DNA of 64,000 nucleotides from NCBI GenBank assembly GCA_000155715.1, contig DS990606.1, positions 1 through 64,000 of the forward strand, read 5' to 3'. Below, piece after piece: positions 1 to 64,000 of this stretch (position 1 is the first letter of the stretch; each line of letters starts with the position of its first letter). Origin of the DNA: a gamma proteobacterium HTCC5015. Lineage in GTDB: Bacteria; Pseudomonadota; Gammaproteobacteria; HTCC5015. The position numbers and the translations under genes are program-made. The notes under the pieces are model-generated. The model searched no databases. It was not told the origin of the DNA and saw only the letters and a program-made list of their open reading frames with translations.

Positions 1-726
1 GGGTACCACGCCTTTATTTTTGTCGATGGCGTGAAGAATCGATGCCGCGACTTTTTCTGGTGGGTAGTTGCGTTTTTTATACAACGCCACCGCCTTGTCT
101 CTCGCTCGCCCCCCTTCAGCCAGTTTGCCCTCGTACACCGTACTCGACACAATCGGCGTGTTAATAAGCCCTGGGCAAATGGCCGACACACCAATGCCGT
201 GCCCTGCCATCTCAGCGCGCAGCGATTCGGTGAACCCCAATACGGCAAACTTAGACGTGCAGTAAATGGGCATGTCTTTGGGGGCGGCAAAAGCCGCCGC
301 CGAAGCCAAGTTGACGACATGACCGCCGCCGCGCTCAACCATGGCGGGCAAGAAGTAGTGGCAGCCGTGCACCACGCCTTTCACATTGACATCAATCACC
401 GTGTCCCAAGTATCCAGCGAGGTCTCCATAAACACGCCCGCTGAACCAATGCCCGCGTTATTCACTAAAATATCGAGAGCGCCGTGCGCCTTGTTCACTT
501 TTCGAGCCAAGCTGTTCATGTCGCTGCGGCGCGCCACATTGGCCACATGCCACTCACAGCTGCGTCCCACCTCTTCGATGCCTTTGACGGTCGCTTTGAG
601 GCCCTCTTCATTCAAATCCACCAGAATGATGTGCGCACCGTGCTCGGCCAGTTGGTACGCGGTTTCGCGGCCAATGCCGCTACCCGCGCCCGTAATCAGT
701 GCTACTTTATTGGCATATTTAGACAT
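1..726 (-). CDS. SDR-family oxidoreductase, partial (3' end outside window)
   Basis: This is a short-chain dehydrogenase/reductase of the classical NAD(P)-dependent type. Reading from the ATG at 726, I see the Rossmann glycine motif TGAGSGIG near residues 12-19, the NNAG motif, and the catalytic YCTSK (Tyr-x3-Lys). No stop occurs before position 1, so the C-terminus lies outside the window. Its ATG overlaps the stop of the upstream alpha/beta hydrolase gene by one base (TAATG), so the two are translationally coupled. Together with the PF10118 hydrolase and divergent AraC regulator, this suggests oxidation or reduction of a hydrophobic alcohol or ketone. The substrate is unknown. Confidence 0.88.
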   Translation of the reverse strand, partial: MSKYANKVALITGAGSGIGRETAYQLAEHGAHIILVDLNEEGLKATVKGIEEVGRSCEWHVANVARRSDMNSLARKVNKAHGALDILVNNAGIGSAGVFMETSLDTWDTVIDVNVKGVVHGCHYFLPAMVERGGGHVVNLASAAAFAAPKDMPIYCTSKFAVLGFTESLRAEMAGHGIGVSAICPGLINTPIVSSTVYEGKLAEGGRARDKAVALYKKRNYPPEKVAASILHAIDKNKGVVP

Positions 727-1640
727 TACGCGACCCTCTTACCTTTATCTTGCTCAACACCATCAACATGCTGGCTGACCCAGCGATTAAATTGATCGGC
801 GTGACTGTGATGCGCCCAGTGTTTGGCATCGATCGGGTGGCGCACCAAATGGTTGACATACTCGTCGTAGAATTCAAATAAATCCTCAGAAATAAAACGA
901 TCTTGCGCCGCAATGATCAACTGAACGGGCACATCGATACTCCCTTTCATGGGGATCGACGGTGGACGAATAGGATTTTGTCGATACAGTTCAAGCGGCT
1001 TCAACATAATCGACTCGACCTGCGCCTGATCCACTTCTTGAATATAGGGATCGTGGCGATCCACACCATTTTGCATGAGCACGGTTTGCCACAAACGCTT
1101 ACCCACGCGGCGGATCAAAAACTCCGGCACATAGGGCACATTGAAAAAATAAACGTACCAAGAAAATAAAAACTGCTTCGCGCCCTTCGCCATGCGCGTT
1201 AAATTGCCCGACAGCGCATTGCGGCGCCCCCAGTCCAGCATCAATCCCAAGTGAGGCCCAGACATGCTGCTGTAGGACAACACGCGACTGGCGTAATAGG
1301 CTTCGGCGACAAACGACCAACCGATCACCGATCCCCAGTCGTGCCCCACCAAGTGCACCTTGCCCTCTTTACCCACCACCGCGTTAATCACGGCTTCGAT
1401 ATCGGAGAGAATCGGCTCAATTTGAAAAGCGCCGCGATCTGTCGGCGTGCTGGAGCGGCCCACACCGCGCATATCAAAAGTGATAACCTGATAGCGGTGT
1501 TTTAAACCTTCAACTTGGCGATGCCACGTGCGGTGATCGTCGGGGAAGCCATGTAGAAACAGCAGCGTTGGCGCATCCTCGGGGCCATCGACTTGTGCAT
1601 ACAGCTCCACACCTCGATTGAGCACTTTCATTTCTTGCAT
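726..1640 (-). CDS. alpha/beta hydrolase, epoxide-hydrolase/dehalogenase-like
   Basis: This is an alpha/beta-hydrolase-fold enzyme of about 304 residues. It has the oxyanion-hole motif HGFPDDHRTW near the N-terminus and a nucleophile elbow GHDWGS with Asp rather than Ser as the nucleophile. That is the pattern of epoxide hydrolases and haloalkane dehalogenases. A C-terminal WAHHSHAD segment supplies the likely catalytic His. The ATG at 1640 was chosen because GGAG lies just upstream; a TTG at 1652 is in frame but overlaps that ribosome-binding site. No signal peptide is visible, so it is probably cytoplasmic. It is coupled to the SDR gene downstream. The substrate cannot be told from sequence. 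Confidence 0.85.
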   Translation of the reverse strand: MQEMKVLNRGVELYAQVDGPEDAPTLLFLHGFPDDHRTWHRQVEGLKHRYQVITFDMRGVGRSSTPTDRGAFQIEPILSDIEAVINAVVGKEGKVHLVGHDWGSVIGWSFVAEAYYASRVLSYSSMSGPHLGLMLDWGRRNALSGNLTRMAKGAKQFLFSWYVYFFNVPYVPEFLIRRVGKRLWQTVLMQNGVDRHDPYIQEVDQAQVESIMLKPLELYRQNPIRPPSIPMKGSIDVPVQLIIAAQDRFISEDLFEFYDEYVNHLVRHPIDAKHWAHHSHADQFNRWVSQHVDGVEQDKGKRVA

Positions 1641-1863
1641 ATCGTTCTCCAAATAACTGAGTAGCGGCCTTGAGTGATAGAGATATAGCCATTAAAGATG
1701 GCCACATCATCAAACAGCTCAGGCCCAATGTCATGTGTTGTGACGAGAATTCATTAAAGACTGTCGCCCAGAGCAGAACCGATTAGAACACTTCGAGGGT
1801 GTTCTGAAACGCGACTCCTGCTTTAAGTGTTTTTACTCAACAGGCCTGTCGATCGAGGGCACT

Positions 1864-2799
1864 CTAAGCGACTTTGACCGCTTTTAATGGTGTTCCATTA
1901 AATTTTGCCGCGGCGGGGGACGTCGCCAAATACGCCTGAGCCTGCTCGGTGCTGGCCTCTTTGACGGGATCGTACCAAGGCACAAAGTAGTGGCTGGCCT
2001 GCTTGGCTAACCAAAACAGTGACGGCAAGCGCTCCGTGCGCGCAACCCGCTGCCACTCCATCCAGTAGAACAAGCCCAGTAGACGCGGCTTTTTACCCGC
2101 CAGTAAGGGATCCTGCGCCATCATATGCGTAGAGCCTTTGGCCCACAGCCCCATCAACACGGGAAACACGATAAACATCTGGAAGTAGCGCATGGGATAG
2201 CGCCCACCCAAGTGCTTGTACACATCAAAAGCCACGCTGCGATGCTCGACCTCTTCGGCACCGTGCCAGCGCAACAAATCCAACACCACGGGATCACCCC
2301 CCGCCTCGTCCCACTCGGTGTTATCGAGGGCGTATTTGCCCAGCACGCAAGTAAAGTGTTCCACGGCGGCAATAATGCCCAAGCGGAACTTCAACCACGC
2401 TTTTTCCATGGAGTCGGGGATTTTTTGGCCAAAGGGTTGATCGTGTAAAAGTTGATCGAAAAACCACTCTACATTGGCAATAAAACTGCGCACTTCCATG
2501 CCCTGCGCCTCCAGAAACTCAGCAATCCCCGCATCGTGGGCGCGGGCATGCATGGCCTCTTGTTTGATAAAGCCCTTTACATCCTCGCGCAGCTGCTCGT
2601 CCTCAATATAGGGCAGCGCTTTGTTGTACAACTTGCAAAAGAAAAACTCACCAGCGGGCAAAATCGTATGAATCACGCTGATAAAGTGACTGCTGAAAGC
2701 GTCGCCCGGAATCCAGTGCAGCGGCGTATTGGAAAAATCGAAGGAGACCTTGCGCTGAATCAGCGGCGTATCCGTGTGAGAAGCAGCTTTTTTAAACAT
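1864..2799 (-). CDS. metal-dependent hydrolase, PF10118 family
   Basis: This 311-residue protein resembles the predicted metal-dependent hydrolase family PF10118. Family-type metal-ligand segments are visible: an E-x-x-H stretch in KQEAMHARAH and the EEVEHRSVAFDV segment. The start was placed at the ATG at 2799, because GAGG sits 6-7 bases upstream; the 29-residue in-frame extension upstream lacks a signal. It is followed, after about 220 bases, by the alpha/beta hydrolase and SDR genes on the same strand, and an AraC regulator diverges on the other side. Members of this family often sit in such lipid or steroid-like gene sets, but their reaction is poorly defined. The biochemical role is inferred only. 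Confidence 0.8.
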   Translation of the reverse strand: MFKKAASHTDTPLIQRKVSFDFSNTPLHWIPGDAFSSHFISVIHTILPAGEFFFCKLYNKALPYIEDEQLREDVKGFIKQEAMHARAHDAGIAEFLEAQGMEVRSFIANVEWFFDQLLHDQPFGQKIPDSMEKAWLKFRLGIIAAVEHFTCVLGKYALDNTEWDEAGGDPVVLDLLRWHGAEEVEHRSVAFDVYKHLGGRYPMRYFQMFIVFPVLMGLWAKGSTHMMAQDPLLAGKKPRLLGLFYWMEWQRVARTERLPSLFWLAKQASHYFVPWYDPVKEASTEQAQAYLATSPAAAKFNGTPLKAVKVA

Positions 2800-2964
2800 G
2801 GTAAACCTCGGCAGTGTGATACTTACTACCGAGTGTGGTTGATCGCCGCGCGGCTTACAGGTCAGAAATTGACAGTCTTTTGTCATTTTCAGACAAGCGT
2901 CCCCGTTTCCATTCTGACTTAAGTCCTATTGGAGATAAGGCAAGCAACCGCAATAATAGCCGCC

Positions 2965-3990
2965 ATGACGCCACTTTCTCCCAGAGACGCCCTATGCGAC
3001 TTCCACCACTTCGCCCCTCTATTCGAGGTGGGGAGCAAGATTGGCGCGCCCGCTGAACAGCTTCTCCACAATACGGGACTGAACGAGCAAGACATCGGCA
3101 ATGAGTCGTTAATGCTCACGCCCGCTCAAGTTGAGCAGTTGCTCCTCAATGCCTGCCGCCATTGCCCCGAAGGCTTTGCACTGGAGCTCGGCAGTCAGCT
3201 CAATCTCAGCGCCTTTGGCATCGTCGGCTACGCGGCGATTAGCAGTCCAACCACGGGGGATGCGCTGTACATTGCCAGCCGCTACATGCCCGTGGTGATG
3301 CCTATGCTAGACATCCAACTGGGCGAATCGGAGCAGCAGGCCTATATTGAGCTCTCACTAACATATCCCGTGTGCGATCAAGTCGCTCAAATACTGATTG
3401 AGGCCACTCTCGCCAGTCTCCACGCCATGGCCCGTCACGTATTGCAGCGGCAACTGCCCCCGCTAACACTGGAGGTACAGCACGCGCCCACCACCTATCA
3501 AATTCAATTCGTAGAAGGTAAAGGCGCCCAACTCATCGGCCCCAAGGAACACACGCGCATTAGCTTTGACCGCGAGGTGCTTAAAAAGCCCATGCCGCTG
3601 GCCAATCTCAATTCTTATAAGATGTCCGTTGAACAGTGCGAAGCGCTGCTCGAGCGCCTGCCCAAACTCAACCACAACTTGGCGACTGCCATCCAGCGTC
3701 GTTTGCTGATGCAGCACGGCGAACTGCCCAGCCAAGAGCTGGTTGCCGAGGAGTTGCATATGAGTACTCGCACCCTACATCGCCTGTTGCAGCGCGAGGG
3801 CACCAGCTTTCGAGAGATCGTCAAAGAGGTGCTCACCGTCCAAGCCAAACGCCTGCTCGAAAACAGCGAGCTCAGCATTAGCCAAATCGCCTTGGAGCTC
3901 GGTTATAGCGACTCCGCCAACTTCACCCGCGCCTTTAAAAAAGCCACGGGACAAGCGCCCAGCGCCTTCCGCCAGCCGAGCCATCAATAG
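2965..3990 (+). CDS. AraC-family transcriptional regulator
   Basis: This regulator of about 341 residues has an N-terminal ligand-binding region of the arabinose-binding-like PF12625 type and a C-terminal AraC double helix-turn-helix. The latter includes ELHMSTRTLHRLLQREG and LGYSDSANFTRAFKKATG, the second being the classic AraC signature. The ATG at 2965 was chosen over an upstream in-frame TTG at 2929; neither has a strong Shine-Dalgarno sequence. It is divergent from the PF10118 hydrolase, alpha/beta hydrolase and SDR genes, with about 165 bases between starts, so it most likely controls them in response to a hydrophobic ligand. It converges on the glutathione transferase gene. Confidence 0.88.
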   Translation: MTPLSPRDALCDFHHFAPLFEVGSKIGAPAEQLLHNTGLNEQDIGNESLMLTPAQVEQLLLNACRHCPEGFALELGSQLNLSAFGIVGYAAISSPTTGDALYIASRYMPVVMPMLDIQLGESEQQAYIELSLTYPVCDQVAQILIEATLASLHAMARHVLQRQLPPLTLEVQHAPTTYQIQFVEGKGAQLIGPKEHTRISFDREVLKKPMPLANLNSYKMSVEQCEALLERLPKLNHNLATAIQRRLLMQHGELPSQELVAEELHMSTRTLHRLLQREGTSFREIVKEVLTVQAKRLLENSELSISQIALELGYSDSANFTRAFKKATGQAPSAFRQPSHQ

Positions 3991-4008
3991 GTCTCTACTA
4001 GGCCTATA

Positions 4009-4623
4009 CTAGGCTTGACTGGAGGGGCGAGACGCGATGCGCTGATGCCACGCCTCTAGGTGCTCTAGGCCTTCCTGCTCGTGGCGCAGTGCCACCACGC
4101 GGGCAAAATCCACCGCGCAAAGAGCGGTAATATCAGCGATAGTGTAGCGATCGGCGGCGATGAACTCTCTGTCGGCCAAGTGGCTATCTAACCACGCCAT
4201 CGTCGTGCGCGCCCGCTCTTTACTAATGTCGCCCCACTCACCTGAAATGCGCTCACGATCGGCAAACAATCCTTTGATGTTGCGGAATGCCATCAACACG
4301 GGGTAGAACAAATTGAATTCGATACGACGCTGCCACATTTCAATCGACGCCTGTTCCAAAGCCTCTACGCCCATGAGGTTGGGCTCGGGAAAAGCCGATT
4401 CTAAATAGCGGCAGATAGCCACTGACTCACTCAGCTGGGTGCCATCGTCCAGTTCTAACACGGGCACCTGTGCCATCGGATTCATGGCTCGAAATTGATC
4501 ACTTAGGTTCTCGCCAGCGGGCAAATCCACCGACACTTTTTCCACGCCTTCAATGCCCTTCTCCGCCATAAAAATGCGCACGCGGCGCGGGTTCGGGGCA
4601 GATTGCAAATCGTATAGTTTCAT
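4009..4623 (-). CDS. glutathione S-transferase family protein
   Basis: This is a cytosolic glutathione transferase of about 204 residues. The thioredoxin-like N-terminal domain begins MKLYDLQSAPNPRRV and contains the cis-proline region MAQVPVLELDDG followed by LSESVAICRYLE, which binds the gamma-glutamyl part of glutathione. The C-terminal helical domain carries the family segment YTIADITALCAVDFA. The start at 4623 has GGAG upstream and was preferred over an in-frame upstream ATG that lacks this signal. It converges on the AraC gene with only 18 bases between stops. Substrate class is not predictable from this sequence. Confidence 0.9.
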   Translation of the reverse strand: MKLYDLQSAPNPRRVRIFMAEKGIEGVEKVSVDLPAGENLSDQFRAMNPMAQVPVLELDDGTQLSESVAICRYLESAFPEPNLMGVEALEQASIEMWQRRIEFNLFYPVLMAFRNIKGLFADRERISGEWGDISKERARTTMAWLDSHLADREFIAADRYTIADITALCAVDFARVVALRHEQEGLEHLEAWHQRIASRPSSQA

Positions 4624-4660
4624 CGCGCTCTCCAAAAACAGTGATAGTGCCACAGGTGTT

Positions 4661-4681
4661 AGAGCCTGTTCACACTAATTT
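4661..4681. repeat. solitary MITE-end-like sequence
   Basis: This 21-base stretch matches the terminal inverted repeat of the MITE at 47425-47692 at about 17 of 21 positions (both share GCCTGTT and CAC followed by AATTT). It stands alone between the glutathione transferase and macrodomain genes. It may be a leftover end of the same or a related element. Confidence 0.4.
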
Positions 4682-4721
4682 CGTACCCCGACCGATACAA
4701 GCCGCATTCGAGTCTTGCCTC

Positions 4722-5222
4722 TCAAATAGTGTGCAAGACGTGCTGGTAGTGGCTGCGCATCGCCTCACTAAAACACACGAAATCCACCGTCATATTGGGG
4801 TGCGATGCTAAAAAACGCGTGACGCTGTCTACCGCAATCGCGCAGGCCTGCTCCGCTGGGTAGCCGTAGACACCACAGCTAATCGAGGGAAAGGCCACCG
4901 ATTTCAGGTGGTGATCGGCGGCCAGTTGCAAACTGTTTTGGTAGCAGCTGGCTAGCAGTTCGGCCTCACCCGCATGGCCGTCGCGATACACAGGGCCCAC
5001 CGTGTGAATGACGTAGCGAGCGGGCAAGCGATAGGCTTGCGTCAACTTGGCCTGCCCCGTGGCACAGCCCTTGAGCGCACGACACTCGTTCAATAGCTCG
5101 GGCCCAGCGGCGCGGTGAATGGCACCATCGACTCCACCGCCGCCGAGCAGACTGGAATTGGCGGCATTGACGATGGCGTCAACGCGCATTTGAGTGATAT
5201 CTCCGACACTTAATTCAATCAT
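4722..5222 (-). CDS. macrodomain protein, O-acetyl-ADP-ribose deacetylase-like
   Basis: This single macrodomain of about 166 residues matches the YmdB-type O-acetyl-ADP-ribose deacetylases. Visible motifs are [19 protein letters not shown] (adenine and ribose contacts), [14 protein letters not shown] (diphosphate loop) and [10 protein letters not shown] (second phosphate loop). Family members hydrolyse ADP-ribose esters, and some regulate RNase III. The start at [10 protein letters not shown] (5222) fits the family N-terminus; longer in-frame extensions exist up to 5366, but no Shine-Dalgarno sequence decides between them. It stands alone between the glutathione transferase and the divergent channel gene. 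Confidence 0.88.
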
Positions 5223-5457
5223 TGGCGACTCTGTTTTTGGGCAGGGGATCAAGTCCCATCGGTTCGCCACCTGTGCGCTCGGTGACATCACACCGATCTT
5301 ATTCGCCTTTAGGTGGCGGCGTTCACGATCTATTAGCAAAGCAATGCTCCCGCGTCTAGCGTCCATCTCATCACGGCTTCATAGTCATCGATCAATATGA
5401 CAGCGCCATCACAAAATCTGATAGAGTCTCACTCATTCATCTCATTCGAATCGATTT

Positions 5458-6081
5458 GTGCTGTATTTATTAGATTTAATCGGCGTGGTGGTGTTTGCGC
5501 TCTCTGGCGCCTTAATCGCCAGAGAAAAGCGCTACGACTTGTTTGGCGGCTTGGTATTGGCGGTTGCCACAGCCATCGGCGGTGGCACGTTCCGCGATCT
5601 CTGTCTCGGCCGCACGCCCCTGTTTTGGACGCAAGACGAATGGTACCTCGGGCTGGCCAGTCTCACGGCGGTCATCAGCTTGCTGGCCTTCCGCTTGTGG
5701 CCTAGCGACAGCGCCATTTCTTCGCACTGGGCGCGCGCACTGCTCATCGCTGACGCTATCGGTCTTGCCGTATTTACCGCCATTGGCACACATATCGGTA
5801 TTCAAGCGGGGCTCTCCCCGCTGATGGCAGCGGTTATGGGCATGGTGTCGGGGTGCTTTGGCGGCGTATTGCGCGATGTTCTCGCCGCCAGAGAACCGCT
5901 GATTTTTCAGCGCGACATCTACGCCACCGCCGCGCTACTGGGTGCCCTGTGCTGGCTGCTGATCGAACCCATCACCTCAGTCGATCTCGCCACACTCTGC
6001 GCCATAAGCGTCACAGCCGGCTTGCGCTTGTTAGCCATTCAGCGCAACTGGCATTTGCCCACCTACCATGACGATCGCTAG
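5458..6081 (+). CDS. TRIC/YicG-like (UPF0126) membrane protein, GTG start
   Basis: This inner-membrane protein of about 207 residues is made of two similar halves of roughly three membrane segments each. Each half carries a glycine-rich signature: ATAIGGGTFRDLCLG in the first and GMVSGCFGGVLRDVL in the second. This duplicated layout defines the UPF0126/YicG family, related to trimeric intracellular cation channels; a few relatives have been linked to glycine transport. The start is GTG at 5458, where the first membrane helix begins (LYLLDLIGVVVFALSG). No good Shine-Dalgarno sequence was seen. Ion or substrate specificity is unknown. Confidence 0.82.
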   Translation: MLYLLDLIGVVVFALSGALIAREKRYDLFGGLVLAVATAIGGGTFRDLCLGRTPLFWTQDEWYLGLASLTAVISLLAFRLWPSDSAISSHWARALLIADAIGLAVFTAIGTHIGIQAGLSPLMAAVMGMVSGCFGGVLRDVLAAREPLIFQRDIYATAALLGALCWLLIEPITSVDLATLCAISVTAGLRLLAIQRNWHLPTYHDDR

Positions 6082-6140
6082 CATTTCATTTTTTGTTACA
6101 CTCGGCGCTCGTCGAACTCTTATTTCAAAGGAAGACATTG

Positions 6141-6689
6141 ATGTCATTAAAGCGCTCCTGCACGGTTTTTCTCCTCGTATTGAGTCTGTCTAGCCAAGCG
6201 TCAGACTTAGTTCTAGAAGCTCAAATCGCCTCGGGTGGCGATACAATCACCTCGTCTACATCAGGCGACCAAAAGCTAAAAGCGGGAGACGCGCTTCACC
6301 TCGCCATAGGTAGCAGCTGGCCCCTGAACCCAGATGAAACCACGCGTTTCAATGCCACCATCGGCTACTCTTGGTCACGCGAGGAATATTCCAATGCAGA
6401 GGCCTCTATCTCCCGATTTCCCGTCGAGCTTTCGATTAACCAATGGTTTAAAAATGTGGCTCTTTCAGCAGGCTTTAGCTACCACATGAATCCCCAAATC
6501 GATATCGAAGCCAATGGCGCCTCAGGGGAAGTCGACCTCGACAACGCGCTCGGCGTCTTTGGCGGCGTTGCCTATCGCTTCGAGTCCGATACAGAACTGG
6601 GGCTCCGCGCCACTAGCATTGACTACAAAACCAACGGCCAAGAGGCCGATGCCAATGCAATCGGCCTCTACGTTCGTCTCTATCGCTAA
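6141..6689 (+). CDS. small outer-membrane beta-barrel protein
   Basis: This is a secreted protein of about 182 residues with a Sec signal peptide (basic MSLKR start, hydrophobic FLLVLSLSSQ, cleavage after QA-S). The mature part shows alternating hydrophobic and polar strands, and the C-terminus ends in a strand finishing LYVRLYR, as expected for a small eight-stranded barrel. The ATG at 6141 has AGGAAG upstream; a longer reading from 6093 lacks it. The stop overlaps the ATG of the next gene (TAATG at 6687-6691), so it is co-translated with the acetoacetate-decarboxylase-family gene. I do not recognise a specific family. Confidence 0.72.
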   Translation: MSLKRSCTVFLLVLSLSSQASDLVLEAQIASGGDTITSSTSGDQKLKAGDALHLAIGSSWPLNPDETTRFNATIGYSWSREEYSNAEASISRFPVELSINQWFKNVALSAGFSYHMNPQIDIEANGASGEVDLDNALGVFGGVAYRFESDTELGLRATSIDYKTNGQEADANAIGLYVRLYR

Positions 6690-7387
6690 TGTCGTCTATG
6701 ATCTACACCCCTCATCCAGCACCTTGGCAGCTTCAGGGCAATGGCTATATCCAGTTGTTTAAAGCCTCGCCCGAGTGGATATGGGAAAACGGCTTTATTC
6801 CCAACCATTTATTAAAACGCTACATACCCCACTCGCAAGCGCTGGCGATGTGGGTGGACTACCACAGCAGCGACGCTGGGCCCTACCGCGAACTGCTGTT
6901 TATTCCCGGTCGATTCCGCTTTGATGAAAATGGCTTTCGCGGCAATCGCTACGTGATTACTAAAATCTATGTATCGACGATGGCCAGCGTCGAAAACGGT
7001 CGCCAGAACTGGGGCATCCCCAAGGAACTGGCCGACTTCGATATACAGTCGCTAGGCCCGCGCAGTGAGCGCATTACCGTCCGCCAAGATGACGCGTTTA
7101 TCGCCCAAGCCGATTTTCAATACGCTCGCCTCAAGCTGCCGGTCACCACCCGCCTACTGCCTCCCAGTCTCGGCAGCGTTGCTCAGTATCGCGGCGACGA
7201 CTTGGTTATCACCGCCCCTCAAGCGCGAGGGCGCAGTCATCTCGCCTCGTTGAAAAACGCACAATACGATCCTGCACTGTTTCCCAACTTGGCCGACGAA
7301 GCGGTCAAACAGTCGCTCTGCCTAGCAACTCGCGACTTCACTATGCAGTTTCCCGTTCCGCGCGTGTTCGTCCCCAACGCCGATTAA
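6689..7387 (+). CDS. acetoacetate-decarboxylase-family protein
   Basis: This protein of about 232 residues looks like the acetoacetate decarboxylase fold (PF06314): a beta-rich domain with the ENGRQNWGIPKELADF segment, where the Lys lies in the place of the Schiff-base lysine pair of true decarboxylases. The genuine enzyme has two adjacent lysines, whereas here the second is Glu (PKE), so classical acetoacetate decarboxylation is uncertain. No signal peptide is seen. It is coupled by a one-base overlap to the preceding outer-membrane protein gene, which is an unusual partner. It may act on another keto acid or be a non-decarboxylating homologue. Confidence 0.75.
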   Translation: MSSMIYTPHPAPWQLQGNGYIQLFKASPEWIWENGFIPNHLLKRYIPHSQALAMWVDYHSSDAGPYRELLFIPGRFRFDENGFRGNRYVITKIYVSTMASVENGRQNWGIPKELADFDIQSLGPRSERITVRQDDAFIAQADFQYARLKLPVTTRLLPPSLGSVAQYRGDDLVITAPQARGRSHLASLKNAQYDPALFPNLADEAVKQSLCLATRDFTMQFPVPRVFVPNAD

Positions 7388-7418
7388 CACCCGCTATTAT
7401 CATGGGCCCGCGGTGCTC

Positions 7419-7427
7419 TGATATAAT
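7419..7427 (+). promoter_or_regulatory. extended -10 promoter element before ilvD
   Basis: A perfect TGnTATAAT lies 41 bases before the ilvD ATG. I see no good -35 hexamer at the usual distance, which is acceptable for an extended -10 promoter. This is inference from the motif only. Confidence 0.45.
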
Positions 7428-7468
7428 CGAGCCTTCAATACACAACTCATTTCCGACTGAGGTTCAGC

Positions 7469-9313
7469 ATGCCTGATTTTCGTTCCAAAACTTCCACGGC
7501 CGGCCGCAACATGGCAGGGGCTCGCGCGCTGTGGCGCGCCACCGGGATGAAAGACGAGGATTTCAAAAAGCCCATTGTGGCCGTCGCCAACTCCTTCACT
7601 CAGTTTGTGCCGGGTCATGTGCATCTAAAAGACATGGGGCAACTGGTTGCGCGCGAAATTGAAAAAGCCGGCGGTGTGGCCAAAGAGTTCAATACCATCG
7701 CCGTCGACGACGGTATCGCCATGGGCCACGACGGCATGCTCTACTCCCTGCCCTCGCGCGATTTGATCGCCGACTCAGTGGAGTACATGGTCAACGCCCA
7801 CTGCGCCGATGCACTGATCTGCATTTCCAACTGCGACAAAATCACCCCGGGAATGCTCAACGCCGCCATGCGTTTAAATATTCCCACCATTTTTGTCTCG
7901 GGTGGCCCGATGGAAGCGGGTAAAACCAAGCTCTCCGAGAACAAATTGGATTTGGTCGACGCCATGGTGGCCGCCGCCGACGACAGTGTTAGCGACGAGC
8001 AAATTGCCGAAATTGAACGCTCGGCCTGCCCCACTTGCGGTTCCTGCTCTGGCATGTTCACCGCCAACTCGATGAACTGTCTGACCGAGGCCTTGGGACT
8101 GTCCCTGCCGGGCAACGGCACCACATTGGCCACCCACGCCGACCGCCGACGCCTGTTCGAAGAGGCGGGCCAGCGCGTCGTCGAAAATGCCTTTCGCTAT
8201 TACCGCGACGGCGACGACAGCGTCCTACCCCGCCGCATCGCCTCGCGCTCGGCATTTGAAAATGCCATGTCGCTCGATATCGCGATGGGCGGCTCCACCA
8301 ACACCATTCTGCACCTACTCGCCGCCGCGCAAGAGGCCGAAGTCGACTACACCATGAAAGACATCGACGCCCTCTCGCGCCAAGTGCCCCAGCTGTGCAA
8401 AGTCGCGCCCAACAGCCAGAAGTACCACATTGAAGACGTGCATCGCGCCGGCGGCATTATGGCCATCCTCGGCGAGCTCGACAAAGCGGGTAAACTACAT
8501 AGCGAGTGCCCCACCGTACACAGCAAAACCATCGGCGATGCCATTAAAGATTGGAGCATCACTGAGTCGCCGAGCGACGCCGCCATTGAGTTTTTCAAAG
8601 CGGGGCCTGCGGGTATCCCCACACAGGAGGCCTTCAGCCAAGCCACCCGCTGGCCCAGCCTCGACACCGATCGCGCCGAGGGCTGCATTCGCTCCGGCGA
8701 TCACGCCTTCTCCCAAGAGGGCGGCCTTGCGGTGCTTCACGGCAACATCGCCGAAGATGGCTGCGTGGTAAAAACCGCGGGCGTCGACGAGTCGATTCTG
8801 GTCTTTGAAGGCAGCGCCCATGTCTGCGAATCCCAAGACGACGCGGTGAGAAACATTCTGACCGGCCAAGTCAAAGAGGGCGATGTCGTTATCATTCGCT
8901 ACGAGGGCCCCAAAGGTGGCCCCGGCATGCAAGAGATGCTCTACCCGACGAGCTATCTGAAATCCAAAGGTTTAGGCAAAGCCTGCGCCCTACTCACCGA
9001 CGGCCGTTTTTCCGGCGGCACCTCTGGGCTCTCTATTGGTCACGCCTCGCCAGAAGCCGCTGCGGGCGGCGCCATTGGCTTGATCGAGCATGGCGACAAA
9101 ATTCGCATCGACATCCCCAATCGCAGCGTCAACCTAGTGATTTCCGACGAAGAGCTGGCCGAGCGCCGAGCGGCGATGGAAGCGAAAGGGGCCGATGCCT
9201 GGAAACCCGCCGAGAAACGCGAGCGAAAAGTCAGCGCCGCGCTGAAAGCCTATGCGCTATTGGCGACCTCTGCGGATAAAGGGGCGGTGCGGGATTTGTC
9301 TAAACTGGACTAA
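7469..9313 (+). CDS. ilvD: dihydroxy-acid dehydratase
   Basis: IlvD dehydrates 2,3-dihydroxy-isovalerate and 2,3-dihydroxy-3-methylvalerate in valine and isoleucine synthesis and supplies precursors for leucine and pantothenate. The 614 residues match the full family length. Iron-sulfur ligands are visible in CISNCDK (near residues 118-124) and [10 protein letters not shown] (near 187-195). The C-terminal [14 protein letters not shown] segment is the conserved active-site loop. The ATG at 7469 starts the typical [11 protein letters not shown]-terminus. An extended -10 element sits 41 bases upstream. It is followed by argA after 72 bases, but a shared transcript is not certain. Cytoplasmic. 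Confidence 0.97.
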
Positions 9314-9385
9314 CGCACAAAGAGATTTGATGCGCCTGTGAGGCAACGCTTCCGCCGCGGCGACTAAATCGCGTAAACTGAGCTC

Positions 9386-10702
9386 ATGTCTGAAGTGATC
9401 AACAATCCGGTTCAGTGGTTTCGCGATGCGGCGCCGTATATTCAAGCTCACCGCGGCCGCACGGTGGTATTGAGCTTTGGGGGTGAAAGCCTCGATGAAC
9501 CGGGCTTTCCCAGCCTCTTGCAAGACATCGCTCTACTGCACAGCCTAGGGCTCAAGCTGGTTCTCGTCCACGGCGTTCGCCAGCAGCTGCAAGAGGCGCT
9601 CGACGCCACGGGCCACAAAAGCGACTACCACCAAGGCCTGCGCATCACCGATCACCACGCCCTCAGCACCGCTCAGCAAGTCGTGGGCAGTGCCCGCGTG
9701 CACATTGAATCGCTGCTATCGACTCGCAGCTCGCAAACCTCGATTCACAGCGCGCCGTTGAGAGTCACCTCGGGCAATTTTGTCACGGCTCGCCCCGTGG
9801 GCATCATCGATGGCATCGATCACCTACACACGGGACGCGTGCGCAAAATCGACACCTCTGCGATTCGCCAACAACTCGATGCGGGCAATATCGTACTGCT
9901 GTCCTCTCTGGGCTATTCGCCCAGCGGAGAGGTGTTCAACCTGACAGCCGAAGATGTCGCCGTCTCTGCCGCCGCCGCACTCGGCGCCGATAAATTGATG
10001 TTCTTAATGGAGTGCGCCGCGCTGTCGCACCAACAAGATGGCCAGTTAATCGATCAACTCAACGCCAAACAGGCCCAACTGTTACTACAAAACCACGGTT
10101 TGGAAGAGGAAGTGCACACCCACCTCAAATCGGCCATTCAAGCCTGCGAGCAAGGCGTCGCTCGCACTCACTTAATCTCGCGGCGCAACGATGGCGATTT
10201 ATTGCGCGAGCTCTACACCCGCGATGGCGCGGGCTGCCTAGTCACCAATGAAATCTACGAGGACATGCGCTCCGCGAAAATCGACGATGTGCACGGCATC
10301 CTCGACTTAATCAAACCTCTCGAAGACGCAGGAGTGCTGGCCTACCGCTCGCGCGAGCAGCTCGAGCTAGAAGTTGAGCGCTTTACGGTGATTGAGCGCG
10401 ATGGAAAGATCATCGGTTGCGTCGCCCTCTACCCCTATGCCGATGAAGCCACTGGTGAGCTGGCCTGTATCGCGGTCGACCCCCACTACGCTCAAGATGG
10501 GCGTGGCAACGCCCTGCTCCATCAAGTGGAACAAGATGCCAAAACTCTTGGCTTAAACAATTTGTTTGTTCTCACCACGCAAACTGCGCATTGGTTTACC
10601 GAACGCGGCTTTGAACAGAGCGACATCGAACAACTCCCCGTTGCCAAACGCGCCTTGTACAACTTTCAGCGCAATTCAAAGATCTTTATAAAGCGCCTGT
10701 AA
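9386..10702 (+). CDS. argA: amino-acid N-acetyltransferase (N-acetylglutamate synthase)
   Basis: ArgA acetylates glutamate with acetyl-CoA as the first step of arginine synthesis. The 438 residues carry an N-terminal amino-acid-kinase-like domain (VVLSFGGESL near the start, then LVLVHGVRQQ), which binds the arginine feedback inhibitor in the family. A C-terminal GNAT acetyltransferase domain follows, with LACIAVDPHYAQDGRGNALL as the acetyl-CoA loop. The length and order match E. coli ArgA. The ATG at 9386 has a short GAG upstream. argD and argF of the same pathway lie about 25 kb away in this window. Confidence 0.95.
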   Translation: MSEVINNPVQWFRDAAPYIQAHRGRTVVLSFGGESLDEPGFPSLLQDIALLHSLGLKLVLVHGVRQQLQEALDATGHKSDYHQGLRITDHHALSTAQQVVGSARVHIESLLSTRSSQTSIHSAPLRVTSGNFVTARPVGIIDGIDHLHTGRVRKIDTSAIRQQLDAGNIVLLSSLGYSPSGEVFNLTAEDVAVSAAAALGADKLMFLMECAALSHQQDGQLIDQLNAKQAQLLLQNHGLEEEVHTHLKSAIQACEQGVARTHLISRRNDGDLLRELYTRDGAGCLVTNEIYEDMRSAKIDDVHGILDLIKPLEDAGVLAYRSREQLELEVERFTVIERDGKIIGCVALYPYADEATGELACIAVDPHYAQDGRGNALLHQVEQDAKTLGLNNLFVLTTQTAHWFTERGFEQSDIEQLPVAKRALYNFQRNSKIFIKRL

Positions 10703-10855
10703 AACCTTTGCACGGCAACTCTTTCACGAAGCATTTCGCCGATTACTTCACCGCATTCGCCGACCCGAGCACCCAAGGGCATAATAAAGACGCCCTCCCA
10801 CAAGGGAGTTGTATAGCCGTTTCCGGAGTGGGGTACCTGCGCGCTGCACCCTACC

Positions 10856-10940
10856 GTCGCTCCCGCGAAGGCGGGAGCCCAGTGGCTTTACTATCTCACT
10901 CACTCAAAGACGCTAGATTCCCGCCTACGCGGGAATGACC
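10856..10940 (-). repeat. two-hairpin (BIME-like) repeat, copy 1, inverted
   Basis: Two palindromes of the form TCCCGCGAAGGCGGGA and TTCCCGCCTACGCGGGAA flank a conserved 40-45 base middle (GTGGCTTTAC and CTCAAAGACGCTAGA here). It is the reverse complement of the copies at 14971, 15306 and 54241. Such paired REP hairpins usually form stable RNA stems downstream of genes. Confidence 0.88.
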
Positions 10941-11044
10941 TGTTTTTTAAAGTAGGCAAGGCTCAAAACTTGTCATTCCAAACTGGATTGGGAATCTCTT
11001 TGACGGGACTTCGATTGTGCCTATGCCCGATTGGCACAAAAAAA

Positions 11045-11063
11045 GGCGCCGAAGCGCCTTTTT
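11045..11063. terminator. bidirectional rho-independent terminator
   Basis: A GGCGC/GCGCC stem with a CGAA tetraloop is flanked by an A-run on the left and a T-run on the right, so it can end transcription both ways. It lies 22 bases past the stop of the minus-strand secreted protein gene. Confidence 0.85.
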
Positions 11064-11084
11064 AGAATCAGCGATTAAACTCGC

Positions 11085-11576
11085 TTACCAACCCGTATTG
11101 CGGCCACCTGAGCTACCGCCACTGCTGCTAGGTTTAGCCTTTTGAGTCACGCTAAACACCAACTTAAAGGTAGCGACCTTGCTGTAATCGTTCACAAAAC
11201 CAGAGAAATCCAAATTGATATTAGCCTGCTCACCGGCTTTTACGGAATCGTTAGAAAATACACCCTGTTTTTTATACTCACCAACGGCCAACAAATTGCC
11301 CTTGGCATCGTAAAGCGAAACCCCAACTTTGGGCGTTACCACGGCAGGCGTTTTGTTTTGCACAATGGCCAAAGCCGAGCGATCACCTTGGCTAAAGTAA
11401 ATAGAACCCAGCGTCACGCCCTGTACTTGCAAGTTGATATCAATTGGCGTGTTGGCGGCAAATTTAGAATAAAACGGCTTGCTGGCTCCCACAGTGACAT
11501 TGCCTGCTGCCTGCGCGGCACCCAGCATAGAGAGGCTCAGTAGCCATACACCTAAAGTTTTTACTAGCAATCGCAT
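11085..11576 (-). CDS. secreted hypothetical protein, beta-rich
   Basis: This periplasmic or cell-surface protein of about 163 residues has a clear signal peptide (MRLLVKTLGVWLLSLSML, cleavage after AQA). The mature part is beta-rich and ends in a low-complexity Ser/Gly tail (SSSGGSSGGRNTGW). I do not recognise the family; the layout suggests an immunoglobulin-like sandwich. The ATG at 11576 is preceded by GGAG. It is transcribed away from the cyd operon's small downstream gene, with its own terminator at 11045-11063. The function is unknown. Confidence 0.7.
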   Translation of the reverse strand: MRLLVKTLGVWLLSLSMLGAAQAAGNVTVGASKPFYSKFAANTPIDINLQVQGVTLGSIYFSQGDRSALAIVQNKTPAVVTPKVGVSLYDAKGNLLAVGEYKKQGVFSNDSVKAGEQANINLDFSGFVNDYSKVATFKLVFSVTQKAKPSSSGGSSGGRNTGW

Positions 11577-11617
11577 GGTTTCTCCGTCAGTTTTTTTATG
11601 TTCAAGGCGAAGCCCTA

Positions 11618-11770
11618 TTATGCCCCGACCCACCACTGAAACAAAATCTTGAAACTAAACCCAAGTGCGGCCACTGCCGCAACGCCACCCAGATAAAGCG
11701 CCAAAAACCACAGCCAGCGCTTTGCGGCTGACTGTTTTTTAGGTGTTTTTTGAGAGTCAGTGGTAGGCAT
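11618..11770 (-). CDS. DUF2474-type small membrane protein of cytochrome bd
   Basis: This 50-residue protein has one membrane helix (RWLWFLALYLGGVAAVAALG) and a short amphipathic tail (FKILFQWWVGA). It fits the DUF2474 family that is encoded directly downstream of cioAB/cydAB-type oxidases and probably plays a CydX-like part in stabilising the complex. Its ATG at 11770 lies inside the end of cydB, a 14-base overlap, so it is translationally coupled. The longer in-frame reading from 11824 runs deep into cydB and is unlikely. The assignment rests on size, hydrophobicity and position. Confidence 0.75.
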   Translation of the reverse strand: MPTTDSQKTPKKQSAAKRWLWFLALYLGGVAAVAALGFSFKILFQWWVGA

Positions 11771-12758
11771 CGGCCTGATCCACCTTACCGCGGAACACGC
11801 GGTAGCTAATAATGGTATAGCCAATTACAAAGGGCAGAAAAATCGCCACACCGATAAAGCTAAATAGCTGAGAGGACGGCGCCGAAGCGGCCTGCTCAAA
11901 GGTCAATACGCGGGGCACAATATAGGGCCAAATGCTGATAATCAGCCCGGCAAAAGACAGCACAAACAAACCAATGGTCAGGTAAAACGGCGCGCGCTGG
12001 TTGCTGTGATAGAGATTCCACCAAGTAAAGCCCGCGATGGCAGTGGTAATCATGGGCACCTGCGACAAAAAGTAAAAATTGGGCAGGCTGAACCAGCGCT
12101 CGGCAATCGGCTCTGCGGAAAGCGCCGTCCACACACTAACCCCAGCAATCATCAACAGCCATAAAGGCAGCACGCGCTTAGCCACGCGATAGCTCCACGC
12201 CTGTAAATCGCCCACGGTTTTCATAATCAACCAAGTGGCGCCTAGCATCACATAGCCCGTCATTACCGCCAGCCCCGTAAACACGCTAAAAGGCGTGAGC
12301 CAGCCAAAAGAGCCGCCTACATACTCGCCATCGACCACGGGAATGCCGTGCACAACCGTGCCCAAAATCGCGCCTTGGCAAAATGCCGCAATAGTGCTGC
12401 CCACCGAGAACGCCACGCCCCAAGCGAGGCGGTGGCGGTTGGTTTTAAAGCGAAATTCAAACGCCACGCCGCGAAACACCAGCGCCAGCAGCATCAGCAA
12501 AATGGGAATATACAGCGTCGACAACAGCAGCGCGTAAGCCTTGGGAAAGGCCGCCAGCAAGCCCGCACCACCAAGGATCATCCAAGTTTCGTTGCCATCC
12601 CACATGGGGGCGATACTCGACATCATGACATCGCGGTGGCGAATGCGTGGCTGAAAGAAAAAGATAATACCGATGCCCAAGTCAAAACCGTCGAGGATCA
12701 CATAGACCACGACGCCCAAGGCGATGACCGCCGCCCACAAATAGGTCAATTCAAACAT
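11757..12758 (-). CDS. cydB: cytochrome bd ubiquinol oxidase subunit II
   Basis: CydB is the second subunit of the cytochrome bd quinol oxidase, an inner-membrane terminal oxidase that reduces oxygen to water. The 333 residues show the expected series of membrane helices and the N-terminal family segment ILDGFDLGIGIIF, followed by WDGNETWMILGGAGLLAAFP, which is diagnostic for subunit II. Its ATG overlaps the cydA stop by one base, and its 3' end overlaps the small DUF2474 gene. With the short subunit I, this is more like the cyanide-insensitive (CioB) branch than E. coli CydB. Confidence 0.95.
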   Translation of the reverse strand: MFELTYLWAAVIALGVVVYVILDGFDLGIGIIFFFQPRIRHRDVMMSSIAPMWDGNETWMILGGAGLLAAFPKAYALLLSTLYIPILLMLLALVFRGVAFEFRFKTNRHRLAWGVAFSVGSTIAAFCQGAILGTVVHGIPVVDGEYVGGSFGWLTPFSVFTGLAVMTGYVMLGATWLIMKTVGDLQAWSYRVAKRVLPLWLLMIAGVSVWTALSAEPIAERWFSLPNFYFLSQVPMITTAIAGFTWWNLYHSNQRAPFYLTIGLFVLSFAGLIISIWPYIVPRVLTFEQAASAPSSQLFSFIGVAIFLPFVIGYTIISYRVFRGKVDQADAYH

Positions 12759-14140
12759 CAGTCGTCCTCCACGGGCATAAAGGCGGGGTGCGCGGGCCCC
12801 TCGGGGCGCAACACAGGCTCTTCATCGTCGTGTACTTCGGGGCCGCGGCGAATCACCAACAGCAAGTAGTAAAGGAAGGCGGCAAAAATGATGCTGTACA
12901 CCACCACAAACGAAATCAGCGACCACAAAATATCAGCGGCGGGTAAGTTGGAAGCGCCTTCGGCAGTGCGGTACAAACCGTTGACCAACCACGGCTGACG
13001 CCCCACTTCGGCCACATACCATCCCGCCAATGTAGCGATAAAACCCGCGGGAGCACTCCAAGAGAGCGCCGTCAGCAGCCAGCGAGATTGATACAAGCGG
13101 CCGCCGCGCAGCTTCCATACCGCCAACCAAGACAGCAACAACATCAAGGTACCAATACCCACCATCACGCGGAACGACCAAAACACGATCGACATACGCG
13201 GTTGGTCTTCCGGTGCGACCTCTTTTAACCCCAGAACCTCCGCGTCCAGCTCGTGCTTGAGTATCAAGCTGGCCATTTTGGGAATCCCCACTTCAAAGTG
13301 ATTGGTCTGCGCTTCTTGGTCGGGGATCGCAAACAACAGCAATGGGGCGCCTTCCATGGTTTCCCAACGTCCTTCCATCGCTGCCACTTTCATGGGCTGG
13401 TGTTCAAGCACGTTGAGGCCGTGCATATCGCCCACCAGAATTTGCACGGGCGCCGCCAGCGCCGCCGTCAGTACCGCCATTTTCAAACTGAGCTTGGCGA
13501 ATCCCCGCTCGCGATCGCGCAACAAATACCAAGCCGACACCGCCGCCACAAAAAAGGCCGTCGTCAGCATCGAAGCCAGTAACATGTGCGCCAAGCGGTA
13601 GGGGAAAGAGGGGTTAAACACAATCTCCCACCAACTCACGGGATAGAACACCCCATCAATGAGCTCTGCCCCTTGCGGCGTGTGCATCCAAGAGTTGGCC
13701 GACAGAATCCAAAATGCCGAGGCCATCGTCCCCAGCGCTACCATTAACGTCGAAAAAAAGTGCAACTTGGGCCCAACGCGCTGCCAGCCAAACAGCATCA
13801 CCCCCAAGAAGCCCGCCTCCATGAAAAAGGCAGTGAGCACTTCATAGGTCATCAACGGGCCAACGACATTGCCCGCCGCCTCGGAGAAATGGCTGAAATT
13901 CGTACCAAACTCGTAGGACAGCACAATCCCCGAGACCACGCCCATGCCGAAGCTCAAGGCAAAAATTTTGGCCCAAAAGTGGTAGTGGTGTTTAAACTCG
14001 CCACGACCCGTTTTAAGCCACAGCCCCTCCAGCACGGCCAGATAAGATGCCAAGCCAATCGTTAAGGTGGGAAAGAGAATATGAAAACTGATGGTAAACG
14101 CGAATTGCAGCCGCGATAACAGAATTGGATCGAAATCCAT
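12758..14140 (-). CDS. cydA: cytochrome bd ubiquinol oxidase subunit I
   Basis: CydA carries the haem groups and quinol site of cytochrome bd. The 460 residues include the N-terminal RLQFAFTISFHILFP with the haem-ligand His near residue 20, and the GRQPWLVNGLYRTAEGAS segment typical of the family. The periplasmic Q-loop between helices 6 and 7 is short compared with the 522-residue E. coli enzyme, which places it with CIO-type oxidases. The operon runs cydA-cydB-DUF2474 with overlaps at each junction. The ATG at 14140 is preceded by GAGGTGCC. No Fnr or ArcA site was recognised upstream. Confidence 0.95.
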   Translation of the reverse strand: MDFDPILLSRLQFAFTISFHILFPTLTIGLASYLAVLEGLWLKTGRGEFKHHYHFWAKIFALSFGMGVVSGIVLSYEFGTNFSHFSEAAGNVVGPLMTYEVLTAFFMEAGFLGVMLFGWQRVGPKLHFFSTLMVALGTMASAFWILSANSWMHTPQGAELIDGVFYPVSWWEIVFNPSFPYRLAHMLLASMLTTAFFVAAVSAWYLLRDRERGFAKLSLKMAVLTAALAAPVQILVGDMHGLNVLEHQPMKVAAMEGRWETMEGAPLLLFAIPDQEAQTNHFEVGIPKMASLILKHELDAEVLGLKEVAPEDQPRMSIVFWSFRVMVGIGTLMLLLSWLAVWKLRGGRLYQSRWLLTALSWSAPAGFIATLAGWYVAEVGRQPWLVNGLYRTAEGASNLPAADILWSLISFVVVYSIIFAAFLYYLLLVIRRGPEVHDDEEPVLRPEGPAHPAFMPVEDD

Positions 14141-14260
14141 GGGGCACCTCTCACTTCAGGCCAACGCATTCAAAATGCCCCTCCATTATACGACTTTTTT
14201 GCACTGCACAAAAATCGGGCAATCCCCGCCACAACCCGATATTGGACGCCGCTCAGTCGC

Positions 14261-14288
14261 TTTACAAAGAGTAATAAAGGTATATTAT
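14261..14288 (+). promoter_or_regulatory. probable promoter of brnTA
   Basis: TTTACA at 14261-14266 and TATTAT at 14283-14288 are separated by 16 bases. The -10 lies very close to the brnT ATG at 14296, so a leader would be minimal or absent. Confidence 0.4.
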
Positions 14289-14295
14289 TTAAACT

Positions 14296-14568
14296 ATGAA
14301 AGGATTCGAATTTGACCCTAGGAAAAGTCGGTCGAATAAAAGCAAGCACGGAATCGGATTTGCGGAAGCTCAGGCACTTTGGAAAGACCCCAACTTGCTT
14401 GAAGTCAAAGCACGGTCGGCAGATGAAGCTCGCTGGTTAGTCGTCGGCACTATCAAGAACCAACACTGGTCTGCAGTCATTACATATCGAGAAGGCAGGG
14501 TGAGAATTATCTCTGTCAGGCGCTCAAGAGACTCGGAGATAGCCCTCTATGAAAGCGAAGAATTTTGA
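14296..14568 (+). CDS. brnT: BrnT-family toxin
   Basis: BrnT toxins are small RelE-fold ribonucleases that stop translation. This 90-residue protein begins with the family pattern FEFDPRKSRSNKSKHGI, followed by FAEAQALWKDP and the C-terminal RVRIISVRRSRDSE, where the catalytic Arg residues normally sit. It overlaps the antitoxin gene by 20 bases. The gene order toxin first, antitoxin second is standard for BrnTA, and BrnA normally represses the shared promoter. The Shine-Dalgarno sequence is poor: AAGG lies about 15 bases from the ATG at 14296. The base composition resembles its neighbours. Confidence 0.9.
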   Translation: MKGFEFDPRKSRSNKSKHGIGFAEAQALWKDPNLLEVKARSADEARWLVVGTIKNQHWSAVITYREGRVRIISVRRSRDSEIALYESEEF

Positions 14569-14794
14569 GAAACAGTTTGATGATAACCAAGTCGACATCA
14601 TCGACAATCTGGACACATCAACAGCCAAACGTCCTCACCAACCCCACAAACGTGTCAATGTGGACTTCCCTCTATGGATGGTGGAATCTCTCGACAAAGA
14701 GGCTGCACACCTAGGCGTCACGCGCCAATCGATTATCAAGGTCTGGCTCGCTGAGCGCCTTGAAAAAACGACACCTAGCCACTCGTCCCCCTAA
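14549..14794 (+). CDS. brnA: BrnA-family antitoxin
   Basis: BrnA binds and neutralises BrnT and represses the operon through a ribbon-helix-helix DNA-binding domain. The 81 residues have an acidic, unstructured N-terminus, a KRVNVDFPLWMVESLDKEA strand and helix, and VTRQSIIKVWLAERLE as the second helix, which matches the ribbon-helix-helix fold. The ATG at 14549 lies inside brnT, which indicates coupled translation. It is followed by a long repeat-rich spacer without genes. Confidence 0.88.
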   Translation: MKAKNFEKQFDDNQVDIIDNLDTSTAKRPHQPHKRVNVDFPLWMVESLDKEAAHLGVTRQSIIKVWLAERLEKTTPSHSSP

Positions 14795-14916
14795 TCGTCC
14801 GCCCTAGCATGGCAATCCGTACCATTTGAAAGCCGCAGGCGAAGCTTACGCTCCTTACCTGCACCCCTGTAGGCAACGCAATCTGCCTACAGACACACCA
14901 ACAGATTGCCGCGTCG

Positions 14917-15055
14917 GCTGCGCCTCCTCGCAACGACGAGTTTTAAGCCTCACCTACCTTTAAAAAAACGGGTCATTCCCGCGTAGGCGGGAATCTAGCG
15001 TCTTTGAGTGATTGGAACAGTAAAGCCACTGGGCTCCCGCCTGCGCGGGAGCGAC
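14917..15055 (+). repeat. two-hairpin repeat, copy 2, with 5' lead
   Basis: The hairpin pair at 14971-15055 (TTCCCGCGTAGGCGGGAA and CTCCCGCCTGCGCGGGAG) is preceded by a lead containing CAACGACGAGTTTTAAGC and an A-tract. The same lead and hairpins recur at 15247-15389, so this is a direct duplication of about 140 bases. Confidence 0.88.
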
Positions 15056-15246
15056 GACGGGGGTGAGGGAGAGCGCCTTTATGTTCGTGGGTGCTCGAGC
15101 CGAGGCTCCGTTATGGAGATTCCAAATCCAGTTTGGAATGACGGTCAGGGGTTTGGACTGATGGCAGCGTGGATTAGGATTAGCCGCAAGGTGTAACCCA
15201 TCAATACTTGTGGGAGGACGCCTTTATACCCTTGGGTGCCCGGGCC

Positions 15247-15389
15247 GACAGTGCGTCTCCTTGCAACGACGAGTTTTAAGCTTCTCCTACCTTTAAAAAA
15301 AACGAGTCATTCCCGCGTAGGCGGGAATCTAGTGTCTTTGAGTGAGTGGAACAGTAAAGCCACTGGGCTCCCGCCTGCGCGGGAGCGAC
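15247..15389 (+). repeat. two-hairpin repeat, copy 3, with 5' lead
   Basis: This is a second copy of the 14917-15055 unit in the same direction, about 330 bases further on. The hairpin pair occupies 15306-15389. Differences are few and include one extra A in the A-tract and GTGTC for GCGTC in the middle. Confidence 0.88.
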
Positions 15390-15464
15390 AGTGGGGGCAC
15401 GGGAACGAAGACTGGGGTGTAGAAACGACGACGGGGGCGTAGAAACGGCGGTGGAGGTGCTTCC

Positions 15465-16112
15465 CTAGTTATCTTCGCTAGAAGCTTCTGAGCCCGACGC
15501 CTCTTCGTCGCTGTCTCCGCCGAGGTCGGCGACTAACTCAGCCACCAAGCGCAGGCCCGCCTCGGCCTCATCGCAGGCCAATAGCTCGGCGCGAATACTG
15601 GATTTTACCGGCAGCACTTCAGTCAGCCGCGACATCAACCAGTAGGCGCCCGTTTCCTTGGGCCACAAGCCGTAGCCGTACTCGCGTTGCATCTCGGGCC
15701 ATAGCTGCTCCAGCAACTCCACCAAACCGGACCATTGCTCGCCCACGGGGTAATCATCGGGCGTCGGCAAAGCATTGACCTCGGCGTGTAACAAGCGATC
15801 TTCCTCGCGCCACTGCTCGCCCACATCAAAGCGATGATCCGCCTCGACCGTAACGCCGAGCAGGCCATCCTCCAAGGTTTCAAAATCGACCACCTTGACC
15901 CAACTGCCAATCCCGCAAATACTGCGCGGCTCTAACTCGGTGCCCTCGTCGATGGGACAAATACCAAAGCCCGAGCCCTCGCGCATGCTGCGGCTGACGA
16001 GATCGACATAGCGCGGTTCGAAAATACGCAATTTGAGTCGGCCGCCGGGGAACAGCACCGTATTGAGAGGAAAAAGCGGTAAACTATCGGGCATTGTTTG
16101 AGACATCAGCAT
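15465..16112 (-). CDS. LON substrate-binding-domain protein
   Basis: This stand-alone LON N-terminal (substrate-binding) domain protein has about 215 residues. The N-terminus LPLFPLNTVLFPGGRLKLRI followed by FEPRYVDLV is the family signature. There is no ATPase or protease domain, so it is not the Lon protease itself. The C-terminus is acidic and Ser-rich (SDEEASGSEASSEDN). GAGG lies just before the ATG at 16112; an in-frame ATG nine bases later is an alternative. It is divergent from the patatin gene, with 50 bases between starts. Members may act as adaptors, but their role is not established. Confidence 0.88.
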   Translation of the reverse strand: MLMSQTMPDSLPLFPLNTVLFPGGRLKLRIFEPRYVDLVSRSMREGSGFGICPIDEGTELEPRSICGIGSWVKVVDFETLEDGLLGVTVEADHRFDVGEQWREEDRLLHAEVNALPTPDDYPVGEQWSGLVELLEQLWPEMQREYGYGLWPKETGAYWLMSRLTEVLPVKSSIRAELLACDEAEAGLRLVAELVADLGGDSDEEASGSEASSEDN

Positions 16113-16162
16113 CGCACCTCTAGCGTTTTAATCACACTAACACGAGGAAGCTTAAGGGGACT

Positions 16163-17014
16163 ATGACCAAATTTGAACTGCCCATGACCGAACCACAAAC
16201 CAGCTTTGGCCTAGCCCTAGGCGGCGGTGCAGTTCTGGGCATTGCCCATCTTGGCGTGCTCAAGTCTCTATCTGAGCACGGCCTCTCGCCCACCCATTTA
16301 AGCGGCACCAGCATCGGCGCCATTATCGCGGCCATCTATACGTTTGAGCCCGACCCAGAAGCGATTAGCGAAGCACTCAGCCAACTCGATTGGTGGACGC
16401 TAAGCAGCTTCAGCTGGTCCAAACACGGCTTTATGAACAACGCCGCCATGGGCCAGTTTGTGCGCCGCTTTATCGGCGATAAAGACTTCAAAGACGCGCC
16501 CTGCCCGCTGGCCTTTATCGCCACCGATCTCGCCCGCCGAGAAAAGGTCATTCTCGACAGCGGCGACATTGCCAACGCCGCCATGATCAGCGCCTGTGTG
16601 CCCGGCATGTACAGCCCCGTAGATCGCGACGACCAGCTACTCGTCGACGGTGGCCTAGTGGAAAATGTGCCCATCACTCCCCTAAAGCAATGGAACGTCG
16701 ATTTTGTCATGGGTGTCGACCTCAACGGCAGCACCCGCCGCCGCGAACCCGAAGGCATGTTCGACGCCCTCATCACCGCTTTCGACATTGCCATCGACAG
16801 CCACACGCGCACTCAGTTGACCCAGGCCGACTTCGTACTCTCACTCGACCTCGCAGACTACAACCGCACCGACCCCAGCCGCAGCGAAGACCTCTTCAAA
16901 GAAGGCTACGACGCCTGCAACCAAGCCATGGACGAGATCAAACAAAAACTCGAAGCCAAGTCCCCCGGCGTACTCGAACGCATCAGCCGAAGCCTGAGCA
17001 AAATCAGCCTGTAA
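16163..17014 (+). CDS. patatin-like phospholipase
   Basis: This 283-residue patatin-fold serine hydrolase carries the oxyanion motif GGGAVLGIAHLGVL, the nucleophile elbow GTSIGA (Ser of GxSxG) and the catalytic Asp in DGGLVENVP. The family cleaves phospholipids or other acyl esters with a Ser-Asp dyad. No signal peptide or membrane anchor is seen, which suggests a cytoplasmic rumen/RssA-like patatin. The ATG at 16163 has AGGGG close upstream. It is the last ordinary chromosomal gene before the accessory patch beginning with the truncated integron integrase, which converges on it. Confidence 0.9.
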   Translation: MTKFELPMTEPQTSFGLALGGGAVLGIAHLGVLKSLSEHGLSPTHLSGTSIGAIIAAIYTFEPDPEAISEALSQLDWWTLSSFSWSKHGFMNNAAMGQFVRRFIGDKDFKDAPCPLAFIATDLARREKVILDSGDIANAAMISACVPGMYSPVDRDDQLLVDGGLVENVPITPLKQWNVDFVMGVDLNGSTRRREPEGMFDALITAFDIAIDSHTRTQLTQADFVLSLDLADYNRTDPSRSEDLFKEGYDACNQAMDEIKQKLEAKSPGVLERISRSLSKISL

Positions 17015-17045
17015 GCCCGCCATCCAAATCGCATGGCTATAGCGC

Positions 17046-17123
17046 CGCGTAAAAAGCACAGAGGCCACCGAGAACACAAAGAACACAGAGAGCTTCACAG
17101 GTAGGTCGGCTTTTAAGCCGACT
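17046..17123. repeat. dispersed repeat plus palindrome that ends the integrase frame
   Basis: A stretch rich in CACAGAG and CCACCGAGAACAC units (17054-17095) resembles the dispersed sequence near 51303-51345. It is followed by a palindrome with arms GTCGGCTT and AAGCCGAC at 17106-17123. The integrase stop codon lies in the middle of this palindrome. Confidence 0.6.
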
Positions 17124-17991
17124 CCAGCAAGCGCGTCGCAAAACTATGACGAAAAGTGTGGCAACTGGCCTGCTTGTGAATACCCGCACTGCGAATCGCC
17201 TGCTTGACCGCCTTTTGCAAAGTTCGGTGATGCACATGGTGCCGACGCACCACGCCACTGCGCGGGTCGCGGGCGAGATGGGTCGCAGGGAATAAAAATT
17301 GCCACGCCGTCTCCAAAGCCGCATTGGGATACTTTCTCTCTAAGGCATAAGGCATCCACACACGCCCCGCTCCCACTTTCACATCCTGCTGATGAAGCTC
17401 GTGAACAAACTGAATCTGGCTGCGCAACTCGCTCACCAAAATATCGGGCAACAATGTCGTTCTATCCTTGCCGCCCTTGCCTTGACGAACAAACAAAACA
17501 CGCGAAGAAAAATCCACATCCTTCACTCGCAAGCGCAGACACTCATGGGTTCGCAATCCACTGCCATACATTAGGTTCGCCATCAGCCGAACAGCCCCAG
17601 ACAGATGACAAATTATTGCCAAAGCCTCCTCGTGGCTAAACACCTCAGGTACGCGACGATGGGGCTTGGCACGGTGAAAATCGAGCGGTAAATCTTCGCG
17701 CTCAAAGAGTCGTTTATACAAAAAAACCAGCGCATTCAGGGCTGTGGCCTGTGTTGAAGGAGACACTCCTCTAACGATCGCCAAGTGGCTCAAAAACTGA
17801 TCCACCTCAAGCGCCCCCATCTCTTCAGGGTGTCGCTTACCATGAAAATAAATAAACCGCTTTATCCAAAAAACATAAGTCTTCTCAGTCGCCCACGCCA
17901 TATTGCGGACACGCATCAATCGTCGCACGCGATGCATAAGCCGCTGAGATTCTTCTGGAACAGGCCGAGGAACATCATCCATTTCATTCAT
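17113..17991 (-). pseudogene. intI: truncated integron integrase IntI
   Basis: This is a tyrosine recombinase of the integron integrase class, recognised by the IntI-only insertion (YALERKYPNAALETAWQFLF, near residues 215-235) that no other tyrosine recombinase has. Catalytic Arg (GSGLRTHEC, near 147), Lys (RQGKGGKDR) and the HTFRHS box (near 278) are present. The reading frame stops at LLESA, about 292 residues, before the last box. The final His/Trp and the nucleophilic Tyr, usually in a GHxDVxTTMIYTHV segment, are missing, and no continuation was found downstream. A palindrome supplies the stop. The ATG at 17991 has GGAGG upstream; the GTG at 18000 overlaps it. By itself it should be inactive. 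Confidence 0.85.
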
Positions 17992-18000
17992 AAAGCGCAC

Positions 18001-18303
18001 CTCCTGTGCTAAACTACAAAAGATATGTATGTGCAGGGAAGCGCCAAATCAGCGAACCTTCCCCAATAAACTGAATAAAAACGGTAACATAGTTTTTACA
18101 GAACCAACCGAAATATGCGGCCTCACGCCCCATATCTCGGATCAGAAAGAACTCAAAATAATCATAAAACACTGATTTTTATTGAGTTTTACGAAAAACC
18201 CATAAGGCGCACTCAAGAAATATGCGGCGCCGACATATGCGGCCCAAGGCCGCTGATTTAACTGTTATGTAACTAATTTAAATAAACTAACATGGAGTAT
18301 AAA
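18001..18303. other. integrase-upstream region; possible attI or promoter zone
   Basis: In integrons this position holds attI and the cassette promoter. I see three copies of ATATGCGGC (18113, 18220, 18235), a GCGGCC-CAA-GGCCGC hairpin at 18239-18253 followed by AACTGTTATGTAAC, and a GCAGGGAAGCGCC motif at 18033-18045 that recurs at 53442. No canonical attI core (GTTRRRY) could be assigned with confidence. Confidence 0.4.
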
Positions 18304-18813
18304 GTGAAAAAAATCTTGATTGGAACATTCATTGGTGTAATGGCTTTTTGTCAAGCTAACGCTGCTGACAACTTTGAAGGCGTTATAACTAAACAGGCTA
18401 AAGAATGGAATGTTAACCAATGTATTCAAGAAATTAAGAAGATGGATGTCTTTTTAAATGAAAAAGCAGGTGCTAATGGTGCTTGGTCTTTTGCTGCAAC
18501 AGAAAAGCCATCTGACAGAATGTTTTCATCGTTAAACATAAAGAAATTCAATGATGGTACTTGGGGGTATGCTACGCTTTCTATTTCGCCTGGAATTAAT
18601 GGCAGTTGTGATGGCACTTTAATGCAAATGGTTACCTTCCCTGGAAAGTCATGCAATGCTGTAAGAGAAACTACTTATAAAGATTATAAATATAAATCTG
18701 ATCTTGCTGGTAAATCTATTTACGAAAATGGTTCTATAAAAGCGGTCTTAGAAGAGTTGGGCGGTAACTGTATTGTTATACGCTACGAAGCTCTCTACCC
18801 ATCACCAAAATAG
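18304..18813 (+). CDS. AT-rich orphan secreted protein, cassette-like
   Basis: This protein of about 169 residues has a signal peptide (VKKILIGTFIGVMAF, cleavage after ANA). The mature part contains four cysteines (NQCIQ, GSCDG, KSCNA, GNCIV) that could form disulfides in the periplasm or outside. I do not recognise the family. The GTG at 18304 has GGAG at the right distance, better than the ATG at 18292. The gene is much richer in A and T than its neighbours and lies directly in front of an integron integrase, so it may be a captured cassette, but no attC site was identified after it. Confidence 0.65.
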   Translation: MKKILIGTFIGVMAFCQANAADNFEGVITKQAKEWNVNQCIQEIKKMDVFLNEKAGANGAWSFAATEKPSDRMFSSLNIKKFNDGTWGYATLSISPGINGSCDGTLMQMVTFPGKSCNAVRETTYKDYKYKSDLAGKSIYENGSIKAVLEELGGNCIVIRYEALYPSPK

Positions 18814-18818
18814 TTACT

Positions 18819-18846
18819 CTTAGTATCAAGTTTGAACTGCGACAGT
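18819..18846. repeat. 28-base direct repeat, left copy (probable IS30 end)
   Basis: This is identical to 19247-19274 except for one base and in the same orientation. It contains TAGTATCAAG and GAACTGCGACAGT. It lies 9 bases beyond the transposase stop, where an IS right end would be. Confidence 0.8.
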
Positions 18847-18854
18847 AGTTGTGG

Positions 18855-19246
18855 CTAGTAACCATAGTAAATTTCCTCCGGTGTTTTGTAGTCATGCCGC
18901 TTTCTTGGGCGGCTGTTGAGCTTGTCTGAAATCTGGTTGCATTGAGCTTGCGTAAGCGCTGACATGCTCGTGCCTTTTGGCAGATATTGCCGAACAAGAC
19001 CGTTCGCATTTTCGTTGCTGCCTCTCTCCCAGGAGTGGTGGGGAGTGGCAAAGTAGAATTTGACATCGGTACGCTCTTCTATCTTTTTGTACTGGTGGAA
19101 CTCAGTGCCATTATCCGCCGTTATGGTCTTGTATGAGGCTGAGTCTCTTCCAATTAATCGGATCACTTTTTTATTCAAAGATTTAGTGGAGCGGTCCTTC
19201 AGTTTTCCGATTTGAATAAAGCCAGATTTGCGCTCAACGAGGGTGA
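18855..19246 (-). pseudogene. IS30-family transposase, C-terminal fragment
   Basis: Only the last 130 or so residues of an IS30-type DDE transposase remain. The frame includes LVERKSGFIQIGKLKDRS, then TADNGTEFHQYKKIEE with the second catalytic Asp, and HHSWERGSNENANGLVRQYL with the catalytic Glu, and ends DYKTPEEIYYGY. The N-terminal helix-turn-helix and first Asp are gone: the frame meets TAA exactly where the right copy of the 28-base repeat begins. The fragment is therefore non-functional. It marks a past insertion in the accessory patch between the orphan secreted gene and the toxin-antitoxin pair. Confidence 0.88.
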
Positions 19247-19274
19247 CTTAGTATCAAGCTTGAACTGCGACAGT
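19247..19274. repeat. 28-base direct repeat, right copy
   Basis: Second copy of the 18819-18846 repeat, in the same direction. It abuts the truncated 5' end of the IS30 transposase fragment. A normal IS would carry this sequence inverted at its other end. Confidence 0.8.
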
Positions 19275-19300
19275 CGCGTGATTGCGGCGTTAACTGAAAG

Positions 19301-19570
19301 TCAGTGGTTATCGTAATGTCCACCAATAGCAAAAATATAAATGGAATTTTCGTCAAACTTGTAAATGAGCCGATCTTTTTGCGAGATTCGCTTCGACCAA
19401 AAACCGGCAAGGCTGTGTCGCAACTGTTCGGGTTTTCCCATGCCTTTACTTGGGTCGTCGCGGAGCATTTCTTTTAACAGTTTACAAAGAGCCTTGTGTA
19501 ATTTTTTATCTTTTTCACGAAGCTCTTCATAGATTTCCCAAGTCTTCCCTTCAAATATCAGTGATCTCAT
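19301..19570 (-). CDS. Txe/YoeB-family toxin
   Basis: This is a ribosome-dependent mRNA interferase of the Txe/YoeB family, about 89 residues. Family landmarks are GKTWEIYEELREKDKKLHK, the KGMGKPEQLRHSLAGFWSKRI segment that contains catalytic Glu and Arg residues, and the C-terminal HYDNH, where YoeB ends in RYHY. The start at 19570 is typical; the longer frame to 19633 runs further into the antitoxin gene. It overlaps the upstream antitoxin gene by 20 bases. Such pairs are common in integron cassette arrays and islands, which fits the neighbouring integrase. Confidence 0.9.
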   Translation of the reverse strand: MRSLIFEGKTWEIYEELREKDKKLHKALCKLLKEMLRDDPSKGMGKPEQLRHSLAGFWSKRISQKDRLIYKFDENSIYIFAIGGHYDNH

Positions 19571-19823
19571 CCATTTCCTCACTGGTTGGTTTGTATCCAG
19601 CCTCTTTGGTATGAGTTGCCATAGAATCAGCAATTTGCTTCATTAGGCTGGTGTTTTGAAGCACATAGAGTGTTTCTTGCTCCCTTTCCCAATCCTCGGC
19701 GCTCATAACCACAAATGCGTCGCCGGCTCTGCGGGTCACTTTGATGGGAGAGTGGTTTGTAACCACCTGTTCTACAAAGGTTTTTAATTTATCTCTAAAC
19801 TGGTTTACGCTTACGGTATCCAT
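19551..19823 (-). CDS. YefM/Phd-family antitoxin
   Basis: This antitoxin of about 90 residues binds and inhibits the Txe/YoeB toxin and represses the operon. The N-terminal DTVSVNQFRDKLKTFVEQV and VKVTRRAGDAFVVMSAEDW-like core (here IKVTRRAGDAFVVMSAEDW) are the Phd/YefM DNA-binding fold, and the acidic C-terminus (PTSEEMDEITDI) is the toxin-binding tail. The ATG at 19823 was chosen because GGTG lies upstream. A perfect inverted repeat at 19839-19856 lies just before it and is the probable autoregulatory operator. Confidence 0.9.
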   Translation of the reverse strand: MDTVSVNQFRDKLKTFVEQVVTNHSPIKVTRRAGDAFVVMSAEDWEREQETLYVLQNTSLMKQIADSMATHTKEAGYKPTSEEMDEITDI

Positions 19824-19838
19824 ATAAATCACCATTAT

Positions 19839-19856
19839 GTACGGCATTCCCGTACA
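19839..19856. promoter_or_regulatory. YefM operator palindrome
   Basis: TGTACGG and CCGTACA are separated by CATT. TGTAC-type palindromes are the known operator core of yefM-yoeB operons. It lies 15 bases before the antitoxin ATG, where binding would block transcription. Confidence 0.75.
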
Positions 19857-19979
19857 ACTTTAGCAGAAGAGCCTTAACAAGACCATTAAATTTGCTTCGT
19901 TCGCCAAAAACGCGGCCTCCATCGGACTGCCTACGCGCTGCTCCGACAGCCGCTTATGGCACATTGCATAGCCAAGCTC

Positions 19980-19999
19980 CCCCACGATTAGTGGCCACC
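19980..19999 (+). repeat. 20-base motif shared with IS3 remnant at 53511
   Basis: CCCCACGATTAGTGGCCACC occurs here and, with one change, at 53511-53530 just before an IS3 orfA start. It may be an isolated IS end. It marks the right border of the accessory patch, 20 bases before the paaI-type gene. Confidence 0.6.
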
Positions 20000-20019
20000 T
20001 TCTATAAAGCCTTTAAAAT

Positions 20020-20430
20020 ATGAGCAATAAAGAGACCCTAGCCGCATTTTTTCGCGAAGAGTTTCCCCAATCTGATTTTGTGATTGAATCGGTTGGCGAC
20101 CGCAGAGCTCGCCTTAAGCAGGTGATCGACCAGCGCCATTTGCGCCCGGGCGGTACAGTCTCTGGCCCCGTGCTGATGGGCGTCGCCGATGCGGCACTTT
20201 ATGCGGCCATTTTGGGAGAGATGGGGCTCGTGGCTTTAGCCGTCACCACTCAATTAAACGTGAACTTTTTGCGCAAGCCCTCGGCAGAAAAAAACATCAT
20301 CGCCGACTGTCATTTGATAAAAGTGGGGAAAACGCTGGTGGTGGGCGAGGTATTTTTGTACTCCGAGGGCGACTCGGAGCCCGTCGCCCACGCGGTCGGG
20401 ACTTATGCCATTCCACCTCGGCAAGAATAA
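20020..20430 (+). CDS. PaaI-family hotdog thioesterase
   Basis: This 136-residue acyl-CoA thioesterase has the hotdog fold of the PaaI type. It carries RPGGTVSGPVLMGVADAALYA, where the central helix holds the catalytic Asp, and VTTQLNVNFLRKPSAEKNI on the following strands. It hydrolyses an acyl- or aryl-CoA in the cytoplasm; the exact acyl group is unknown. The ATG at 20020 has no obvious Shine-Dalgarno sequence, perhaps because the upstream region was rearranged by the neighbouring mobile debris. It converges on a diguanylate cyclase gene with 8 bases between stops. Confidence 0.9.
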   Translation: MSNKETLAAFFREEFPQSDFVIESVGDRRARLKQVIDQRHLRPGGTVSGPVLMGVADAALYAAILGEMGLVALAVTTQLNVNFLRKPSAEKNIIADCHLIKVGKTLVVGEVFLYSEGDSEPVAHAVGTYAIPPRQE

Positions 20431-20438
20431 ACCCAATA

Positions 20439-21623
20439 CTACGCTCGCCGCTTAGCCGTAACTACTTGGTTTCTGCCACCTTCTTTGGCCTCATACAGTG
20501 CTGCATCGGCGGCCTTGAGTAGATCGTTCATATTTTCCAGCCCCTCGGAGGGAAAACTGGCTACACCTAAACTGGCGGTAAACTGAATGGCTTTTCCATC
20601 GACCTTGACGACCGCCTCACTGATTTTTTTGCGCAGTCGCTCGGCGATTTTCTCTGCCAGCGCCAAATCGACACTGGGCAATAGGATGGCAAACTCTTCT
20701 CCGCCGTAACGACCCACCTCGTCGTATTGCCTCGCATTGTCCATCATGATTTTAGAGGCTACCACCAGCACTTCATCGCCCGCGTGATGGCCCCACGTAT
20801 CGTTAATACTTTTAAAGTGGTCGAGATCTAGCATGATGCAGGCCAGCGTCGGCGAGGGATCGCTTGGCAGGCGCTGCAAGCGCGCCAGCTCCTCATCACC
20901 ACGTTTAATAAATGAGCTACGATTCGTCAGCCGAGTTAAGCCGTCAATCGTCGACATTTCTCGGTACAAGTTTTCTCGCTCGACCCAGCGCCCGACAGCA
21001 AGCAGGCACAGATAAATCAATGCCGATAGAATCAACGCCATCACGGCTTGCACGACCCACCATAAAATATGGGGCGTGCCATCGGGCTGATACAACGAGC
21101 GCTCTAATAAAGGCGCGTGCTCAAGCCAACCGAATAAATCGTTAATGCCTAAACAAACCAATGCGGTAACGACGCACCAAAATAGAAAACGAATTTTCTT
21201 CACATGGGCCAAAGCCGAGGTAATGTTGACGCCGAGAAACAACAACAACAGCCCCTCTGAGAAGTGAGACCCCGTAGCATAGCCGCTCAGCATGACAACC
21301 GCGGTAAAGCTGCCGACGATGAAGTTTTCAAACATCGGCCAGTCTTCCTGCTTATGGCGTTTTTTAAGGGCTACCGCAATAAAGCCCAGCATCACCAGCA
21401 CATGAGCAGCGTATAAAGTCGTTAGCGCGTAGGCCACTTGGCTGTTGAGAAAACTGGGCGCCACCCACAAGACCACCAAAATACTGATAGCAAACAGCAG
21501 GGGGGCGAGCAGTACCAAGCTGCCCAATAAAATAAATCGGTCGATGGCTTTCCAGTCCATCGGATTGGAAAAGCGAGAGGTTTGACTCGACTTGCTCGCC
21601 TGATCGGTTTGATTCGCAGTCAT
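20439..21623 (-). CDS. membrane diguanylate cyclase (GGDEF)
   Basis: This makes cyclic di-GMP from two GTP. The protein has a hydrophobic N-terminal half with about six membrane helices (for example LGSLVLLAPLLFAISILVVL), a short linker starting ENLYREMSTIDGLTRLTNRS, and a GGDEF domain with GRYGGEEFAILLP near residues 303-315. A product-inhibition I-site RQYD lies five residues before GGEEF. No EAL domain is present. The start may be the ATG at 21623 (MTANQTDQ) or one at 21659; neither has a strong ribosome-binding site. The membrane half may sense an unknown signal. Confidence 0.92.
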   Translation of the reverse strand: MTANQTDQASKSSQTSRFSNPMDWKAIDRFILLGSLVLLAPLLFAISILVVLWVAPSFLNSQVAYALTTLYAAHVLVMLGFIAVALKKRHKQEDWPMFENFIVGSFTAVVMLSGYATGSHFSEGLLLLFLGVNITSALAHVKKIRFLFWCVVTALVCLGINDLFGWLEHAPLLERSLYQPDGTPHILWWVVQAVMALILSALIYLCLLAVGRWVERENLYREMSTIDGLTRLTNRSSFIKRGDEELARLQRLPSDPSPTLACIMLDLDHFKSINDTWGHHAGDEVLVVASKIMMDNARQYDEVGRYGGEEFAILLPSVDLALAEKIAERLRKKISEAVVKVDGKAIQFTASLGVASFPSEGLENMNDLLKAADAALYEAKEGGRNQVVTAKRRA

Positions 21624-21675
21624 CGTTCGCACTTCGTTGTGATTATTATGGCCGCCCATGCCGAAGCACGGGGCA

Positions 21676-21703
21676 GGATCAAGGGGTGCCCACCCCTTGA
21701 TCC
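21676..21703. repeat. perfect 13-base inverted repeat between desaturase and cyclase genes
   Basis: GGATCAAGGGGTG and its complement are separated by two bases. It lies 7 bases past the desaturase stop. There is no T-run, so it is not a standard terminator; it may stabilise the desaturase mRNA 3' end or be a binding site. Confidence 0.6.
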
Positions 21704-21710
21704 CCTACCG

Positions 21711-22889
21711 TCATACAGTAGCGCCATCCAACTTGCCACCGGGAAGTGACAAACGGAGAATTTTGAGCGTTGTAGTACCAAACTGGCGCGTTAGCGATGC
21801 GCTGTTGTAGGGCACACCATAGCGGTGGGCCAGCGCCTCAATGCGCGGTGCAATCTCGGGATAGCGGTTGCTGCACATGTCGGGGTAAAGATGGTGCTCG
21901 ATCTGGTGAGACAAATTGCCCGATAAAATGTGAAACAGCTTGCCGCCGCGAATATTGCACGAGCCCAGCATTTGACGCAGATACCATTCGCCGCGATTTT
22001 CATCTTTGATCTGCTCTTCGGTAAAGCTGTGTACGCCCTCGGGGAAGTGACCGCAGAAAATAATCATAAAGGCCCATATATTGCGGATGATGTTGGCAAT
22101 CGCATTCGCGGCCGCGACGAGACCAAAGACCGCCCACGGCGATACAGGCACATAGAACGAGATGGGAATCGCGACAACCGCCGCCAGACCAGGCCAGGCG
22201 ATATAGTCTTTCACCACTTGGCGCCACACTTTGCGACCGATGCGCTTGAGCATGGGCAGTACATCTTTAAAGGTCTTTTTGCCCTTCAAGTGATCATCGA
22301 TAACTTCTTCGTGTAGAGCGACCCCCTCTTCAAAGAACAGCATCAATAGCACAAAGTAGATGGGCTGAAAGAGGAAGAAAAAAGACCATTTTTGCAGCGG
22401 CGTCACACGCATGATGCCGTAGCCCACATCGAGATCGCGCCCGACCACATTGGTCCACGTGTGGTGCACTACGTTGTGCGAGTACATCCATCGATCCGAT
22501 GGGCTCATGGTGTCCCACTCCCACGTGTTCGATTGGATTTCTGGGTCTTTCATCCAATCCCACTGGGCGTGAAGAATGTTGTGGGAGATTTCCATATTCT
22601 CCAAAATTTTGGCGACTCCCAAAAAGAAGGTACCTGTGCCGATCAGCGCCAAGGCCGACCACCAACTCGCCAACGCATGATCCCAAGCGGGTAAAAAGAA
22701 CAGGCCCGCGTAAATCGCAAAGCGCGACATCACCGCCATCGTGCGCTGAGTTTTGATAACGCGCAGAATGTATTTGCGATCGCGCTCGCCGCGCGAATCC
22801 ATTACCTCATCGCGGATGGCTTCTAACTCGTCGCCAAAATCTTGAATTTGTTGATCCGTTAAATTAACGGGATAGCCGTGTCTATTCAT
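21711..22889 (-). CDS. fatty-acid (acyl-CoA) desaturase
   Basis: This 392-residue membrane di-iron desaturase introduces a cis double bond into acyl chains. All three histidine boxes are present: HNILH (box 1), HNVVHH (box 2) and HQIEHH (box 3), with hydrophobic helices between. The ATG at 22889 has AAGGAG at good spacing. It follows the reductase gene by 11 bases, so the two are one operon. Pseudomonas has the same reductase-desaturase order in desCB, where DesB is an acyl-CoA delta-9 desaturase controlled by DesT. The homology is likely, but the position of the double bond cannot be read from the sequence. Confidence 0.92.
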   Translation of the reverse strand: MNRHGYPVNLTDQQIQDFGDELEAIRDEVMDSRGERDRKYILRVIKTQRTMAVMSRFAIYAGLFFLPAWDHALASWWSALALIGTGTFFLGVAKILENMEISHNILHAQWDWMKDPEIQSNTWEWDTMSPSDRWMYSHNVVHHTWTNVVGRDLDVGYGIMRVTPLQKWSFFFLFQPIYFVLLMLFFEEGVALHEEVIDDHLKGKKTFKDVLPMLKRIGRKVWRQVVKDYIAWPGLAAVVAIPISFYVPVSPWAVFGLVAAANAIANIIRNIWAFMIIFCGHFPEGVHSFTEEQIKDENRGEWYLRQMLGSCNIRGGKLFHILSGNLSHQIEHHLYPDMCSNRYPEIAPRIEALAHRYGVPYNSASLTRQFGTTTLKILRLSLPGGKLDGATV

Positions 22890-22900
22890 GAGTGAACTCC

Positions 22901-24016
22901 TTACAAGTCTAGCTCGCAATCACCGGCAGCCGCACAAATGCACGTTTGCACAATGCTGCCTTCTTCATTCAAAAGGGCGCCAGTGCGCAGATCGCGCACA
23001 CAGCCAGATTTCAAAGTGGTGTTACAGGTGTGGCAAATGCCCATACGACAGCCGTGTGGTGGGTTCATGCCCGCCTCTTCTGCCACGCGCAGCAGTGGCG
23101 TGGCGTTGTCGGCATCGGCTTCGACGCCACTCTGAGCAAATGTCACGCGACCACCCACTGCATCCGAGGGCACATCGGCAAACGCCGCTCTAAAGCGTTC
23201 GATATGCAAGTGGCGGCTGCGCCCCGCTTTTTCCATACAAGCCTCAACGGCCTCTAAAAGCGCGGGCGGCCCACAGGTGTAGACATCGCGCTCGCGCCAA
23301 TCGGGGCACAATTCATCGAGTTGCGCCTCAGTAAAGTGCCGATCGTCGCCCTCTTTGTCGCGCGTGTAGACCAAGTTTAAATGGTAGTGATCGTGGTCTT
23401 TGGATATATCCTTTAAGTCTTTGCCCAAGACCACATCAAATTCATGGGGCGCGTAATGAATGTGATAAGTACTAGGCAGGCGCTTTTGCGCGATCAGGCT
23501 ACGCAACATACTCATCGCCGGCGTGATGCCACTGCCCGCCGTAATAAAAAGCGGCGAGACATGCTGGGCATCGGGCAGGTAAAAATCGCCTTGAGGCAAG
23601 CCGATGGGAAAGTAGTCGCCCACTTTCACATTGCGCACCATGTGATGCGAAACCGTGCCATTCTCGATGGCTTTGACGGTAATGGTAAAGCAGTTGTCGT
23701 CGCGCTCGGGCGGCGAAGAAATCGTGTACGTTCGCGTGTAGTGCATTCCATTGACGGGAATACCAATACGGATATGCTGCCCAGCGCGATGCCCGCGCCA
23801 GTTTAAGCCCGGGCGCAATGTGATGGTGCGCGAATCCTGCGTTTCATCCCACACATCGACGACCTTGGCCTTGAGAAAATCCGTATTCCAAAGCGGGCTT
23901 ACCAGCTCTAAGTAGTGGTAAGTACGCAGCGGCCATGAAAAGTAGTCTGTCACTCGGCTGATGGCCGACCACACTGACGATGGTTTTTCAGACGATTGTG
24001 ACGAATTTTGTCGCAT
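22901..24016 (-). CDS. ferredoxin-NAD(P)H reductase, desaturase electron donor
   Basis: This 371-residue protein delivers electrons to the desaturase downstream. It has an FAD-binding domain with RTYTISSPP, an NAD(P)-binding domain starting PLFITAGSGITPAMSML, and a C-terminal plant-type [2Fe-2S] ferredoxin domain with CRMGICHTC and a fourth Cys in QTCICAA. The layout matches the oxidoreductase of bacterial desaturase pairs (DesC of Pseudomonas). The ATG at 24016 has GGAG upstream. Expression is probably controlled from the 24020-24267 region, which contains a TTGTGCACAA palindrome. Confidence 0.92.
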   Translation of the reverse strand: MRQNSSQSSEKPSSVWSAISRVTDYFSWPLRTYHYLELVSPLWNTDFLKAKVVDVWDETQDSRTITLRPGLNWRGHRAGQHIRIGIPVNGMHYTRTYTISSPPERDDNCFTITVKAIENGTVSHHMVRNVKVGDYFPIGLPQGDFYLPDAQHVSPLFITAGSGITPAMSMLRSLIAQKRLPSTYHIHYAPHEFDVVLGKDLKDISKDHDHYHLNLVYTRDKEGDDRHFTEAQLDELCPDWRERDVYTCGPPALLEAVEACMEKAGRSRHLHIERFRAAFADVPSDAVGGRVTFAQSGVEADADNATPLLRVAEEAGMNPPHGCRMGICHTCNTTLKSGCVRDLRTGALLNEEGSIVQTCICAAAGDCELDL

Positions 24017-24089
24017 GTCGTGACTCCACAGTTTTATATGTCGCTATAGTTAACGCTGCAGCATGGCAGCAAGCGCAAATAGTATACAC

Positions 24090-24099
24090 TTGTGCACAA
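24090..24099. promoter_or_regulatory. palindrome in desaturase promoter region
   Basis: TTGTGCACAA is a perfect ten-base palindrome, preceded by GTATAC, 74 bases upstream of the reductase ATG and in an AT-rich divergent promoter region of about 250 bases. It could be the operator of a fatty-acid-responsive repressor; no such regulator gene is in the window. Confidence 0.4.
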
Positions 24100-24267
24100 A
24101 CTTAACAGATTAAATCAATTATTTTATGACTAAGTCATTGTTTTATACGCCAAACATGGCGTGTTTTTTTGTGACCACATGTCATTTTTATTGTCTTAAT
24201 AAACGTTTTATAACATTCTAAGTGGCCTCTGCGCCTTTATGCGCTAGGCTGCTAACAAGGAGGGGCT

Positions 24268-24627
24268 ATGAAGCTAATTGCTGAGTATATTGATCTAATG
24301 CAAGCTGAGGATGCCGCCCTGCGGCTGCGCGCCGTCGGCATACTCACCCACATCTCTTCTAGGCATTCCTTTGTGCTTTCGGGGTTTGTCACAGGCACTT
24401 ATAAAGTCGGACTGTGGGCGGTGCTCGACTTGCAGCACGATGACGCCACCGCCTACTTAAACGATGAAGAACACTTAGTGACATCGGGACTATCAGAGGA
24501 AGATCTGATAGCGCTTGAGCATCGTTTACAAAACACCAGTCGTGCGACGGTTCAGCGTTTTCTATGGGTTTCTGGCCTCGCTATTCTTACCATTCTGCTG
24601 GCCTTGTACTGGATAGCAAGCCATTAA
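24268..24627 (+). CDS. DUF2007-like protein with C-terminal membrane anchor
   Basis: This 119-residue protein has a small N-terminal alpha/beta domain (KLIAEYIDLMQAEDAALRLR, then a strand-rich core LWAVLDLQHDDATAYLND). It resembles the DUF2007 'putative signal transducing protein' group, which often binds metal or acts in quality control. A single C-terminal membrane helix follows (FLWVSGLAILTILLALYWIA). A strong AAGGAGGGG ribosome-binding site precedes the ATG. It is divergent from the reductase-desaturase operon. The family assignment is tentative and the function unknown. Confidence 0.65.
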   Translation: MKLIAEYIDLMQAEDAALRLRAVGILTHISSRHSFVLSGFVTGTYKVGLWAVLDLQHDDATAYLNDEEHLVTSGLSEEDLIALEHRLQNTSRATVQRFLWVSGLAILTILLALYWIASH

Positions 24628-24768
24628 AGTCGGCATGTTAACGAAATCTTCACTGCCCCCCAATTACACTGAGAGTGCATACAGCGGCAATTCGTCCAAA
24701 CAATAAAGCCCCCTTACTCAGCCGCATGAATCACACTTTTTCAGGATGCTCTAGGCGTGCGCGACATC

Positions 24769-25755
24769 ATGACCACACCCACCAACGATATAACGCCCTT
24801 CGCCGATTTCGAATCAGCTGGCCGAGCGGTGCTAGGCACACTCAGTGCGCGTTTTGGTTTTGGCCTGTGGATGATTACTCGCACCGAGGGTGCCGACTGG
24901 ATTGTGCTGCAAACCGACGACAGCCAGTGCCCGAGCAAATACCGTATTGCCGAGGGCAGCGTTTTTAATTGGGCAGATAGCTATTGCTCCCGCATGGCCG
25001 ATGGATTGGGGCCGCGAGTCACGGAAAACGCACAACAGACCCACGCCTATCACGATGCAGCCATCAACCAAGCTGTTCAAATTGGCGCTTATATGGGCGT
25101 GCCTATTCACAACAGAGACGGCAGCTTATTCGGCACACTTTGCGCCATCGACCCCCAACCGCAGAACCCCAGCATCCACCAAGACCTACCGCTGATTGAA
25201 ACCATGGCCAAGCTGTTAAGCAGTATTCTCGCTCACGATCTCAAATCGATAGAGCAGGAGCGCGCGCTACAAAAGAGCCAAGAAGAAGCCGCGACAGACG
25301 CCCTTACCGGCCTCAAAAATCGTCGAGGCTGGGATGCCGCTGTGCTGAACGAAGAGGCTCGCGCCAAGCGCTACGGCAACCCGATAGCCATTTTTGCCGT
25401 GGACATAGATTGCCTCAAGGAAATCAACGATGAACAAGGCCACGCCGCTGGAGACGCACTGATCACTCGTGCGGCAGAGGCCCTGAAACAAGTCGTTCGA
25501 GAAAGTGACACTCTCGCTCGCATTGGCGGAGACGAGTTTTGCATCTTGGCGCTGGAGTGCGATGAAGACGACTCTCAGAAACTGATGAAGAAGCTGAGAC
25601 ATACCTTGAGCCAATACGAGGTGAAAGCCTCTATCGGAAGCGCAATCAGACAGCCCAAACTAGGGCTGCAACATGCCATTAAACAAGCCGACGAGGCGAT
25701 GTATGCCAACAAAGAGGCACGCCACAGACTCTCAGGCAACACCCTAAGGGGGTGA
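24769..25755 (+). CDS. GAF-GGDEF diguanylate cyclase
   Basis: This cytoplasmic diguanylate cyclase has about 328 residues. It has an N-terminal GAF sensor domain (roughly residues 10-155, with MGVPIHNRDGSLFGTLCAID near its end), then TDALTGLKNRRGWDAA and a GGDEF domain with RIGGDEFCILALE. No RxxD I-site is seen at the usual place: RESDTLARIGGDEF shows RESD further upstream, which is offset by one from the expected spacing. The ATG at 24769 was preferred over a GTG at 24757. The end overlaps the convergent ubiX gene by 12 bases. Confidence 0.9.
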   Translation: MTTPTNDITPFADFESAGRAVLGTLSARFGFGLWMITRTEGADWIVLQTDDSQCPSKYRIAEGSVFNWADSYCSRMADGLGPRVTENAQQTHAYHDAAINQAVQIGAYMGVPIHNRDGSLFGTLCAIDPQPQNPSIHQDLPLIETMAKLLSSILAHDLKSIEQERALQKSQEEAATDALTGLKNRRGWDAAVLNEEARAKRYGNPIAIFAVDIDCLKEINDEQGHAAGDALITRAAEALKQVVRESDTLARIGGDEFCILALECDEDDSQKLMKKLRHTLSQYEVKASIGSAIRQPKLGLQHAIKQADEAMYANKEARHRLSGNTLRG

Positions 25756-26370
25756 CAAGCGATCTTCACCCCAGCGCGGTGTGAGTTCGTGCTCGAGGCC
25801 GAGCTGATCGAGTATTTTTCCGACCATAAAATCCACTAGCTCATCGATGCTTTGCGGGCGCGTATAAAAACCGGGATTTGACGGCATGATGGTGGCGCCC
25901 GCGTGGGTCAGCTTGAGCATATTTTCGAGATGAATGGCGGAGTACGGTGTTTCGCGCAGCACCACCAACAGCGGTTTGCGCTCTTTGAGTGCCACATCCG
26001 CAGCGCGGTGGATTAAGTTATCGCTCACCCCCGAGGCAATAGCCCCCAGCGTGCCCGCCGTGCAGGGACAAATCACCATGGCGTCGGCGGCGCCAGTGCC
26101 ACTGGCCACGGGCGCCGTCCACTCCTCTTTGTCAAACACAAAAAGCTGGCCTTCGTCGATGCCAAAGCGCGCTTCAAAAAAGCGCTGTATTTCCTTGGGA
26201 CGCCCCGGCAGTTTCAAGTCAGTATCCATGCCAATAACCACTTGGGCGGGCTTGGACATCATCAGGTAAACGCGGTGACCTTGCTTCAATAGAACTTCCA
26301 GAGTGCGCAAGCCATATTGAGCACCGGAAGCGCCGGTGAAAGCGAGTGAAATGGTTTTTTGTTCAGCCAT
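25744..26370 (-). CDS. ubiX: flavin prenyltransferase
   Basis: UbiX attaches a dimethylallyl group to FMN to make the prenyl-FMN cofactor needed by the UbiD decarboxylase in ubiquinone synthesis. The protein of about 208 residues has the N-terminal FMN-binding LAFTGASGAQYGLRTLEVL, a central MVICPCTAGTLGAIASGVSDNLIHRAADV segment seen here in part as PCTAGTLGAIASG, and RKPLLVVLRETPYS-type residues (ERKPLLVVLRETPYSAIHLE). The ATG at 26370 overlaps the kinase gene's stop by 8 bases. No ubiD is in the window. Confidence 0.95.
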   Translation of the reverse strand: MAEQKTISLAFTGASGAQYGLRTLEVLLKQGHRVYLMMSKPAQVVIGMDTDLKLPGRPKEIQRFFEARFGIDEGQLFVFDKEEWTAPVASGTGAADAMVICPCTAGTLGAIASGVSDNLIHRAADVALKERKPLLVVLRETPYSAIHLENMLKLTHAGATIMPSNPGFYTRPQSIDELVDFMVGKILDQLGLEHELTPRWGEDRLSPP

Positions 26371-27664
26371 GGGCGGAGAGCCTTGCACTGGTAATGGAAA
26401 GTCGATAGATAAGAGTTTGCGTGAAAGCCTTGTAGTAGCGCAACTGGCACTCGGGCGAGGCCTCTTCCATCAACGAGGCGTTCACTTTTAACACCAACAC
26501 ATCAGTCAGCGCCGTCACAGTCGCCGTGCGCTTGGTGGCCGTCAAAAAACCGATCTCGCCAAAGCAATCGCCTTTAACCAATTTATCAATGCGCTTTTTG
26601 CCTTTGTATACTCCCGCATCGCCTTTGGCCAAAATGTAGAAGGTGTCGTCGATATCCCCTTCGTTAATCACATTCTGATCGGCATTAAACGACAGTATCT
26701 GACTGGCGTTGAGCATCTCTTCAATTTCGTCGTCATTGAAGCCATCGAAGAACGCCAAACTTTTTAAGGCGTTTTCGTGTTCGCGGCGATTCATTTGCGC
26801 CTCGGTGTTGCGCAACTGGTCGTAACAGCGCGTGAGCGCCGCCGCCAGCTCGTGCCCCGTCTGATAGCGGTTGCTCGGCGCCTTACTCAAACAGCGTTGA
26901 ATAATGTCGGCCAGCTGGCTTGGCACCTCGGGGTTGAGTTCATCAACGCGCTTGGGCTTGTCGTTCAAAATTTGCCGAAAGACTTCTTTAACCTCTTTAG
27001 AGCGAAAGGGCGCCTCGCCCGTAAGCAGTTGAAACATGACGGCGCCGAGGGAGTAGAGATCGCTGACGGCGCCCATGGTTTCTTTGCGCACTTGCTCGGG
27101 CGACATGTAAGCGGGCGAGCCGATGATTTGGTCGGGGCGATACGCCAGCGACTGCGTGACCTCGGCAATCGAAAAATCCATGATGCGCGCGTCGCCCGTT
27201 ACGGTAAGCATAATATTGCCCGGCTTGATGTCGCGGTGAAGCACGCCTTGGGAGTGCGAGTAGGCCAAGGCCTTGGCGCACTTGAACATAATCTCCACCA
27301 CCTTGCGCGGGGTAAGACGCTTGCCGTTGGGTTTGCAATAATCGAGCAGCGTATCGCCCTCGATGAACTCCATTACGATATAGGCGAGATCGCCCTCGGT
27401 GCCCGCATCAAACAGCGCGACGATATTGGGATGTTGCAAACGCCCTGCGGCGTGGGCCTCAGAGAAAAAGTCGCGCTGTTTTACTATGGTGGCCTCGGCG
27501 TCATCATTGGGATCGTGGCGCGCCACTTTGATGGCCACATCGCGTCTCACAAAGGGATCAAAACCGCCGTAAACCACACCGCAGTTGCCGCGCCCTAACT
27601 CGTCGTAAACCTCGTATTTGCCGATTTTATTCGGCTTCTCAAAACTCAATGCCGATTTATCCAT
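26363..27664 (-). CDS. Ser/Thr protein kinase fused to cyclic-nucleotide-binding-type domain
   Basis: This soluble 433-residue protein has a eukaryotic-type kinase domain (about residues 17-280) and a C-terminal cyclic-nucleotide-binding-like domain (about 300-415). Kinase motifs are the glycine loop GRGNCGVVYGG (24-34), Lys 46 in AIK, HRDIKPGN (143-150) and SPAYMSPEQ. The metal-binding DFG is DFS here (163-165). The C-terminal domain has FGEIGFLTATKRTATVTA, the phosphate-binding cassette. No membrane helix is seen. It overlaps mpl upstream and ubiX downstream by 8 bases each. Binding of cAMP or cGMP is inferred, not shown; the substrate is unknown. Confidence 0.9.
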   Translation of the reverse strand: MDKSALSFEKPNKIGKYEVYDELGRGNCGVVYGGFDPFVRRDVAIKVARHDPNDDAEATIVKQRDFFSEAHAAGRLQHPNIVALFDAGTEGDLAYIVMEFIEGDTLLDYCKPNGKRLTPRKVVEIMFKCAKALAYSHSQGVLHRDIKPGNIMLTVTGDARIMDFSIAEVTQSLAYRPDQIIGSPAYMSPEQVRKETMGAVSDLYSLGAVMFQLLTGEAPFRSKEVKEVFRQILNDKPKRVDELNPEVPSQLADIIQRCLSKAPSNRYQTGHELAAALTRCYDQLRNTEAQMNRREHENALKSLAFFDGFNDDEIEEMLNASQILSFNADQNVINEGDIDDTFYILAKGDAGVYKGKKRIDKLVKGDCFGEIGFLTATKRTATVTALTDVLVLKVNASLMEEASPECQLRYYKAFTQTLIYRLSITSARLSAHG

Positions 27665-29009
27665 GATGTTGTGACTTCCCATTGTTTTTTAAGCAATCGA
27701 GCAAACGCTGGTGGATATTGCCAAAGCTGCCGTTACTCATTACCAGCACGGTATCGCCGCTTTGCAGCGTCTCGGCAATCTGCTGAGGCAATATATCGAG
27801 ATCGCGTTGAACGCGTACACCCTCGCCCTCAAGTGACCACTCGACCTCTTTGGGCAGGTGCAGCCACACCGCATCCGCCGCGGCCAAGGCGGGCAATACG
27901 GCGGCCTTGTGAGCGCCCATGCGCATACTATTAGAGCGCGGTTCAAGCACGGCGACGATGCGTCCATCGCCGACTTGGGCGCGCAGGCCCTCCACGGTGG
28001 TTTTGATCGCTGTGGGGTGGTGCGCGAAATCGTCGTACACTTTGATCCCCGCCACTTCGCCGCGCAGTTCCATGCGGCGCTTCACGTTTTTAAACGCGGC
28101 CAAGGCCTCAATGGCCTGCGCGGGCAGCACGCCGACATGGCGAGCCGCAGCAATCGCCGCCACCGCGTTGTGAGCGTTGTGTTCACCGATTAAAGACCAC
28201 TCCAAGCGGCCTTGGCTCTGCCCTTGAAAGCACACATCAAAAGCACTGAAATCGGCCGCGGATTGCTCGATCGTCCAATCGCCACCCACGCGCTCGACCT
28301 CGCTCCAGCAGCCCATCTTCAACACATCATCCAGCGGCTCCGAGTTAGCGGGCGAAATCACCCGCCCCTGCCCGGGAATACAGCGCATCAAATGATGAAA
28401 TTGGCGCTGAATAGCGGCTAAGTCGGGAAAGATGTCGGCGTGATCGTATTCCAAATTGTTCAAAATGGCCGTTCGCGGCCGATAGTGAACAAACTTGGAG
28501 CGCTTATCAAAAAAGGCCGTGTCGTACTCATCCGCCTCGATAACAAAAAAATCGGTGTCGCCGAGCCGCGCCGAGCAGCCAAAATTTTCCGGCACGCCGC
28601 CAATTAAAAAACCCGGCGCCATACCTGCGCACTCCAGCACCCACGCCAGCATGGCACTGGTGGTGGTTTTACCGTGGGTGCCCGCCACGCCGAGTACCCA
28701 GCGCTGGTGCAACAAGTTCTCCGCCAGCCACTGGGGCCCCGATGTGTAGGGGATGCCGCTGTTGAGAAGGGCTTCAACAATCGGCAAACCACGTTTCATG
28801 ACATTGCCCACAACGACCACATCCGGCGCGGGATCGAGCTGCGCGGGATCGTAGCCCTCAATCAACTGAATACCCGCCGCTTCGAGCTGAGTGCTCATGG
28901 GCGGATACACATTGGCATCGGCGCCCGACACGTGGTGGCCGGCGGCCTTGGCCAATTGAGCGAGACCGCCCATAAAAGTGCCACAAATACCGAGAATATG
29001 GATGTGCAT
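27657..29009 (-). CDS. mpl: UDP-N-acetylmuramate:tripeptide ligase
   Basis: Mpl recycles murein by joining the released tripeptide L-Ala-gamma-D-Glu-meso-DAP to UDP-N-acetylmuramate. The 450 residues are of Mur-ligase type. They show the N-terminal HILGICGTFMGGLAQLAKAAGH, in which Mpl differs from MurC, the ATP P-loop GVAGTHGKTTTSAML, and EADEYDTAFFDKRSKFVHY. The ATG at 29009 has a weak ribosome-binding site. It is followed immediately, with overlap, by the kinase gene and then ubiX, and preceded by an outer-membrane protein gene 17 bases away, so all four may be one transcript. Cytoplasmic. Confidence 0.95.
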   Translation of the reverse strand: MHIHILGICGTFMGGLAQLAKAAGHHVSGADANVYPPMSTQLEAAGIQLIEGYDPAQLDPAPDVVVVGNVMKRGLPIVEALLNSGIPYTSGPQWLAENLLHQRWVLGVAGTHGKTTTSAMLAWVLECAGMAPGFLIGGVPENFGCSARLGDTDFFVIEADEYDTAFFDKRSKFVHYRPRTAILNNLEYDHADIFPDLAAIQRQFHHLMRCIPGQGRVISPANSEPLDDVLKMGCWSEVERVGGDWTIEQSAADFSAFDVCFQGQSQGRLEWSLIGEHNAHNAVAAIAAARHVGVLPAQAIEALAAFKNVKRRMELRGEVAGIKVYDDFAHHPTAIKTTVEGLRAQVGDGRIVAVLEPRSNSMRMGAHKAAVLPALAAADAVWLHLPKEVEWSLEGEGVRVQRDLDILPQQIAETLQSGDTVLVMSNGSFGNIHQRLLDCLKNNGKSQHHG

Positions 29010-29026
29010 GAAGTTGCCCGTATCGT

Positions 29027-29875
29027 CTAGTTGCGCGTTTCGACGGTAAACACCCAGGCGCCGCGTTCAATGCGCTCGCCAATGCGGTCAATGTTGTCGA
29101 CGCGGTGGCTGTACCCCACGCGCACCGAAGAGCTGGGGCCCGCCTCTATTTTTAAACCCAACTCGCCCGTGTAGTAATCGGCGCCTAAGCGATACGCCGT
29201 CGTGCCCGGCCCAAAAACGGCATCGGGGGAAAACGTCGCTTCGGACTGTAAGACCGACCCTGTGGCGGAGACACTGGTGACATCGCGGCGACCCAACTCA
29301 CCGCTGACATAGGCCGAAACCTCTTCGCTGACGAGACTTTGCAACCATCCGTACAGGCCGATTTGATCGGAGCCATAGGCATCGATATCGGCGCGATCCT
29401 GTTCGTACACCACGCCGCCCTCCATCGACCAGCGGTAGTCGATGTCAGCGCCCAAACCCGCTTTAACACCCAATCCTTGGGTATCGCGATTATTGTCATT
29501 GTGATCGGTTAACGCCGCACTCGCCGCCAAGCGATACCACTGGCGCCGACCAAAGTACTCGCGCCAATCGAGACCAAAACGAAAACGATCGTGTTCGAGC
29601 TCACTGAGATCCGTGTAACTCACGGTGGTGTACTCGCCGCTCAAGCGCAGCGTGCTATCGTCGCTGGGTCGCGTCCGATAGCTCACTTGAGCGGTGACCA
29701 CGCTCTCTGTCTCCGACACGCGACTGAGCGGGTCGCCCGCGTTGTTCACGTTATCGATGCGACTGCCGCCACCAAATACAGAGAAGCCAATCTCAGCCTG
29801 AGCCGAGGCGGCCACTAACAACATCATTACTACTGCTTGTACTCGCACTCGAATCCCCCGTTTGCCGCACAGCAT
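29027..29875 (-). CDS. outer-membrane beta-barrel protein
   Basis: This outer-membrane protein of about 282 residues has an N-terminal signal peptide (RGIRVRVQAVVMMLLVA, cleavage after AQA). The mature part is made of repeated amphipathic strands separated by short turns, and the final strand ends WVFTVETRN. The strand number suggests a barrel of 10-14 strands. I do not recognise a defined family; PRK-type 'outer membrane beta-barrel' is as far as I can go. The exact start is unsure, since several in-frame starts precede the hydrophobic core. It lies 17 bases before mpl. Confidence 0.7.
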   Translation of the reverse strand: MLCGKRGIRVRVQAVVMMLLVAASAQAEIGFSVFGGGSRIDNVNNAGDPLSRVSETESVVTAQVSYRTRPSDDSTLRLSGEYTTVSYTDLSELEHDRFRFGLDWREYFGRRQWYRLAASAALTDHNDNNRDTQGLGVKAGLGADIDYRWSMEGGVVYEQDRADIDAYGSDQIGLYGWLQSLVSEEVSAYVSGELGRRDVTSVSATGSVLQSEATFSPDAVFGPGTTAYRLGADYYTGELGLKIEAGPSSSVRVGYSHRVDNIDRIGERIERGAWVFTVETRN

Positions 29876-29965
29876 AAACCCGCCACCGCTACTGTCAACG
29901 CCGTATTAATAGATGGCCGACACAGCGGTGGAGACCAGCGCCGCTTTCAGGGATAATCGCCCACC

Positions 29966-31018
29966 ATGATGAAACAACTCACCCTCACCCGCCCCGACGA
30001 CTGGCATCTGCACGTGCGCGACGGCGCCGTCTTAAAAGATGTCGTTCCCCATACCGCAGAGCGCTTTGGCCGCGCCATTATTATGCCCAATCTGCAGCCA
30101 CCCTGCTGCACTGTGGACGACGCGGTGCATTATCGCCAACGCATTCTTGAAGCCGTCCCCGAGGGCGTGCAATTTGAGCCGCAAATGGTGCTGTACGCCA
30201 GAGACAATATGACGGCGGATGACATCTACGCCGCGGCGGACTCCAACATCGTGCGAGCCGTCAAGCTCTACCCCGCCGGCGCCACGACCAACTCGGACTC
30301 GGGCGTAACCGATATTCGCAACATTGATCAGGCCTTGGCGGCCATGCAAGAAGTAGGCATGCCCCTGTTGGTACACGGCGAAGTCACCGATGCCGATATC
30401 GATGTCTTCGATCGCGAAGCGATGTTTATCGAGCGCATTTTAAAGCCCACCGTGGAGCGCTTCCCAGAACTTAAAGTGGTGTTTGAACACATCACCACGG
30501 CTCAAGCGGCGGAGTTTGTGCAAGGCGCCGACGACCGCATCGCCGCCACCATGACGGTTCAGCACTTGCTGCTCAACCGCAACGCCATTTTTGAGGGCGG
30601 CTTGCGGCCGCACCACTACTGTCTACCCGTGCTCAAGCGCGAGCGCCACCGCGAGGCGCTATTGGCCGCGGCCACCAGCGGCAATCCACGCTTTTTCCTC
30701 GGCACGGACAGCGCGCCACACCCACAAGGTAAGAAAGAGTCCGCCTGTGGTTGCGCGGGCATCTACACGGCCTTTGCCGGCATTGAGTTTTACGCCGAGA
30801 TTTTCGAACAGGCGGGGGCGCTCGATAAGCTCGAAGCCTTTGCCAGCTTTAACGGCCCGCGCTTTTACGGCCTGCCCGTCAACGAGGAATCTATTACGCT
30901 CGTGCGCGAACCGTGGACCATCCCCGACAGCTTCGCCTTTGGCGACAACGAGCGACTCGTCCCCTTGAGAGCGGGCGAGACACTGCAGTGGCGCCTGCAA
31001 GGCAGCGCCAGTGAGTAA
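29966..31018 (+). CDS. pyrC: dihydroorotase
   Basis: PyrC closes carbamoyl-aspartate to dihydroorotate in pyrimidine synthesis. The 350 residues match the class II (E. coli) type. Zinc ligands are in [10 protein letters not shown]; the carboxylated lysine is in [15 protein letters not shown]; further ligands are in VHGEV, FEHITT and GTDSAPH. The ATG at 29966 is followed directly by a second Met codon, so MKQLTL is an equal alternative. Its 3' end overlaps rnt by 8 bases, an order also known from other gammaproteobacteria. Cytoplasmic. Confidence 0.96.
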
Positions 31019-31649
31019 CGGCACGCCCATCAGCCGCCGCTTTCGCGGCTTTCTGCCCGTGGTTATCGATATCGAGACTGGTGGCTTTAACGCGCAAACT
31101 GACGCCGTATTAGAAATCGCCGCGGTCATGATCGACATGGACCATCAGGGGCGACTGCGCGTGGGTGAAACGATCAGCACCCATGTAGAGCCCTTTCAAG
31201 GCGCCAATATCGAACCCAAGTCTTTGGAAATTACGGGCATTGATCTCAACAACCCACTGCGCGGCGCGGTTTCCGAGCGAGAGGCACTCGACAAGCTGCT
31301 CAAGCCGATCCGCAGCGCGGTCAAAAACCACGGCTGTACGCGCGCCATACTCGTGGGCCACAACAGTTTTTTTGATCTCAACTTCCTCAATGCGGCGATT
31401 GACCGCTGCACCTACAAACGCAATCCCTTTCACGCCTTTAGCAGCTTTGACACCGTCACCATCGCCGGCCTCGCCTATGGGCAAACGGTACTGGCCCGCG
31501 CCTGCGAAGCCGCTGGCTTGGGCTGGAACAACAGCGAGGCGCACTCCGCGGTATACGACGCCGAGCAAACCGCGCGATTATTCTGTAAAGTCATCAATCA
31601 GTGGGACGACAAGCACCCCGATCGACGACTCGCCCTTTTTTGCAGCTGA
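31011..31649 (+). CDS. rnt: ribonuclease T
   Basis: RNase T is a DEDDh exonuclease that trims the 3' ends of tRNA, 5S and other stable RNA. The 212 residues show Exo [20 protein letters not shown], Exo [16 protein letters not shown] and Exo [17 protein letters not shown] with the catalytic His. The length and motif order match E. coli Rnt, a gene largely restricted to gammaproteobacteria. It overlaps pyrC by 8 bases and should be co-transcribed. The start ([11 protein letters not shown]) is supported by the overlap but lacks a strong Shine-Dalgarno sequence. Confidence 0.96.
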
Positions 31650-31761
31650 AAAGTATCAACAGCGGCGTTAAAAATGCCTATACTGTAGGCAAGCCATTAT
31701 TACAGAGCCTGCAAAGTGCGCTCTAAAACCGAGCGATAACGATAAACACTGCTGAACGTTC

Positions 31762-32727
31762 ATGGATATAAATCAGTTAACCCTACTTGTCGTTGACGAT
31801 ATGCACTTCTCTAGAGAGAGTCTGAGGATCTCCTTGGGCAAGTGCGGCATTACCGACATTCACACGGCCGAAAATGCGCTCCAAGCTCTCAAGGCGGTGG
31901 ATAAATTCTCACCCGATGTCATTTTAGTCGACAAGATGATGCCCAAAGTCGACGGCCCCAAACTGATTTCAAAAATTCGCGCCAAAGACGAAGAGAAGGA
32001 CTCACACACCTATATTATTCTGCTCACCGCCGACGAATCTGAAAACGCCCTGCGCGACGCCATGCTCAGCGGTGCTGATCACTATCTGTACAAAGACGCC
32101 GGCGGCGAAAAGATCATCAACTGCATCGAGTACATCGACACCCAGTTTCGTGCGCAACAAATTCTGAAAGAACTAGAGCAGCAAGAGAAAAATCAGCGTG
32201 AAGCCAGCGAGCAACCTGTGCCGCCCACCTCTACCGCTACCGAAGCCGCCGCTCCCGAGCCGATGCCGCAAGGCGAGACAAATCACGATGGCCCCTCGCC
32301 ACAGGATCTCAGCTGCATTTTGGTGGATGACGAAGATTTTTCAGCAGAACACCTGCAGCGTCTGATGAACAAGCTGAAGGTTTCCGATGTGCGCGTTGCG
32401 AAGAACGCACTCGAAGCGTTAAAACAACACAAAAAAGAGCCTGCGGATTTCATGCTAGTGGATTATATGATGCCCAAAGTCGACGGCATCAAGCTCACCG
32501 AGATGATTCGCGAATTCGATCGCGAGCGCGGCAGGTTTACCCCCATTGTTATGATCACCGCCGCCGCTAGCTTGAAGAAAATTGAAGAGGCGATTAAAGC
32601 GGGCGTTGACGAATACCTCTACAAGCCCCCCAGCGCCCACGACCTAGTGCAGCGCATCGAAGCGGCGTTTAAAAAGCACAACCCCGAGTCGCCGCTGGCT
32701 CAAGCCAACTGGGCTAGCTTTTTCTAG
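31762..32727 (+). CDS. double-receiver response regulator
   Basis: This 321-residue protein has two complete receiver domains and no output domain. Receiver 1 (about 5-130) has the acidic pair DD12-13, phosphoacceptor Asp 57 in ILVDKMMPKVDG, Thr 89 and Lys 111. Receiver 2 (about 183-308) has DD189-190, Asp 234 in LVDYMMPKVDG, Thr 266 and Lys 288. A Gln/Pro/Ala/Glu-rich linker joins them. Both look able to be phosphorylated. No kinase gene is adjacent, so it probably works as a phosphate sink, relay or scaffold in a network encoded elsewhere. The bidirectional terminator at 32745-32775 ends its transcript. Confidence 0.92.
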   Translation: MDINQLTLLVVDDMHFSRESLRISLGKCGITDIHTAENALQALKAVDKFSPDVILVDKMMPKVDGPKLISKIRAKDEEKDSHTYIILLTADESENALRDAMLSGADHYLYKDAGGEKIINCIEYIDTQFRAQQILKELEQQEKNQREASEQPVPPTSTATEAAAPEPMPQGETNHDGPSPQDLSCILVDDEDFSAEHLQRLMNKLKVSDVRVAKNALEALKQHKKEPADFMLVDYMMPKVDGIKLTEMIREFDRERGRFTPIVMITAAASLKKIEEAIKAGVDEYLYKPPSAHDLVQRIEAAFKKHNPESPLAQANWASFF

Positions 32728-32744
32728 CGACGGCAGCAACTCAA

Positions 32745-32775
32745 TAAAAAAAGCCTCCTAGTGGAGGCTTTTTTA
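32745..32775. terminator. bidirectional rho-independent terminator
   Basis: AAGCCTCC and GGAGGCTT form an 8-base stem with a four-base loop, flanked by an A-run and a T-run. It separates the convergent double-receiver and grxD genes. Confidence 0.92.
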
Positions 32776-32793
32776 AGCGCTCAAAAGCGTACT

Positions 32794-33126
32794 TTAGTCT
32801 TCGGGGAAGTTTTTAGCTGCCTGTTCGACCATCGTTTTCAATTCGCCCGATTCGTACAAATCCATTGTGATGTCGCAGCCGCCCACCAATTCACCATCGA
32901 GGTAGAGCTGGGGAAAAGTGGGCCAATCCTGATATTGGGGCAACTCGGCGCGCACGGATTGATCGACCAGCACATTGCACCAGGCAAAAGGCTGGTTGAT
33001 GTCTTGCATCGCTTGGGCCACGCGGCTGGAAAAACCGCACTGAGGAAACTGCGGCGTGCCCTTCATAAACAACATGACAGAATGGCCCTTAACCATTTCA
33101 TCGATTCTTTGCAGGGTGTCAGACAT
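32794..33126 (-). CDS. grxD: monothiol glutaredoxin, Grx4 type
   Basis: GrxD is a monothiol glutaredoxin that binds a [2Fe-2S] cluster with glutathione and passes it on in iron-sulfur protein assembly. The 110 residues include the hallmark CGFS active site (FPQCGFSSRVAQA), the TFPQLYLDGELVGGCDI glutathione-binding segment and the KGTPQFP lead. The ATG at 33126 has GAGAGG upstream. A terminator follows the stop. sodB for iron superoxide dismutase lies about 1.7 kb away, but no regulatory link is visible. Confidence 0.95.
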   Translation of the reverse strand: MSDTLQRIDEMVKGHSVMLFMKGTPQFPQCGFSSRVAQAMQDINQPFAWCNVLVDQSVRAELPQYQDWPTFPQLYLDGELVGGCDITMDLYESGELKTMVEQAAKNFPED

Positions 33127-33187
33127 ATCGACCTCTCTTTGAGAGCGGCATCGGCCGCCCGAAAAATGTATGGGGCTATTTTAGCAC

Positions 33188-34744
33188 TCAATCGCCTCGG
33201 CCATAAGCACCGCCCCCAGGACTTTCAATCGTCAGGCGATCTCCTGGCGCCACAGACAAACTCGCCTTGCCCGCGACCTCCCTATCGTTGAGCCGATTGA
33301 CTCCGCATTTGCCAGCGCCACCACCCGCTGCTCCCGCTGGCGCGGTTCGGCGGCGCTCGGTTAGCAGGGTGACCTCGGCGGGCGCCAAAAACGCCAACTC
33401 GCGAACAATGCCATCGCCGCCGCGATGAGCGCCCTCACCGCCCGATCCATAGCGCTGTGCGTACTGTAAAACGCGTAGCGGATAGTGCTTTTCGAGAACC
33501 TCAATCGGCGTGTTCAGTGTATTGGTCATATGGGTTTGTACCGCATCCAAGCCGCGATAATCGGGCCCCGCTCCCATACCGCCGCCCATGGTTTCGTAGT
33601 AATCCCAGGCGGGATATTGGGCGTCGCCACGGTACCCCATCGCCAGATTATTCATGCCGCCGTGACTCAGCGCGGGCATGCGCTCGGGCAGCGCCTGGGT
33701 TAACGCGCGCATCACCACATCGACAATGCGCGAGCTGGTTTCCACGTTGCCCGCCGCCACCGCAGCGGGGTAGCGAGCGTTGACGACGCTGCCCTCGGGA
33801 GCCTTGAGTTCAATGCGCCGAAAGGCACCGGCGCAGGCGGGCGTTTCCTCGGGCATCAAGCAGCGAAACACATAAAAGACCGCCGCCGCAGCCACGGATA
33901 GCGGACAGTTCAAATTGCCCGCCACCTGCTCCGCCGTGCCCTCAAAATCGACTTCAATAGACGCTTCGCTGACGCGCAGGGTCAACTCAATAGCAATGTC
34001 TTGGCGGCCTTGACCGTCGTCGTCGAGCACATCGCTAGCGCGGTACTCCCCCGCCGGTATGGTCATCAAAGCCGAGTGCGCCAAACGATCGGCGTAGTGG
34101 TTTAAGGCCGTTATCTGACGAGAAAACACCGATGCACTGCCGACGAACTCCACCAATTCGGCCACGCGCTGCACACCGCGCCGATTGGCGCTGCACTGGG
34201 CGTCGAAATCGCCCTCGGACTGCTGGGGATTGCGCAGGGCGCTCAGCAAGCGCTGCCGAACCTCTGTGCACGCCTCGCCCGCGCGCTGCCAGTGTTGAGG
34301 GTGAATCACCACGCCCTCTTCCAACAGCGATTTTGATAGCGGCATAGAACCCGGCGCCTCGGCGCCAATATCGGCGTGGTGAGCGCGATTGGCGACAAAC
34401 CCCACCAAGGCCTGCTCGACAAACACGGGGGCAACCAAAGTGACATCCGGCAAGTGCGTACCGCCCTTGTAGGGGTCGTTCAAAATCACCTGATCGCCCG
34501 CCCGCCAATCGATGGCGGCGACAATGTCCCGCATGGCGTAGGCCATACTGCCGAGATGTACGGGAATGTGCGCGGCCTGAGCGCACAGCTCGCCGTCGGC
34601 ATCAAAAATTGCACAGGAGTAGTCGAGGCGGTCGCGAATATTGGGCGAGAGAGCGGCGCGGCGCAGCTGTGCCCCCATTTCATCGCAGATCGCATCCATG
34701 CGATTGGCAAAGACAATGAGAGCGATAGGATCAAATTCGGACAT
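33188..34744 (-). CDS. hydantoinase B/oxoprolinase-family protein without partner subunit
   Basis: This large protein of about 518 residues matches the hydantoinase B (HyuB) family, the alpha-type subunit of N-methylhydantoinase, oxoprolinase and acetone carboxylase. Diagnostic segments are RRAALSPNIRDRLDYSCAIFD near the N-terminus, NDPYKGGTHLPDVTLV, and SHGGMNNLAMGY followed by YETMGGGMGA. The ATG at 34744 follows the family N-terminus; the longer frame to 34825 has no support. A HyuA ATPase partner normally sits beside it, but none is found in this window. It is either complemented from elsewhere or works alone. The reaction is unknown. Confidence 0.88.
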   Translation of the reverse strand: MSEFDPIALIVFANRMDAICDEMGAQLRRAALSPNIRDRLDYSCAIFDADGELCAQAAHIPVHLGSMAYAMRDIVAAIDWRAGDQVILNDPYKGGTHLPDVTLVAPVFVEQALVGFVANRAHHADIGAEAPGSMPLSKSLLEEGVVIHPQHWQRAGEACTEVRQRLLSALRNPQQSEGDFDAQCSANRRGVQRVAELVEFVGSASVFSRQITALNHYADRLAHSALMTIPAGEYRASDVLDDDGQGRQDIAIELTLRVSEASIEVDFEGTAEQVAGNLNCPLSVAAAAVFYVFRCLMPEETPACAGAFRRIELKAPEGSVVNARYPAAVAAGNVETSSRIVDVVMRALTQALPERMPALSHGGMNNLAMGYRGDAQYPAWDYYETMGGGMGAGPDYRGLDAVQTHMTNTLNTPIEVLEKHYPLRVLQYAQRYGSGGEGAHRGGDGIVRELAFLAPAEVTLLTERRRTAPAGAAGGGAGKCGVNRLNDREVAGKASLSVAPGDRLTIESPGGGAYGRGD

Positions 34745-34858
34745 AGCGGTATGAAAATGCGCGCAAGCTTTATACAATCGGCTCACGATTATAGGTCGCT
34801 GTACACAGGCGACAACCCACATCATTGAATAATCAGCGACGACTGAAGGAGATACTCA

Positions 34859-35440
34859 ATGAGCTTTGAACTTCCCACGCTTCCCTATGAGAAGAACGCT
34901 TTAGAACCCACCATTTCTGCTGAGACCTTGGAATTCCACCACGGCAAGCACCACGCCGCCTATGTCAACAAACTCAATGACATGATCCAAGGCACAGAAT
35001 TTGAGAACCTGAGCCTCGAAGAGATCATTCAAAAATCTTCTGGCGGAATGTTCAACCAAGCCGCTCAAATCTGGAACCACACTTTTTACTTCACGGGCCT
35101 TTCGCCCAACGGCGGTGGCGAGCCCACTGGCGCTTTGGCCGATGCCATCAACGCAGAGTTTGGTTCATTTGACGAGTTCAAAGCCAAATTTAACGCTGCT
35201 GGCGCTGGCAACTTCGGCTCTGGCTGGACTTGGCTGGTGAAAAACGCCGAAGGCAAACTCGAAATCGTCAACACTGACGATGCCGAAACGCCTTTGACCA
35301 ACGGCCAAACGCCCGTCATCACCGTCGATGTGTGGGAGCACGCTTACTACATCGACTATCGCAACGCTCGTCCCAAGTATCTCGAAGAGATCTGGAACAT
35401 CATCGATTGGAGCGTTGCCGCCGAGCGCTTTGGCGCATAA
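34859..35440 (+). CDS. sodB: iron superoxide dismutase
   Basis: SodB converts superoxide to hydrogen peroxide and oxygen in the cytoplasm. The 193 residues match the iron enzyme. Metal ligands are visible in HHGKHHAAYVNKLND, NHTFYFTGL, and DVWEHAYYIDYRNARP. The Gln in AAGAGNFGSGWTWLV and the AQIWNH segment favour Fe over Mn. A strong GAAGGAG precedes the ATG at 34859. A terminator follows the gene at 35525-35552. It diverges from the hydantoinase B-like gene. Confidence 0.97.
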   Translation: MSFELPTLPYEKNALEPTISAETLEFHHGKHHAAYVNKLNDMIQGTEFENLSLEEIIQKSSGGMFNQAAQIWNHTFYFTGLSPNGGGEPTGALADAINAEFGSFDEFKAKFNAAGAGNFGSGWTWLVKNAEGKLEIVNTDDAETPLTNGQTPVITVDVWEHAYYIDYRNARPKYLEEIWNIIDWSVAAERFGA

Positions 35441-35524
35441 GCGGTCGCTAGCAAGCTTGCCAGCGCTGGGGGAAACTGCTAATTTTTCCTCTGGCTAACA
35501 CAGAAAGACGCACCGTCTTTCGAC

Positions 35525-35552
35525 AAGGCAGCCCCTCGCGGGCTGCCTTTTT
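35525..35552 (+). terminator. rho-independent terminator after sodB
   Basis: AAGGCAGCCC and GGGCTGCCTT form a 10-base stem with a CTCGC loop, followed by a T-run. It lies 85 bases past the sodB stop and just before the argD ribosome-binding site. Confidence 0.93.
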
Positions 35553-35583
35553 GTTTTAAACCCACTCACTTTTGGAGAAATCA

Positions 35584-36765
35584 ATGTCGGCCCTGATGCA
35601 GACCTATGCCAGACTCCCCGTTAACTTCACCCACGGTGAAGGCGCTACGCTGTGGGACGAGCAAGGTCGACGCTATATCGATGCGCTCAGCGGTATTGCC
35701 GTGTGCAGCTTAGGCCACGCCCACCCCAACGTGACGCGAGCCATTACCGATCAGGCGGGCAAGTTGCTGCACACCTCCAATTTGTACGGCATTGAATCTC
35801 AAGAGCAGCTCGGCCAGACGCTGTGCGAGTTGTCGGGCCTCGATACGGCGTTCTTTTGTAACTCGGGTGCCGAGGCCAATGAGGCCGCGATTAAAATCGC
35901 GCGCCGCCACGGGCACGCCAAGGGCCTAGCCTCACCCAAAATTGTCGTATTCGACGGCGCCTTTCACGGCAGAACGCTAGCCACGCTCACCGCTACCGCC
36001 AACCCTAAGGCCAAAGAGGGCTTCGGCCCCCTCGTCGAAGGGTTTATTCGCGTGCCCTATGGCGACGCCCAAGCAGTGGCTGAGCTCGCCGAACAGCACA
36101 GCGATATCGCCGCGGTTTTTGTCGAGCCCGTACAGGGCGAAGGCGGCGTGCGCGTGCCCCCCAAAGGTTATCTCAGCGACCTGCGCAAACTCTGTAATCA
36201 ACACGACTGGCTGCTGATGCTGGATGAAATCCAAACGGGCATTGGCCGCACGGGCGAGTGGTTTGCCTTTCAACACGAAGACATCGCGCCCGATGTCATG
36301 AGCTTGGCCAAAGCGCTCGGCAATGGCGTCCCCGTCGGCGCTTGTCTGGCCGGTTCAAAAGCCGCTCAGCTATTGCAAGCGGGCAGCCACGGCACCACGT
36401 TCGGTGGCAACCCGCTGGCTTGCCGCGCGGCACTGGCGGTGATTGAGAGCATCCAAGAAGATCAATTGCTCGGCAAAGTTCAGCAGCAATCGCAATACAT
36501 GCTGCAACACTTCCAGCACGCCTTGGAACAGCAGTCGGGCGTGGTCGATATTCGCGCCTGTGGCTTGATGATTGGCATTGAACTGGCACACCCATGCGCC
36601 GAACTGGTGGCTCAAGCACTGCATGAACACCAGCTTCTCATCAATGTCACGGCGGGCAATACCATTCGTCTGCTACCGCCTTTTGTCATGACGCAAGAGC
36701 AAATCGACTTCACCGTCGATGCGGTCATCTCTCTCACTCAACAATTTTTAAAAGCGGCCGCCTAG
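35584..36765 (+). CDS. argD: acetylornithine/succinyl-DAP aminotransferase
   Basis: ArgD is a PLP-dependent class III aminotransferase that makes acetylornithine for arginine and usually also acts in lysine synthesis. The 393 residues include FCNSGAEANEAAIKIARR, LLMLDEIQTGIGRTG with the cofactor-binding Asp, and the Schiff-base Lys in SLAKALGNGVPVGACL. The ATG at 35584 has GGAG upstream; an in-frame TTG at 35572 overlaps that site. argF follows 23 bases after its stop, so the two form an operon. No ARG box was recognised before it. Confidence 0.95.
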   Translation: MSALMQTYARLPVNFTHGEGATLWDEQGRRYIDALSGIAVCSLGHAHPNVTRAITDQAGKLLHTSNLYGIESQEQLGQTLCELSGLDTAFFCNSGAEANEAAIKIARRHGHAKGLASPKIVVFDGAFHGRTLATLTATANPKAKEGFGPLVEGFIRVPYGDAQAVAELAEQHSDIAAVFVEPVQGEGGVRVPPKGYLSDLRKLCNQHDWLLMLDEIQTGIGRTGEWFAFQHEDIAPDVMSLAKALGNGVPVGACLAGSKAAQLLQAGSHGTTFGGNPLACRAALAVIESIQEDQLLGKVQQQSQYMLQHFQHALEQQSGVVDIRACGLMIGIELAHPCAELVAQALHEHQLLINVTAGNTIRLLPPFVMTQEQIDFTVDAVISLTQQFLKAAA

Positions 36766-36788
36766 GCCGCGATACTTGAATCTATACT

Positions 36789-37697
36789 ATGTCTGCTCGT
36801 CACTTTTTGACCCTACTCGATTTTTCCTCCAGCGAATTGGAGCAGCTGATCGCTCGCGCCAGTGAGCTGCGTCAAATGCAACATCGTGGAGAAATCTACG
36901 AGCCGCTGAAAAACCAAGTGCTGGCTATGGTGTTTGAAAAATCATCCACCCGAACCCGCATTTCTTTTGAAGCGGGCATGGCTCAGTTTGGCGGCCACGC
37001 CATCTTTTTATCGCCACAGGGCACACAAATCGGTCGCGGCGAACCCATTGAAGACACGGCCCGAGTCATGTCTCGCATGGTCGACGGCATCATGGTGCGC
37101 ACCTTTGAGCACAGCAAGTTAGAGACCTTTGCTGCGCACTCACAAGTGCCCGTCATCAACGCCTTAACCGATGACTACCACCCCTGCCAACTGCTCGCGG
37201 ATGTGCAGGCCTTTAGCGAGGCGCGCGGCAGCATTCAAGGCGCCACCGTCACGTGGATAGGCGATGGCAACAATATGTGTCACTCCTATATCAATGCCGC
37301 CCGCCAGTTTGGCTTTCAACTCAACATCGCCTGCCCCGAAGGTTATGAGCCCAAAGCTGACATTCTCGAAGCGGCGGGCGACGCCGCCCGCATCGTGCGC
37401 GACCCCGTCGAAGCAGCCCGCGACGCTCAGCTCGTCACCACCGATGTCTGGGCCAGCATGGGCCAAGAGGAAGAGCAAAAGCTGCGCGAACAAGCCTTCG
37501 CCCGCTACCAAGTGGATGACCGCGTGATGCAAGCCGCCGACAACGACGCACTGTTCATGCACTGCCTACCCGCCCATCGCGGCGAAGAGGTCAGCGCCAG
37601 TGTCATCGATGGCCCGCAGAGCATCGTCTGGGATCAAGCGGAGAACCGCCTACACGCACAAAAAGCCCTACTCGAAACCTTAATGGCCCCGCGCTAG
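36789..37697 (+). CDS. argF: ornithine carbamoyltransferase
   Basis: ArgF transfers the carbamoyl group of carbamoyl phosphate to ornithine to give citrulline. The 302 residues have the carbamoyl-phosphate loop [25 protein letters not shown], the ornithine-binding WASMGQEEE and the active-site [11 protein letters not shown]. All key residues are intact. It follows argD closely on the same strand. argA of the same pathway lies at 9386. Cytoplasmic trimer in the family. Confidence 0.96.
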
Positions 37698-37741
37698 CCA
37701 CTTCGTGCTACATTGCCGTAGCACACTCGGGGGAATCATTT

Positions 37742-38617
37742 GTGGAAAACAATATTGCCATCAGCATTGGCTTGCCGTTGTCTCTATTTATTATCATGAC
37801 CGGCATCGGCATGACGCTCGCACCTAGAGACTTTCATCGCATTGCTTTTAATCCGCGCCCTGTGGTGCTGGGCACCCTACTGCAGATTGTACTGATGCCA
37901 CTGGCCGCCTACGCCATTAGTGCTCTGCTGGATCTCCCACCCGAACTCGCAGTCGGCCTAGTCATCATCGCCGCCTGTCCTGGCGGTACAACCTCTAATT
38001 TATTTGTCATGCTCGGCAAGGGCAGTGTGGCGCTATCGATTGTGCTTACCGTTCTGGCCAGCTTGATCACGGTAGCAACTCTACCGCTGTTCACCAGCCA
38101 TGCCTTAGGCTATTACACAGGCAGTGAGCAAACCGTATCGCTGCCCTTAGCCCGCACCATCATTATGCTGCTCGCCGTCGTTCTCGTGCCTGTCTCACTG
38201 GGTATGCTTTTGAAAAGCAAAGCGCCTCAGTTCTCTGAAAAGGCCGAGCGCTATGTCGGCTTGTTTGGTGCCATCGTGCTCGCCGCCTTGGTCGTGGCCA
38301 TCATTGCGCGAATTGGGGGTGAACAGTTATTAGAATTGCTCAGCAGTGCCGGCCCCGCCGCCGCCCTTCTCAATATAGCCGGTATTGTTCTCGGTTTGGG
38401 GACGGCCTATCTATTAAAGCTGCGCTCCGAAGATGCTTTGGCTGTGGCCATCGAGCTCGGCATTAAAAATGGCACATTGGGCTTAATGGTTACATTAACC
38501 TTGCTTGAATCCGACACGATGTCGGTGCCCTCTGCTGTCTACGGCGTGCTGATGTTTTTCTTCGGTTTTTTGTTGGTCATGCTGGGGCGGGTTATTTGCA
38601 CCAAGCAGACGAGTTAA
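37742..38617 (+). CDS. BASS-family (bile acid:sodium symporter) transporter
   Basis: This 291-residue inner-membrane protein has about nine or ten helices of the BASS superfamily. Family segments are ALIIAACPGGTTSN-like VIIAACPGGTTSNLF, which forms one broken helix at the sodium sites, and AVAIELGIKNGTLGLMV, which forms the second. Relatives import bile acids, pantoate or other organic anions with sodium. The start is GTG at 37742. The substrate is not predictable. It follows argF by 44 bases, but nothing else links it to arginine. A stem-loop lies downstream at 38661-38690. Confidence 0.88.
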   Translation: MENNIAISIGLPLSLFIIMTGIGMTLAPRDFHRIAFNPRPVVLGTLLQIVLMPLAAYAISALLDLPPELAVGLVIIAACPGGTTSNLFVMLGKGSVALSIVLTVLASLITVATLPLFTSHALGYYTGSEQTVSLPLARTIIMLLAVVLVPVSLGMLLKSKAPQFSEKAERYVGLFGAIVLAALVVAIIARIGGEQLLELLSSAGPAAALLNIAGIVLGLGTAYLLKLRSEDALAVAIELGIKNGTLGLMVTLTLLESDTMSVPSAVYGVLMFFFGFLLVMLGRVICTKQTS

Positions 38618-38660
38618 GAGCCTCGCTTAGAAACCCTTAATCAAGTTCAGGGTAAAAGAA

Positions 38661-38690
38661 GACAAAGCGGTACAAGAGCACCGCTTTGTC
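38661..38690. terminator. stem-loop without T-run between convergent genes
   Basis: GACAAAGCGGT and ACCGCTTTGTC form an 11-base perfect stem with an eight-base loop. No T-run follows in either direction, so it may be a weak terminator or an mRNA-stabilising hairpin between the BASS and FecR genes. Confidence 0.55.
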
Positions 38691-38713
38691 AGAAAATGAG
38701 CTCTCCTATTGGC

Positions 38714-39655
38714 TTAGCGCACCCAAGGTGAACCGATGGCATCGTCTTGGGGCAAGCGCTGCGCTAAGGCACGAGCATCGCCGTAAGAATCAAGTTGCGT
38801 CACAACAACGCGATGCCACGTTTGACCATTCACTGTGGCGCTTTCCACATCAGCTGCCAAGCCTTCCGTAGCTAGACGGTTCACCAACGCATTGGCGCCC
38901 CGCTGCTGGGTGTACGACGCCAGCTGCAGTCGCTGACTGCCGTCTAAGCTGATCACACCCGTGCCAAAATCCAATTCGGTTTCTGGCGCCAGCGCCTGCA
39001 CGGCAGCCATATCGACGGTACTTTTCTGGTTGTTCTGCGCCTTATAAATTTCCAGCGGTTTGTTCATATTGGTGGGCGCCGAACCATCGGCTGGTGTGAC
39101 ATTAATATCGCCTTCCAACAAAACCACAAACTGGTCGTCCGAACCGACTTGTCCCCACAAATCCGTACCGCGGATACCGATGGTCGCTACACTACCCAAT
39201 CCGATATCCACTTGACGCTCCCAAACCGTTTCAAGCTTTGCGGAGGTATAGCGAAAGGCCCCTTCCACCACATTAAAAGCGCCGCGCAAAAATTGTACGG
39301 GACGAGACTGAGCTTGTGCGCTGGCCGGTTCGGGGGTGGATGCAGCTGGAGCAGCGGCAGGCTTTTGCTCAACGGCGCCGCGCTCAAGAGATAAGCTTGC
39401 ATTCTCGCCCAGCTTGACGCGGGCACCGTCGGCCATGGTAAGCCACACTTTACCCCCAGCACCCGTGCGAACATTGTCGCCAATACGGACCGCATCTCCC
39501 GGGCGCAGAGGCTCAGTTTGGCCTTGGCTGTCTAGCCACGCAGGATATTGAAACGCCTCAACCGACATGACATCGGCGGCATGGGACACACTGCTGGCAA
39601 ACGCTGCACTCAGCAATAATAAAAGGGTGAAAACTCGATTTAATAAAAAGGTCAT
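38714..39655 (-). CDS. FecR-domain secreted protein with C-terminal SPOR domain
   Basis: This periplasmic protein of about 313 residues has a signal peptide (NRVFTLLLLLSAAFA, cleavage after SHA). A FecR-type domain follows (LRPGDAVRIGDNVRTG and VWLTMADGARVKLGENA), interrupted by an Ala/Pro-rich stretch, then VATIGIRGTDLWG and a C-terminal SPOR-like domain (QLASYTQQRGANALVNRL to the end) that in other proteins binds denuded peptidoglycan. The ATG at 39655 has GAGGAG upstream. No sigma factor or TonB receptor is adjacent, so this is not a classical iron-signalling FecR. The combination points to a cell-wall-associated role. Confidence 0.85.
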   Translation of the reverse strand: MTFLLNRVFTLLLLLSAAFASSVSHAADVMSVEAFQYPAWLDSQGQTEPLRPGDAVRIGDNVRTGAGGKVWLTMADGARVKLGENASLSLERGAVEQKPAAAPAASTPEPASAQAQSRPVQFLRGAFNVVEGAFRYTSAKLETVWERQVDIGLGSVATIGIRGTDLWGQVGSDDQFVVLLEGDINVTPADGSAPTNMNKPLEIYKAQNNQKSTVDMAAVQALAPETELDFGTGVISLDGSQRLQLASYTQQRGANALVNRLATEGLAADVESATVNGQTWHRVVVTQLDSYGDARALAQRLPQDDAIGSPWVR

Positions 39656-39799
39656 TACAGAAAGCTCCTCGGCTTCGACTTTATGAAAACCGTCTTGGTT
39701 GGCATAAAGCATTAAAAGCAGAACCTCCCTGTTCAATGAAATTTGCCCTTTACACTCTACACAAACCGCGTGAAGTCTCAGTGAGGATCAAGCAGAAAG

Positions 39800-40510
39800 T
39801 TAGAGCAGCTCTTTTTTAACGGTCTCAATACTGGTGTGGCGTATGTCCTTACCTTTGACCATAAAAATCACATACTCACAAATATTGCTGGCGTGATCGC
39901 CTATGCGCTCTAGCGCTCGCGCACACCACATGACTTGGAGTACAGATTTAATCGAGCGCGGGTCTTCCATCATGTGCGTAATCAACTGACGCATGACCGA
40001 CTCGAACTCTTTGTTAATGTTTTTATCGTCTTCAGCGACTTTAATAGCGGCCTCGACATCCATGCGAGCAAAGGCATCTAGGGCCGCGTGCAGCATCTTG
40101 CAAACATGCTCACCGAGATGGCGTAGCTCACTAAAAAAGTCCGCACTGCGAGCAAAGGTGACGAGATCAACCGCAAAGCGACCGATTTTTTCCGCTTCGT
40201 CCCCTACGCGCTCTAGATCGGTACTGGTTTTAATCATGGTGACGACAAAGCGCAGGTCGCTGGCCGCTGGCTGACGCAGAGCAATAATGCGGTTGCACTC
40301 TTCATCAATTTCCACTTCGAGCGCATTGACTTTGTAATCCGAGGTCGCCACTTTTTCGCCCAGCGCGCCATCGCAGTTTATCAAGGCGTCGATGGCATCT
40401 TTAACTTGCCCTTCGACTAAGCCGCCCATGTTGAGTACACGATTTTGAATCGCATCCAAGTCGTGCTCGTACTGCGCGGAAGTGTGTTCACCCAAATTTA
40501 AGCTATCCAT
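39800..40510 (-). CDS. phoU: phosphate signalling protein
   Basis: PhoU couples the Pst transporter to PhoR and keeps the phosphate regulon off when phosphate is plentiful. The 236 residues form two three-helix PhoU repeats: NLGEHTSAQYEHDLDAI leads the first, with EVEIDEECNRIIALRQPAASDLRFV-type metal-binding residues (EIDEEC and LRQPAASDLR), and EDPRSIKSVLQVMW with ERIGDHASNI ends the second. It follows pstB by 14 bases and is the last gene of the pst operon. Confidence 0.95.
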   Translation of the reverse strand: MDSLNLGEHTSAQYEHDLDAIQNRVLNMGGLVEGQVKDAIDALINCDGALGEKVATSDYKVNALEVEIDEECNRIIALRQPAASDLRFVVTMIKTSTDLERVGDEAEKIGRFAVDLVTFARSADFFSELRHLGEHVCKMLHAALDAFARMDVEAAIKVAEDDKNINKEFESVMRQLITHMMEDPRSIKSVLQVMWCARALERIGDHASNICEYVIFMVKGKDIRHTSIETVKKELL

Positions 40511-40524
40511 CAGCTCGTCCTCTC

Positions 40525-41403
40525 TTAGCCAAAGCGGCCCGTAATGTAGTCTTCCGTCAGCTTGTGCTGCGGGTTGGTAAAGATCGCCGAGGTTTCACCC
40601 ACTTCGATCAATTTACCTAAATGGAAATACGCTGTGCGCTGAGAGACTCGGGCCGCTTGTTGCATGGAGTGCGTAACAATCGCAATCGTAAAGTTCTCGC
40701 TCAACTCACCGATTAACTCTTCAATTTTTGCTGTGGCAATAGGGTCGAGCGCCGAACAGGGCTCGTCCATTAGAATAACCTCCGGCGAGACGGCAATCGC
40801 GCGAGCAATACACAAACGCTGTTGCTGGCCGCCCGACAAACCCGTTCCCGGAGTGTCTAAGCGATCCTTAACCTCGTCCCACAAACCCGATTTGGTCAAA
40901 CTGTTTTCCACAATATCGTCCAACTCGGCCTTGTTACTGGCCAAACCGTGAATGCGCGGGCCGTAGGCGACATTGTCGTAGATCGATTTAGGAAAGGGGT
41001 TGGGCTTTTGAAAAACCATGCCGACGCGAGCGCGCAAGGCGACAACATCGAGATTGCTATCGTAGATATCTTGATCGTCGAGTTGAATTTTTCCATTCAC
41101 TCGGCAGATATCGATGGTGTCGTTCATGCGATTCAAACAACGCAAAAAGGTCGACTTGCCGCAACCCGAAGGGCCGATCATCGCCATCACTTCATTGGGC
41201 GCAATATCGAGACTGATGCCTTTAATGGCGTGAGTGTCCCCATAGTGCACATGTACATCGCGCATCGACATCTTGGCGTTGTCGAGCATCGCCTCGCCCA
41301 CTGTCACATGGCTATCGTCTACACCTTCTGTCACTTTGACTCTATCCTCTTGGTACGCTGGTGCTGTTTGGTCCAGCGTGGCAGTTTGGCTTGCACTATT
41401 CAT
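40525..41403 (-). CDS. pstB: phosphate ABC transporter ATPase
   Basis: PstB powers high-affinity phosphate uptake. The 292 residues have Walker [17 protein letters not shown], the PstB-specific [20 protein letters not shown], the ABC signature [16 protein letters not shown], Walker [14 protein letters not shown] and a switch His in ATVTH-like [10 protein letters not shown]. About 45 N-terminal residues precede the ABC domain, slightly more than in E. coli. It lies between pstA and phoU on the same strand with short gaps. Confidence 0.96.
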
Positions 41404-41442
41404 CGTTACTGTCTCTCGAACATTATCGGGTTTTAGCGAGGC

Positions 41443-42723
41443 TTACCAGCGGCGCTCAAAACGCTTGCGCAAATAAACCGCAAAAGCATTCATCGCGATC
41501 AAAAAGGCTAGCAGTACCATAATGGCGGCCGAGGTGCGCTCGACAAAGCCGCGCTCGGGCAAATCGGCCCACTGGAAAATTTGCACGGGCAATACGGTGG
41601 CGGGGTCGGTGATACCTTGGGGCACTTCGGCCACAAACGCCACCATGCCAATCATCAATAGCGGCGCGGACTCGCCCAGCGCCTGAGCCATACCGATGAT
41701 CGTTCCCGTCAACATCCCCGGCATGGCCAGCGGTAGCACATGGTGAAAAATCGTTTGCATGCGCGAAGCCCCCATACCCAGCGCCGCCTCGCGAATCGAG
41801 GGCGGTACCGCTTTAAGCGCCGCGCGAGAAGAAATAATAATCGTTGGCAATGTCATCAAGGTGAGAACCAAGCCACCGACTAGAGGCGCCGATCGCGGCA
41901 AGCCCATAAAATTCAAAAACACGGCCAAGCCCAGTAGACCAAACACAATCGAGGGAACAGCAGCTAGGTTGTTGATATTAACCTCGATTAAATCCGTCCA
42001 GCGATTTTGTGGCGCGAACTCCTCTAGGTACACCGCGGCGGCCACTCCCACGGGGAACGACAGTACCAAGGTCACTATCAGGGTAAAGAACGACCCTTTA
42101 ATCGCCCCCCAGACGCCCGCCTGCTCGGGTTCAGCACTCGCACTGTGGGTAAAGAATACGGTGTTGAAGCGCTTCTCGACTTCGCCGTTCTCCACCAAAC
42201 TATCAATCCAAACGAGGTGCTGATCTTTAACGCGACGATCCGCTTCGGGCAATGTGCGATCAATGTGCCCTTTCAGCACACTGTCGAGATCGTCGTCGGC
42301 CAAGACCCACAGTGTGGCCGTCGTGCCCAGCAGTTCCTCATTGTTATCGAGGCTGTCGCGCACGGAAAACTTGGCGCCTGAACTCACGAGTTTGTAAAGC
42401 TCGCGCTTTTCAGAGCGACTGGTCACCTCGGGGAAGCGCTCTCGAAGCGCCGCCTTAATCAATCCATCGTAATTCGCATAGAGCCAGTCGCTCTCTGTGG
42501 GGTTGTCATACAAACCCAAAATATCGGCGTCGTAGGTGACGTCGAGTTGGATATACGTTTGCTGAAATGCCGTGTAGCCCTTGGAAATAATGCTGGTAAA
42601 CAGCACGACCAAAAAGGCAAACCCGACAAAGACAGACAATAATCCGTAAAAGCGAAAACGCTTTTCTCGGGCATAGCGACGCGCCAAATGCGCTTCAACT
42701 TTTGACATACTCTGCTTAGTCAT
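41443..42723 (-). CDS. pstA: phosphate ABC transporter permease PstA, long form
   Basis: PstA is one of the two membrane subunits of the phosphate importer. The protein has about 426 residues, far longer than the roughly 300 of E. coli, because a periplasmic region of about 140 residues is inserted after the first helix (VGFAFLVVLFTSIIS). The BPD-type permease core follows, with the coupling segment REAALGMGASRMQTIFHHVLP. Long PstA forms are known in marine gammaproteobacteria and alphaproteobacteria. The ATG at 42723 overlaps the pstC stop by 8 bases, so the two permeases are coupled. Confidence 0.95.
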   Translation of the reverse strand: MTKQSMSKVEAHLARRYAREKRFRFYGLLSVFVGFAFLVVLFTSIISKGYTAFQQTYIQLDVTYDADILGLYDNPTESDWLYANYDGLIKAALRERFPEVTSRSEKRELYKLVSSGAKFSVRDSLDNNEELLGTTATLWVLADDDLDSVLKGHIDRTLPEADRRVKDQHLVWIDSLVENGEVEKRFNTVFFTHSASAEPEQAGVWGAIKGSFFTLIVTLVLSFPVGVAAAVYLEEFAPQNRWTDLIEVNINNLAAVPSIVFGLLGLAVFLNFMGLPRSAPLVGGLVLTLMTLPTIIISSRAALKAVPPSIREAALGMGASRMQTIFHHVLPLAMPGMLTGTIIGMAQALGESAPLLMIGMVAFVAEVPQGITDPATVLPVQIFQWADLPERGFVERTSAAIMVLLAFLIAMNAFAVYLRKRFERRW

Positions 42724-44101
42724 ACTGTTCTCGATATTTGCGCACAACGCGAAGTGCCACCACATTGAGAATCAACGTGGTTACAAACAACATCAACCCC
42801 AAGGCAAAGGCAGCCAGTGTCTTGGGGCTATCAAACTCTTGGTCACCTACCAATAGCGTGACGATCTGCGCGGTCACAGTGGTGACATCCTCTAGTGGGT
42901 TAGCCGTGAGCCGCGCAGTCAAACCCGCCGCCATCACGACAATCATGGTTTCGCCAATCGCCCGTGAAGCCGCCAGCAAAACGCCGCCGACAATACCCGG
43001 AAGAGCGGCGGGCAATACAACCTGTTTAATGGTCTCTGAGCGAGTGGCGCCCAAACCGTAAGAGCCATCGCGCAGTGACTGGGGCACGGCGCTGATCACA
43101 TCGTCTGACAGGGAGGAGACAAAGGGAATAATCATAACGCCCATCACCAAGCCTGCAGCCAGTGCACTTTGCGCCGACACATCTAGGCCAAACACCACGC
43201 CCATGTCGCGCAGGAACGGCCCCACTGTGAGGGCGGCGAAAAAGCCGTACACCACCGTGGGTACGCCCGCCAAAATTTCCAGTGTCGGTTTAGCCATGCT
43301 GCGAAAGCGCTTGTCGGCGTACTCCGACAGATAAATCGCCGACATCAATCCCGTAGGCACCGCCACTAACAGTGCGATGACCGAAATCAGCATCGTACCG
43401 ACGAATAGCGGCACGGCACCAAAGGCGCCCGACGCGCCGACCTGATCCGCACGGATCGCAATTTGCGGGCTCCAGTGCGTACCAAACATAAACTCAAAAA
43501 TAGAGACTCGGTTAAAGAACTGTACCGACTCAAACAGCACCGAGAAAACAATGCCTACCGTGGTCAAAATCGCCAAGCTGGCACAAGACACGAGCAAGAA
43601 GAGAATAATCTTTTCCACTCGATTGCGAGCGCGAAGCTCGGGGCGAATACGTCGCCAAGCCACGGCGAGAAAGGCGAGGCCCGCCGATAGCGCCAGTGCC
43701 GCCATGGCCAAGGCGCTAATACTGCTGTAGCGCTTGTAGTCCTCAGCAGCGGCTTTAACGCCCTCGCTGGGACTAATCACCATGCCGCCCTCGGCGAGCG
43801 TTTTAACATTGTTGACCACCATCGAGCGCTCGTCCGCCCCCATGTGGGCAAACTCGGCGGGCAGATTTTGCATCAACAAACCGTCGATGATGGCACCCTG
43901 AAACATCGTCCAAACGGCCAAGACCAGCAGTGCGGGAATCGCACACCACAGCGCGGTCCAAGAGCCGTAATAAGAGGGCAGCGAGTGCAGCGATTTGACA
44001 CCACCGACGGGTTTGGCGACATCGTGAGCGCGCTTATAGCCAAAGTAGTAGCCAAACACGCTGAGTATGACGATGGTGACAAAAAGTGTAGATGCCTGCA
44101 T
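42716..44101 (-). CDS. pstC: phosphate ABC transporter permease PstC, long form
   Basis: PstC pairs with PstA in the inner membrane. The protein of about 461 residues is longer than E. coli PstC (about 319). It has an N-terminal helix, a GYKRAH cytoplasmic turn, a second helix, a periplasmic insertion of about 110 residues and then the permease core with the coupling loop RDGSYGLGATRSETIKQVVLP. The ATG at 44101 was chosen because it has GAG upstream and begins a signal-anchor helix; the frame extending to 44143 would have to start inside the hairpin at 44129-44151. Confidence 0.95.
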   Translation of the reverse strand: MQASTLFVTIVILSVFGYYFGYKRAHDVAKPVGGVKSLHSLPSYYGSWTALWCAIPALLVLAVWTMFQGAIIDGLLMQNLPAEFAHMGADERSMVVNNVKTLAEGGMVISPSEGVKAAAEDYKRYSSISALAMAALALSAGLAFLAVAWRRIRPELRARNRVEKIILFLLVSCASLAILTTVGIVFSVLFESVQFFNRVSIFEFMFGTHWSPQIAIRADQVGASGAFGAVPLFVGTMLISVIALLVAVPTGLMSAIYLSEYADKRFRSMAKPTLEILAGVPTVVYGFFAALTVGPFLRDMGVVFGLDVSAQSALAAGLVMGVMIIPFVSSLSDDVISAVPQSLRDGSYGLGATRSETIKQVVLPAALPGIVGGVLLAASRAIGETMIVVMAAGLTARLTANPLEDVTTVTAQIVTLLVGDQEFDSPKTLAAFALGLMLFVTTLILNVVALRVVRKYREQYD

Positions 44102-44128
44102 GAATCTCGCTGCCTTAAAAATCACGGT

Positions 44129-44151
44129 GGGGAGGCCCGACAAGCCTCCCC
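44129..44151 (-). promoter_or_regulatory. hairpin between pstS and pstC
   Basis: GGGGAGGC and GCCTCCCC form an 8-base stem with a 7-base loop; TTTTT follows 8 bases later in the direction of transcription. This probably dampens read-through or protects the pstS mRNA, so that the binding protein is made in excess over the permease. Confidence 0.7.
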
Positions 44152-44185
44152 ATGATTGATTGCGATAGAGTATCGCCCTTCAATG

Positions 44186-45226
44186 TTACCAATTCATTGA
44201 TTCGAATTGACGAACCGATTTTTCCATCTCGCGATGCTCTTTAGGGCTCAAGGGAATCAAGCCTTTCTCTGTGAGGTAGCCCTCTTGGCCCGAGGCCTTG
44301 GCGCTGACGAATTCGCGCACATAGCCTTCGATGCCAGGTACTTTGCCGACGTGAGCATTTTTCACGTAGAAGTACAGGGGACGCGACACGGGATAGTCGC
44401 CCGTAGCAATGCTATCGAATGTGGGCGCTTGGCCACCAATCTTAGAGCCCTGCACCTTGTCGGCGTTTTGATCGAGGAAGCTAAAACCAAACACGCCCAA
44501 GGCATCGGGGTTGGCTTCCAATTTTTGCACGATCAAATTGTCGTTCTCACCCGCTTCAACATAAGCGCCGTCTTCGCGCACGCTGCGGCAAATGGCTTTG
44601 TAGCGATTTTTATCTTCGCTCTTTATCGCTTTTAACCAAGGGAAGGTTTTACAGCCACCTTCGATAGCGAGTTCATTAAAGGCATCGCGAGTCCCCGAAG
44701 TAGGAGGCGGCCCCATGACTTCGATCTCTGTTTTAGGCAGGTTTTTGTTGATTTCATTCCAAGTCTTATAAGGGTTGGGAACCAACTCTTCGCTGCCATC
44801 GGGGTTGGGCACATCTTTAGCCAGCGCCAAGAAGATATCGCGCAAGCTCAGGTCGAGCTGCTGAGATTGGCGAGCATTCGCCAGCACGATGCCGTCGTAG
44901 CCAATAAGTACTTCGGTGATTTCTTTAACACCATTTTCTTGGCACATCTCGTACTCGCTCATTTTCATACGGCGAGAGGCGTTAGTGACATCGGGCGTGT
45001 TGACGCCGAGACCCTCACAGAACAGCTTCATGCCACCGCCCGAACCAGTCGATTCGATTTTAGGCGTTTTAAATGGGCCCGTGCGACCAAAGTTCTCCGC
45101 CACGACAATGGCAAAGGGATAAACCGTAGAAGAACCGACGACCGCGACTAGATCGCGCGCCTGCACGGCTTGTGTCATACCACCCATGGCGAGAGCTGCC
45201 ACAGCACTTAACAGAATTTTTTTCAT
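44186..45226 (-). CDS. pstS: phosphate-binding periplasmic protein
   Basis: PstS captures phosphate in the periplasm and hands it to PstCA. The 346 residues begin with a signal peptide (KKILLSAVAALAMGGMTQ, cleavage after VQA) and show VVGSSTVYPFA with the phosphate-binding Ser/Thr, FKTPKIESTGSGGGMKLFC and PPPTSGTRDAF. It is of the larger PstS type common in marine bacteria. A Pho box lies at 45301-45318, about 75-92 bases upstream of the ATG, and a hairpin follows the gene. It is transcribed in the order pstS-pstC-pstA-pstB-phoU. Confidence 0.95.
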   Translation of the reverse strand: MKKILLSAVAALAMGGMTQAVQARDLVAVVGSSTVYPFAIVVAENFGRTGPFKTPKIESTGSGGGMKLFCEGLGVNTPDVTNASRRMKMSEYEMCQENGVKEITEVLIGYDGIVLANARQSQQLDLSLRDIFLALAKDVPNPDGSEELVPNPYKTWNEINKNLPKTEIEVMGPPPTSGTRDAFNELAIEGGCKTFPWLKAIKSEDKNRYKAICRSVREDGAYVEAGENDNLIVQKLEANPDALGVFGFSFLDQNADKVQGSKIGGQAPTFDSIATGDYPVSRPLYFYVKNAHVGKVPGIEGYVREFVSAKASGQEGYLTEKGLIPLSPKEHREMEKSVRQFESMNW

Positions 45227-45300
45227 CTCGTGAACCTCGTTAATTCAAACGCGTTAGGCGGGTTCGCCTCGCTCAGTGCCGACAAGGCTACAGCGGCTTT

Positions 45301-45318
45301 ATTACAGTTTTGTGACAA
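45301..45318 (-). promoter_or_regulatory. Pho box upstream of pstS
   Basis: On the minus strand this reads TTGTCACAAAACTGTAAT: two 7-base PhoB half-sites of the CTGTCAT type separated by AAAA. It starts just beyond the phoR stop and should recruit PhoB under phosphate limitation. Confidence 0.82.
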
Positions 45319-45320
45319 TT

Positions 45321-46631
45321 CTATCTATTTGTTTTCAAAGGGAAATAACAAACAAACTCAGCGCCCTCACCGGGCGTAGATTGAATCGACAAGCGACCGC
45401 CGTGCGCCTGCACAATATGTTTGACAATGGCCAGCCCCAAGCCCGTGCCACGGCCTTGACGGGCACTGGAGTGATCGCGCTCTCGCCCCGCCTGGGCGCG
45501 ATAAAAGCGCTCTGTCAGTCGCGGCAAATGGCGCGGCTCAATGCCTAGGCCATTGTCCTTAACCCGCAACACCGCTTCATCGCCCTCTCTTTGCCAGCTG
45601 ACGCGAACCACGCTGCCATCGGGGGTATGGTTCACCGCATTGAACACCAAATTCGACAAGGCGCTGACTAAATCGCTGTAGACACCATCTATTATTAACT
45701 CTCGGTCGGCGCTGAGTCCCACATCGTGATCCCGATCACCACTTAGGTGGATGGCGTCCTCGACCACGGTTTCCAAAATCGCTGCAACCATAATCGGTTC
45801 AAAGCGCGCCTGCGTATTGGACTCCAAGCGCGACAGTGTGAGCAAGTCGTCCACGAGGCGGCGCATTCTTGCGGTCTGCTCATCAGCGGATCGCACAACG
45901 CTCAGTAGATCTTGGTCAAGCTCGGGCGTTCCTTCGAGCAGCTCCATGTAACCCGACATCACTGTCAGCGGGGTTTTCAATTCGTGGGATGCGTTCGAGA
46001 CAAAGTCGCGTCGCATTTGGTCGGCGCGTATCAAATCGCTAATATCTCGCGCCGTCACGAGGCGCTCAATACCACCGCGATAGGGAGCGACGCGTACATT
46101 GAGATGTACTTCATCGTCGAGCGGCGAAATAATATTGATGCTCTTGCCGACATGGTCTTTCGCCAAAAACTCGACGAACGCCACATCGCGAATAAGGTTG
46201 GAAAGGCGCTGCCCAATATCGCCCGGATTGCGAATTCCCAAATAGCGTTCAGCGGCGGGGTTGGCCCAGCGAATATCGCCGTGCTCCCCCAGTACCACCG
46301 TCGCATCGGGGAGTGCGTTAACCGTATCTTGAAAGCGCGTCACGATGGTTTCGTAGCGCTCGATCTCTTTTTGATAGTGCTTTTCCTGGCGGAACAGGTG
46401 ATTGATAAAGTCGTCCCAGATGCCCAACACCAGAGGTGCTTCATCTTCGCCACCCTTGGCGGCCAACCAGCGCTCGACGCGATTGAATTGGCGAATGTGC
46501 CAAATTAAATAGAGAGCCAACGCCAACAAATAGCACAAAGTGAGATGCTCGGTGACCATGCCCACCAAGGTCGCGATTAAGAGTAGCGCCAATAGGCGCC
46601 AACGCTCTGTCACTCGACCTTCACTAAACAC
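45321..46631 (-). CDS. phoR: phosphate regulon sensor histidine kinase
   Basis: PhoR phosphorylates PhoB when phosphate is scarce. The 436 residues have one or two N-terminal membrane helices (WRLLALLLIATLVGMV and LCYLLALALYLIW), a PAS domain (about 100-200, with ALPDATVVLGEHGDIRWANP), HisKA with FVSNASHELKTPLTV (His 216), and a HATPase_c domain with NLVFNAVNHTPDG, DNGLGI and GRGTGLGLAIVKHI. The start is GTG at 46631 with AAGG upstream. It follows phoB by 12 bases. Like E. coli PhoR, it has almost no periplasmic sensor part. Confidence 0.95.
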   Translation of the reverse strand: MFSEGRVTERWRLLALLLIATLVGMVTEHLTLCYLLALALYLIWHIRQFNRVERWLAAKGGEDEAPLVLGIWDDFINHLFRQEKHYQKEIERYETIVTRFQDTVNALPDATVVLGEHGDIRWANPAAERYLGIRNPGDIGQRLSNLIRDVAFVEFLAKDHVGKSINIISPLDDEVHLNVRVAPYRGGIERLVTARDISDLIRADQMRRDFVSNASHELKTPLTVMSGYMELLEGTPELDQDLLSVVRSADEQTARMRRLVDDLLTLSRLESNTQARFEPIMVAAILETVVEDAIHLSGDRDHDVGLSADRELIIDGVYSDLVSALSNLVFNAVNHTPDGSVVRVSWQREGDEAVLRVKDNGLGIEPRHLPRLTERFYRAQAGRERDHSSARQGRGTGLGLAIVKHIVQAHGGRLSIQSTPGEGAEFVCYFPLKTNR

Positions 46632-46643
46632 TTAGACACCTTC

Positions 46644-47327
46644 TTACACAGAAAAACGATAACCCGCGCCACGCACGGTTTGCACCAACTTATCACAGCC
46701 GTAGGGAGCCAGTGCTTTGCGCAAGCGCAACACATGAACATCGACCGTGCGCTCTTCCACAAAGGCGCTGCGCCCCCAGACGTGGTCGAGCAATTGCGTG
46801 CGGCTGTAGACGCGATCGACATGGCTCATAAAGAATTGCAGCAAACGGTATTCCGTGGGCCCCAAATCCAAATTGCTGTCGCCGTAGGTCACGCGGTGCG
46901 AATCCACATCCATCGCCAAACCGCCCACTTCGAGCAACTGGCCATCGGCGGAACCGATGCGGCGCAGCACCGCTCGAATGCGCGCAATTAACTCGCGCGG
47001 CGAAAAAGGCTTGCTGACATAGTCATCGGCACCCGCGTCGAGGCCGACGATTTTATCGTCTTCCTCGGTGCGCGCCGTTAGCATAATCACGGGGACATCT
47101 TGAGTCAGCTCATCGCGCTTGGTGTGGCGGACAAATTCGACACCGCTGGTGCCCGGCAGCATCCAGTCCACCAACATCAAATCGGGGACTTGCTCGGCAA
47201 TGGCGTCCTCCGCCTCGGCCACAGACCCCGCCTCGATGAAGTGGTATCCTTCACGGCGCAGGGCGAAACCGATCATTTCGCGGATGGCTTGTTCGTCTTC
47301 GACTACGAGTATGCGTTTTCCACTCAT
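46644..47327 (-). CDS. phoB: phosphate regulon response regulator
   Basis: PhoB activates phosphate-starvation genes. The 227 residues show an N-terminal receiver (RILVVEDE, phosphoacceptor Asp 54 in LVDWMLPGTSG, KPFSPREL) and a C-terminal OmpR-type winged helix (LGPTEYRLLQFFMSH, VYSRTQLLDHVWG and VDVHVLRLRKAL). The ATG at 47327 has AGGA upstream; a GTG at 47354 is in frame but not needed for the family length. A Pho box at 47372-47389 suggests autoregulation. phoR follows. Confidence 0.96.
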   Translation of the reverse strand: MSGKRILVVEDEQAIREMIGFALRREGYHFIEAGSVAEAEDAIAEQVPDLMLVDWMLPGTSGVEFVRHTKRDELTQDVPVIMLTARTEEDDKIVGLDAGADDYVSKPFSPRELIARIRAVLRRIGSADGQLLEVGGLAMDVDSHRVTYGDSNLDLGPTEYRLLQFFMSHVDRVYSRTQLLDHVWGRSAFVEERTVDVHVLRLRKALAPYGCDKLVQTVRGAGYRFSV

Positions 47328-47371
47328 GGTTTTTTCCTGTTTAATCACAGGCACTATTTAAACGCGACTCT

Positions 47372-47389
47372 GTGACAATTTCGTTACAG
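47372..47389 (-). promoter_or_regulatory. Pho box upstream of phoB
   Basis: On the minus strand this reads CTGTAACGAAATTGTCAC, two PhoB half-sites with a four-base spacer, 45-62 bases before the phoB ATG. The MITE at 47425 lies just upstream of it. Confidence 0.8.
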
Positions 47390-47424
47390 CGATAAAAGCC
47401 CTGTTAAAACAGGCAAAACACTCC

Positions 47425-47692
47425 AGGGCCTGTTAGCACGAATTTGATTGTCACTGTTGTGACAAAAAAAGCGCCAATCTAGGCGCAAGGAGCGTGGTTT
47501 GGTGAATCCAAATGAGCGACGAGCAACGACGAGTGGCGCTTTTTTAGCCACAACCCGCAGGGCTGGGGCCATTTTCCCGCCCAGCTGCGTTATCAGTCGT
47601 TCATGTAGACTCACTACACTGCACTCCTTCTGCCTTGCTGGACAAAAAAATGGCCTCCAGCAGAGATCATCAAATTCGTGCTAACAGGCCCT
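47425..47692. mobile_element. 268-base MITE with perfect 24-base terminal inverted repeats
   Basis: The ends AGGGCCTGTTAGCAC and its complement are perfect inverted repeats over 24 bases (47425-47448 and 47669-47692). The interior has no credible gene. It includes a TTGTCAC-TGTT-GTGACAA palindrome at 47448-47465 and a long imperfect inverted repeat with CAACGACGAGTGGCGC. No target-site duplication is obvious. It lies between phoB and the AGCS symporter and has probably inserted into their shared regulatory region. Confidence 0.8.
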
Positions 47693-47727
47693 AATCAACA
47701 GGCGACTCAACGTTGCCAACATCTTAT

Positions 47728-47745
47728 ATGACAGTTTTGTGACAA
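47728..47745 (-). promoter_or_regulatory. third Pho box, next to the AGCS start
   Basis: On the minus strand this reads TTGTCACAAAACTGTCAT, nearly identical to the pstS box. It ends 4 bases before the AGCS ATG at 47750 and points away from that gene. It could be the original distal phoB promoter site, cut off by the MITE, or a site at which PhoB represses the symporter. Confidence 0.72.
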
Positions 47746-47749
47746 GACA

Positions 47750-49141
47750 ATGGACACATTAAACACCACGCTCACCCAAATTAACGGCGCCGTTTGGGGC
47801 TCGACACTGATGGTACTTCTGCTCGGCTTGGGCATTTACCTCACCGTTGGCCTGCGCGGCATTACCATCACCTGGCTGCCCAAAGCCTTCGCATCGCTGT
47901 GGCGAGGTCGCAAAGGACAGGCCGAGGGCGATATTACGCCGTTTCAATCGCTGATGACGGCTCTCTCTTCCACCGTTGGCACGGGCAACATCGTCGGTGT
48001 CGCCGGCGCTATTGCCATCGGCGGTCCCGGCGCCGTTTTCTGGATGTGGATGACCGCCATTGTCGGCATGGCCACCAAATACGCCGAAGGGGTTTTGGGC
48101 GTTCACTACCGCGAGCGCGGCGAAGACGGCCGTCACCTCGGCGGCCCCATGTACTATATTCGCAACGGCCTTGGCAGCCGCTGGGCTTGGATGGGCAGCG
48201 CCTTTGCCTTGTTTGCCATGCTCGCCGCCTTTGGCATCGGTAACACGGTACAAGCCAACTCCGTGGCCAACGCCCTGTTCTCCAGCTTCGATACCAGCTC
48301 CCTCGATCAGTTCTTGATGGATAGAGACTGGCCGATCTGGCTGCCCCAGCTCGCATTAGGTTTGCTATTGGCGACTTTAGTCGGTGCCGTGATCCTCGGC
48401 GGCATCCAGCGCATTGGCCAAGTCGCCGCCAAACTCGTGCCCTTGATGGCCCTGCTCTACGCGGGCGGTGCCATCGTCATACTGGTGGCCAATATAGAGG
48501 CCGTCCCCGCTGCCTTTACCACCATTGTGACCGACGCTTTCACCGGCACCGCTGCCGCAGGCGGATTTGTCGGTAGCACCTTGATGCTGGCGCTTCAAAA
48601 GGGCGTCGCTCGCGGCATTTTCTCCAACGAAGCGGGCCTCGGCTCTGCGCCCATCGCCCACGCTGCGGCACAAACTCGCGACCCCGTCGAACAGGGCAGT
48701 ATCGCCATGTTGGGCGTGTTTATCGACACGCTCGTGATTTGCACACTCACCGCACTGGTGATCGTGGTCAGCGGCGAGTGGCTACAGGGAACCGACGGCG
48801 CGGCGCTGTCGACTGCAGCCTTTGCCATTGGCCTGCGCGGTGGCGAGTGGGTAGTGACCTTGGGTTTAGCGGTGTTCGCCACCACCACGCTGATTGGCTG
48901 GAGCTACTACGGTGAGCGCTGTTGTGAATTTTTACTCGGCCACCGCGCCATTATGCCCTACCGCGTGTTGTGGGTGCTGATGATTCCCATAGGCGCCACC
49001 GTACACATGGATACCGTGTGGCTAATCGCCGAAATTCTCAACGGCCTCATGGCTTTCCCCAACCTAATCGCTCTCGCACTGCTGAGCCCCGTGGTATTTA
49101 AGCTGACTCGACTGGCCAGCAAGCAGGACAGCCCATCATGA
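47750..49141 (+). CDS. AGCS-family sodium:alanine/glycine symporter
   Basis: This 463-residue inner-membrane transporter has about eleven helices. Family signatures are TVGTGNIVGVAGAIAIGGPGA, FWMWMTAIVGMATKYAEGVLG, and IFSNEAGLGSAPIAHAA. It imports alanine or glycine with sodium. The ATG at 47750 begins the typical MDTLNTTLTQIN N-terminus, but the usual ribosome-binding site position is taken up by a Pho box. Its stop overlaps the nadC ATG (ATGA), so nadC is translated from the same message. Confidence 0.93.
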   Translation: MDTLNTTLTQINGAVWGSTLMVLLLGLGIYLTVGLRGITITWLPKAFASLWRGRKGQAEGDITPFQSLMTALSSTVGTGNIVGVAGAIAIGGPGAVFWMWMTAIVGMATKYAEGVLGVHYRERGEDGRHLGGPMYYIRNGLGSRWAWMGSAFALFAMLAAFGIGNTVQANSVANALFSSFDTSSLDQFLMDRDWPIWLPQLALGLLLATLVGAVILGGIQRIGQVAAKLVPLMALLYAGGAIVILVANIEAVPAAFTTIVTDAFTGTAAAGGFVGSTLMLALQKGVARGIFSNEAGLGSAPIAHAAAQTRDPVEQGSIAMLGVFIDTLVICTLTALVIVVSGEWLQGTDGAALSTAAFAIGLRGGEWVVTLGLAVFATTTLIGWSYYGERCCEFLLGHRAIMPYRVLWVLMIPIGATVHMDTVWLIAEILNGLMAFPNLIALALLSPVVFKLTRLASKQDSPS

Positions 49142-50010
49142 TCTCGACAAAGCTTCCCCACGATCTGGCCCAGTGCGTGCAACAGGCACTCGATGAGGAT
49201 CTGCTCGGCGATGGCGCTCGCCAGTACAGCGACATCAACGCCGATCTAATTCCCGCCGAAAAAACCGACCACGCGCGCATCGTCTGCCGCGAGACCGCCG
49301 TGATTGCGGGCACCGCCTACGCCGAGGAGGCCTTTCGGCAAATCGACGATCGCTGCGAGCTGGTGTGGCACGTGCACGACGGCGAGCGCGTCGAAGCCGA
49401 CACGGTGCTGTGCGACGTCAAAGGCCCCAGCCGCGCCCTGCTTACCGCCGAGCGCGCCGCACTCAACTTTTTGCAAACCCTATCGGGCACCGCCACGACC
49501 ACAGCGCAGTATGTCGCCGCCGTGGAGGGCACGAGCGCCAAGTTGCTCGACACGCGCAAAACGCTGCCCGGCCTGCGCAATGCACAAAAATACGCCGTCT
49601 TGTGCGGCGGCGGCCACAATCACCGCATTGGGCTCTACGATGCCTTCTTAATTAAAGAAAACCATATCGCCGCCAGTGGCAGCATCAGCGCCGCCATCGA
49701 GCGCGCGCGCCAAGCGCATCCCAATACGCTGCTAGAAATCGAAGTAGAAAACCACGAAGAGCTCATGGAAGCCATCGACGCGCAGCCCGACCGCATTATG
49801 CTCGACAACTTTTCACTGGGAGACTTGCGCAGCGCAGTCGAAGAAAAACCCGAGGGTATCGACTACGAGGCCTCCGGCGGCATTACACTAGACAATTTAA
49901 GAGCGGTGGCAGAAACCGGCGTCGACTACATTTCTCTCGGCGTGTTAACCAAAGACCTGCACTCGATTGACCTCTCCATGCGCGTTGTCGATGAAAAACC
50001 GCTGCCCTAA
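49138..50010 (+). CDS. nadC: nicotinate-nucleotide pyrophosphorylase (carboxylating)
   Basis: NadC converts quinolinate and PRPP to nicotinate mononucleotide in NAD synthesis. The 290 residues have the N-terminal substrate cap, LNFLQTLSGTATTT, and the signature DTRKTLPGLRNAQKYAV followed by GGGHNHRIGLYDAFLIKENH. The barrel ends in IDYEASGGITLDNLRA and VDYISLGVLTKD. It overlaps the AGCS gene by four bases, which is an unusual pairing for this housekeeping gene. The other NAD synthesis genes are not in the window. Confidence 0.96.
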   Translation: MISTKLPHDLAQCVQQALDEDLLGDGARQYSDINADLIPAEKTDHARIVCRETAVIAGTAYAEEAFRQIDDRCELVWHVHDGERVEADTVLCDVKGPSRALLTAERAALNFLQTLSGTATTTAQYVAAVEGTSAKLLDTRKTLPGLRNAQKYAVLCGGGHNHRIGLYDAFLIKENHIAASGSISAAIERARQAHPNTLLEIEVENHEELMEAIDAQPDRIMLDNFSLGDLRSAVEEKPEGIDYEASGGITLDNLRAVAETGVDYISLGVLTKDLHSIDLSMRVVDEKPLP

Positions 50011-50064
50011 ACTTTTTTGCAGCGCTTAGGTCACAGCGATACCACCAACACGACTGAGATGTAT

Positions 50065-50757
50065 ATGTTAAGGATACTGATTGCGGGCGGCGCGCTACTG
50101 GCCAGCTGTGCCGCCAGCGCCGAAGCGCGCCAATACGACTGGACACTCGAAGACCGCGGCGAGACCCGAGAAGCCGTCACTCGCTACAGCAGCGATGTCG
50201 ACGGTCAGGCCATCGACGCCTTTCGCGGCGTGGCCGAAGTGCCCTATTCTATGCCCGCCGTGCTCGCGGCCATTCTCGACACCGACGGCTTTCGCGATTG
50301 GATTTTTGGCTTCAAAACCGTCGAAAAACGCCCCATTGCCGACGAGCCCACCAGCCTCTATCTGGCCTTTCACGCCACGTGGCCCGCCAAAGATCGCGAT
50401 GTGGTGGTCGTGGGCGACATGGACATCGACGTCTTCAGCGGCGTGGTTCAAATTCACAGCCGCCATGCGCCCGAGGCCCCCGAGCGCAGCGGGCATGTAC
50501 GCATTGAAGAACTCGACAACCGCTGGATTCTCACTCCGCTGGACAACGGCTGGACGCGCATCGACTTTCGCACTTTCGTCGACATCGGCGGCTGGGTGCC
50601 CGGCTGGCTCGCCAACATGGTCGCCACCGACACGCCCTATCAAACGCTAGAAGGCCTGCGCAAACGACTCGACGAAGCCAACTACCGCTTCCCACACATC
50701 GAAGACATCCCCTTCCTACCCGAAGGCAACTGGTTCAACGACAAGACTCAAGAGTAA
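50065..50757 (+). CDS. secreted START-domain protein
   Basis: This 230-residue protein has a signal peptide (MLRILIAGGALLASCA, cleavage near ASA-EA) and a START/Bet v1-like lipid-binding domain. Its landmarks are VPYSMPAVLAAILDTDGFRDW, FHATWPAKDRDVVVVGD and GGWVPGWLANMVATDTPYQT. A Cys within the leader could make it a lipoprotein, but the lipobox is not canonical. The ATG at 50065 has GAG at six bases; the ATG at 50059 is too close to it. It follows nadC by 54 bases. Relatives are annotated as START-domain proteins; the ligand is unknown. Confidence 0.85.
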   Translation: MLRILIAGGALLASCAASAEARQYDWTLEDRGETREAVTRYSSDVDGQAIDAFRGVAEVPYSMPAVLAAILDTDGFRDWIFGFKTVEKRPIADEPTSLYLAFHATWPAKDRDVVVVGDMDIDVFSGVVQIHSRHAPEAPERSGHVRIEELDNRWILTPLDNGWTRIDFRTFVDIGGWVPGWLANMVATDTPYQTLEGLRKRLDEANYRFPHIEDIPFLPEGNWFNDKTQE

Positions 50758-51367
50758 GTTTTTCTTTGGCTTTGGCTTGGGTGGATGTAACACAGGGGCC
50801 ACGGAAAACACTGTGGCCCTGAAAAACCGTAGAGTCGGGCCTACATCTACGTCTCAGAGTCGCAATGCTCTTAGTCGGACTCAGTGTGCCCGGCTCCGTG
50901 TTCATTGATAGCTAGTCAACAAACGCGGACAGATACAAGGTCGGATTTATGCCCTTCAGGGTACTTCAGTCCGACAGAACCAGCACAATGTCTACCGTTA
51001 CCACCGTATGCCCACCACCCTCGTCACTCCCGCGCAGGCGGGAGTCCAGCGTCTTTACTCTCTCGAATAAAGCAAACACAACACAAAACAGAGCACTCGG
51101 AAGTTTTCTCTTTTCACCTCACCCAACTCATGTCACCCCGAACCCCAACCCGAGAGATTCAAAATCGCGGCACCGATAGGGAGACTCTGGATCAAGTCCA
51201 GAGTGACGGGGTTATTTTATCCACTGTGTGCTTTATGCCTTTTGCAGCATTGAAACCCAACTCACAGTCTTAACCACTTTCAGATCAGAGTGGCGTCCTA
51301 AATACCCTCTGTGATCTCGGTGTCCTCCGTGGCCACCGTGTCACAACCACCGAACCCAAAAAACGAC
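50758..51367. other. 610-base gene-free region with repeats
   Basis: No gene is seen. It holds an imperfect stem with GGCCAC and GTGGCC (50797-50818), a half-type palindromic repeat (51022-51140), a CTCTGGA-TCAAG-TCCAGAG hairpin (51185-51203), and a CTCTGTGATCTCGGTG-type dispersed sequence (51303-51345) before the pmbA 3' end. Confidence 0.7.
51022..51140 (+). repeat. single-hairpin repeat with AT-rich tail, copy a
   Basis: CACTCCCGCGCAGGCGGGAG is followed by CCAGCGTCTTTACTC, a CGAATAAA-containing spacer and CTCACCCAACTCATGTCA. The same order recurs inverted at 54391-54520. The first hairpin is shared with the two-hairpin repeats, but the second is replaced. Confidence 0.82.
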
Positions 51368-52711
51368 TCAAGCCCCTGCGATGGTGGCTGCTTCGAGTAG
51401 GATGGAGGGTGTGCGGATGGAGCTGCGACAGTCTAGGTCGCTGCCGATGGCGACGATGTTTTTGTACATCTCGCGCAATTGCCCCGCGACGGTAATCTCT
51501 GCCACGGGGTAGGCCAGTTCGCCGTTTTCCACCCAAAAACCCGCCGCGCCGCGGGAGTAATCCCCCGTCACGCCGTTGACGCCCGAGCCCATCATTTCCG
51601 TCACCAGCAACCCCGTATCCATGCGTTTTAGCAGGGCGTTGAAATCGTCTGCGCCCGCGGCCAACTCCAGGTTGTGCACACCGCCGGCGTTGCCCGTGGT
51701 GGCCATGCCCAGCTTGCGCGCCGAGTAGCTGTCCAGCACATAGCCCTGTAACACGCCGTCTTTCACCAAGGCGCGCTCTTGGGTGGCGACGCCTTCGTTA
51801 TCGTAACTAGCGCTGCCCATGGCGGCGGGAATGTGAGGCCGCTCGTGAAATTGCACAAACTCGGGGAACAGGGTCTCGCCCAAGGCGTTTTCTAAAAAGC
51901 TCGCGCGCCGATACAAGGCACCGCCGCGAATCGCACCGACGAAACTACCCACCAGACTGCGCGCCATCTCGGGCGTAAACAAAATAGGCGCCGTGCGCGT
52001 ACGGATTTTTTGCGGATTAAGTCGCGCCACGCTGCGCTCGGCGGCCAGCTGCCCAACGGCCTCGGGCGAGTCCAAATCTTGGGGACGACGCATCGAAGTA
52101 TAGGCGTAGTCGCGCTGAACATCGCCCGTGGCGGGGTCCTTGGCCAATACGGCACAGCTCAAACCGTGGCGCGAGCTGGCGTAGCCATGCATAAAGCCAT
52201 GACTATTGGCGTAGACCGCAAACCCCTCGTGACTATTGAGGCTGGCGCCGTCGGAATTGTCGATGCGCTTATCCAGCCCCCGCGCCGCCGCCTCACAGGC
52301 CCGCGCCTGCTCGATGGCCTCTTCGGGGCTGGGCGCCCACGGATGGTACAAGTCCAAATCGGGGAAATGCTGCGTCATCAACTCGGCATCGGCCAAGCCA
52401 GCGCAGTCGTCGGGCTGAGTGAAACGCGCGATAGAACAGGCCGAGCGCACCGCGTCGCGCACGGCGGCCTCGGACAAATCCGTGGTACTGGCACTGCCCT
52501 TGGCGCCATCGCGGTAGACGGTAATGCCCATCGCCTGACTGCGGTCGCGCTCCAGCGACTCGACCTCGCCCAGACGCACGCTCGCCGACAAGCCGTCCAT
52601 ACCACTGACCGAGGCCTCGGCCTGATCGGCGCCCTGCCCCTTGGCCTCATCCAGTGCCAACTCCACCAAGCGCTCAAATTCAACGCGATCAAAACTGCCC
52701 GAATCCGACAC
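51368..52711 (-). CDS. pmbA: metalloprotease PmbA/TldE
   Basis: PmbA (TldE) forms a heterodimeric metalloprotease with TldD, which degrades unfolded peptides and matures microcin-type peptides. The protein of about 447 residues has the N-terminal VEFERLVELALDEAKGQGAD, the central QRDYAYTSMR and FTPEMARSLVGSF, and the C-terminal GVNGVTGDYSRGAAGFWVEN. PmbA itself lacks the zinc HExxxH motif of TldD, as expected. The start is GTG at 52711 with TAGGAG at good spacing; a TTG at 52729 is less likely. It is divergent from darP, as in E. coli. A decayed tldD tail lies at 57829. Confidence 0.94.
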   Translation of the reverse strand: MSDSGSFDRVEFERLVELALDEAKGQGADQAEASVSGMDGLSASVRLGEVESLERDRSQAMGITVYRDGAKGSASTTDLSEAAVRDAVRSACSIARFTQPDDCAGLADAELMTQHFPDLDLYHPWAPSPEEAIEQARACEAAARGLDKRIDNSDGASLNSHEGFAVYANSHGFMHGYASSRHGLSCAVLAKDPATGDVQRDYAYTSMRRPQDLDSPEAVGQLAAERSVARLNPQKIRTRTAPILFTPEMARSLVGSFVGAIRGGALYRRASFLENALGETLFPEFVQFHERPHIPAAMGSASYDNEGVATQERALVKDGVLQGYVLDSYSARKLGMATTGNAGGVHNLELAAGADDFNALLKRMDTGLLVTEMMGSGVNGVTGDYSRGAAGFWVENGELAYPVAEITVAGQLREMYKNIVAIGSDLDCRSSIRTPSILLEAATIAGA

Positions 52712-52810
52712 GGCGACTCCTACACACAAAATACAAAGCAGTCATTGTAACGCATTAACCCACTCACACAGAGAGCCACCCACGCCCCAACAATGCGCTA
52801 CAATAGCGGC

Positions 52811-53344
52811 ATGAAAGATGACGCCCCCAAAACCTTTATCAACGAGCACGGCGAAGAAGAAGAGCTGATCATCATCAGCAAATCTCAGCAAAAGCGCGAC
52901 GCGCACGCCCTCACCGATCTCGGCAAAACCTTAATCGATTTTGCCGCTAGCGATCTGGATAAAATCCCATTGAGCGACGAGCTGCGAAAAGCCATCATCG
53001 CCGCTCAAGGGATGAAAAAAGGCGCGCTCAAACGCCAGACACAATTCATAGGAAAACAGCTCAGAAAGATCGACACCGAGGCCATTCAAAAAGCCGTCGA
53101 CGACATTCTTCACGCCCGCAAAAGCGCTGGGCGCGAATTCAAGCAACTCGAACAATGGCGCGACCGCCTACTCAGCGATGACAAAAGCGCACTCACCGAC
53201 TTTATCGGCCAATACCCCCACGCCGATGTGCAGCGCCTGCGCCAACTCATCCGCAACGCGCAAAAAGAACAATCCCAAAGCAAACCACCCAAAGCCTTCC
53301 GCGAACTCTTCCGCGAGCTGCGCACTATCGCCGAGAGCGAATAA
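52811..53344 (+). CDS. darP: ribosome biogenesis factor DarP (YjgA)
   Basis: DarP (YjgA, PF04751) binds late 50S assembly intermediates. The protein of about 177 residues is charged and helical. It has the family segments IISKSQQKRDAHALTDLGK, LRKAIIAAQGMKKGALKRQT and QFIGKQLRKIDTEAI, and ends in ALTDFIGQYPHADVQRLRQL. The start at 52811 (MKDDAP) has a weak Shine-Dalgarno sequence; an in-frame ATG at 52793 is possible. The divergent darP-pmbA order is conserved in gammaproteobacteria. Accessory debris begins about 100 bases past its stop. Confidence 0.93.
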   Translation: MKDDAPKTFINEHGEEEELIIISKSQQKRDAHALTDLGKTLIDFAASDLDKIPLSDELRKAIIAAQGMKKGALKRQTQFIGKQLRKIDTEAIQKAVDDILHARKSAGREFKQLEQWRDRLLSDDKSALTDFIGQYPHADVQRLRQLIRNAQKEQSQSKPPKAFRELFRELRTIAESE

Positions 53345-53441
53345 CCACGCACCCGCGCCTCGACACATTCAAGCGGCTTCCAAAGCACTCACTGGCCAAA
53401 CAAGCCAGTATAAGTTGGCTGTGCTACATTAAACCCAACAG

Positions 53442-53530
53442 GCAGGGAAGCGCCTTAGGGACGCCCCTCCTAAAACACTCAATAACGACGATTGTTCGAA
53501 GTTCCGAGTTCCCCACGATTAGTAGCCACC
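53442..53530 (+). repeat. paired motifs shared with the 18-20 kb patch
   Basis: GCAGGGAAGCGCC at 53442-53454 also occurs at 18033-18045. CCCCACGATTAGTAGCCACC at 53511-53530 also occurs, with one change, at 19980-19999. The order and direction are the same in both places. The second motif may be the left end of the IS3 element whose orfA starts at 53568. Confidence 0.55.
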
Positions 53531-53567
53531 CTGTATAGTTATATTAACTCGCATAGAGGTGGAAAAA

Positions 53568-53636
53568 ATGTCACGAAGAAAGCACCAAGCTTACACAGAA
53601 GAATTTCGCAAAGAAGCCGTCAAACGCTCAGAGAAT
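53568..53636 (+). pseudogene. IS3-family transposase OrfA, N-terminal remnant
   Basis: Twenty-three residues (MSRRKHQAYTEEFRKEAVKR and following SE) match the start of IS3-family OrfA, the helix-turn-helix subunit. GAGGTGG precedes the ATG. After SE the match ends, and the frame runs into the AT-rich orphan gene. The rest of OrfA and all of OrfB are gone. Confidence 0.75.
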
Positions 53637-53651
53637 GTTTTGAGAGGATTT

Positions 53652-54056
53652 ATGAAGATAAAATTTCTAACATTAATGATAATAATTTTTACTAATCCAG
53701 TGATAGCTGATCAATGGATACCTCCCATTGACGAAAAACTAGAAGGCAATCTTATTGTCGCTGGAGTTAGTTACATGGACCCAAGTCCAGATTATAAGCC
53801 TGGCTCACACGTATTGATTGATATACAAGGAGATAGCGCCCAAGAACTTTACAAAGCATTAAAAGTTGAGGAGAAAAAGTTCAATTATTGCCCTTGGGGT
53901 GAGAACGGGGATTGCTGGCCAAGAAGTATTAAAGACAGCGGAAATATAATTTGCACCATGCATGATAAAAAAGAAGTTAATTGTAAATTGGTTTACGACT
54001 TATCTGATAAAAAATTCATGATCCCCGGACAATTTAGTACAGGTGGAGATATCTAA
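53652..54056 (+). CDS. AT-rich orphan secreted protein
   Basis: This 134-residue protein has a signal peptide (MKIKFLTLMIIIFTNPVIA, cleavage before DQ). The mature part is a small domain with cysteines at NYCPWG, GDCWPR, IICTMH and VNCKLV, so two disulfides are possible. I do not recognise the family. The ATG at 53652 has GAGG upstream. It is strongly AT-rich against its GC-rich surroundings and sits directly behind an IS3 orfA remnant, so it was probably acquired. The other AT-rich secreted orphan at 18304 also has four cysteines, but no sequence similarity was seen. Confidence 0.65.
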   Translation: MKIKFLTLMIIIFTNPVIADQWIPPIDEKLEGNLIVAGVSYMDPSPDYKPGSHVLIDIQGDSAQELYKALKVEEKKFNYCPWGENGDCWPRSIKDSGNIICTMHDKKEVNCKLVYDLSDKKFMIPGQFSTGGDI

Positions 54057-54240
54057 ACATATAAAAATAACGATAAAGAACTTGTAAAAGCAATCGCCGA
54101 TGTTAGCGAAAAGCTTCCGTCAGTTCAGGAATACCTAGGGCAAGATTCCTGTGCAGATGGGAAAATTAAATTTCCACGCGGCTTTATGCAACGTAGCTTC
54201 TCCACTCGGCTACCACCTACCCGTCATTCCCCAACACTTA

Positions 54241-54324
54241 GTCATTCCCGCGAAGGCGGGAATCCAGCGTCTTTGAGTGAGCGGGGTTGTAAAGCCACTG
54301 GGCTCCCGCCTACGCGGGAGCGAC
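54241..54324 (+). repeat. two-hairpin repeat, copy 4
   Basis: TTCCCGCGAAGGCGGGAA and CTCCCGCCTACGCGGGAG flank the conserved middle with CGTCTTTGAGTGAG and GTAAAGCCACTGG. It is in the same direction as the copies at 14971 and 15306. Confidence 0.9.
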
Positions 54325-54390
54325 GGCGGGGTGCAGGATAGCCGATGGAAACGACGGGGTAAGCGAAAGCATTGTATTCCCCGAAATACC

Positions 54391-54520
54391 CGTCATTCTA
54401 GGCTTGGCCTGACTTGAGTTAAGTGAGCTGAAAACAGAAAAACTTCGGTGGCCTCTTGTTGTATTTATTTTATTCGAAAGAGTAAAGACGCTGGACTCCC
54501 GCCTGCGCGGGAGTGACGGG
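54391..54520 (-). repeat. single-hairpin repeat with AT-rich tail, copy b
   Basis: This is the reverse complement of the 51022-51140 element: on the minus strand CACTCCCGCGCAGGCGGGAG, then CGTCTTTACTC, CGAATAAA and CTCACTTAACTCAAGTCA. The two copies face each other across pmbA, darP and the IS3 debris. Confidence 0.82.
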
Positions 54521-54584
54521 GCAACGACCGCACTCCGCTTGTGGCTTTACTCAAATCATCGGCCTTTGGCTTTCTCGTGCCCCA

Positions 54585-56024
54585 TTAACCCGCGGGATTT
54601 CGGATCACCATTAAACGGGGCTCTAGCATATCGGCCAGTGCGTAGCGTATACCCTCTCGGCCTAGGCCGCTGTCTTTAACGCCGCCGTAGGGCATGTGGT
54701 CCACGCGCCAAGAGGGCACATCGCCAATCACAACGCCGCCGACATCCAACTCGTCCCACGCTTGCTGGGCGCGGTATAAGTTTTGGGTGAAGACGCCGGT
54801 TTGCAAACCGAACTTGCTGTCGTTGACTTCGACCAGTGCTTGGTCGAAATCAGAGAACGAGGACAAGATCGCCACGGGGCCGAAGGCCTCTTCGCGATAC
54901 AGTGTTTCTTGGCGGTCGACATTTTCTAACAGCGTGGCCGACAACATGGCGCCCTTGCGCTCACCGCCACACAGCAGTTGGCCGCCGCTGTTGATGGCGG
55001 ACTGAATCCACTCGTCTAGGCGCTGTGCCTCTTTTTCAGAAATCATGGGGCCAATGAAAGTTTGGCTGTCTTTGGGGTCACCCATCGCCAACTGACTGGC
55101 GGCGTCGACCAATTTTTGCTTCATATCGTCGTAGATGGATTCGTGAATGAGGATGCGCTGCACGCCAATACAGCTCTGCCCACTTTGATAAAAGGCCCCC
55201 ACCATGAGGCGATTGACCGCATCCTCTAAATCCACGTCCTCGTCGACGATACAAGCGGCGTTGCCGCCGAGCTCTAGCACCACTTTCTTTTTGCCCGCTT
55301 TGGCTTTGAGCGCCCAGCCCACATCAGGAGAGCCCGTAAAGCTGAGCAGCTTCAAGCGCTCATCGGTGGTGAAGCGCTCCGCACCGTCTCGCTGACAAGG
55401 CAGTATCGAAAACGCCCCTTTGGGTAAATCGGTTTCAGCCAGCACCTCGCCGATCACCAGTGCGCCAATCGGTGTGAGCGACGCGGGTTTTAAAACAAAG
55501 GAACAGCCCGCGGCAATGGCGGGCGCGACTTTGTGCGCGGCCAAGTTCAAAGGAAAGTTGAACGGACTGATAAAGGAGCAAGGGCCGACGGGTACCATTT
55601 TGGTCATGCCCGAATAGCCACTGGCGCGGGCGCTGATGTCCATGGTCAGCACTTCGCCGTTAATGCGCGTCGACTCCTCGGCGGCAATCCGAAAGGTGTC
55701 GATCAAGCGCGTGACCTCTCCCTTGGCATCTTTAATCGGCTTGCCCGCTTCGATACACAAACTCTGCGCCAGCTCATCGAAACGCTCGGTAAATCGTACC
55801 ACGCAGTGATCCAAAACCGCTTGGCGCTCGTAGGCCGCCAGCTTTCGCATCGCCGGCATGGCCTCTTGGGCGGCCTGAATGGCTGTATCAATGGCCTGAT
55901 CGTCCGCCAGCGCCACTTGGGTGGCCGCTTCGCCGGTGTATTTATCGGTGACGGTTAGGTCTTCATTGGCATAGACCGCTTCGCCCGCCAAGTAGTAGGG
56001 GTAAGCCGTTTTTAAAACAGACAT
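54585..56024 (-). CDS. aldehyde dehydrogenase family protein
   Basis: This 479-residue NAD(P)-dependent aldehyde dehydrogenase has the catalytic Cys in QSGQSCIGVQRI, the general-base Glu in VLELGGNAACIV and the cofactor-binding PFNFPLNLAAHKVAPA. It oxidises an aldehyde to the acid. The N-terminus and the SFSDFDQALVEVND region resemble the succinate-semialdehyde or glyceraldehyde-3-phosphate (non-phosphorylating) branch. The ATG at 56024 has AAGGAG. It is the last gene of a three-gene operon after an alcohol dehydrogenase and a thioesterase, so it probably completes oxidation of an alcohol. Confidence 0.93.
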   Translation of the reverse strand: MSVLKTAYPYYLAGEAVYANEDLTVTDKYTGEAATQVALADDQAIDTAIQAAQEAMPAMRKLAAYERQAVLDHCVVRFTERFDELAQSLCIEAGKPIKDAKGEVTRLIDTFRIAAEESTRINGEVLTMDISARASGYSGMTKMVPVGPCSFISPFNFPLNLAAHKVAPAIAAGCSFVLKPASLTPIGALVIGEVLAETDLPKGAFSILPCQRDGAERFTTDERLKLLSFTGSPDVGWALKAKAGKKKVVLELGGNAACIVDEDVDLEDAVNRLMVGAFYQSGQSCIGVQRILIHESIYDDMKQKLVDAASQLAMGDPKDSQTFIGPMISEKEAQRLDEWIQSAINSGGQLLCGGERKGAMLSATLLENVDRQETLYREEAFGPVAILSSFSDFDQALVEVNDSKFGLQTGVFTQNLYRAQQAWDELDVGGVVIGDVPSWRVDHMPYGGVKDSGLGREGIRYALADMLEPRLMVIRNPAG

Positions 56025-56057
56025 AGAGCTCTCCTTTATCCGTCGGCAAGCGCGGGA

Positions 56058-56492
56058 TTAAACCGCAATAGCTTGCAGAGCGGCTTTTAGTGTGTCGGGA
56101 ATGGGCACGGATTGGTTGCTGGTCTTGTCCACAAAAACATGCACAAAGTGACCATCGGCCACGGCTTGTGTTTCGCCCTCTTTAAAAATGGCGATACCGT
56201 ATTCCACCGACGAGGTGCCGAGACGATTCACCCGCAAACCGCCCTGCAGTTTGTCGGGAAAGGCAATAGGCGCATGATAGTTGCAGCCCGAGTTGACGAC
56301 AAAGCCCACAATAGCGCCCGTGTGAATATCCAGGCCACCCTGCTCGATCAAGTACTGGTTGGCCACGGTATCGAAATAGGAGTAGTAGGTCACATTGTTG
56401 ACATGCCCATAGATATCGTTGTCTTTCCAACGCGTTGTGATGGGCGTAAGCACTTTGTAGTCATCGACCGTGGGGCGCTGAGGTTTACTCAT
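56058..56492 (-). CDS. 4HBT-type acyl-CoA thioesterase
   Basis: This 144-residue hotdog thioesterase belongs to the 4-hydroxybenzoyl-CoA thioesterase group. Its N-terminal WKDNDIYGHVNNVTYYSYFD has the catalytic Asp in the family position, followed by VVNSGCNYHAPIAFPD. It releases free acid from an acyl-CoA in the cytoplasm. The ATG at 56492 has GGAGATG upstream. It lies between the alcohol and aldehyde dehydrogenase genes with short gaps (12 and 33 bases), which implies an acyl-CoA intermediate in their pathway. The acyl group is unknown. Confidence 0.92.
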   Translation of the reverse strand: MSKPQRPTVDDYKVLTPITTRWKDNDIYGHVNNVTYYSYFDTVANQYLIEQGGLDIHTGAIVGFVVNSGCNYHAPIAFPDKLQGGLRVNRLGTSSVEYGIAIFKEGETQAVADGHFVHVFVDKTSNQSVPIPDTLKAALQAIAV

Positions 56493-56504
56493 GACATCTC
56501 CTTG

Positions 56505-57647
56505 CTAAGCGTAGGCTTGTTCATAAATCGCCAGCGCCTCTGCCTCAGACACCTCGCGGGGGTTATTCACGAGCAGGCGCTGTTGCAGCATCGCGTCTTT
56601 CGCCAGCATGGGCAAATCCTGCTGCGGCACATTGGCTTCGGCCAGTGTTTGCGGCAGTTTCACCTGTGCGATCAGGCCCTCCATCTCATGGATGAGCGCC
56701 TCCGCCGTAGCCGGCAAATTGGGGTTGATAACGCGCGCCAACTCGCCATACAGAGCGTCGCAACTGGGGGCGTTAAAGCGCAGTACCGAGGGCAGCACCA
56801 GGGAATTACTGAGGCCGTGGGAAATGTGGTAGTGACCACCGAGCGGGTAAGCCAAGGCGTGAACCGCGGCAACGGGCGCATTCGCAAAGGCCTGCCCCGC
56901 CATCATCGCCCCCAGCAGCATGTTGGAGCGGGCGGTGCGGTCGCTGCCATTCTCCACCGCGTGAACCAAGTTTGCGGAGAGCAAACGCAAGGCCTCTTTG
57001 GCCAACATATCGGAATAGGGGTTCTTCTTGATTTTGCTGGTGTAGGACTCAATGGCGTGCACCATGGCATCCACGCCCGTCGCCGCCGTCACATGGGGTG
57101 GCAGTCCCAGCGTCAAATCCGCATCCAGCAGTGCCAAATCGGGCAGCAACTGCGGCGCGACAACGCCCTGCTTGGTGGTTTCGCCCGTGGTGACAATGGC
57201 AATAGGCGTGACCTCTGAACCCGTACCCGCGGTGGTTGGCACTTGAATCAGCGGCAGGCGCTGCCCCGTGGCGTTGCCCACGCCGTACACCGCCGACAAA
57301 TCCTCCCCCGTCGCCGCCAGTAGGGCGACTAGCTTGGCCACATCCATGGAGCTGCCACCGCCAAAACCGCAAACGCCATTGGCCTGCATCTGCTTGGCTT
57401 GCTGCAACGCCGCCTCCACAATCGACTCGGGGGGATCGGCCAAAACACCTTGATAGACATCGACGGCGATGCCCGCCTGAGACAGGCTTTGCAAGGCCAC
57501 ATCCATAATGCCCGAGCCAGCGATACCGGCGTCGGTCACCACCAACAAGCGCTCAATGCCCAGCGACCGCGCCAAAGCACCCAACTCCGCACTGCAACCG
57601 GGCTCGCAATGTATCGACTTCGTGGTATTAAAACTAAAACTGGCCAT
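56505..57647 (-). CDS. iron-containing alcohol dehydrogenase
   Basis: This 380-residue group III, iron-dependent NAD-linked alcohol dehydrogenase has the nucleotide-binding GFGGGSSMDVAKLVALL, the iron ligands in TGVDAMVHAIESYTS and ALAYPLGGHYHISHGLSNS, and the TTAGTGSEVTPIAI phosphate-binding loop. It oxidises an alcohol to an aldehyde or the reverse. The ATG at 57647 has GGGGGGAG upstream. It is the first gene of the operon with a thioesterase and an aldehyde dehydrogenase; together they could take a primary alcohol to the acid. No regulator is adjacent. Confidence 0.93.
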   Translation of the reverse strand: MASFSFNTTKSIHCEPGCSAELGALARSLGIERLLVVTDAGIAGSGIMDVALQSLSQAGIAVDVYQGVLADPPESIVEAALQQAKQMQANGVCGFGGGSSMDVAKLVALLAATGEDLSAVYGVGNATGQRLPLIQVPTTAGTGSEVTPIAIVTTGETTKQGVVAPQLLPDLALLDADLTLGLPPHVTAATGVDAMVHAIESYTSKIKKNPYSDMLAKEALRLLSANLVHAVENGSDRTARSNMLLGAMMAGQAFANAPVAAVHALAYPLGGHYHISHGLSNSLVLPSVLRFNAPSCDALYGELARVINPNLPATAEALIHEMEGLIAQVKLPQTLAEANVPQQDLPMLAKDAMLQQRLLVNNPREVSEAEALAIYEQAYA

Positions 57648-57828
57648 GTTCTCCCCCCTAGAGCCCTAGGCGATTGTTGCCTAAATACCATAAACGCTTT
57701 TGAGTTAGCTTCACACACCCCCCATGCGCCTTTTTAACATGAGTTTCAATTTGTCACGCTAAACTTGACCAGCCAAGCATGAAGCCACCTCATCTTTCTG
57801 CGCGCCCGTTCCAGTGAACCGGCTCTCA

Positions 57829-57950
57829 CTAAGCGGCAGTACCGCCGACGGGCACGCCTTGACCGTCTTTGCCGATGAGAGTGGCGCCTTTAACGGGGCG
57901 GGTGATTTTGCCGTTTTCAATCAGAAAGGCTTCCGAGACGGAGAAGGTAC
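57829..57950 (-). pseudogene. decayed C-terminal remnant of tldD
   Basis: The frame [20 protein letters not shown], then TLIG, is the last-but-one block of TldD. It then jumps straight to [10 protein letters not shown] and GTAA, which in a full TldD are separated from it and from each other by roughly 20-30 and 10-15 residues. So two in-frame stretches have been lost and everything N-terminal is missing. It lies immediately downstream of hsdR on the same strand. The true tldD must be elsewhere, since its partner pmbA at 51368 is intact. Confidence 0.8.
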
Positions 57951-58016
57951 CGAACCTAGTTAAATCACTAAACCCACTAACTATTTCAGTTTTATCTAGA
58001 ATCCAAATCACTGACC

Positions 58017-61000
58017 TTAATAATGCTCTTCGATATAGCCATACGCCTTCGCGAACAGCTCTTTGTCTTTACCCAAGCCAAACTGAGCCAGTGTTACCAG
58101 CAGCGCTTTTTGGATTTCGCGCGGACCGCTGTTGGAGTTTTGCCAGCCTTCAAATCGGGTGGCTTTTACGATCTTGTCAATCTGCTCTACCACATCGCCG
58201 ATTAGCTTTGGCGTGGTTTCTGGGCGGGTTTCCAGGAAGAGTTTGGTTAAGGCCTGTTTGTTGTCTTCTTCAGTTACCACATGCTCGCCGGTTTCGCGCT
58301 CAGCTTGAACCGTATCTTTGGCGGCATCTAACAGGCCTTTTAACCAGTCGATGGCTTTAATCACACCAGACTCGTAGTCTTGGCGCAATTTTTCTAAGCG
58401 TTCACCTAATTCGACAAACTTAGGATCGTTGCTGCCGCGTAATCGGCCCATCAGGTCAATTTCTAGGCGTTTGGCGCGCTGCTCTTGTTCTTTGTCGGTT
58501 AGGGTGAAAATGGCGTGCTCATCCATGATTAGCTCGTCGATATCATCGCGGATGCGGTTGATGTCGGTGTGCTCATGGATCATCTTGATGGTTTCAGGGC
58601 CAAGGGCCGCCCACACCAAAGCGCCGGTTTGGCCGACTGGGCGCACTGATTCATAAATCTGTGCCAGCCATTTATAGTCTTTGCGATACGGGGCTAAGAA
58701 GGTGTCTGGGTTAATGGCCGACCAAAGCTTGGCTAGTACGCCAAAGCTAGCGGCAAATTCATCGCGCTTTTCATTGGTTGGCAGGCACTCTTGGGCTGCC
58801 ATAATACCTTCGAAACCCTCTAAAGTACGGTCAACACTCGGGAAGAAGGACAAACATTTATCTAACTGGGCGGGTAATAATTCTTTAAAGGCTTCAATGC
58901 CTTCTACCACGCCATCAATCTCTTCTGGGTTGTAGGACAGCGCAGTGCGCAGGTTTTCAAACACGCCCAAGTAGTCGATGATAAGGCCCATGTTTTTGCG
59001 CACGTCGTCTGTTTCGTACAAACGGTTGGTGCGGCACATGGCCTGTAGCAGCGTGTGGTCACGCAGTGGCTTGTCCAAGTACATGCAATAGCAGATTGGC
59101 GCGTCAAAGCCAGTAAGCAGCTTGGCGGTGACAATAATCAGTTGTAACGGGTGTTTCGGGTCTTTATAGCTTTCGATTAAGCCTTTCTGGGTTTGGTCTT
59201 CGGCATCTATGTGCTGCCAGCGCTCAAAATCCGCTTGCTGAATCGGCAGTTCTAAATCGTCGTGCCATTTGCGCCAATCTTTATTGAGCTTGTCTTTTTT
59301 ACCACCTTCTTCGGCTTTTACGGGTGCTTGGTCGACGTTCATCACCACTTCAACGGCATCAAAGCCAAGCTTTTCACCCAGCAAATAATACATCTGCACG
59401 CAGGCATCGCGGTCGTAAACTACGACCATGCCTTTCATCTTTTTCGGCTTAACGTGGCTGGTAAAGTGTTCGACAATATCATTACTGACTGCGGCCATGC
59501 GCTTAGGGGCTTTGAGCATCACCGCCAACTTGCCAGCACGTTTTGACAGTGCTGCCTTTTCTTCGTCGTCCAAGTTATTGTCTTTGGCGAGCTGCTCAAA
59601 TTCTTGGTTGATGGCATCGCGATCAACGCGAAGTTCGGCAAGGCGCGGTTCAAACTTCACAGGGTTGGTCGCCCCGTCACGAATCGATTGCTTATAGCTG
59701 TAGCGATTCATGTAGCGGCCTGGGTCTTCTTCCGCACCAAATAACTTAAACGTATTGCGGTCAATGCCTGAAATCGGCGTGCCGGTTAAACCATAAAAGT
59801 GTGCGTTAGGTAATGCCCAGCGCATTTTCTCACCTAAACCACCTTCTTGGGTGCGATGTGCTTCGTCTACTAACACAATAATGTTGTCGCGGTTATTGAG
59901 GCCGTTGGGGTTGCTGTCGTCTATTACGACATCTTTAAATTTAAAAATGGTGGTAATTAAAATGCCACGGCTGTCTTGCTCAATATGTTCGCCCAGCTTT
60001 TTGCAGCTTTGTACTTTGATTAGGTTTTTAACATCCGCGCCACCAAAGGTCTCATTGATCTGGCTGTCCAGGTCACGTCTGTCTACCACAACCAATACGG
60101 TGGGGTTATTAAGCTCATTGTCAGCACGAAGCATCTTTGCAGCATAGAGCATCAATAGGGATTTACCCGAACCTTGGAAGTGCCATATAAGGCCTTTTTT
60201 CGGATAGCCGTTACGTACCCTATCTACAATCTGTTTAGCAGCTTCAAACTGGGGATAACGCGGGAGAATTTTAATTCGTTTAGGGGGCGTATTTTTGCCC
60301 GTTTTGATCGTTGAGAATAGCGCGAACGAATCAAGTAATTGCAGTAAGGTTGTTGGATTTAGCAAACCCTCAGCGCTTTGTAAAACGGAAGCCATTCCAG
60401 ACATAATTTCTTCACGCTGATCTGTGCTGTGCCATGGCCCCCAATCTTTCACTCGGGCATTGATTGCACCATAAGCAAAAGTTTTACTTTCACTGGCAAA
60501 GCACAACAGGTTAGGTACAAAGAAGGGCTCTACGTTCTTCCAATAGTGCTTTTTACCGCCCATAAAATCGGCGGCGCCGTCTTGCCAGGTTACACTCGGG
60601 CGGGTAGCTGTTTTCACTTCACCCACCACCAAAGGGATACCGTTCACATAGAGCACAATATCAAAATAGACTTCGGTCGCCGCGATATAGTGCACCTGTT
60701 GCGCCACCACAAAGTGGTTGTTGTCGATGTTGTCGAAATCAATCAGGTTGATGGTGATGTGGTCGCCATTCTCACCAAAGGGCAATGTCTTTTCGGCCAT
60801 TAACCATTCATGAAAATTTTCATTGGCTTTTACCAAGCCGGTGTGACGCGCTTCCAGCACCACGCCACGCAGTTTGTAAATCACTTCATCGGCGTAATCC
60901 GGCTGCTTGGCAATATCGGGGTTTAACGAACAAAGCGCATCTTTAAGCCACTCGTCAACGAAGATATCCTGCGCTTGTTTGGGCAGACTCTCACCGTGGC

Positions 61001-61079
61001 AGTAAGTCCACTTTACTCCGCTTAAACCCTTTAGGCGGTCAATCATTCCATTTTCTGTGACGGTCTGTTCGTTAAACAT
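58017..61079 (-). CDS. hsdR: type I restriction endonuclease subunit R
   Basis: HsdR is the motor and nuclease of a type I restriction-modification complex. The 1020 residues start with a PD-(D/E)xK nuclease domain (Asp 140 in EVYFDIVLY, Glu 154 and Lys 156 in VVGEVKTAT). A superfamily 2 helicase follows, with Walker A GSGKS (303-307), DEAH (405-408) and the LTGTPI motif. A C-terminal helical region binds the methylase core. The ATG overlaps the hsdS stop by one base. It translocates DNA and cuts at a distance from unmodified sites. No internal stop or frameshift is seen, so it should be active. Confidence 0.97.
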
Positions 61080-62218
61080 TATTTAACTCCAGATATGAGC
61101 ATTTCTCGGAGTCTAAACATGATCTTTTGCTTTTTTTCCATTAAATGCTTTTCAGTTACTATTTTTTTGATGGCAGACAAGTGCTCACTTTGTGTTTCAG
61201 GGCCTACATAAGGGAATTCGCATGATAGGAACGCTTGAGGGGATATGCGTTTAGCCTTACGTCCCCCTTTTGCGCTGTGTGTAAAAGATTCATAAAATTC
61301 TGTCCTATCTACAAAATGCAATAACCACTCAGCATGCAACGTGTCTTTTACGTCAAAGCATGGTAGGTCTGTAGTGCTTTCATATCCCTCAAGTTCTTCT
61401 GGGATTATTGCAAATGCACCATTGAGAAAATCAAGTTTTGAATAAATAAATTGCCCTGGTTTTCTTAAAAAGTACTTTGTGTTTACGCTTCCTGAAGCGC
61501 CATCTTTGGCAATCGCACCAAGACCGTATAGCTTTACAGTGATTTTTTTTGCTACATCTCCGGTTGAGCCGGGAATTTTACTTTCTGTTAAAAAATTACC
61601 GATTTTTTCAATCTTAGCCTGTTTAGCCTTTGCTCTTATTGGCATATGCTTTGATTTGTATGATGCTAATAATGTATTCAAAGAACTGGTAACCGCGAAT
61701 ATTGAGCTTTCAATTTCCTCAATTTTTGTTAGTGAATCTAAAAGTGTCGACTGGATATTCTTAGGCGGTACGGGAAATTTTTGTTCAGCCAGTATTTTCC
61801 ATTTTATGGTTGGCGACAAAGAGCCTTCGGATATCCTAATGGCGGTATTCATAAATACATCTGTATGCATTAAATGTATTAGAAAGCCAGGGAAAATAAA
61901 CTCATTGTTTTCACGAAGAACCATAGCGTGAGCAGAGCAGATTCCAGAGAAGTTAGCAACCGCTGCCTTTCTCTGGTAAGCCCTGCGCTTGCCAAATATA
62001 ATGTCTCCGGCATTGAACTTTAGTTTTTGACCAATTACATCTCCGGGACTGCCGAACCTATTTACTCTGAGGTGTCTTGGTTCAATATGTTCTAAACCAA
62101 CATATATCTTTTCGTCTGTAGTAGCGGGGTCTTCGCGCTTTGATATATTTCGGGCTAGGTCACCAAATCTTAATAGCTTCCAACCGCTTTCCAATTGATA
62201 TGCTGTTAGTGGACTCAT
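61079..62218 (-). CDS. hsdS: type I restriction specificity subunit S
   Basis: HsdS recognises the DNA target for both methylation and cutting. The 379 residues form two target-recognition domains (about 1-150 and 195-330), each followed by a conserved helix; the first ends PPKNIQSTLLDSLTKIEEIE, the second ETQSEHLSAIKKIVTEKH. The first domain contains FNAGDIIFGKRRAYQRKAAV. The gene is clearly AT-rich, unlike hsdR and the first two thirds of hsdM, which suggests that this module was exchanged recently. It overlaps hsdM by four bases and hsdR by one. Confidence 0.95.
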   Translation of the reverse strand: MSPLTAYQLESGWKLLRFGDLARNISKREDPATTDEKIYVGLEHIEPRHLRVNRFGSPGDVIGQKLKFNAGDIIFGKRRAYQRKAAVANFSGICSAHAMVLRENNEFIFPGFLIHLMHTDVFMNTAIRISEGSLSPTIKWKILAEQKFPVPPKNIQSTLLDSLTKIEEIESSIFAVTSSLNTLLASYKSKHMPIRAKAKQAKIEKIGNFLTESKIPGSTGDVAKKITVKLYGLGAIAKDGASGSVNTKYFLRKPGQFIYSKLDFLNGAFAIIPEELEGYESTTDLPCFDVKDTLHAEWLLHFVDRTEFYESFTHSAKGGRKAKRISPQAFLSCEFPYVGPETQSEHLSAIKKIVTEKHLMEKKQKIMFRLREMLISGVK

Positions 62219-63699
62219 ACTGCGCTCCCATTTAATATCTTTTCCTCTAGGAGGTTGGCGTTCCTTTCTGACTTCACTCGATTAGATTTCCAGCTTTCAA
62301 TGAGATCTGAGATAGTTTCGTTATGTTCGACCGTAGAGGTTGTTTCGGAAATATAGAGTGGCATTGATAGGTTGAAGTGATTCTTTCGAATTTCATCAAG
62401 TTCAACAAATGCTACTTGATTACAGTCTTGGTCAAGTTCAAAATATTTTTTGCAAATCGAATCTATGTTTTTTTCTGATAAAAATGTTCTTCCACGTTCT
62501 TTTGAAATCTCTTCAGATGCATCTATAAATAAAACGCGATTTTTTAATTTATTTCGTTTGTTTTTGTTTAGTACAACTACGCATGACTCCATCGTAGAGT
62601 TATAAAATAAGCTTGGCCCAAGTCCAATCACCGCTTCGATAATGTCGGACTCAATCACTTGTTTACGGATGCTTTTCTCGGAATCACGGAACAACACGCC
62701 GTGTGGCCAGAGCATAGCGGCGCGGCCAGTGTCGGGCTTTAGGCTTTTGATGATGTGGGTGTAAAACGCATAATCGGCACAGCCTTGTGGTGGTACGCCG
62801 TAGAGGTTGCGGCCGTAAGGGTCGGCGGCAAACTTATCGCGGTTCCACTTCTTAATTGAATAAGGCGGGTTGGCGAATATCACATCAAACTGCTTGAGCT
62901 GGTCGTTTTCAATAAACTTGGGCTCGGCCAATGTATCGCCGCGCAGCACATCGAACTCTTCAATGTCGTGCAGGAACATATTCATGCGGGCGATGGCTGA
63001 GGTGAGCAGGTTTACTTCTTGGCCATACAAATGAACGCCACGCCACTCTTGGCCTTGCGAACGCAAGTCCATTACCGCATTAAGCAACATACCACCGGTA
63101 CCGCAAGTGGGATCGTAAGCCGTTTCGCCGGGCTTTAAGCCCATGATGCGCGTCATTAGATGGACCACGGTGCGGTTGGTATAAAACTCGGCAGCGGTGT
63201 GGCCAGAGTCGTCGGCGAATTTTTTGATGAGGTATTCGTATGCCTCACCCAGATCATCCTGGGCGACCGATTTAATGCCCAGCGGAATTTTACTGAAGTG
63301 CTCAATCAGATCAGATAGCAGGTGATCGGGCAGGCGCTCTTTATTGGCCCACTGGGCATCACCAAACACCCCATGTAAGCGCGGGTTGTTGGCTTCAATT
63401 AAACGCAGTGCGTTTTGAATAGCCTCACCAATGTTTTTGCTGGTGTGGCGCACCTTTTCCCAGCGGGCTTCCTGGGGAATATCAAAACGGTGGAACATGG
63501 GCATGGCGGCGTATTCGGCATCGCCTTCATGGATCTCCAATGCTTCGGTGTATTCTTCCAAATACACATCCGACAGGCGCTTATAAAATAGCAGCGGGAA
63601 GATGTACTGTTTGTAGTCTGAAGCGTCGATTTGGCCGCGCAAAAACTCGGCGGCGCCCCAAAGTAAATCCTCTAATTTTTTCTTATTTAATGCGCTCAT
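62215..63699 (-). CDS. hsdM: type I N6-adenine DNA methyltransferase subunit M
   Basis: HsdM methylates adenine in the target set by HsdS. The 494 residues have an N-terminal HsdM_N helical domain, the SAM motif DPTCGTGG (196-203) and catalytic NPPY (277-280). About residue 353 onward (left of 62640 on the forward strand) the base composition turns AT-rich and stays so through hsdS. The C-terminal segment, which contacts HsdS, appears to have been replaced together with it. The ATG at 63699 overlaps the upstream gene's stop by four bases. Confidence 0.97.
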   Translation of the reverse strand: MSALNKKKLEDLLWGAAEFLRGQIDASDYKQYIFPLLFYKRLSDVYLEEYTEALEIHEGDAEYAAMPMFHRFDIPQEARWEKVRHTSKNIGEAIQNALRLIEANNPRLHGVFGDAQWANKERLPDHLLSDLIEHFSKIPLGIKSVAQDDLGEAYEYLIKKFADDSGHTAAEFYTNRTVVHLMTRIMGLKPGETAYDPTCGTGGMLLNAVMDLRSQGQEWRGVHLYGQEVNLLTSAIARMNMFLHDIEEFDVLRGDTLAEPKFIENDQLKQFDVIFANPPYSIKKWNRDKFAADPYGRNLYGVPPQGCADYAFYTHIIKSLKPDTGRAAMLWPHGVLFRDSEKSIRKQVIESDIIEAVIGLGPSLFYNSTMESCVVVLNKNKRNKLKNRVLFIDASEEISKERGRTFLSEKNIDSICKKYFELDQDCNQVAFVELDEIRKNHFNLSMPLYISETTSTVEHNETISDLIESWKSNRVKSERNANLLEEKILNGSAV

Positions 63700-64000
63700 G
63701 ATGTCTTCTTATCGCTTAGTTGCTGTTTTACTTGCTGGCCAAGCGCGGTTAAACGGTATTTTTGGTTACGGCTGGTTGGCTTGTCTGGAATGGTCATTTC
63801 TACCAAGGCTGGGGTGATCTCCAGCGCCGGTTTTAAGTAATGCTTACGGAAATGCTCGGCGTTTTTCAGTGCCATTAATGCCATTAATTCGTCGCGGCTA
63901 TGCTCTTGGCTCATGAGGCTGATCATCCGTGTAACTTCCGTGGTAACTTCCGTGGTAACTTCCGTGGTGACTTCCGTGGTGACTTCCGTGGTGACTTCCG
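63696..64000 (-). CDS. Fic-like/AlbA-type protein, C-terminal part, with (EVTT)n repeats (partial)
   Basis: The window edge cuts this gene; about 100 C-terminal residues are visible. They begin with tandem EVTT repeats (at least five, then EVTR), followed by a winged-helix-like domain: MSQEHSRDELMALMALKNAE, HFRKHYLKPALEI and TIPDKPTSRNQKYRLTALG. This tail is typical of two groups, Fic-domain proteins and AlbA_2/COG2865 ATP-binding regulators, that often sit inside type I restriction operons. The ATG at 63926 is not the real start; the frame is open to position 64000. Its stop overlaps hsdM, so it is coupled to it. Its role in the system is unknown. Confidence 0.75.
   Translation of the reverse strand, partial: EVTTEVTTEVTTEVTTEVTTEVTRMISLMSQEHSRDELMALMALKNAEHFRKHYLKPALEITPALVEMTIPDKPTSRNQKYRLTALGQQVKQQLSDKKTS
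63933..64000 (-). repeat. 12-base tandem repeat coding for EVTT units
   Basis: Units of ACTTCCGTGGTG and ACTTCCGTGGTA run without interruption to the window end. Each unit codes for four residues, so changes in copy number keep the frame. The first three units from the left read GTA or have lost a base triplet, and the outer ones read GTG. Confidence 0.93.

Follow-up and report, generated by a model that had tools for sequence, protein, structure and literature searches.

A gene for a Hanks-type Ser/Thr kinase with a C-terminal cyclic-nucleotide-binding (CNB) domain lies between mpl and ubiX in the window, a 64,000-nucleotide stretch of DNA from the gamma proteobacterium HTCC5015, and its product belongs to a kinase-CNB family that is widespread in bacteria. 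We read this protein, with a probability of roughly 0.55, as a soluble and active kinase that is gated by its CNB domain, stiffened by a DFS motif in place of DFG, inserted between mpl and ubiX and translated together with them, with neither Mpl nor UbiX necessarily among its substrates. The CNB domain, which sits on a long helix, would sense a cyclic nucleotide, most likely cAMP, and the activity of the kinase would change in response. The Ser of the DFS motif probably stiffens the activation segment in its 'in' state, which would move control from a flip of the DFG segment to the sensor. This branch of the family would have been inserted between the two genes of an older mpl-ubiX operon, and through the overlaps of its start and stop codons with theirs the kinase gene would be translated, and presumably co-expressed, with both neighbors. 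Direct control of a protein kinase by a cyclic nucleotide is the textbook mechanism of the eukaryotic PKA and PKG, and a large gammaproteobacterial kinase-CNB family would make it possible to test whether cAMP gates kinases in bacteria as well. Of the leads, the clearest is that DFS recurs within a family of sensor kinases; this change would also allow the purpose of the hinge Gly to be tested. The operon context by itself matters little.

The open reading frame of the kinase-CNB protein is found on the minus strand, with its ATG at 27664 and a TGA ending at 26363; an alternative in-frame ATG at 27682 is possible. A sequence-only reading of this DNA had described a kinase fused to a cyclic-nucleotide-type domain, with 8-base overlaps between its gene and both mpl and ubiX. 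The fusion is confirmed by Pfam, in which Pkinase and cNMP_binding both score above their curated cut-offs, and the overlaps follow from the coordinates (Table 1). Other genes of the window include a GAF-GGDEF diguanylate cyclase (24757-25755, plus strand) that is convergent with ubiX, the ends of the two overlapping by 12 bases, and a further GGDEF protein (20439-21659, minus strand). A protein consisting of two receiver domains without an output domain is encoded at 31762-32727 (plus strand), and a phage-type tyrosine integrase at 17113-18000 (minus strand).

Table 1. Coordinates in the window of the kinase-CNB gene, its parts and its neighbors.
Feature	Position	Strand	Basis
Kinase-CNB protein, 433 aa (coordinates include the stop)	26363..27664	minus	PknB-like Ser/Thr kinase + C-terminal CNB domain
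PknB-like kinase domain, residues 17-269	26858..27616	minus	Pfam Pkinase, E 4e-53, above curated cut-off
DFS (D163-F164-S165, Ser codon TCG) replacing DFG	27170..27178	minus	Sequence reading
Long helix linking kinase to sensor, residues 270-301	26762..26857	minus	AlphaFold2 model, DSSP
CNB domain, residues 325-400	26465..26692	minus	Pfam cNMP_binding, E 8.5e-17, 61.4 bits vs 27.5
Phosphate-binding cassette FGEIGFLTATKRTATV (E370, R379)	26516..26563	minus	Sequence + alignment
mpl (UDP-MurNAc:tripeptide ligase)	27657..29009	minus	TIGR01081, 714.6 bits vs cut-off 388.7, E 5e-215
mpl stop / kinase ATG overlap, 8 bases	27657..27664	minus	mpl stop ends 27657
ubiX (flavin prenyltransferase family)	25744..26370	minus	TIGR00421, 194.3 vs cut-off 108.9, E 1.5e-57
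Kinase stop / ubiX ATG overlap, 8 bases	26363..26370	minus	ubiX ATG at 26370

The kinase domain harbors K46, E69, H143-R144-D145, N150 and D163, all of which are invariant in 32 of 32 aligned rows, the window protein included; the Lys (within VAIK) and the HRD are intact, as had been noted earlier. With a domain over the PF00069 threshold and with the Lys, alpha-C Glu, HRD, Asn and Asp in place, the protein falls among the Hanks-type Ser/Thr kinases, and it departs from their pattern in having Ser as the third residue of DFG. A Gly at this position is usual in these kinases but is not strictly required. An AlphaFold2 model of the whole protein, built on a 20-row alignment, has a mean pLDDT of 85.9, and in a VIA-align fold search it matches PknB (5u94) with Z 36.5, rmsd 1.2 and 38% identity over 257 residues. 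The fold-search rows shown all fall within model residues 6-302, a span that takes in the kinase domain and the first part of the linker helix. Within the activation loop, residues 171-178 are poorly modelled; the loop is variable across the mpl branch, and no conserved PknB-style activation-loop Thr pair stands out by eye among its 26 rows. A plasmid search returned 27 records, with none covering 80% of the query; the eight listed align with the kinase domain, and the search is uninformative. Judged by its conserved catalytic residues, the window protein is probably catalytically competent.

The sensor domain is over the PF00027 threshold and carries both the Glu (E370) and the Arg (R379) of the phosphate-binding cassette. 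In a phmmer search of solved structures, the best match of the CNB part is PKG (E 3e-33), and PKA regulatory subunits also match (E 2e-18); the identity of the domain rests on such sequence matches, and the fold-search rows reach only to the linker helix, so that the lack of CNB rows among them carries no weight. For the wider family, 145 kinase ORFs were reduced to 134 distinct two-domain rows by removing nine that do not span both domains and two duplicates. The cassette Glu is retained in 132 of the 134 rows and the Arg in 121, with the Arg absent from the other 13. Within the mpl branch the Arg is lost in nine of the 26 rows, eight of them from a sub-branch of families f52, f145 and f157 and the ninth being L151; one further row, L054, is not aligned at this position. 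Since the Arg is lost in some of its rows, the mpl-linked branch probably contains members that do not bind nucleotides. The rows L153-L158, L234 and L238 form a mostly mpl-linked sub-branch in which this phosphate-contact Arg is lost and the gene is retained.

As to the ligand, the source genome contains three class III cyclase matches as well as a CRP-like protein (L243), and the residues of one cyclase (L240) would fit an adenylate cyclase by the general rules for such enzymes. On these grounds cAMP would be the likeliest ligand. The presence of cyclases across the branch was also considered as evidence and was set aside: 21 of the 22 mpl-branch genomes checked have such matches, which do not discriminate. 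A possible cyclic-nucleotide signalling cluster is found at 30.3-47 kb of contig C20 of the source genome (G000; L246, L002, L241), encoding a protein that has a pair of cNMP stretches and, by eye, a rhodanese-like end, a large Ser/Thr kinase with DFG, and also a class III cyclase. On contig C5 of another genome (G001), a cyclase match and a kinase match lie about 9 kb apart.

It is conceivable, though rather unlikely, that an active kinase is here combined with a sensor for something other than cAMP or cGMP, such as a different metabolite or nucleotide, or with a CNB fold that is purely structural. CNB folds that bind other ligands are known, and the f52/f145/f157 sub-branch has kept the gene after losing the cassette Arg. 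However, both contact residues are present in the window protein, in a cassette that is close to those of PKA and PKG, and the Arg persists in all but 13 of its two-domain relatives. Gating by a cyclic nucleotide is the reading that we prefer for the window protein.

The order of genes seen in the window is conserved in relatives, as the sequence-only reading had proposed to check, and its refuting condition of an unconserved order does not apply. In a class-wide sample of 369 genomes, 70 have a relative at E <= 1e-74, with 116 matches in all; up to four candidates were scored per genome, which makes paralogue counts lower bounds. Adjacency was taken as a distance within 1000 bases, with the mpl-kinase(-ubiX) order also on one strand. 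By this measure mpl lies directly upstream of the kinase in 19 of the 70 kinase-bearing genomes, which belong to nine families (20 genomes if G293, with an mpl fragment at a contig end, is counted), and ubiX lies directly downstream in 11. All three genes are found in line in ten genomes from five families. In eight of the 11 loci measured, namely that of the window, L144-L149 and L151, the kinase stop shares 1 to 14 bases with a ubiX start. Cluster c7 (for example L153:2972-3535), a small hydrophobic protein with no Pfam match, is often encoded directly upstream of mpl and is present also where mpl is missing.

The mpl-linked kinases also group in a tree of the family, which came from a quick search and has some long branches and deep joins that are not strongly supported: the linkage label requires 2 changes when set against the DFS-only group, compared with 16.8 in shuffles, and 3 changes over all tree rows. 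Three of the 116 matches (G202:C54, G069:C57 and G291:C85) are absent from this tree, and the 26-row mpl branch was listed from it by hand, with the long-branch pair L060/L239 left out. The mpl-linked group also holds Nevskiaceae relatives and a pair from f145. The Nevskiaceae kinases sit away from mpl and ubiX, and the neighbors of these and of the sister-clade kinases are an alpha/beta hydrolase, ribH-nusB-thiL, or pgi together with a CBS protein. A second kinase-CNB clade (L046, L160-L167, L170, L171 and L181) is nearly all DFS and occurs as diverged pairs separated by a few kilobases, in many cases with pgi or a gene for a CBS-domain protein in between. A third clade, with DFG (L044, L178), is located downstream of ribH, nusB and thiL-like genes.

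This gene order bears on the proposal that the kinase phosphorylates Mpl and/or UbiX, and in this way ties cell-wall recycling or the supply of prenyl-FMN to the level of a cyclic nucleotide. The recurrence of mpl-kinase across nine families and of all three genes across five, the overlaps between the genes and the grouping of the mpl-linked kinases in the tree all favor it. Against it, mpl and ubiX are adjacent without an intervening kinase in nine of the 70 genomes, so that the pair stands on its own; two genomes (G259 and G355) lack any mpl match at E <= 1e-100 and retain the kinase beside the same neighbors; ubiX is elsewhere in six genomes that keep mpl-kinase (G054, G147, G159, G192, G269 and G296); and the Nevskiaceae and sister-clade relatives lie beside unrelated genes. 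We consider phosphorylation of Mpl or UbiX quite unlikely, and the control of cell-wall recycling or respiration that had been suggested from position is not supported, even though the gene order behind that suggestion is confirmed. The idea that the kinase directly controls cell-wall recycling or the synthesis of quinones is weakly supported. Because the kinase family recurs beside many kinds of housekeeping genes, co-expression fits better than control of a single pathway.

In the DFG motif, the Asp is the metal-binding residue and the Gly acts as a conformational hinge. The sequence-only reading had reported DFS in the window protein and had taken the lost Gly for the metal ligand; the motif is present as reported, but the metal-binding residue is the Asp, D163, and it is intact. 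Nor is the motif special to the window protein, as it recurs on inspection of relatives. Among the 134 two-domain rows there are 59 with DFS, 1 with DYS, 72 with DFG and 2 with DYG, frequencies that apply to this sample, since the searches that supplied the kinase rows ranked them by how similar they are to the window protein. DFG is found in 87 of 87 distinct other kinase ORFs, in which the match stops short of the CNB domain (loci L001-L116), and DFS/DYS in none. As DFS/DYS occurs in 60 of 134 two-domain relatives and in none of the 87 others, it is not due to chance, and neither is the mpl-kinase order, with its recurrence in 19 of the 70 kinase-bearing genomes. At least eight changes between Ser and Gly are required on the tree; the Ser codons are mostly AGY, one step from GGY, and five are TCG, including that of the window protein. 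The raw table looks suggestive, the cassette Arg being kept in 58 of the 60 rows with Ser and 63 of the 74 with Gly, but a link between DFS and a kept Arg was rejected, as the signal vanishes on supported independent pairs (sign test on 7 pairs, median p 1).

Kinases with a changed DFG are described elsewhere. In Trypanosoma brucei, the DFS kinase TbDYRK is reported in passages of one study to be active, with its S-to-G mutant less active, and DFS is given there as the motif of 2.5% of the kinases of this organism as compared with 0.4% in human (PMC7136023). An excerpt on the Mnk kinases, which have DFD, indicates that the third position of DFG influences the conformation of the motif (PMC1821047). 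It is very improbable that DFS is the sign of a kinase with little or no activity and that the protein works as a nucleotide-responsive scaffold, or pseudokinase, for although the hinge Gly is lost in the window protein, every catalytic residue is retained throughout the 32-row alignment, the switches between Ser and Gly on the tree leave the remaining listed motifs intact, and TbDYRK is active with DFS according to the passages cited (PMC7136023).

The architecture of a kinase joined to a CNB domain is already implied in the literature for other bacteria, a passage of PMC11032199 pointing to such Ser/Thr kinases in Planctomycetota. These have the same domain pair as the window protein, and the passage is without DFS or the mpl-kinase-ubiX order. 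Both of these traits, DFS in bacterial CNB kinases and the mpl-linked kinase, appear to be new relative to the open-access literature searched, in which no paper on either was found, though such papers may still exist. The term 'cyclic nucleotide' is absent from the main text of Krupa and Srinivasan 2005 (PMC1262709) and of a 2018 review (PMC6213207), as judged by a term search.

With the PknB/PASTA kinases, such as PknB of M. tuberculosis and Stk1 of S. aureus, the window protein shares the kinase fold and sequence, but it has DFS and not DFG. It also lies outside the PASTA kinases (PknB/StkP/Stk1), with no PASTA domain in the Pfam search and 286.4 bits against a cut-off of 450 for NCBIfam NF033483. 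TbDYRK is not known to have a CNB domain. That protein is a DYRK-family eukaryotic kinase which, according to the passages on it, shares with the window protein a Ser at the hinge Gly of DFG (PMC7136023).

By sequence, the closest solved relative is PKG, the cGMP-dependent protein kinase, which is the best match in the PDB both for the whole window protein and for its CNB part. It is a long shot that the widespread family of the window protein is a bacterial equivalent of PKG with its domains in the opposite order, where the hinge Ser would lock the 'in' state, the CNB domain would exert control, and the mpl-ubiX branch would tie peptidoglycan recycling or the supply of prenyl-FMN to cAMP. Like the window protein, PKG combines CNB and Ser/Thr kinase domains in one chain. 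However, the tandem N-terminal CNB domains that define PKG are replaced in the window protein by a single C-terminal one: the matched PKG chains have several CNB stretches before the kinase, whereas in the window protein the one CNB domain follows it.
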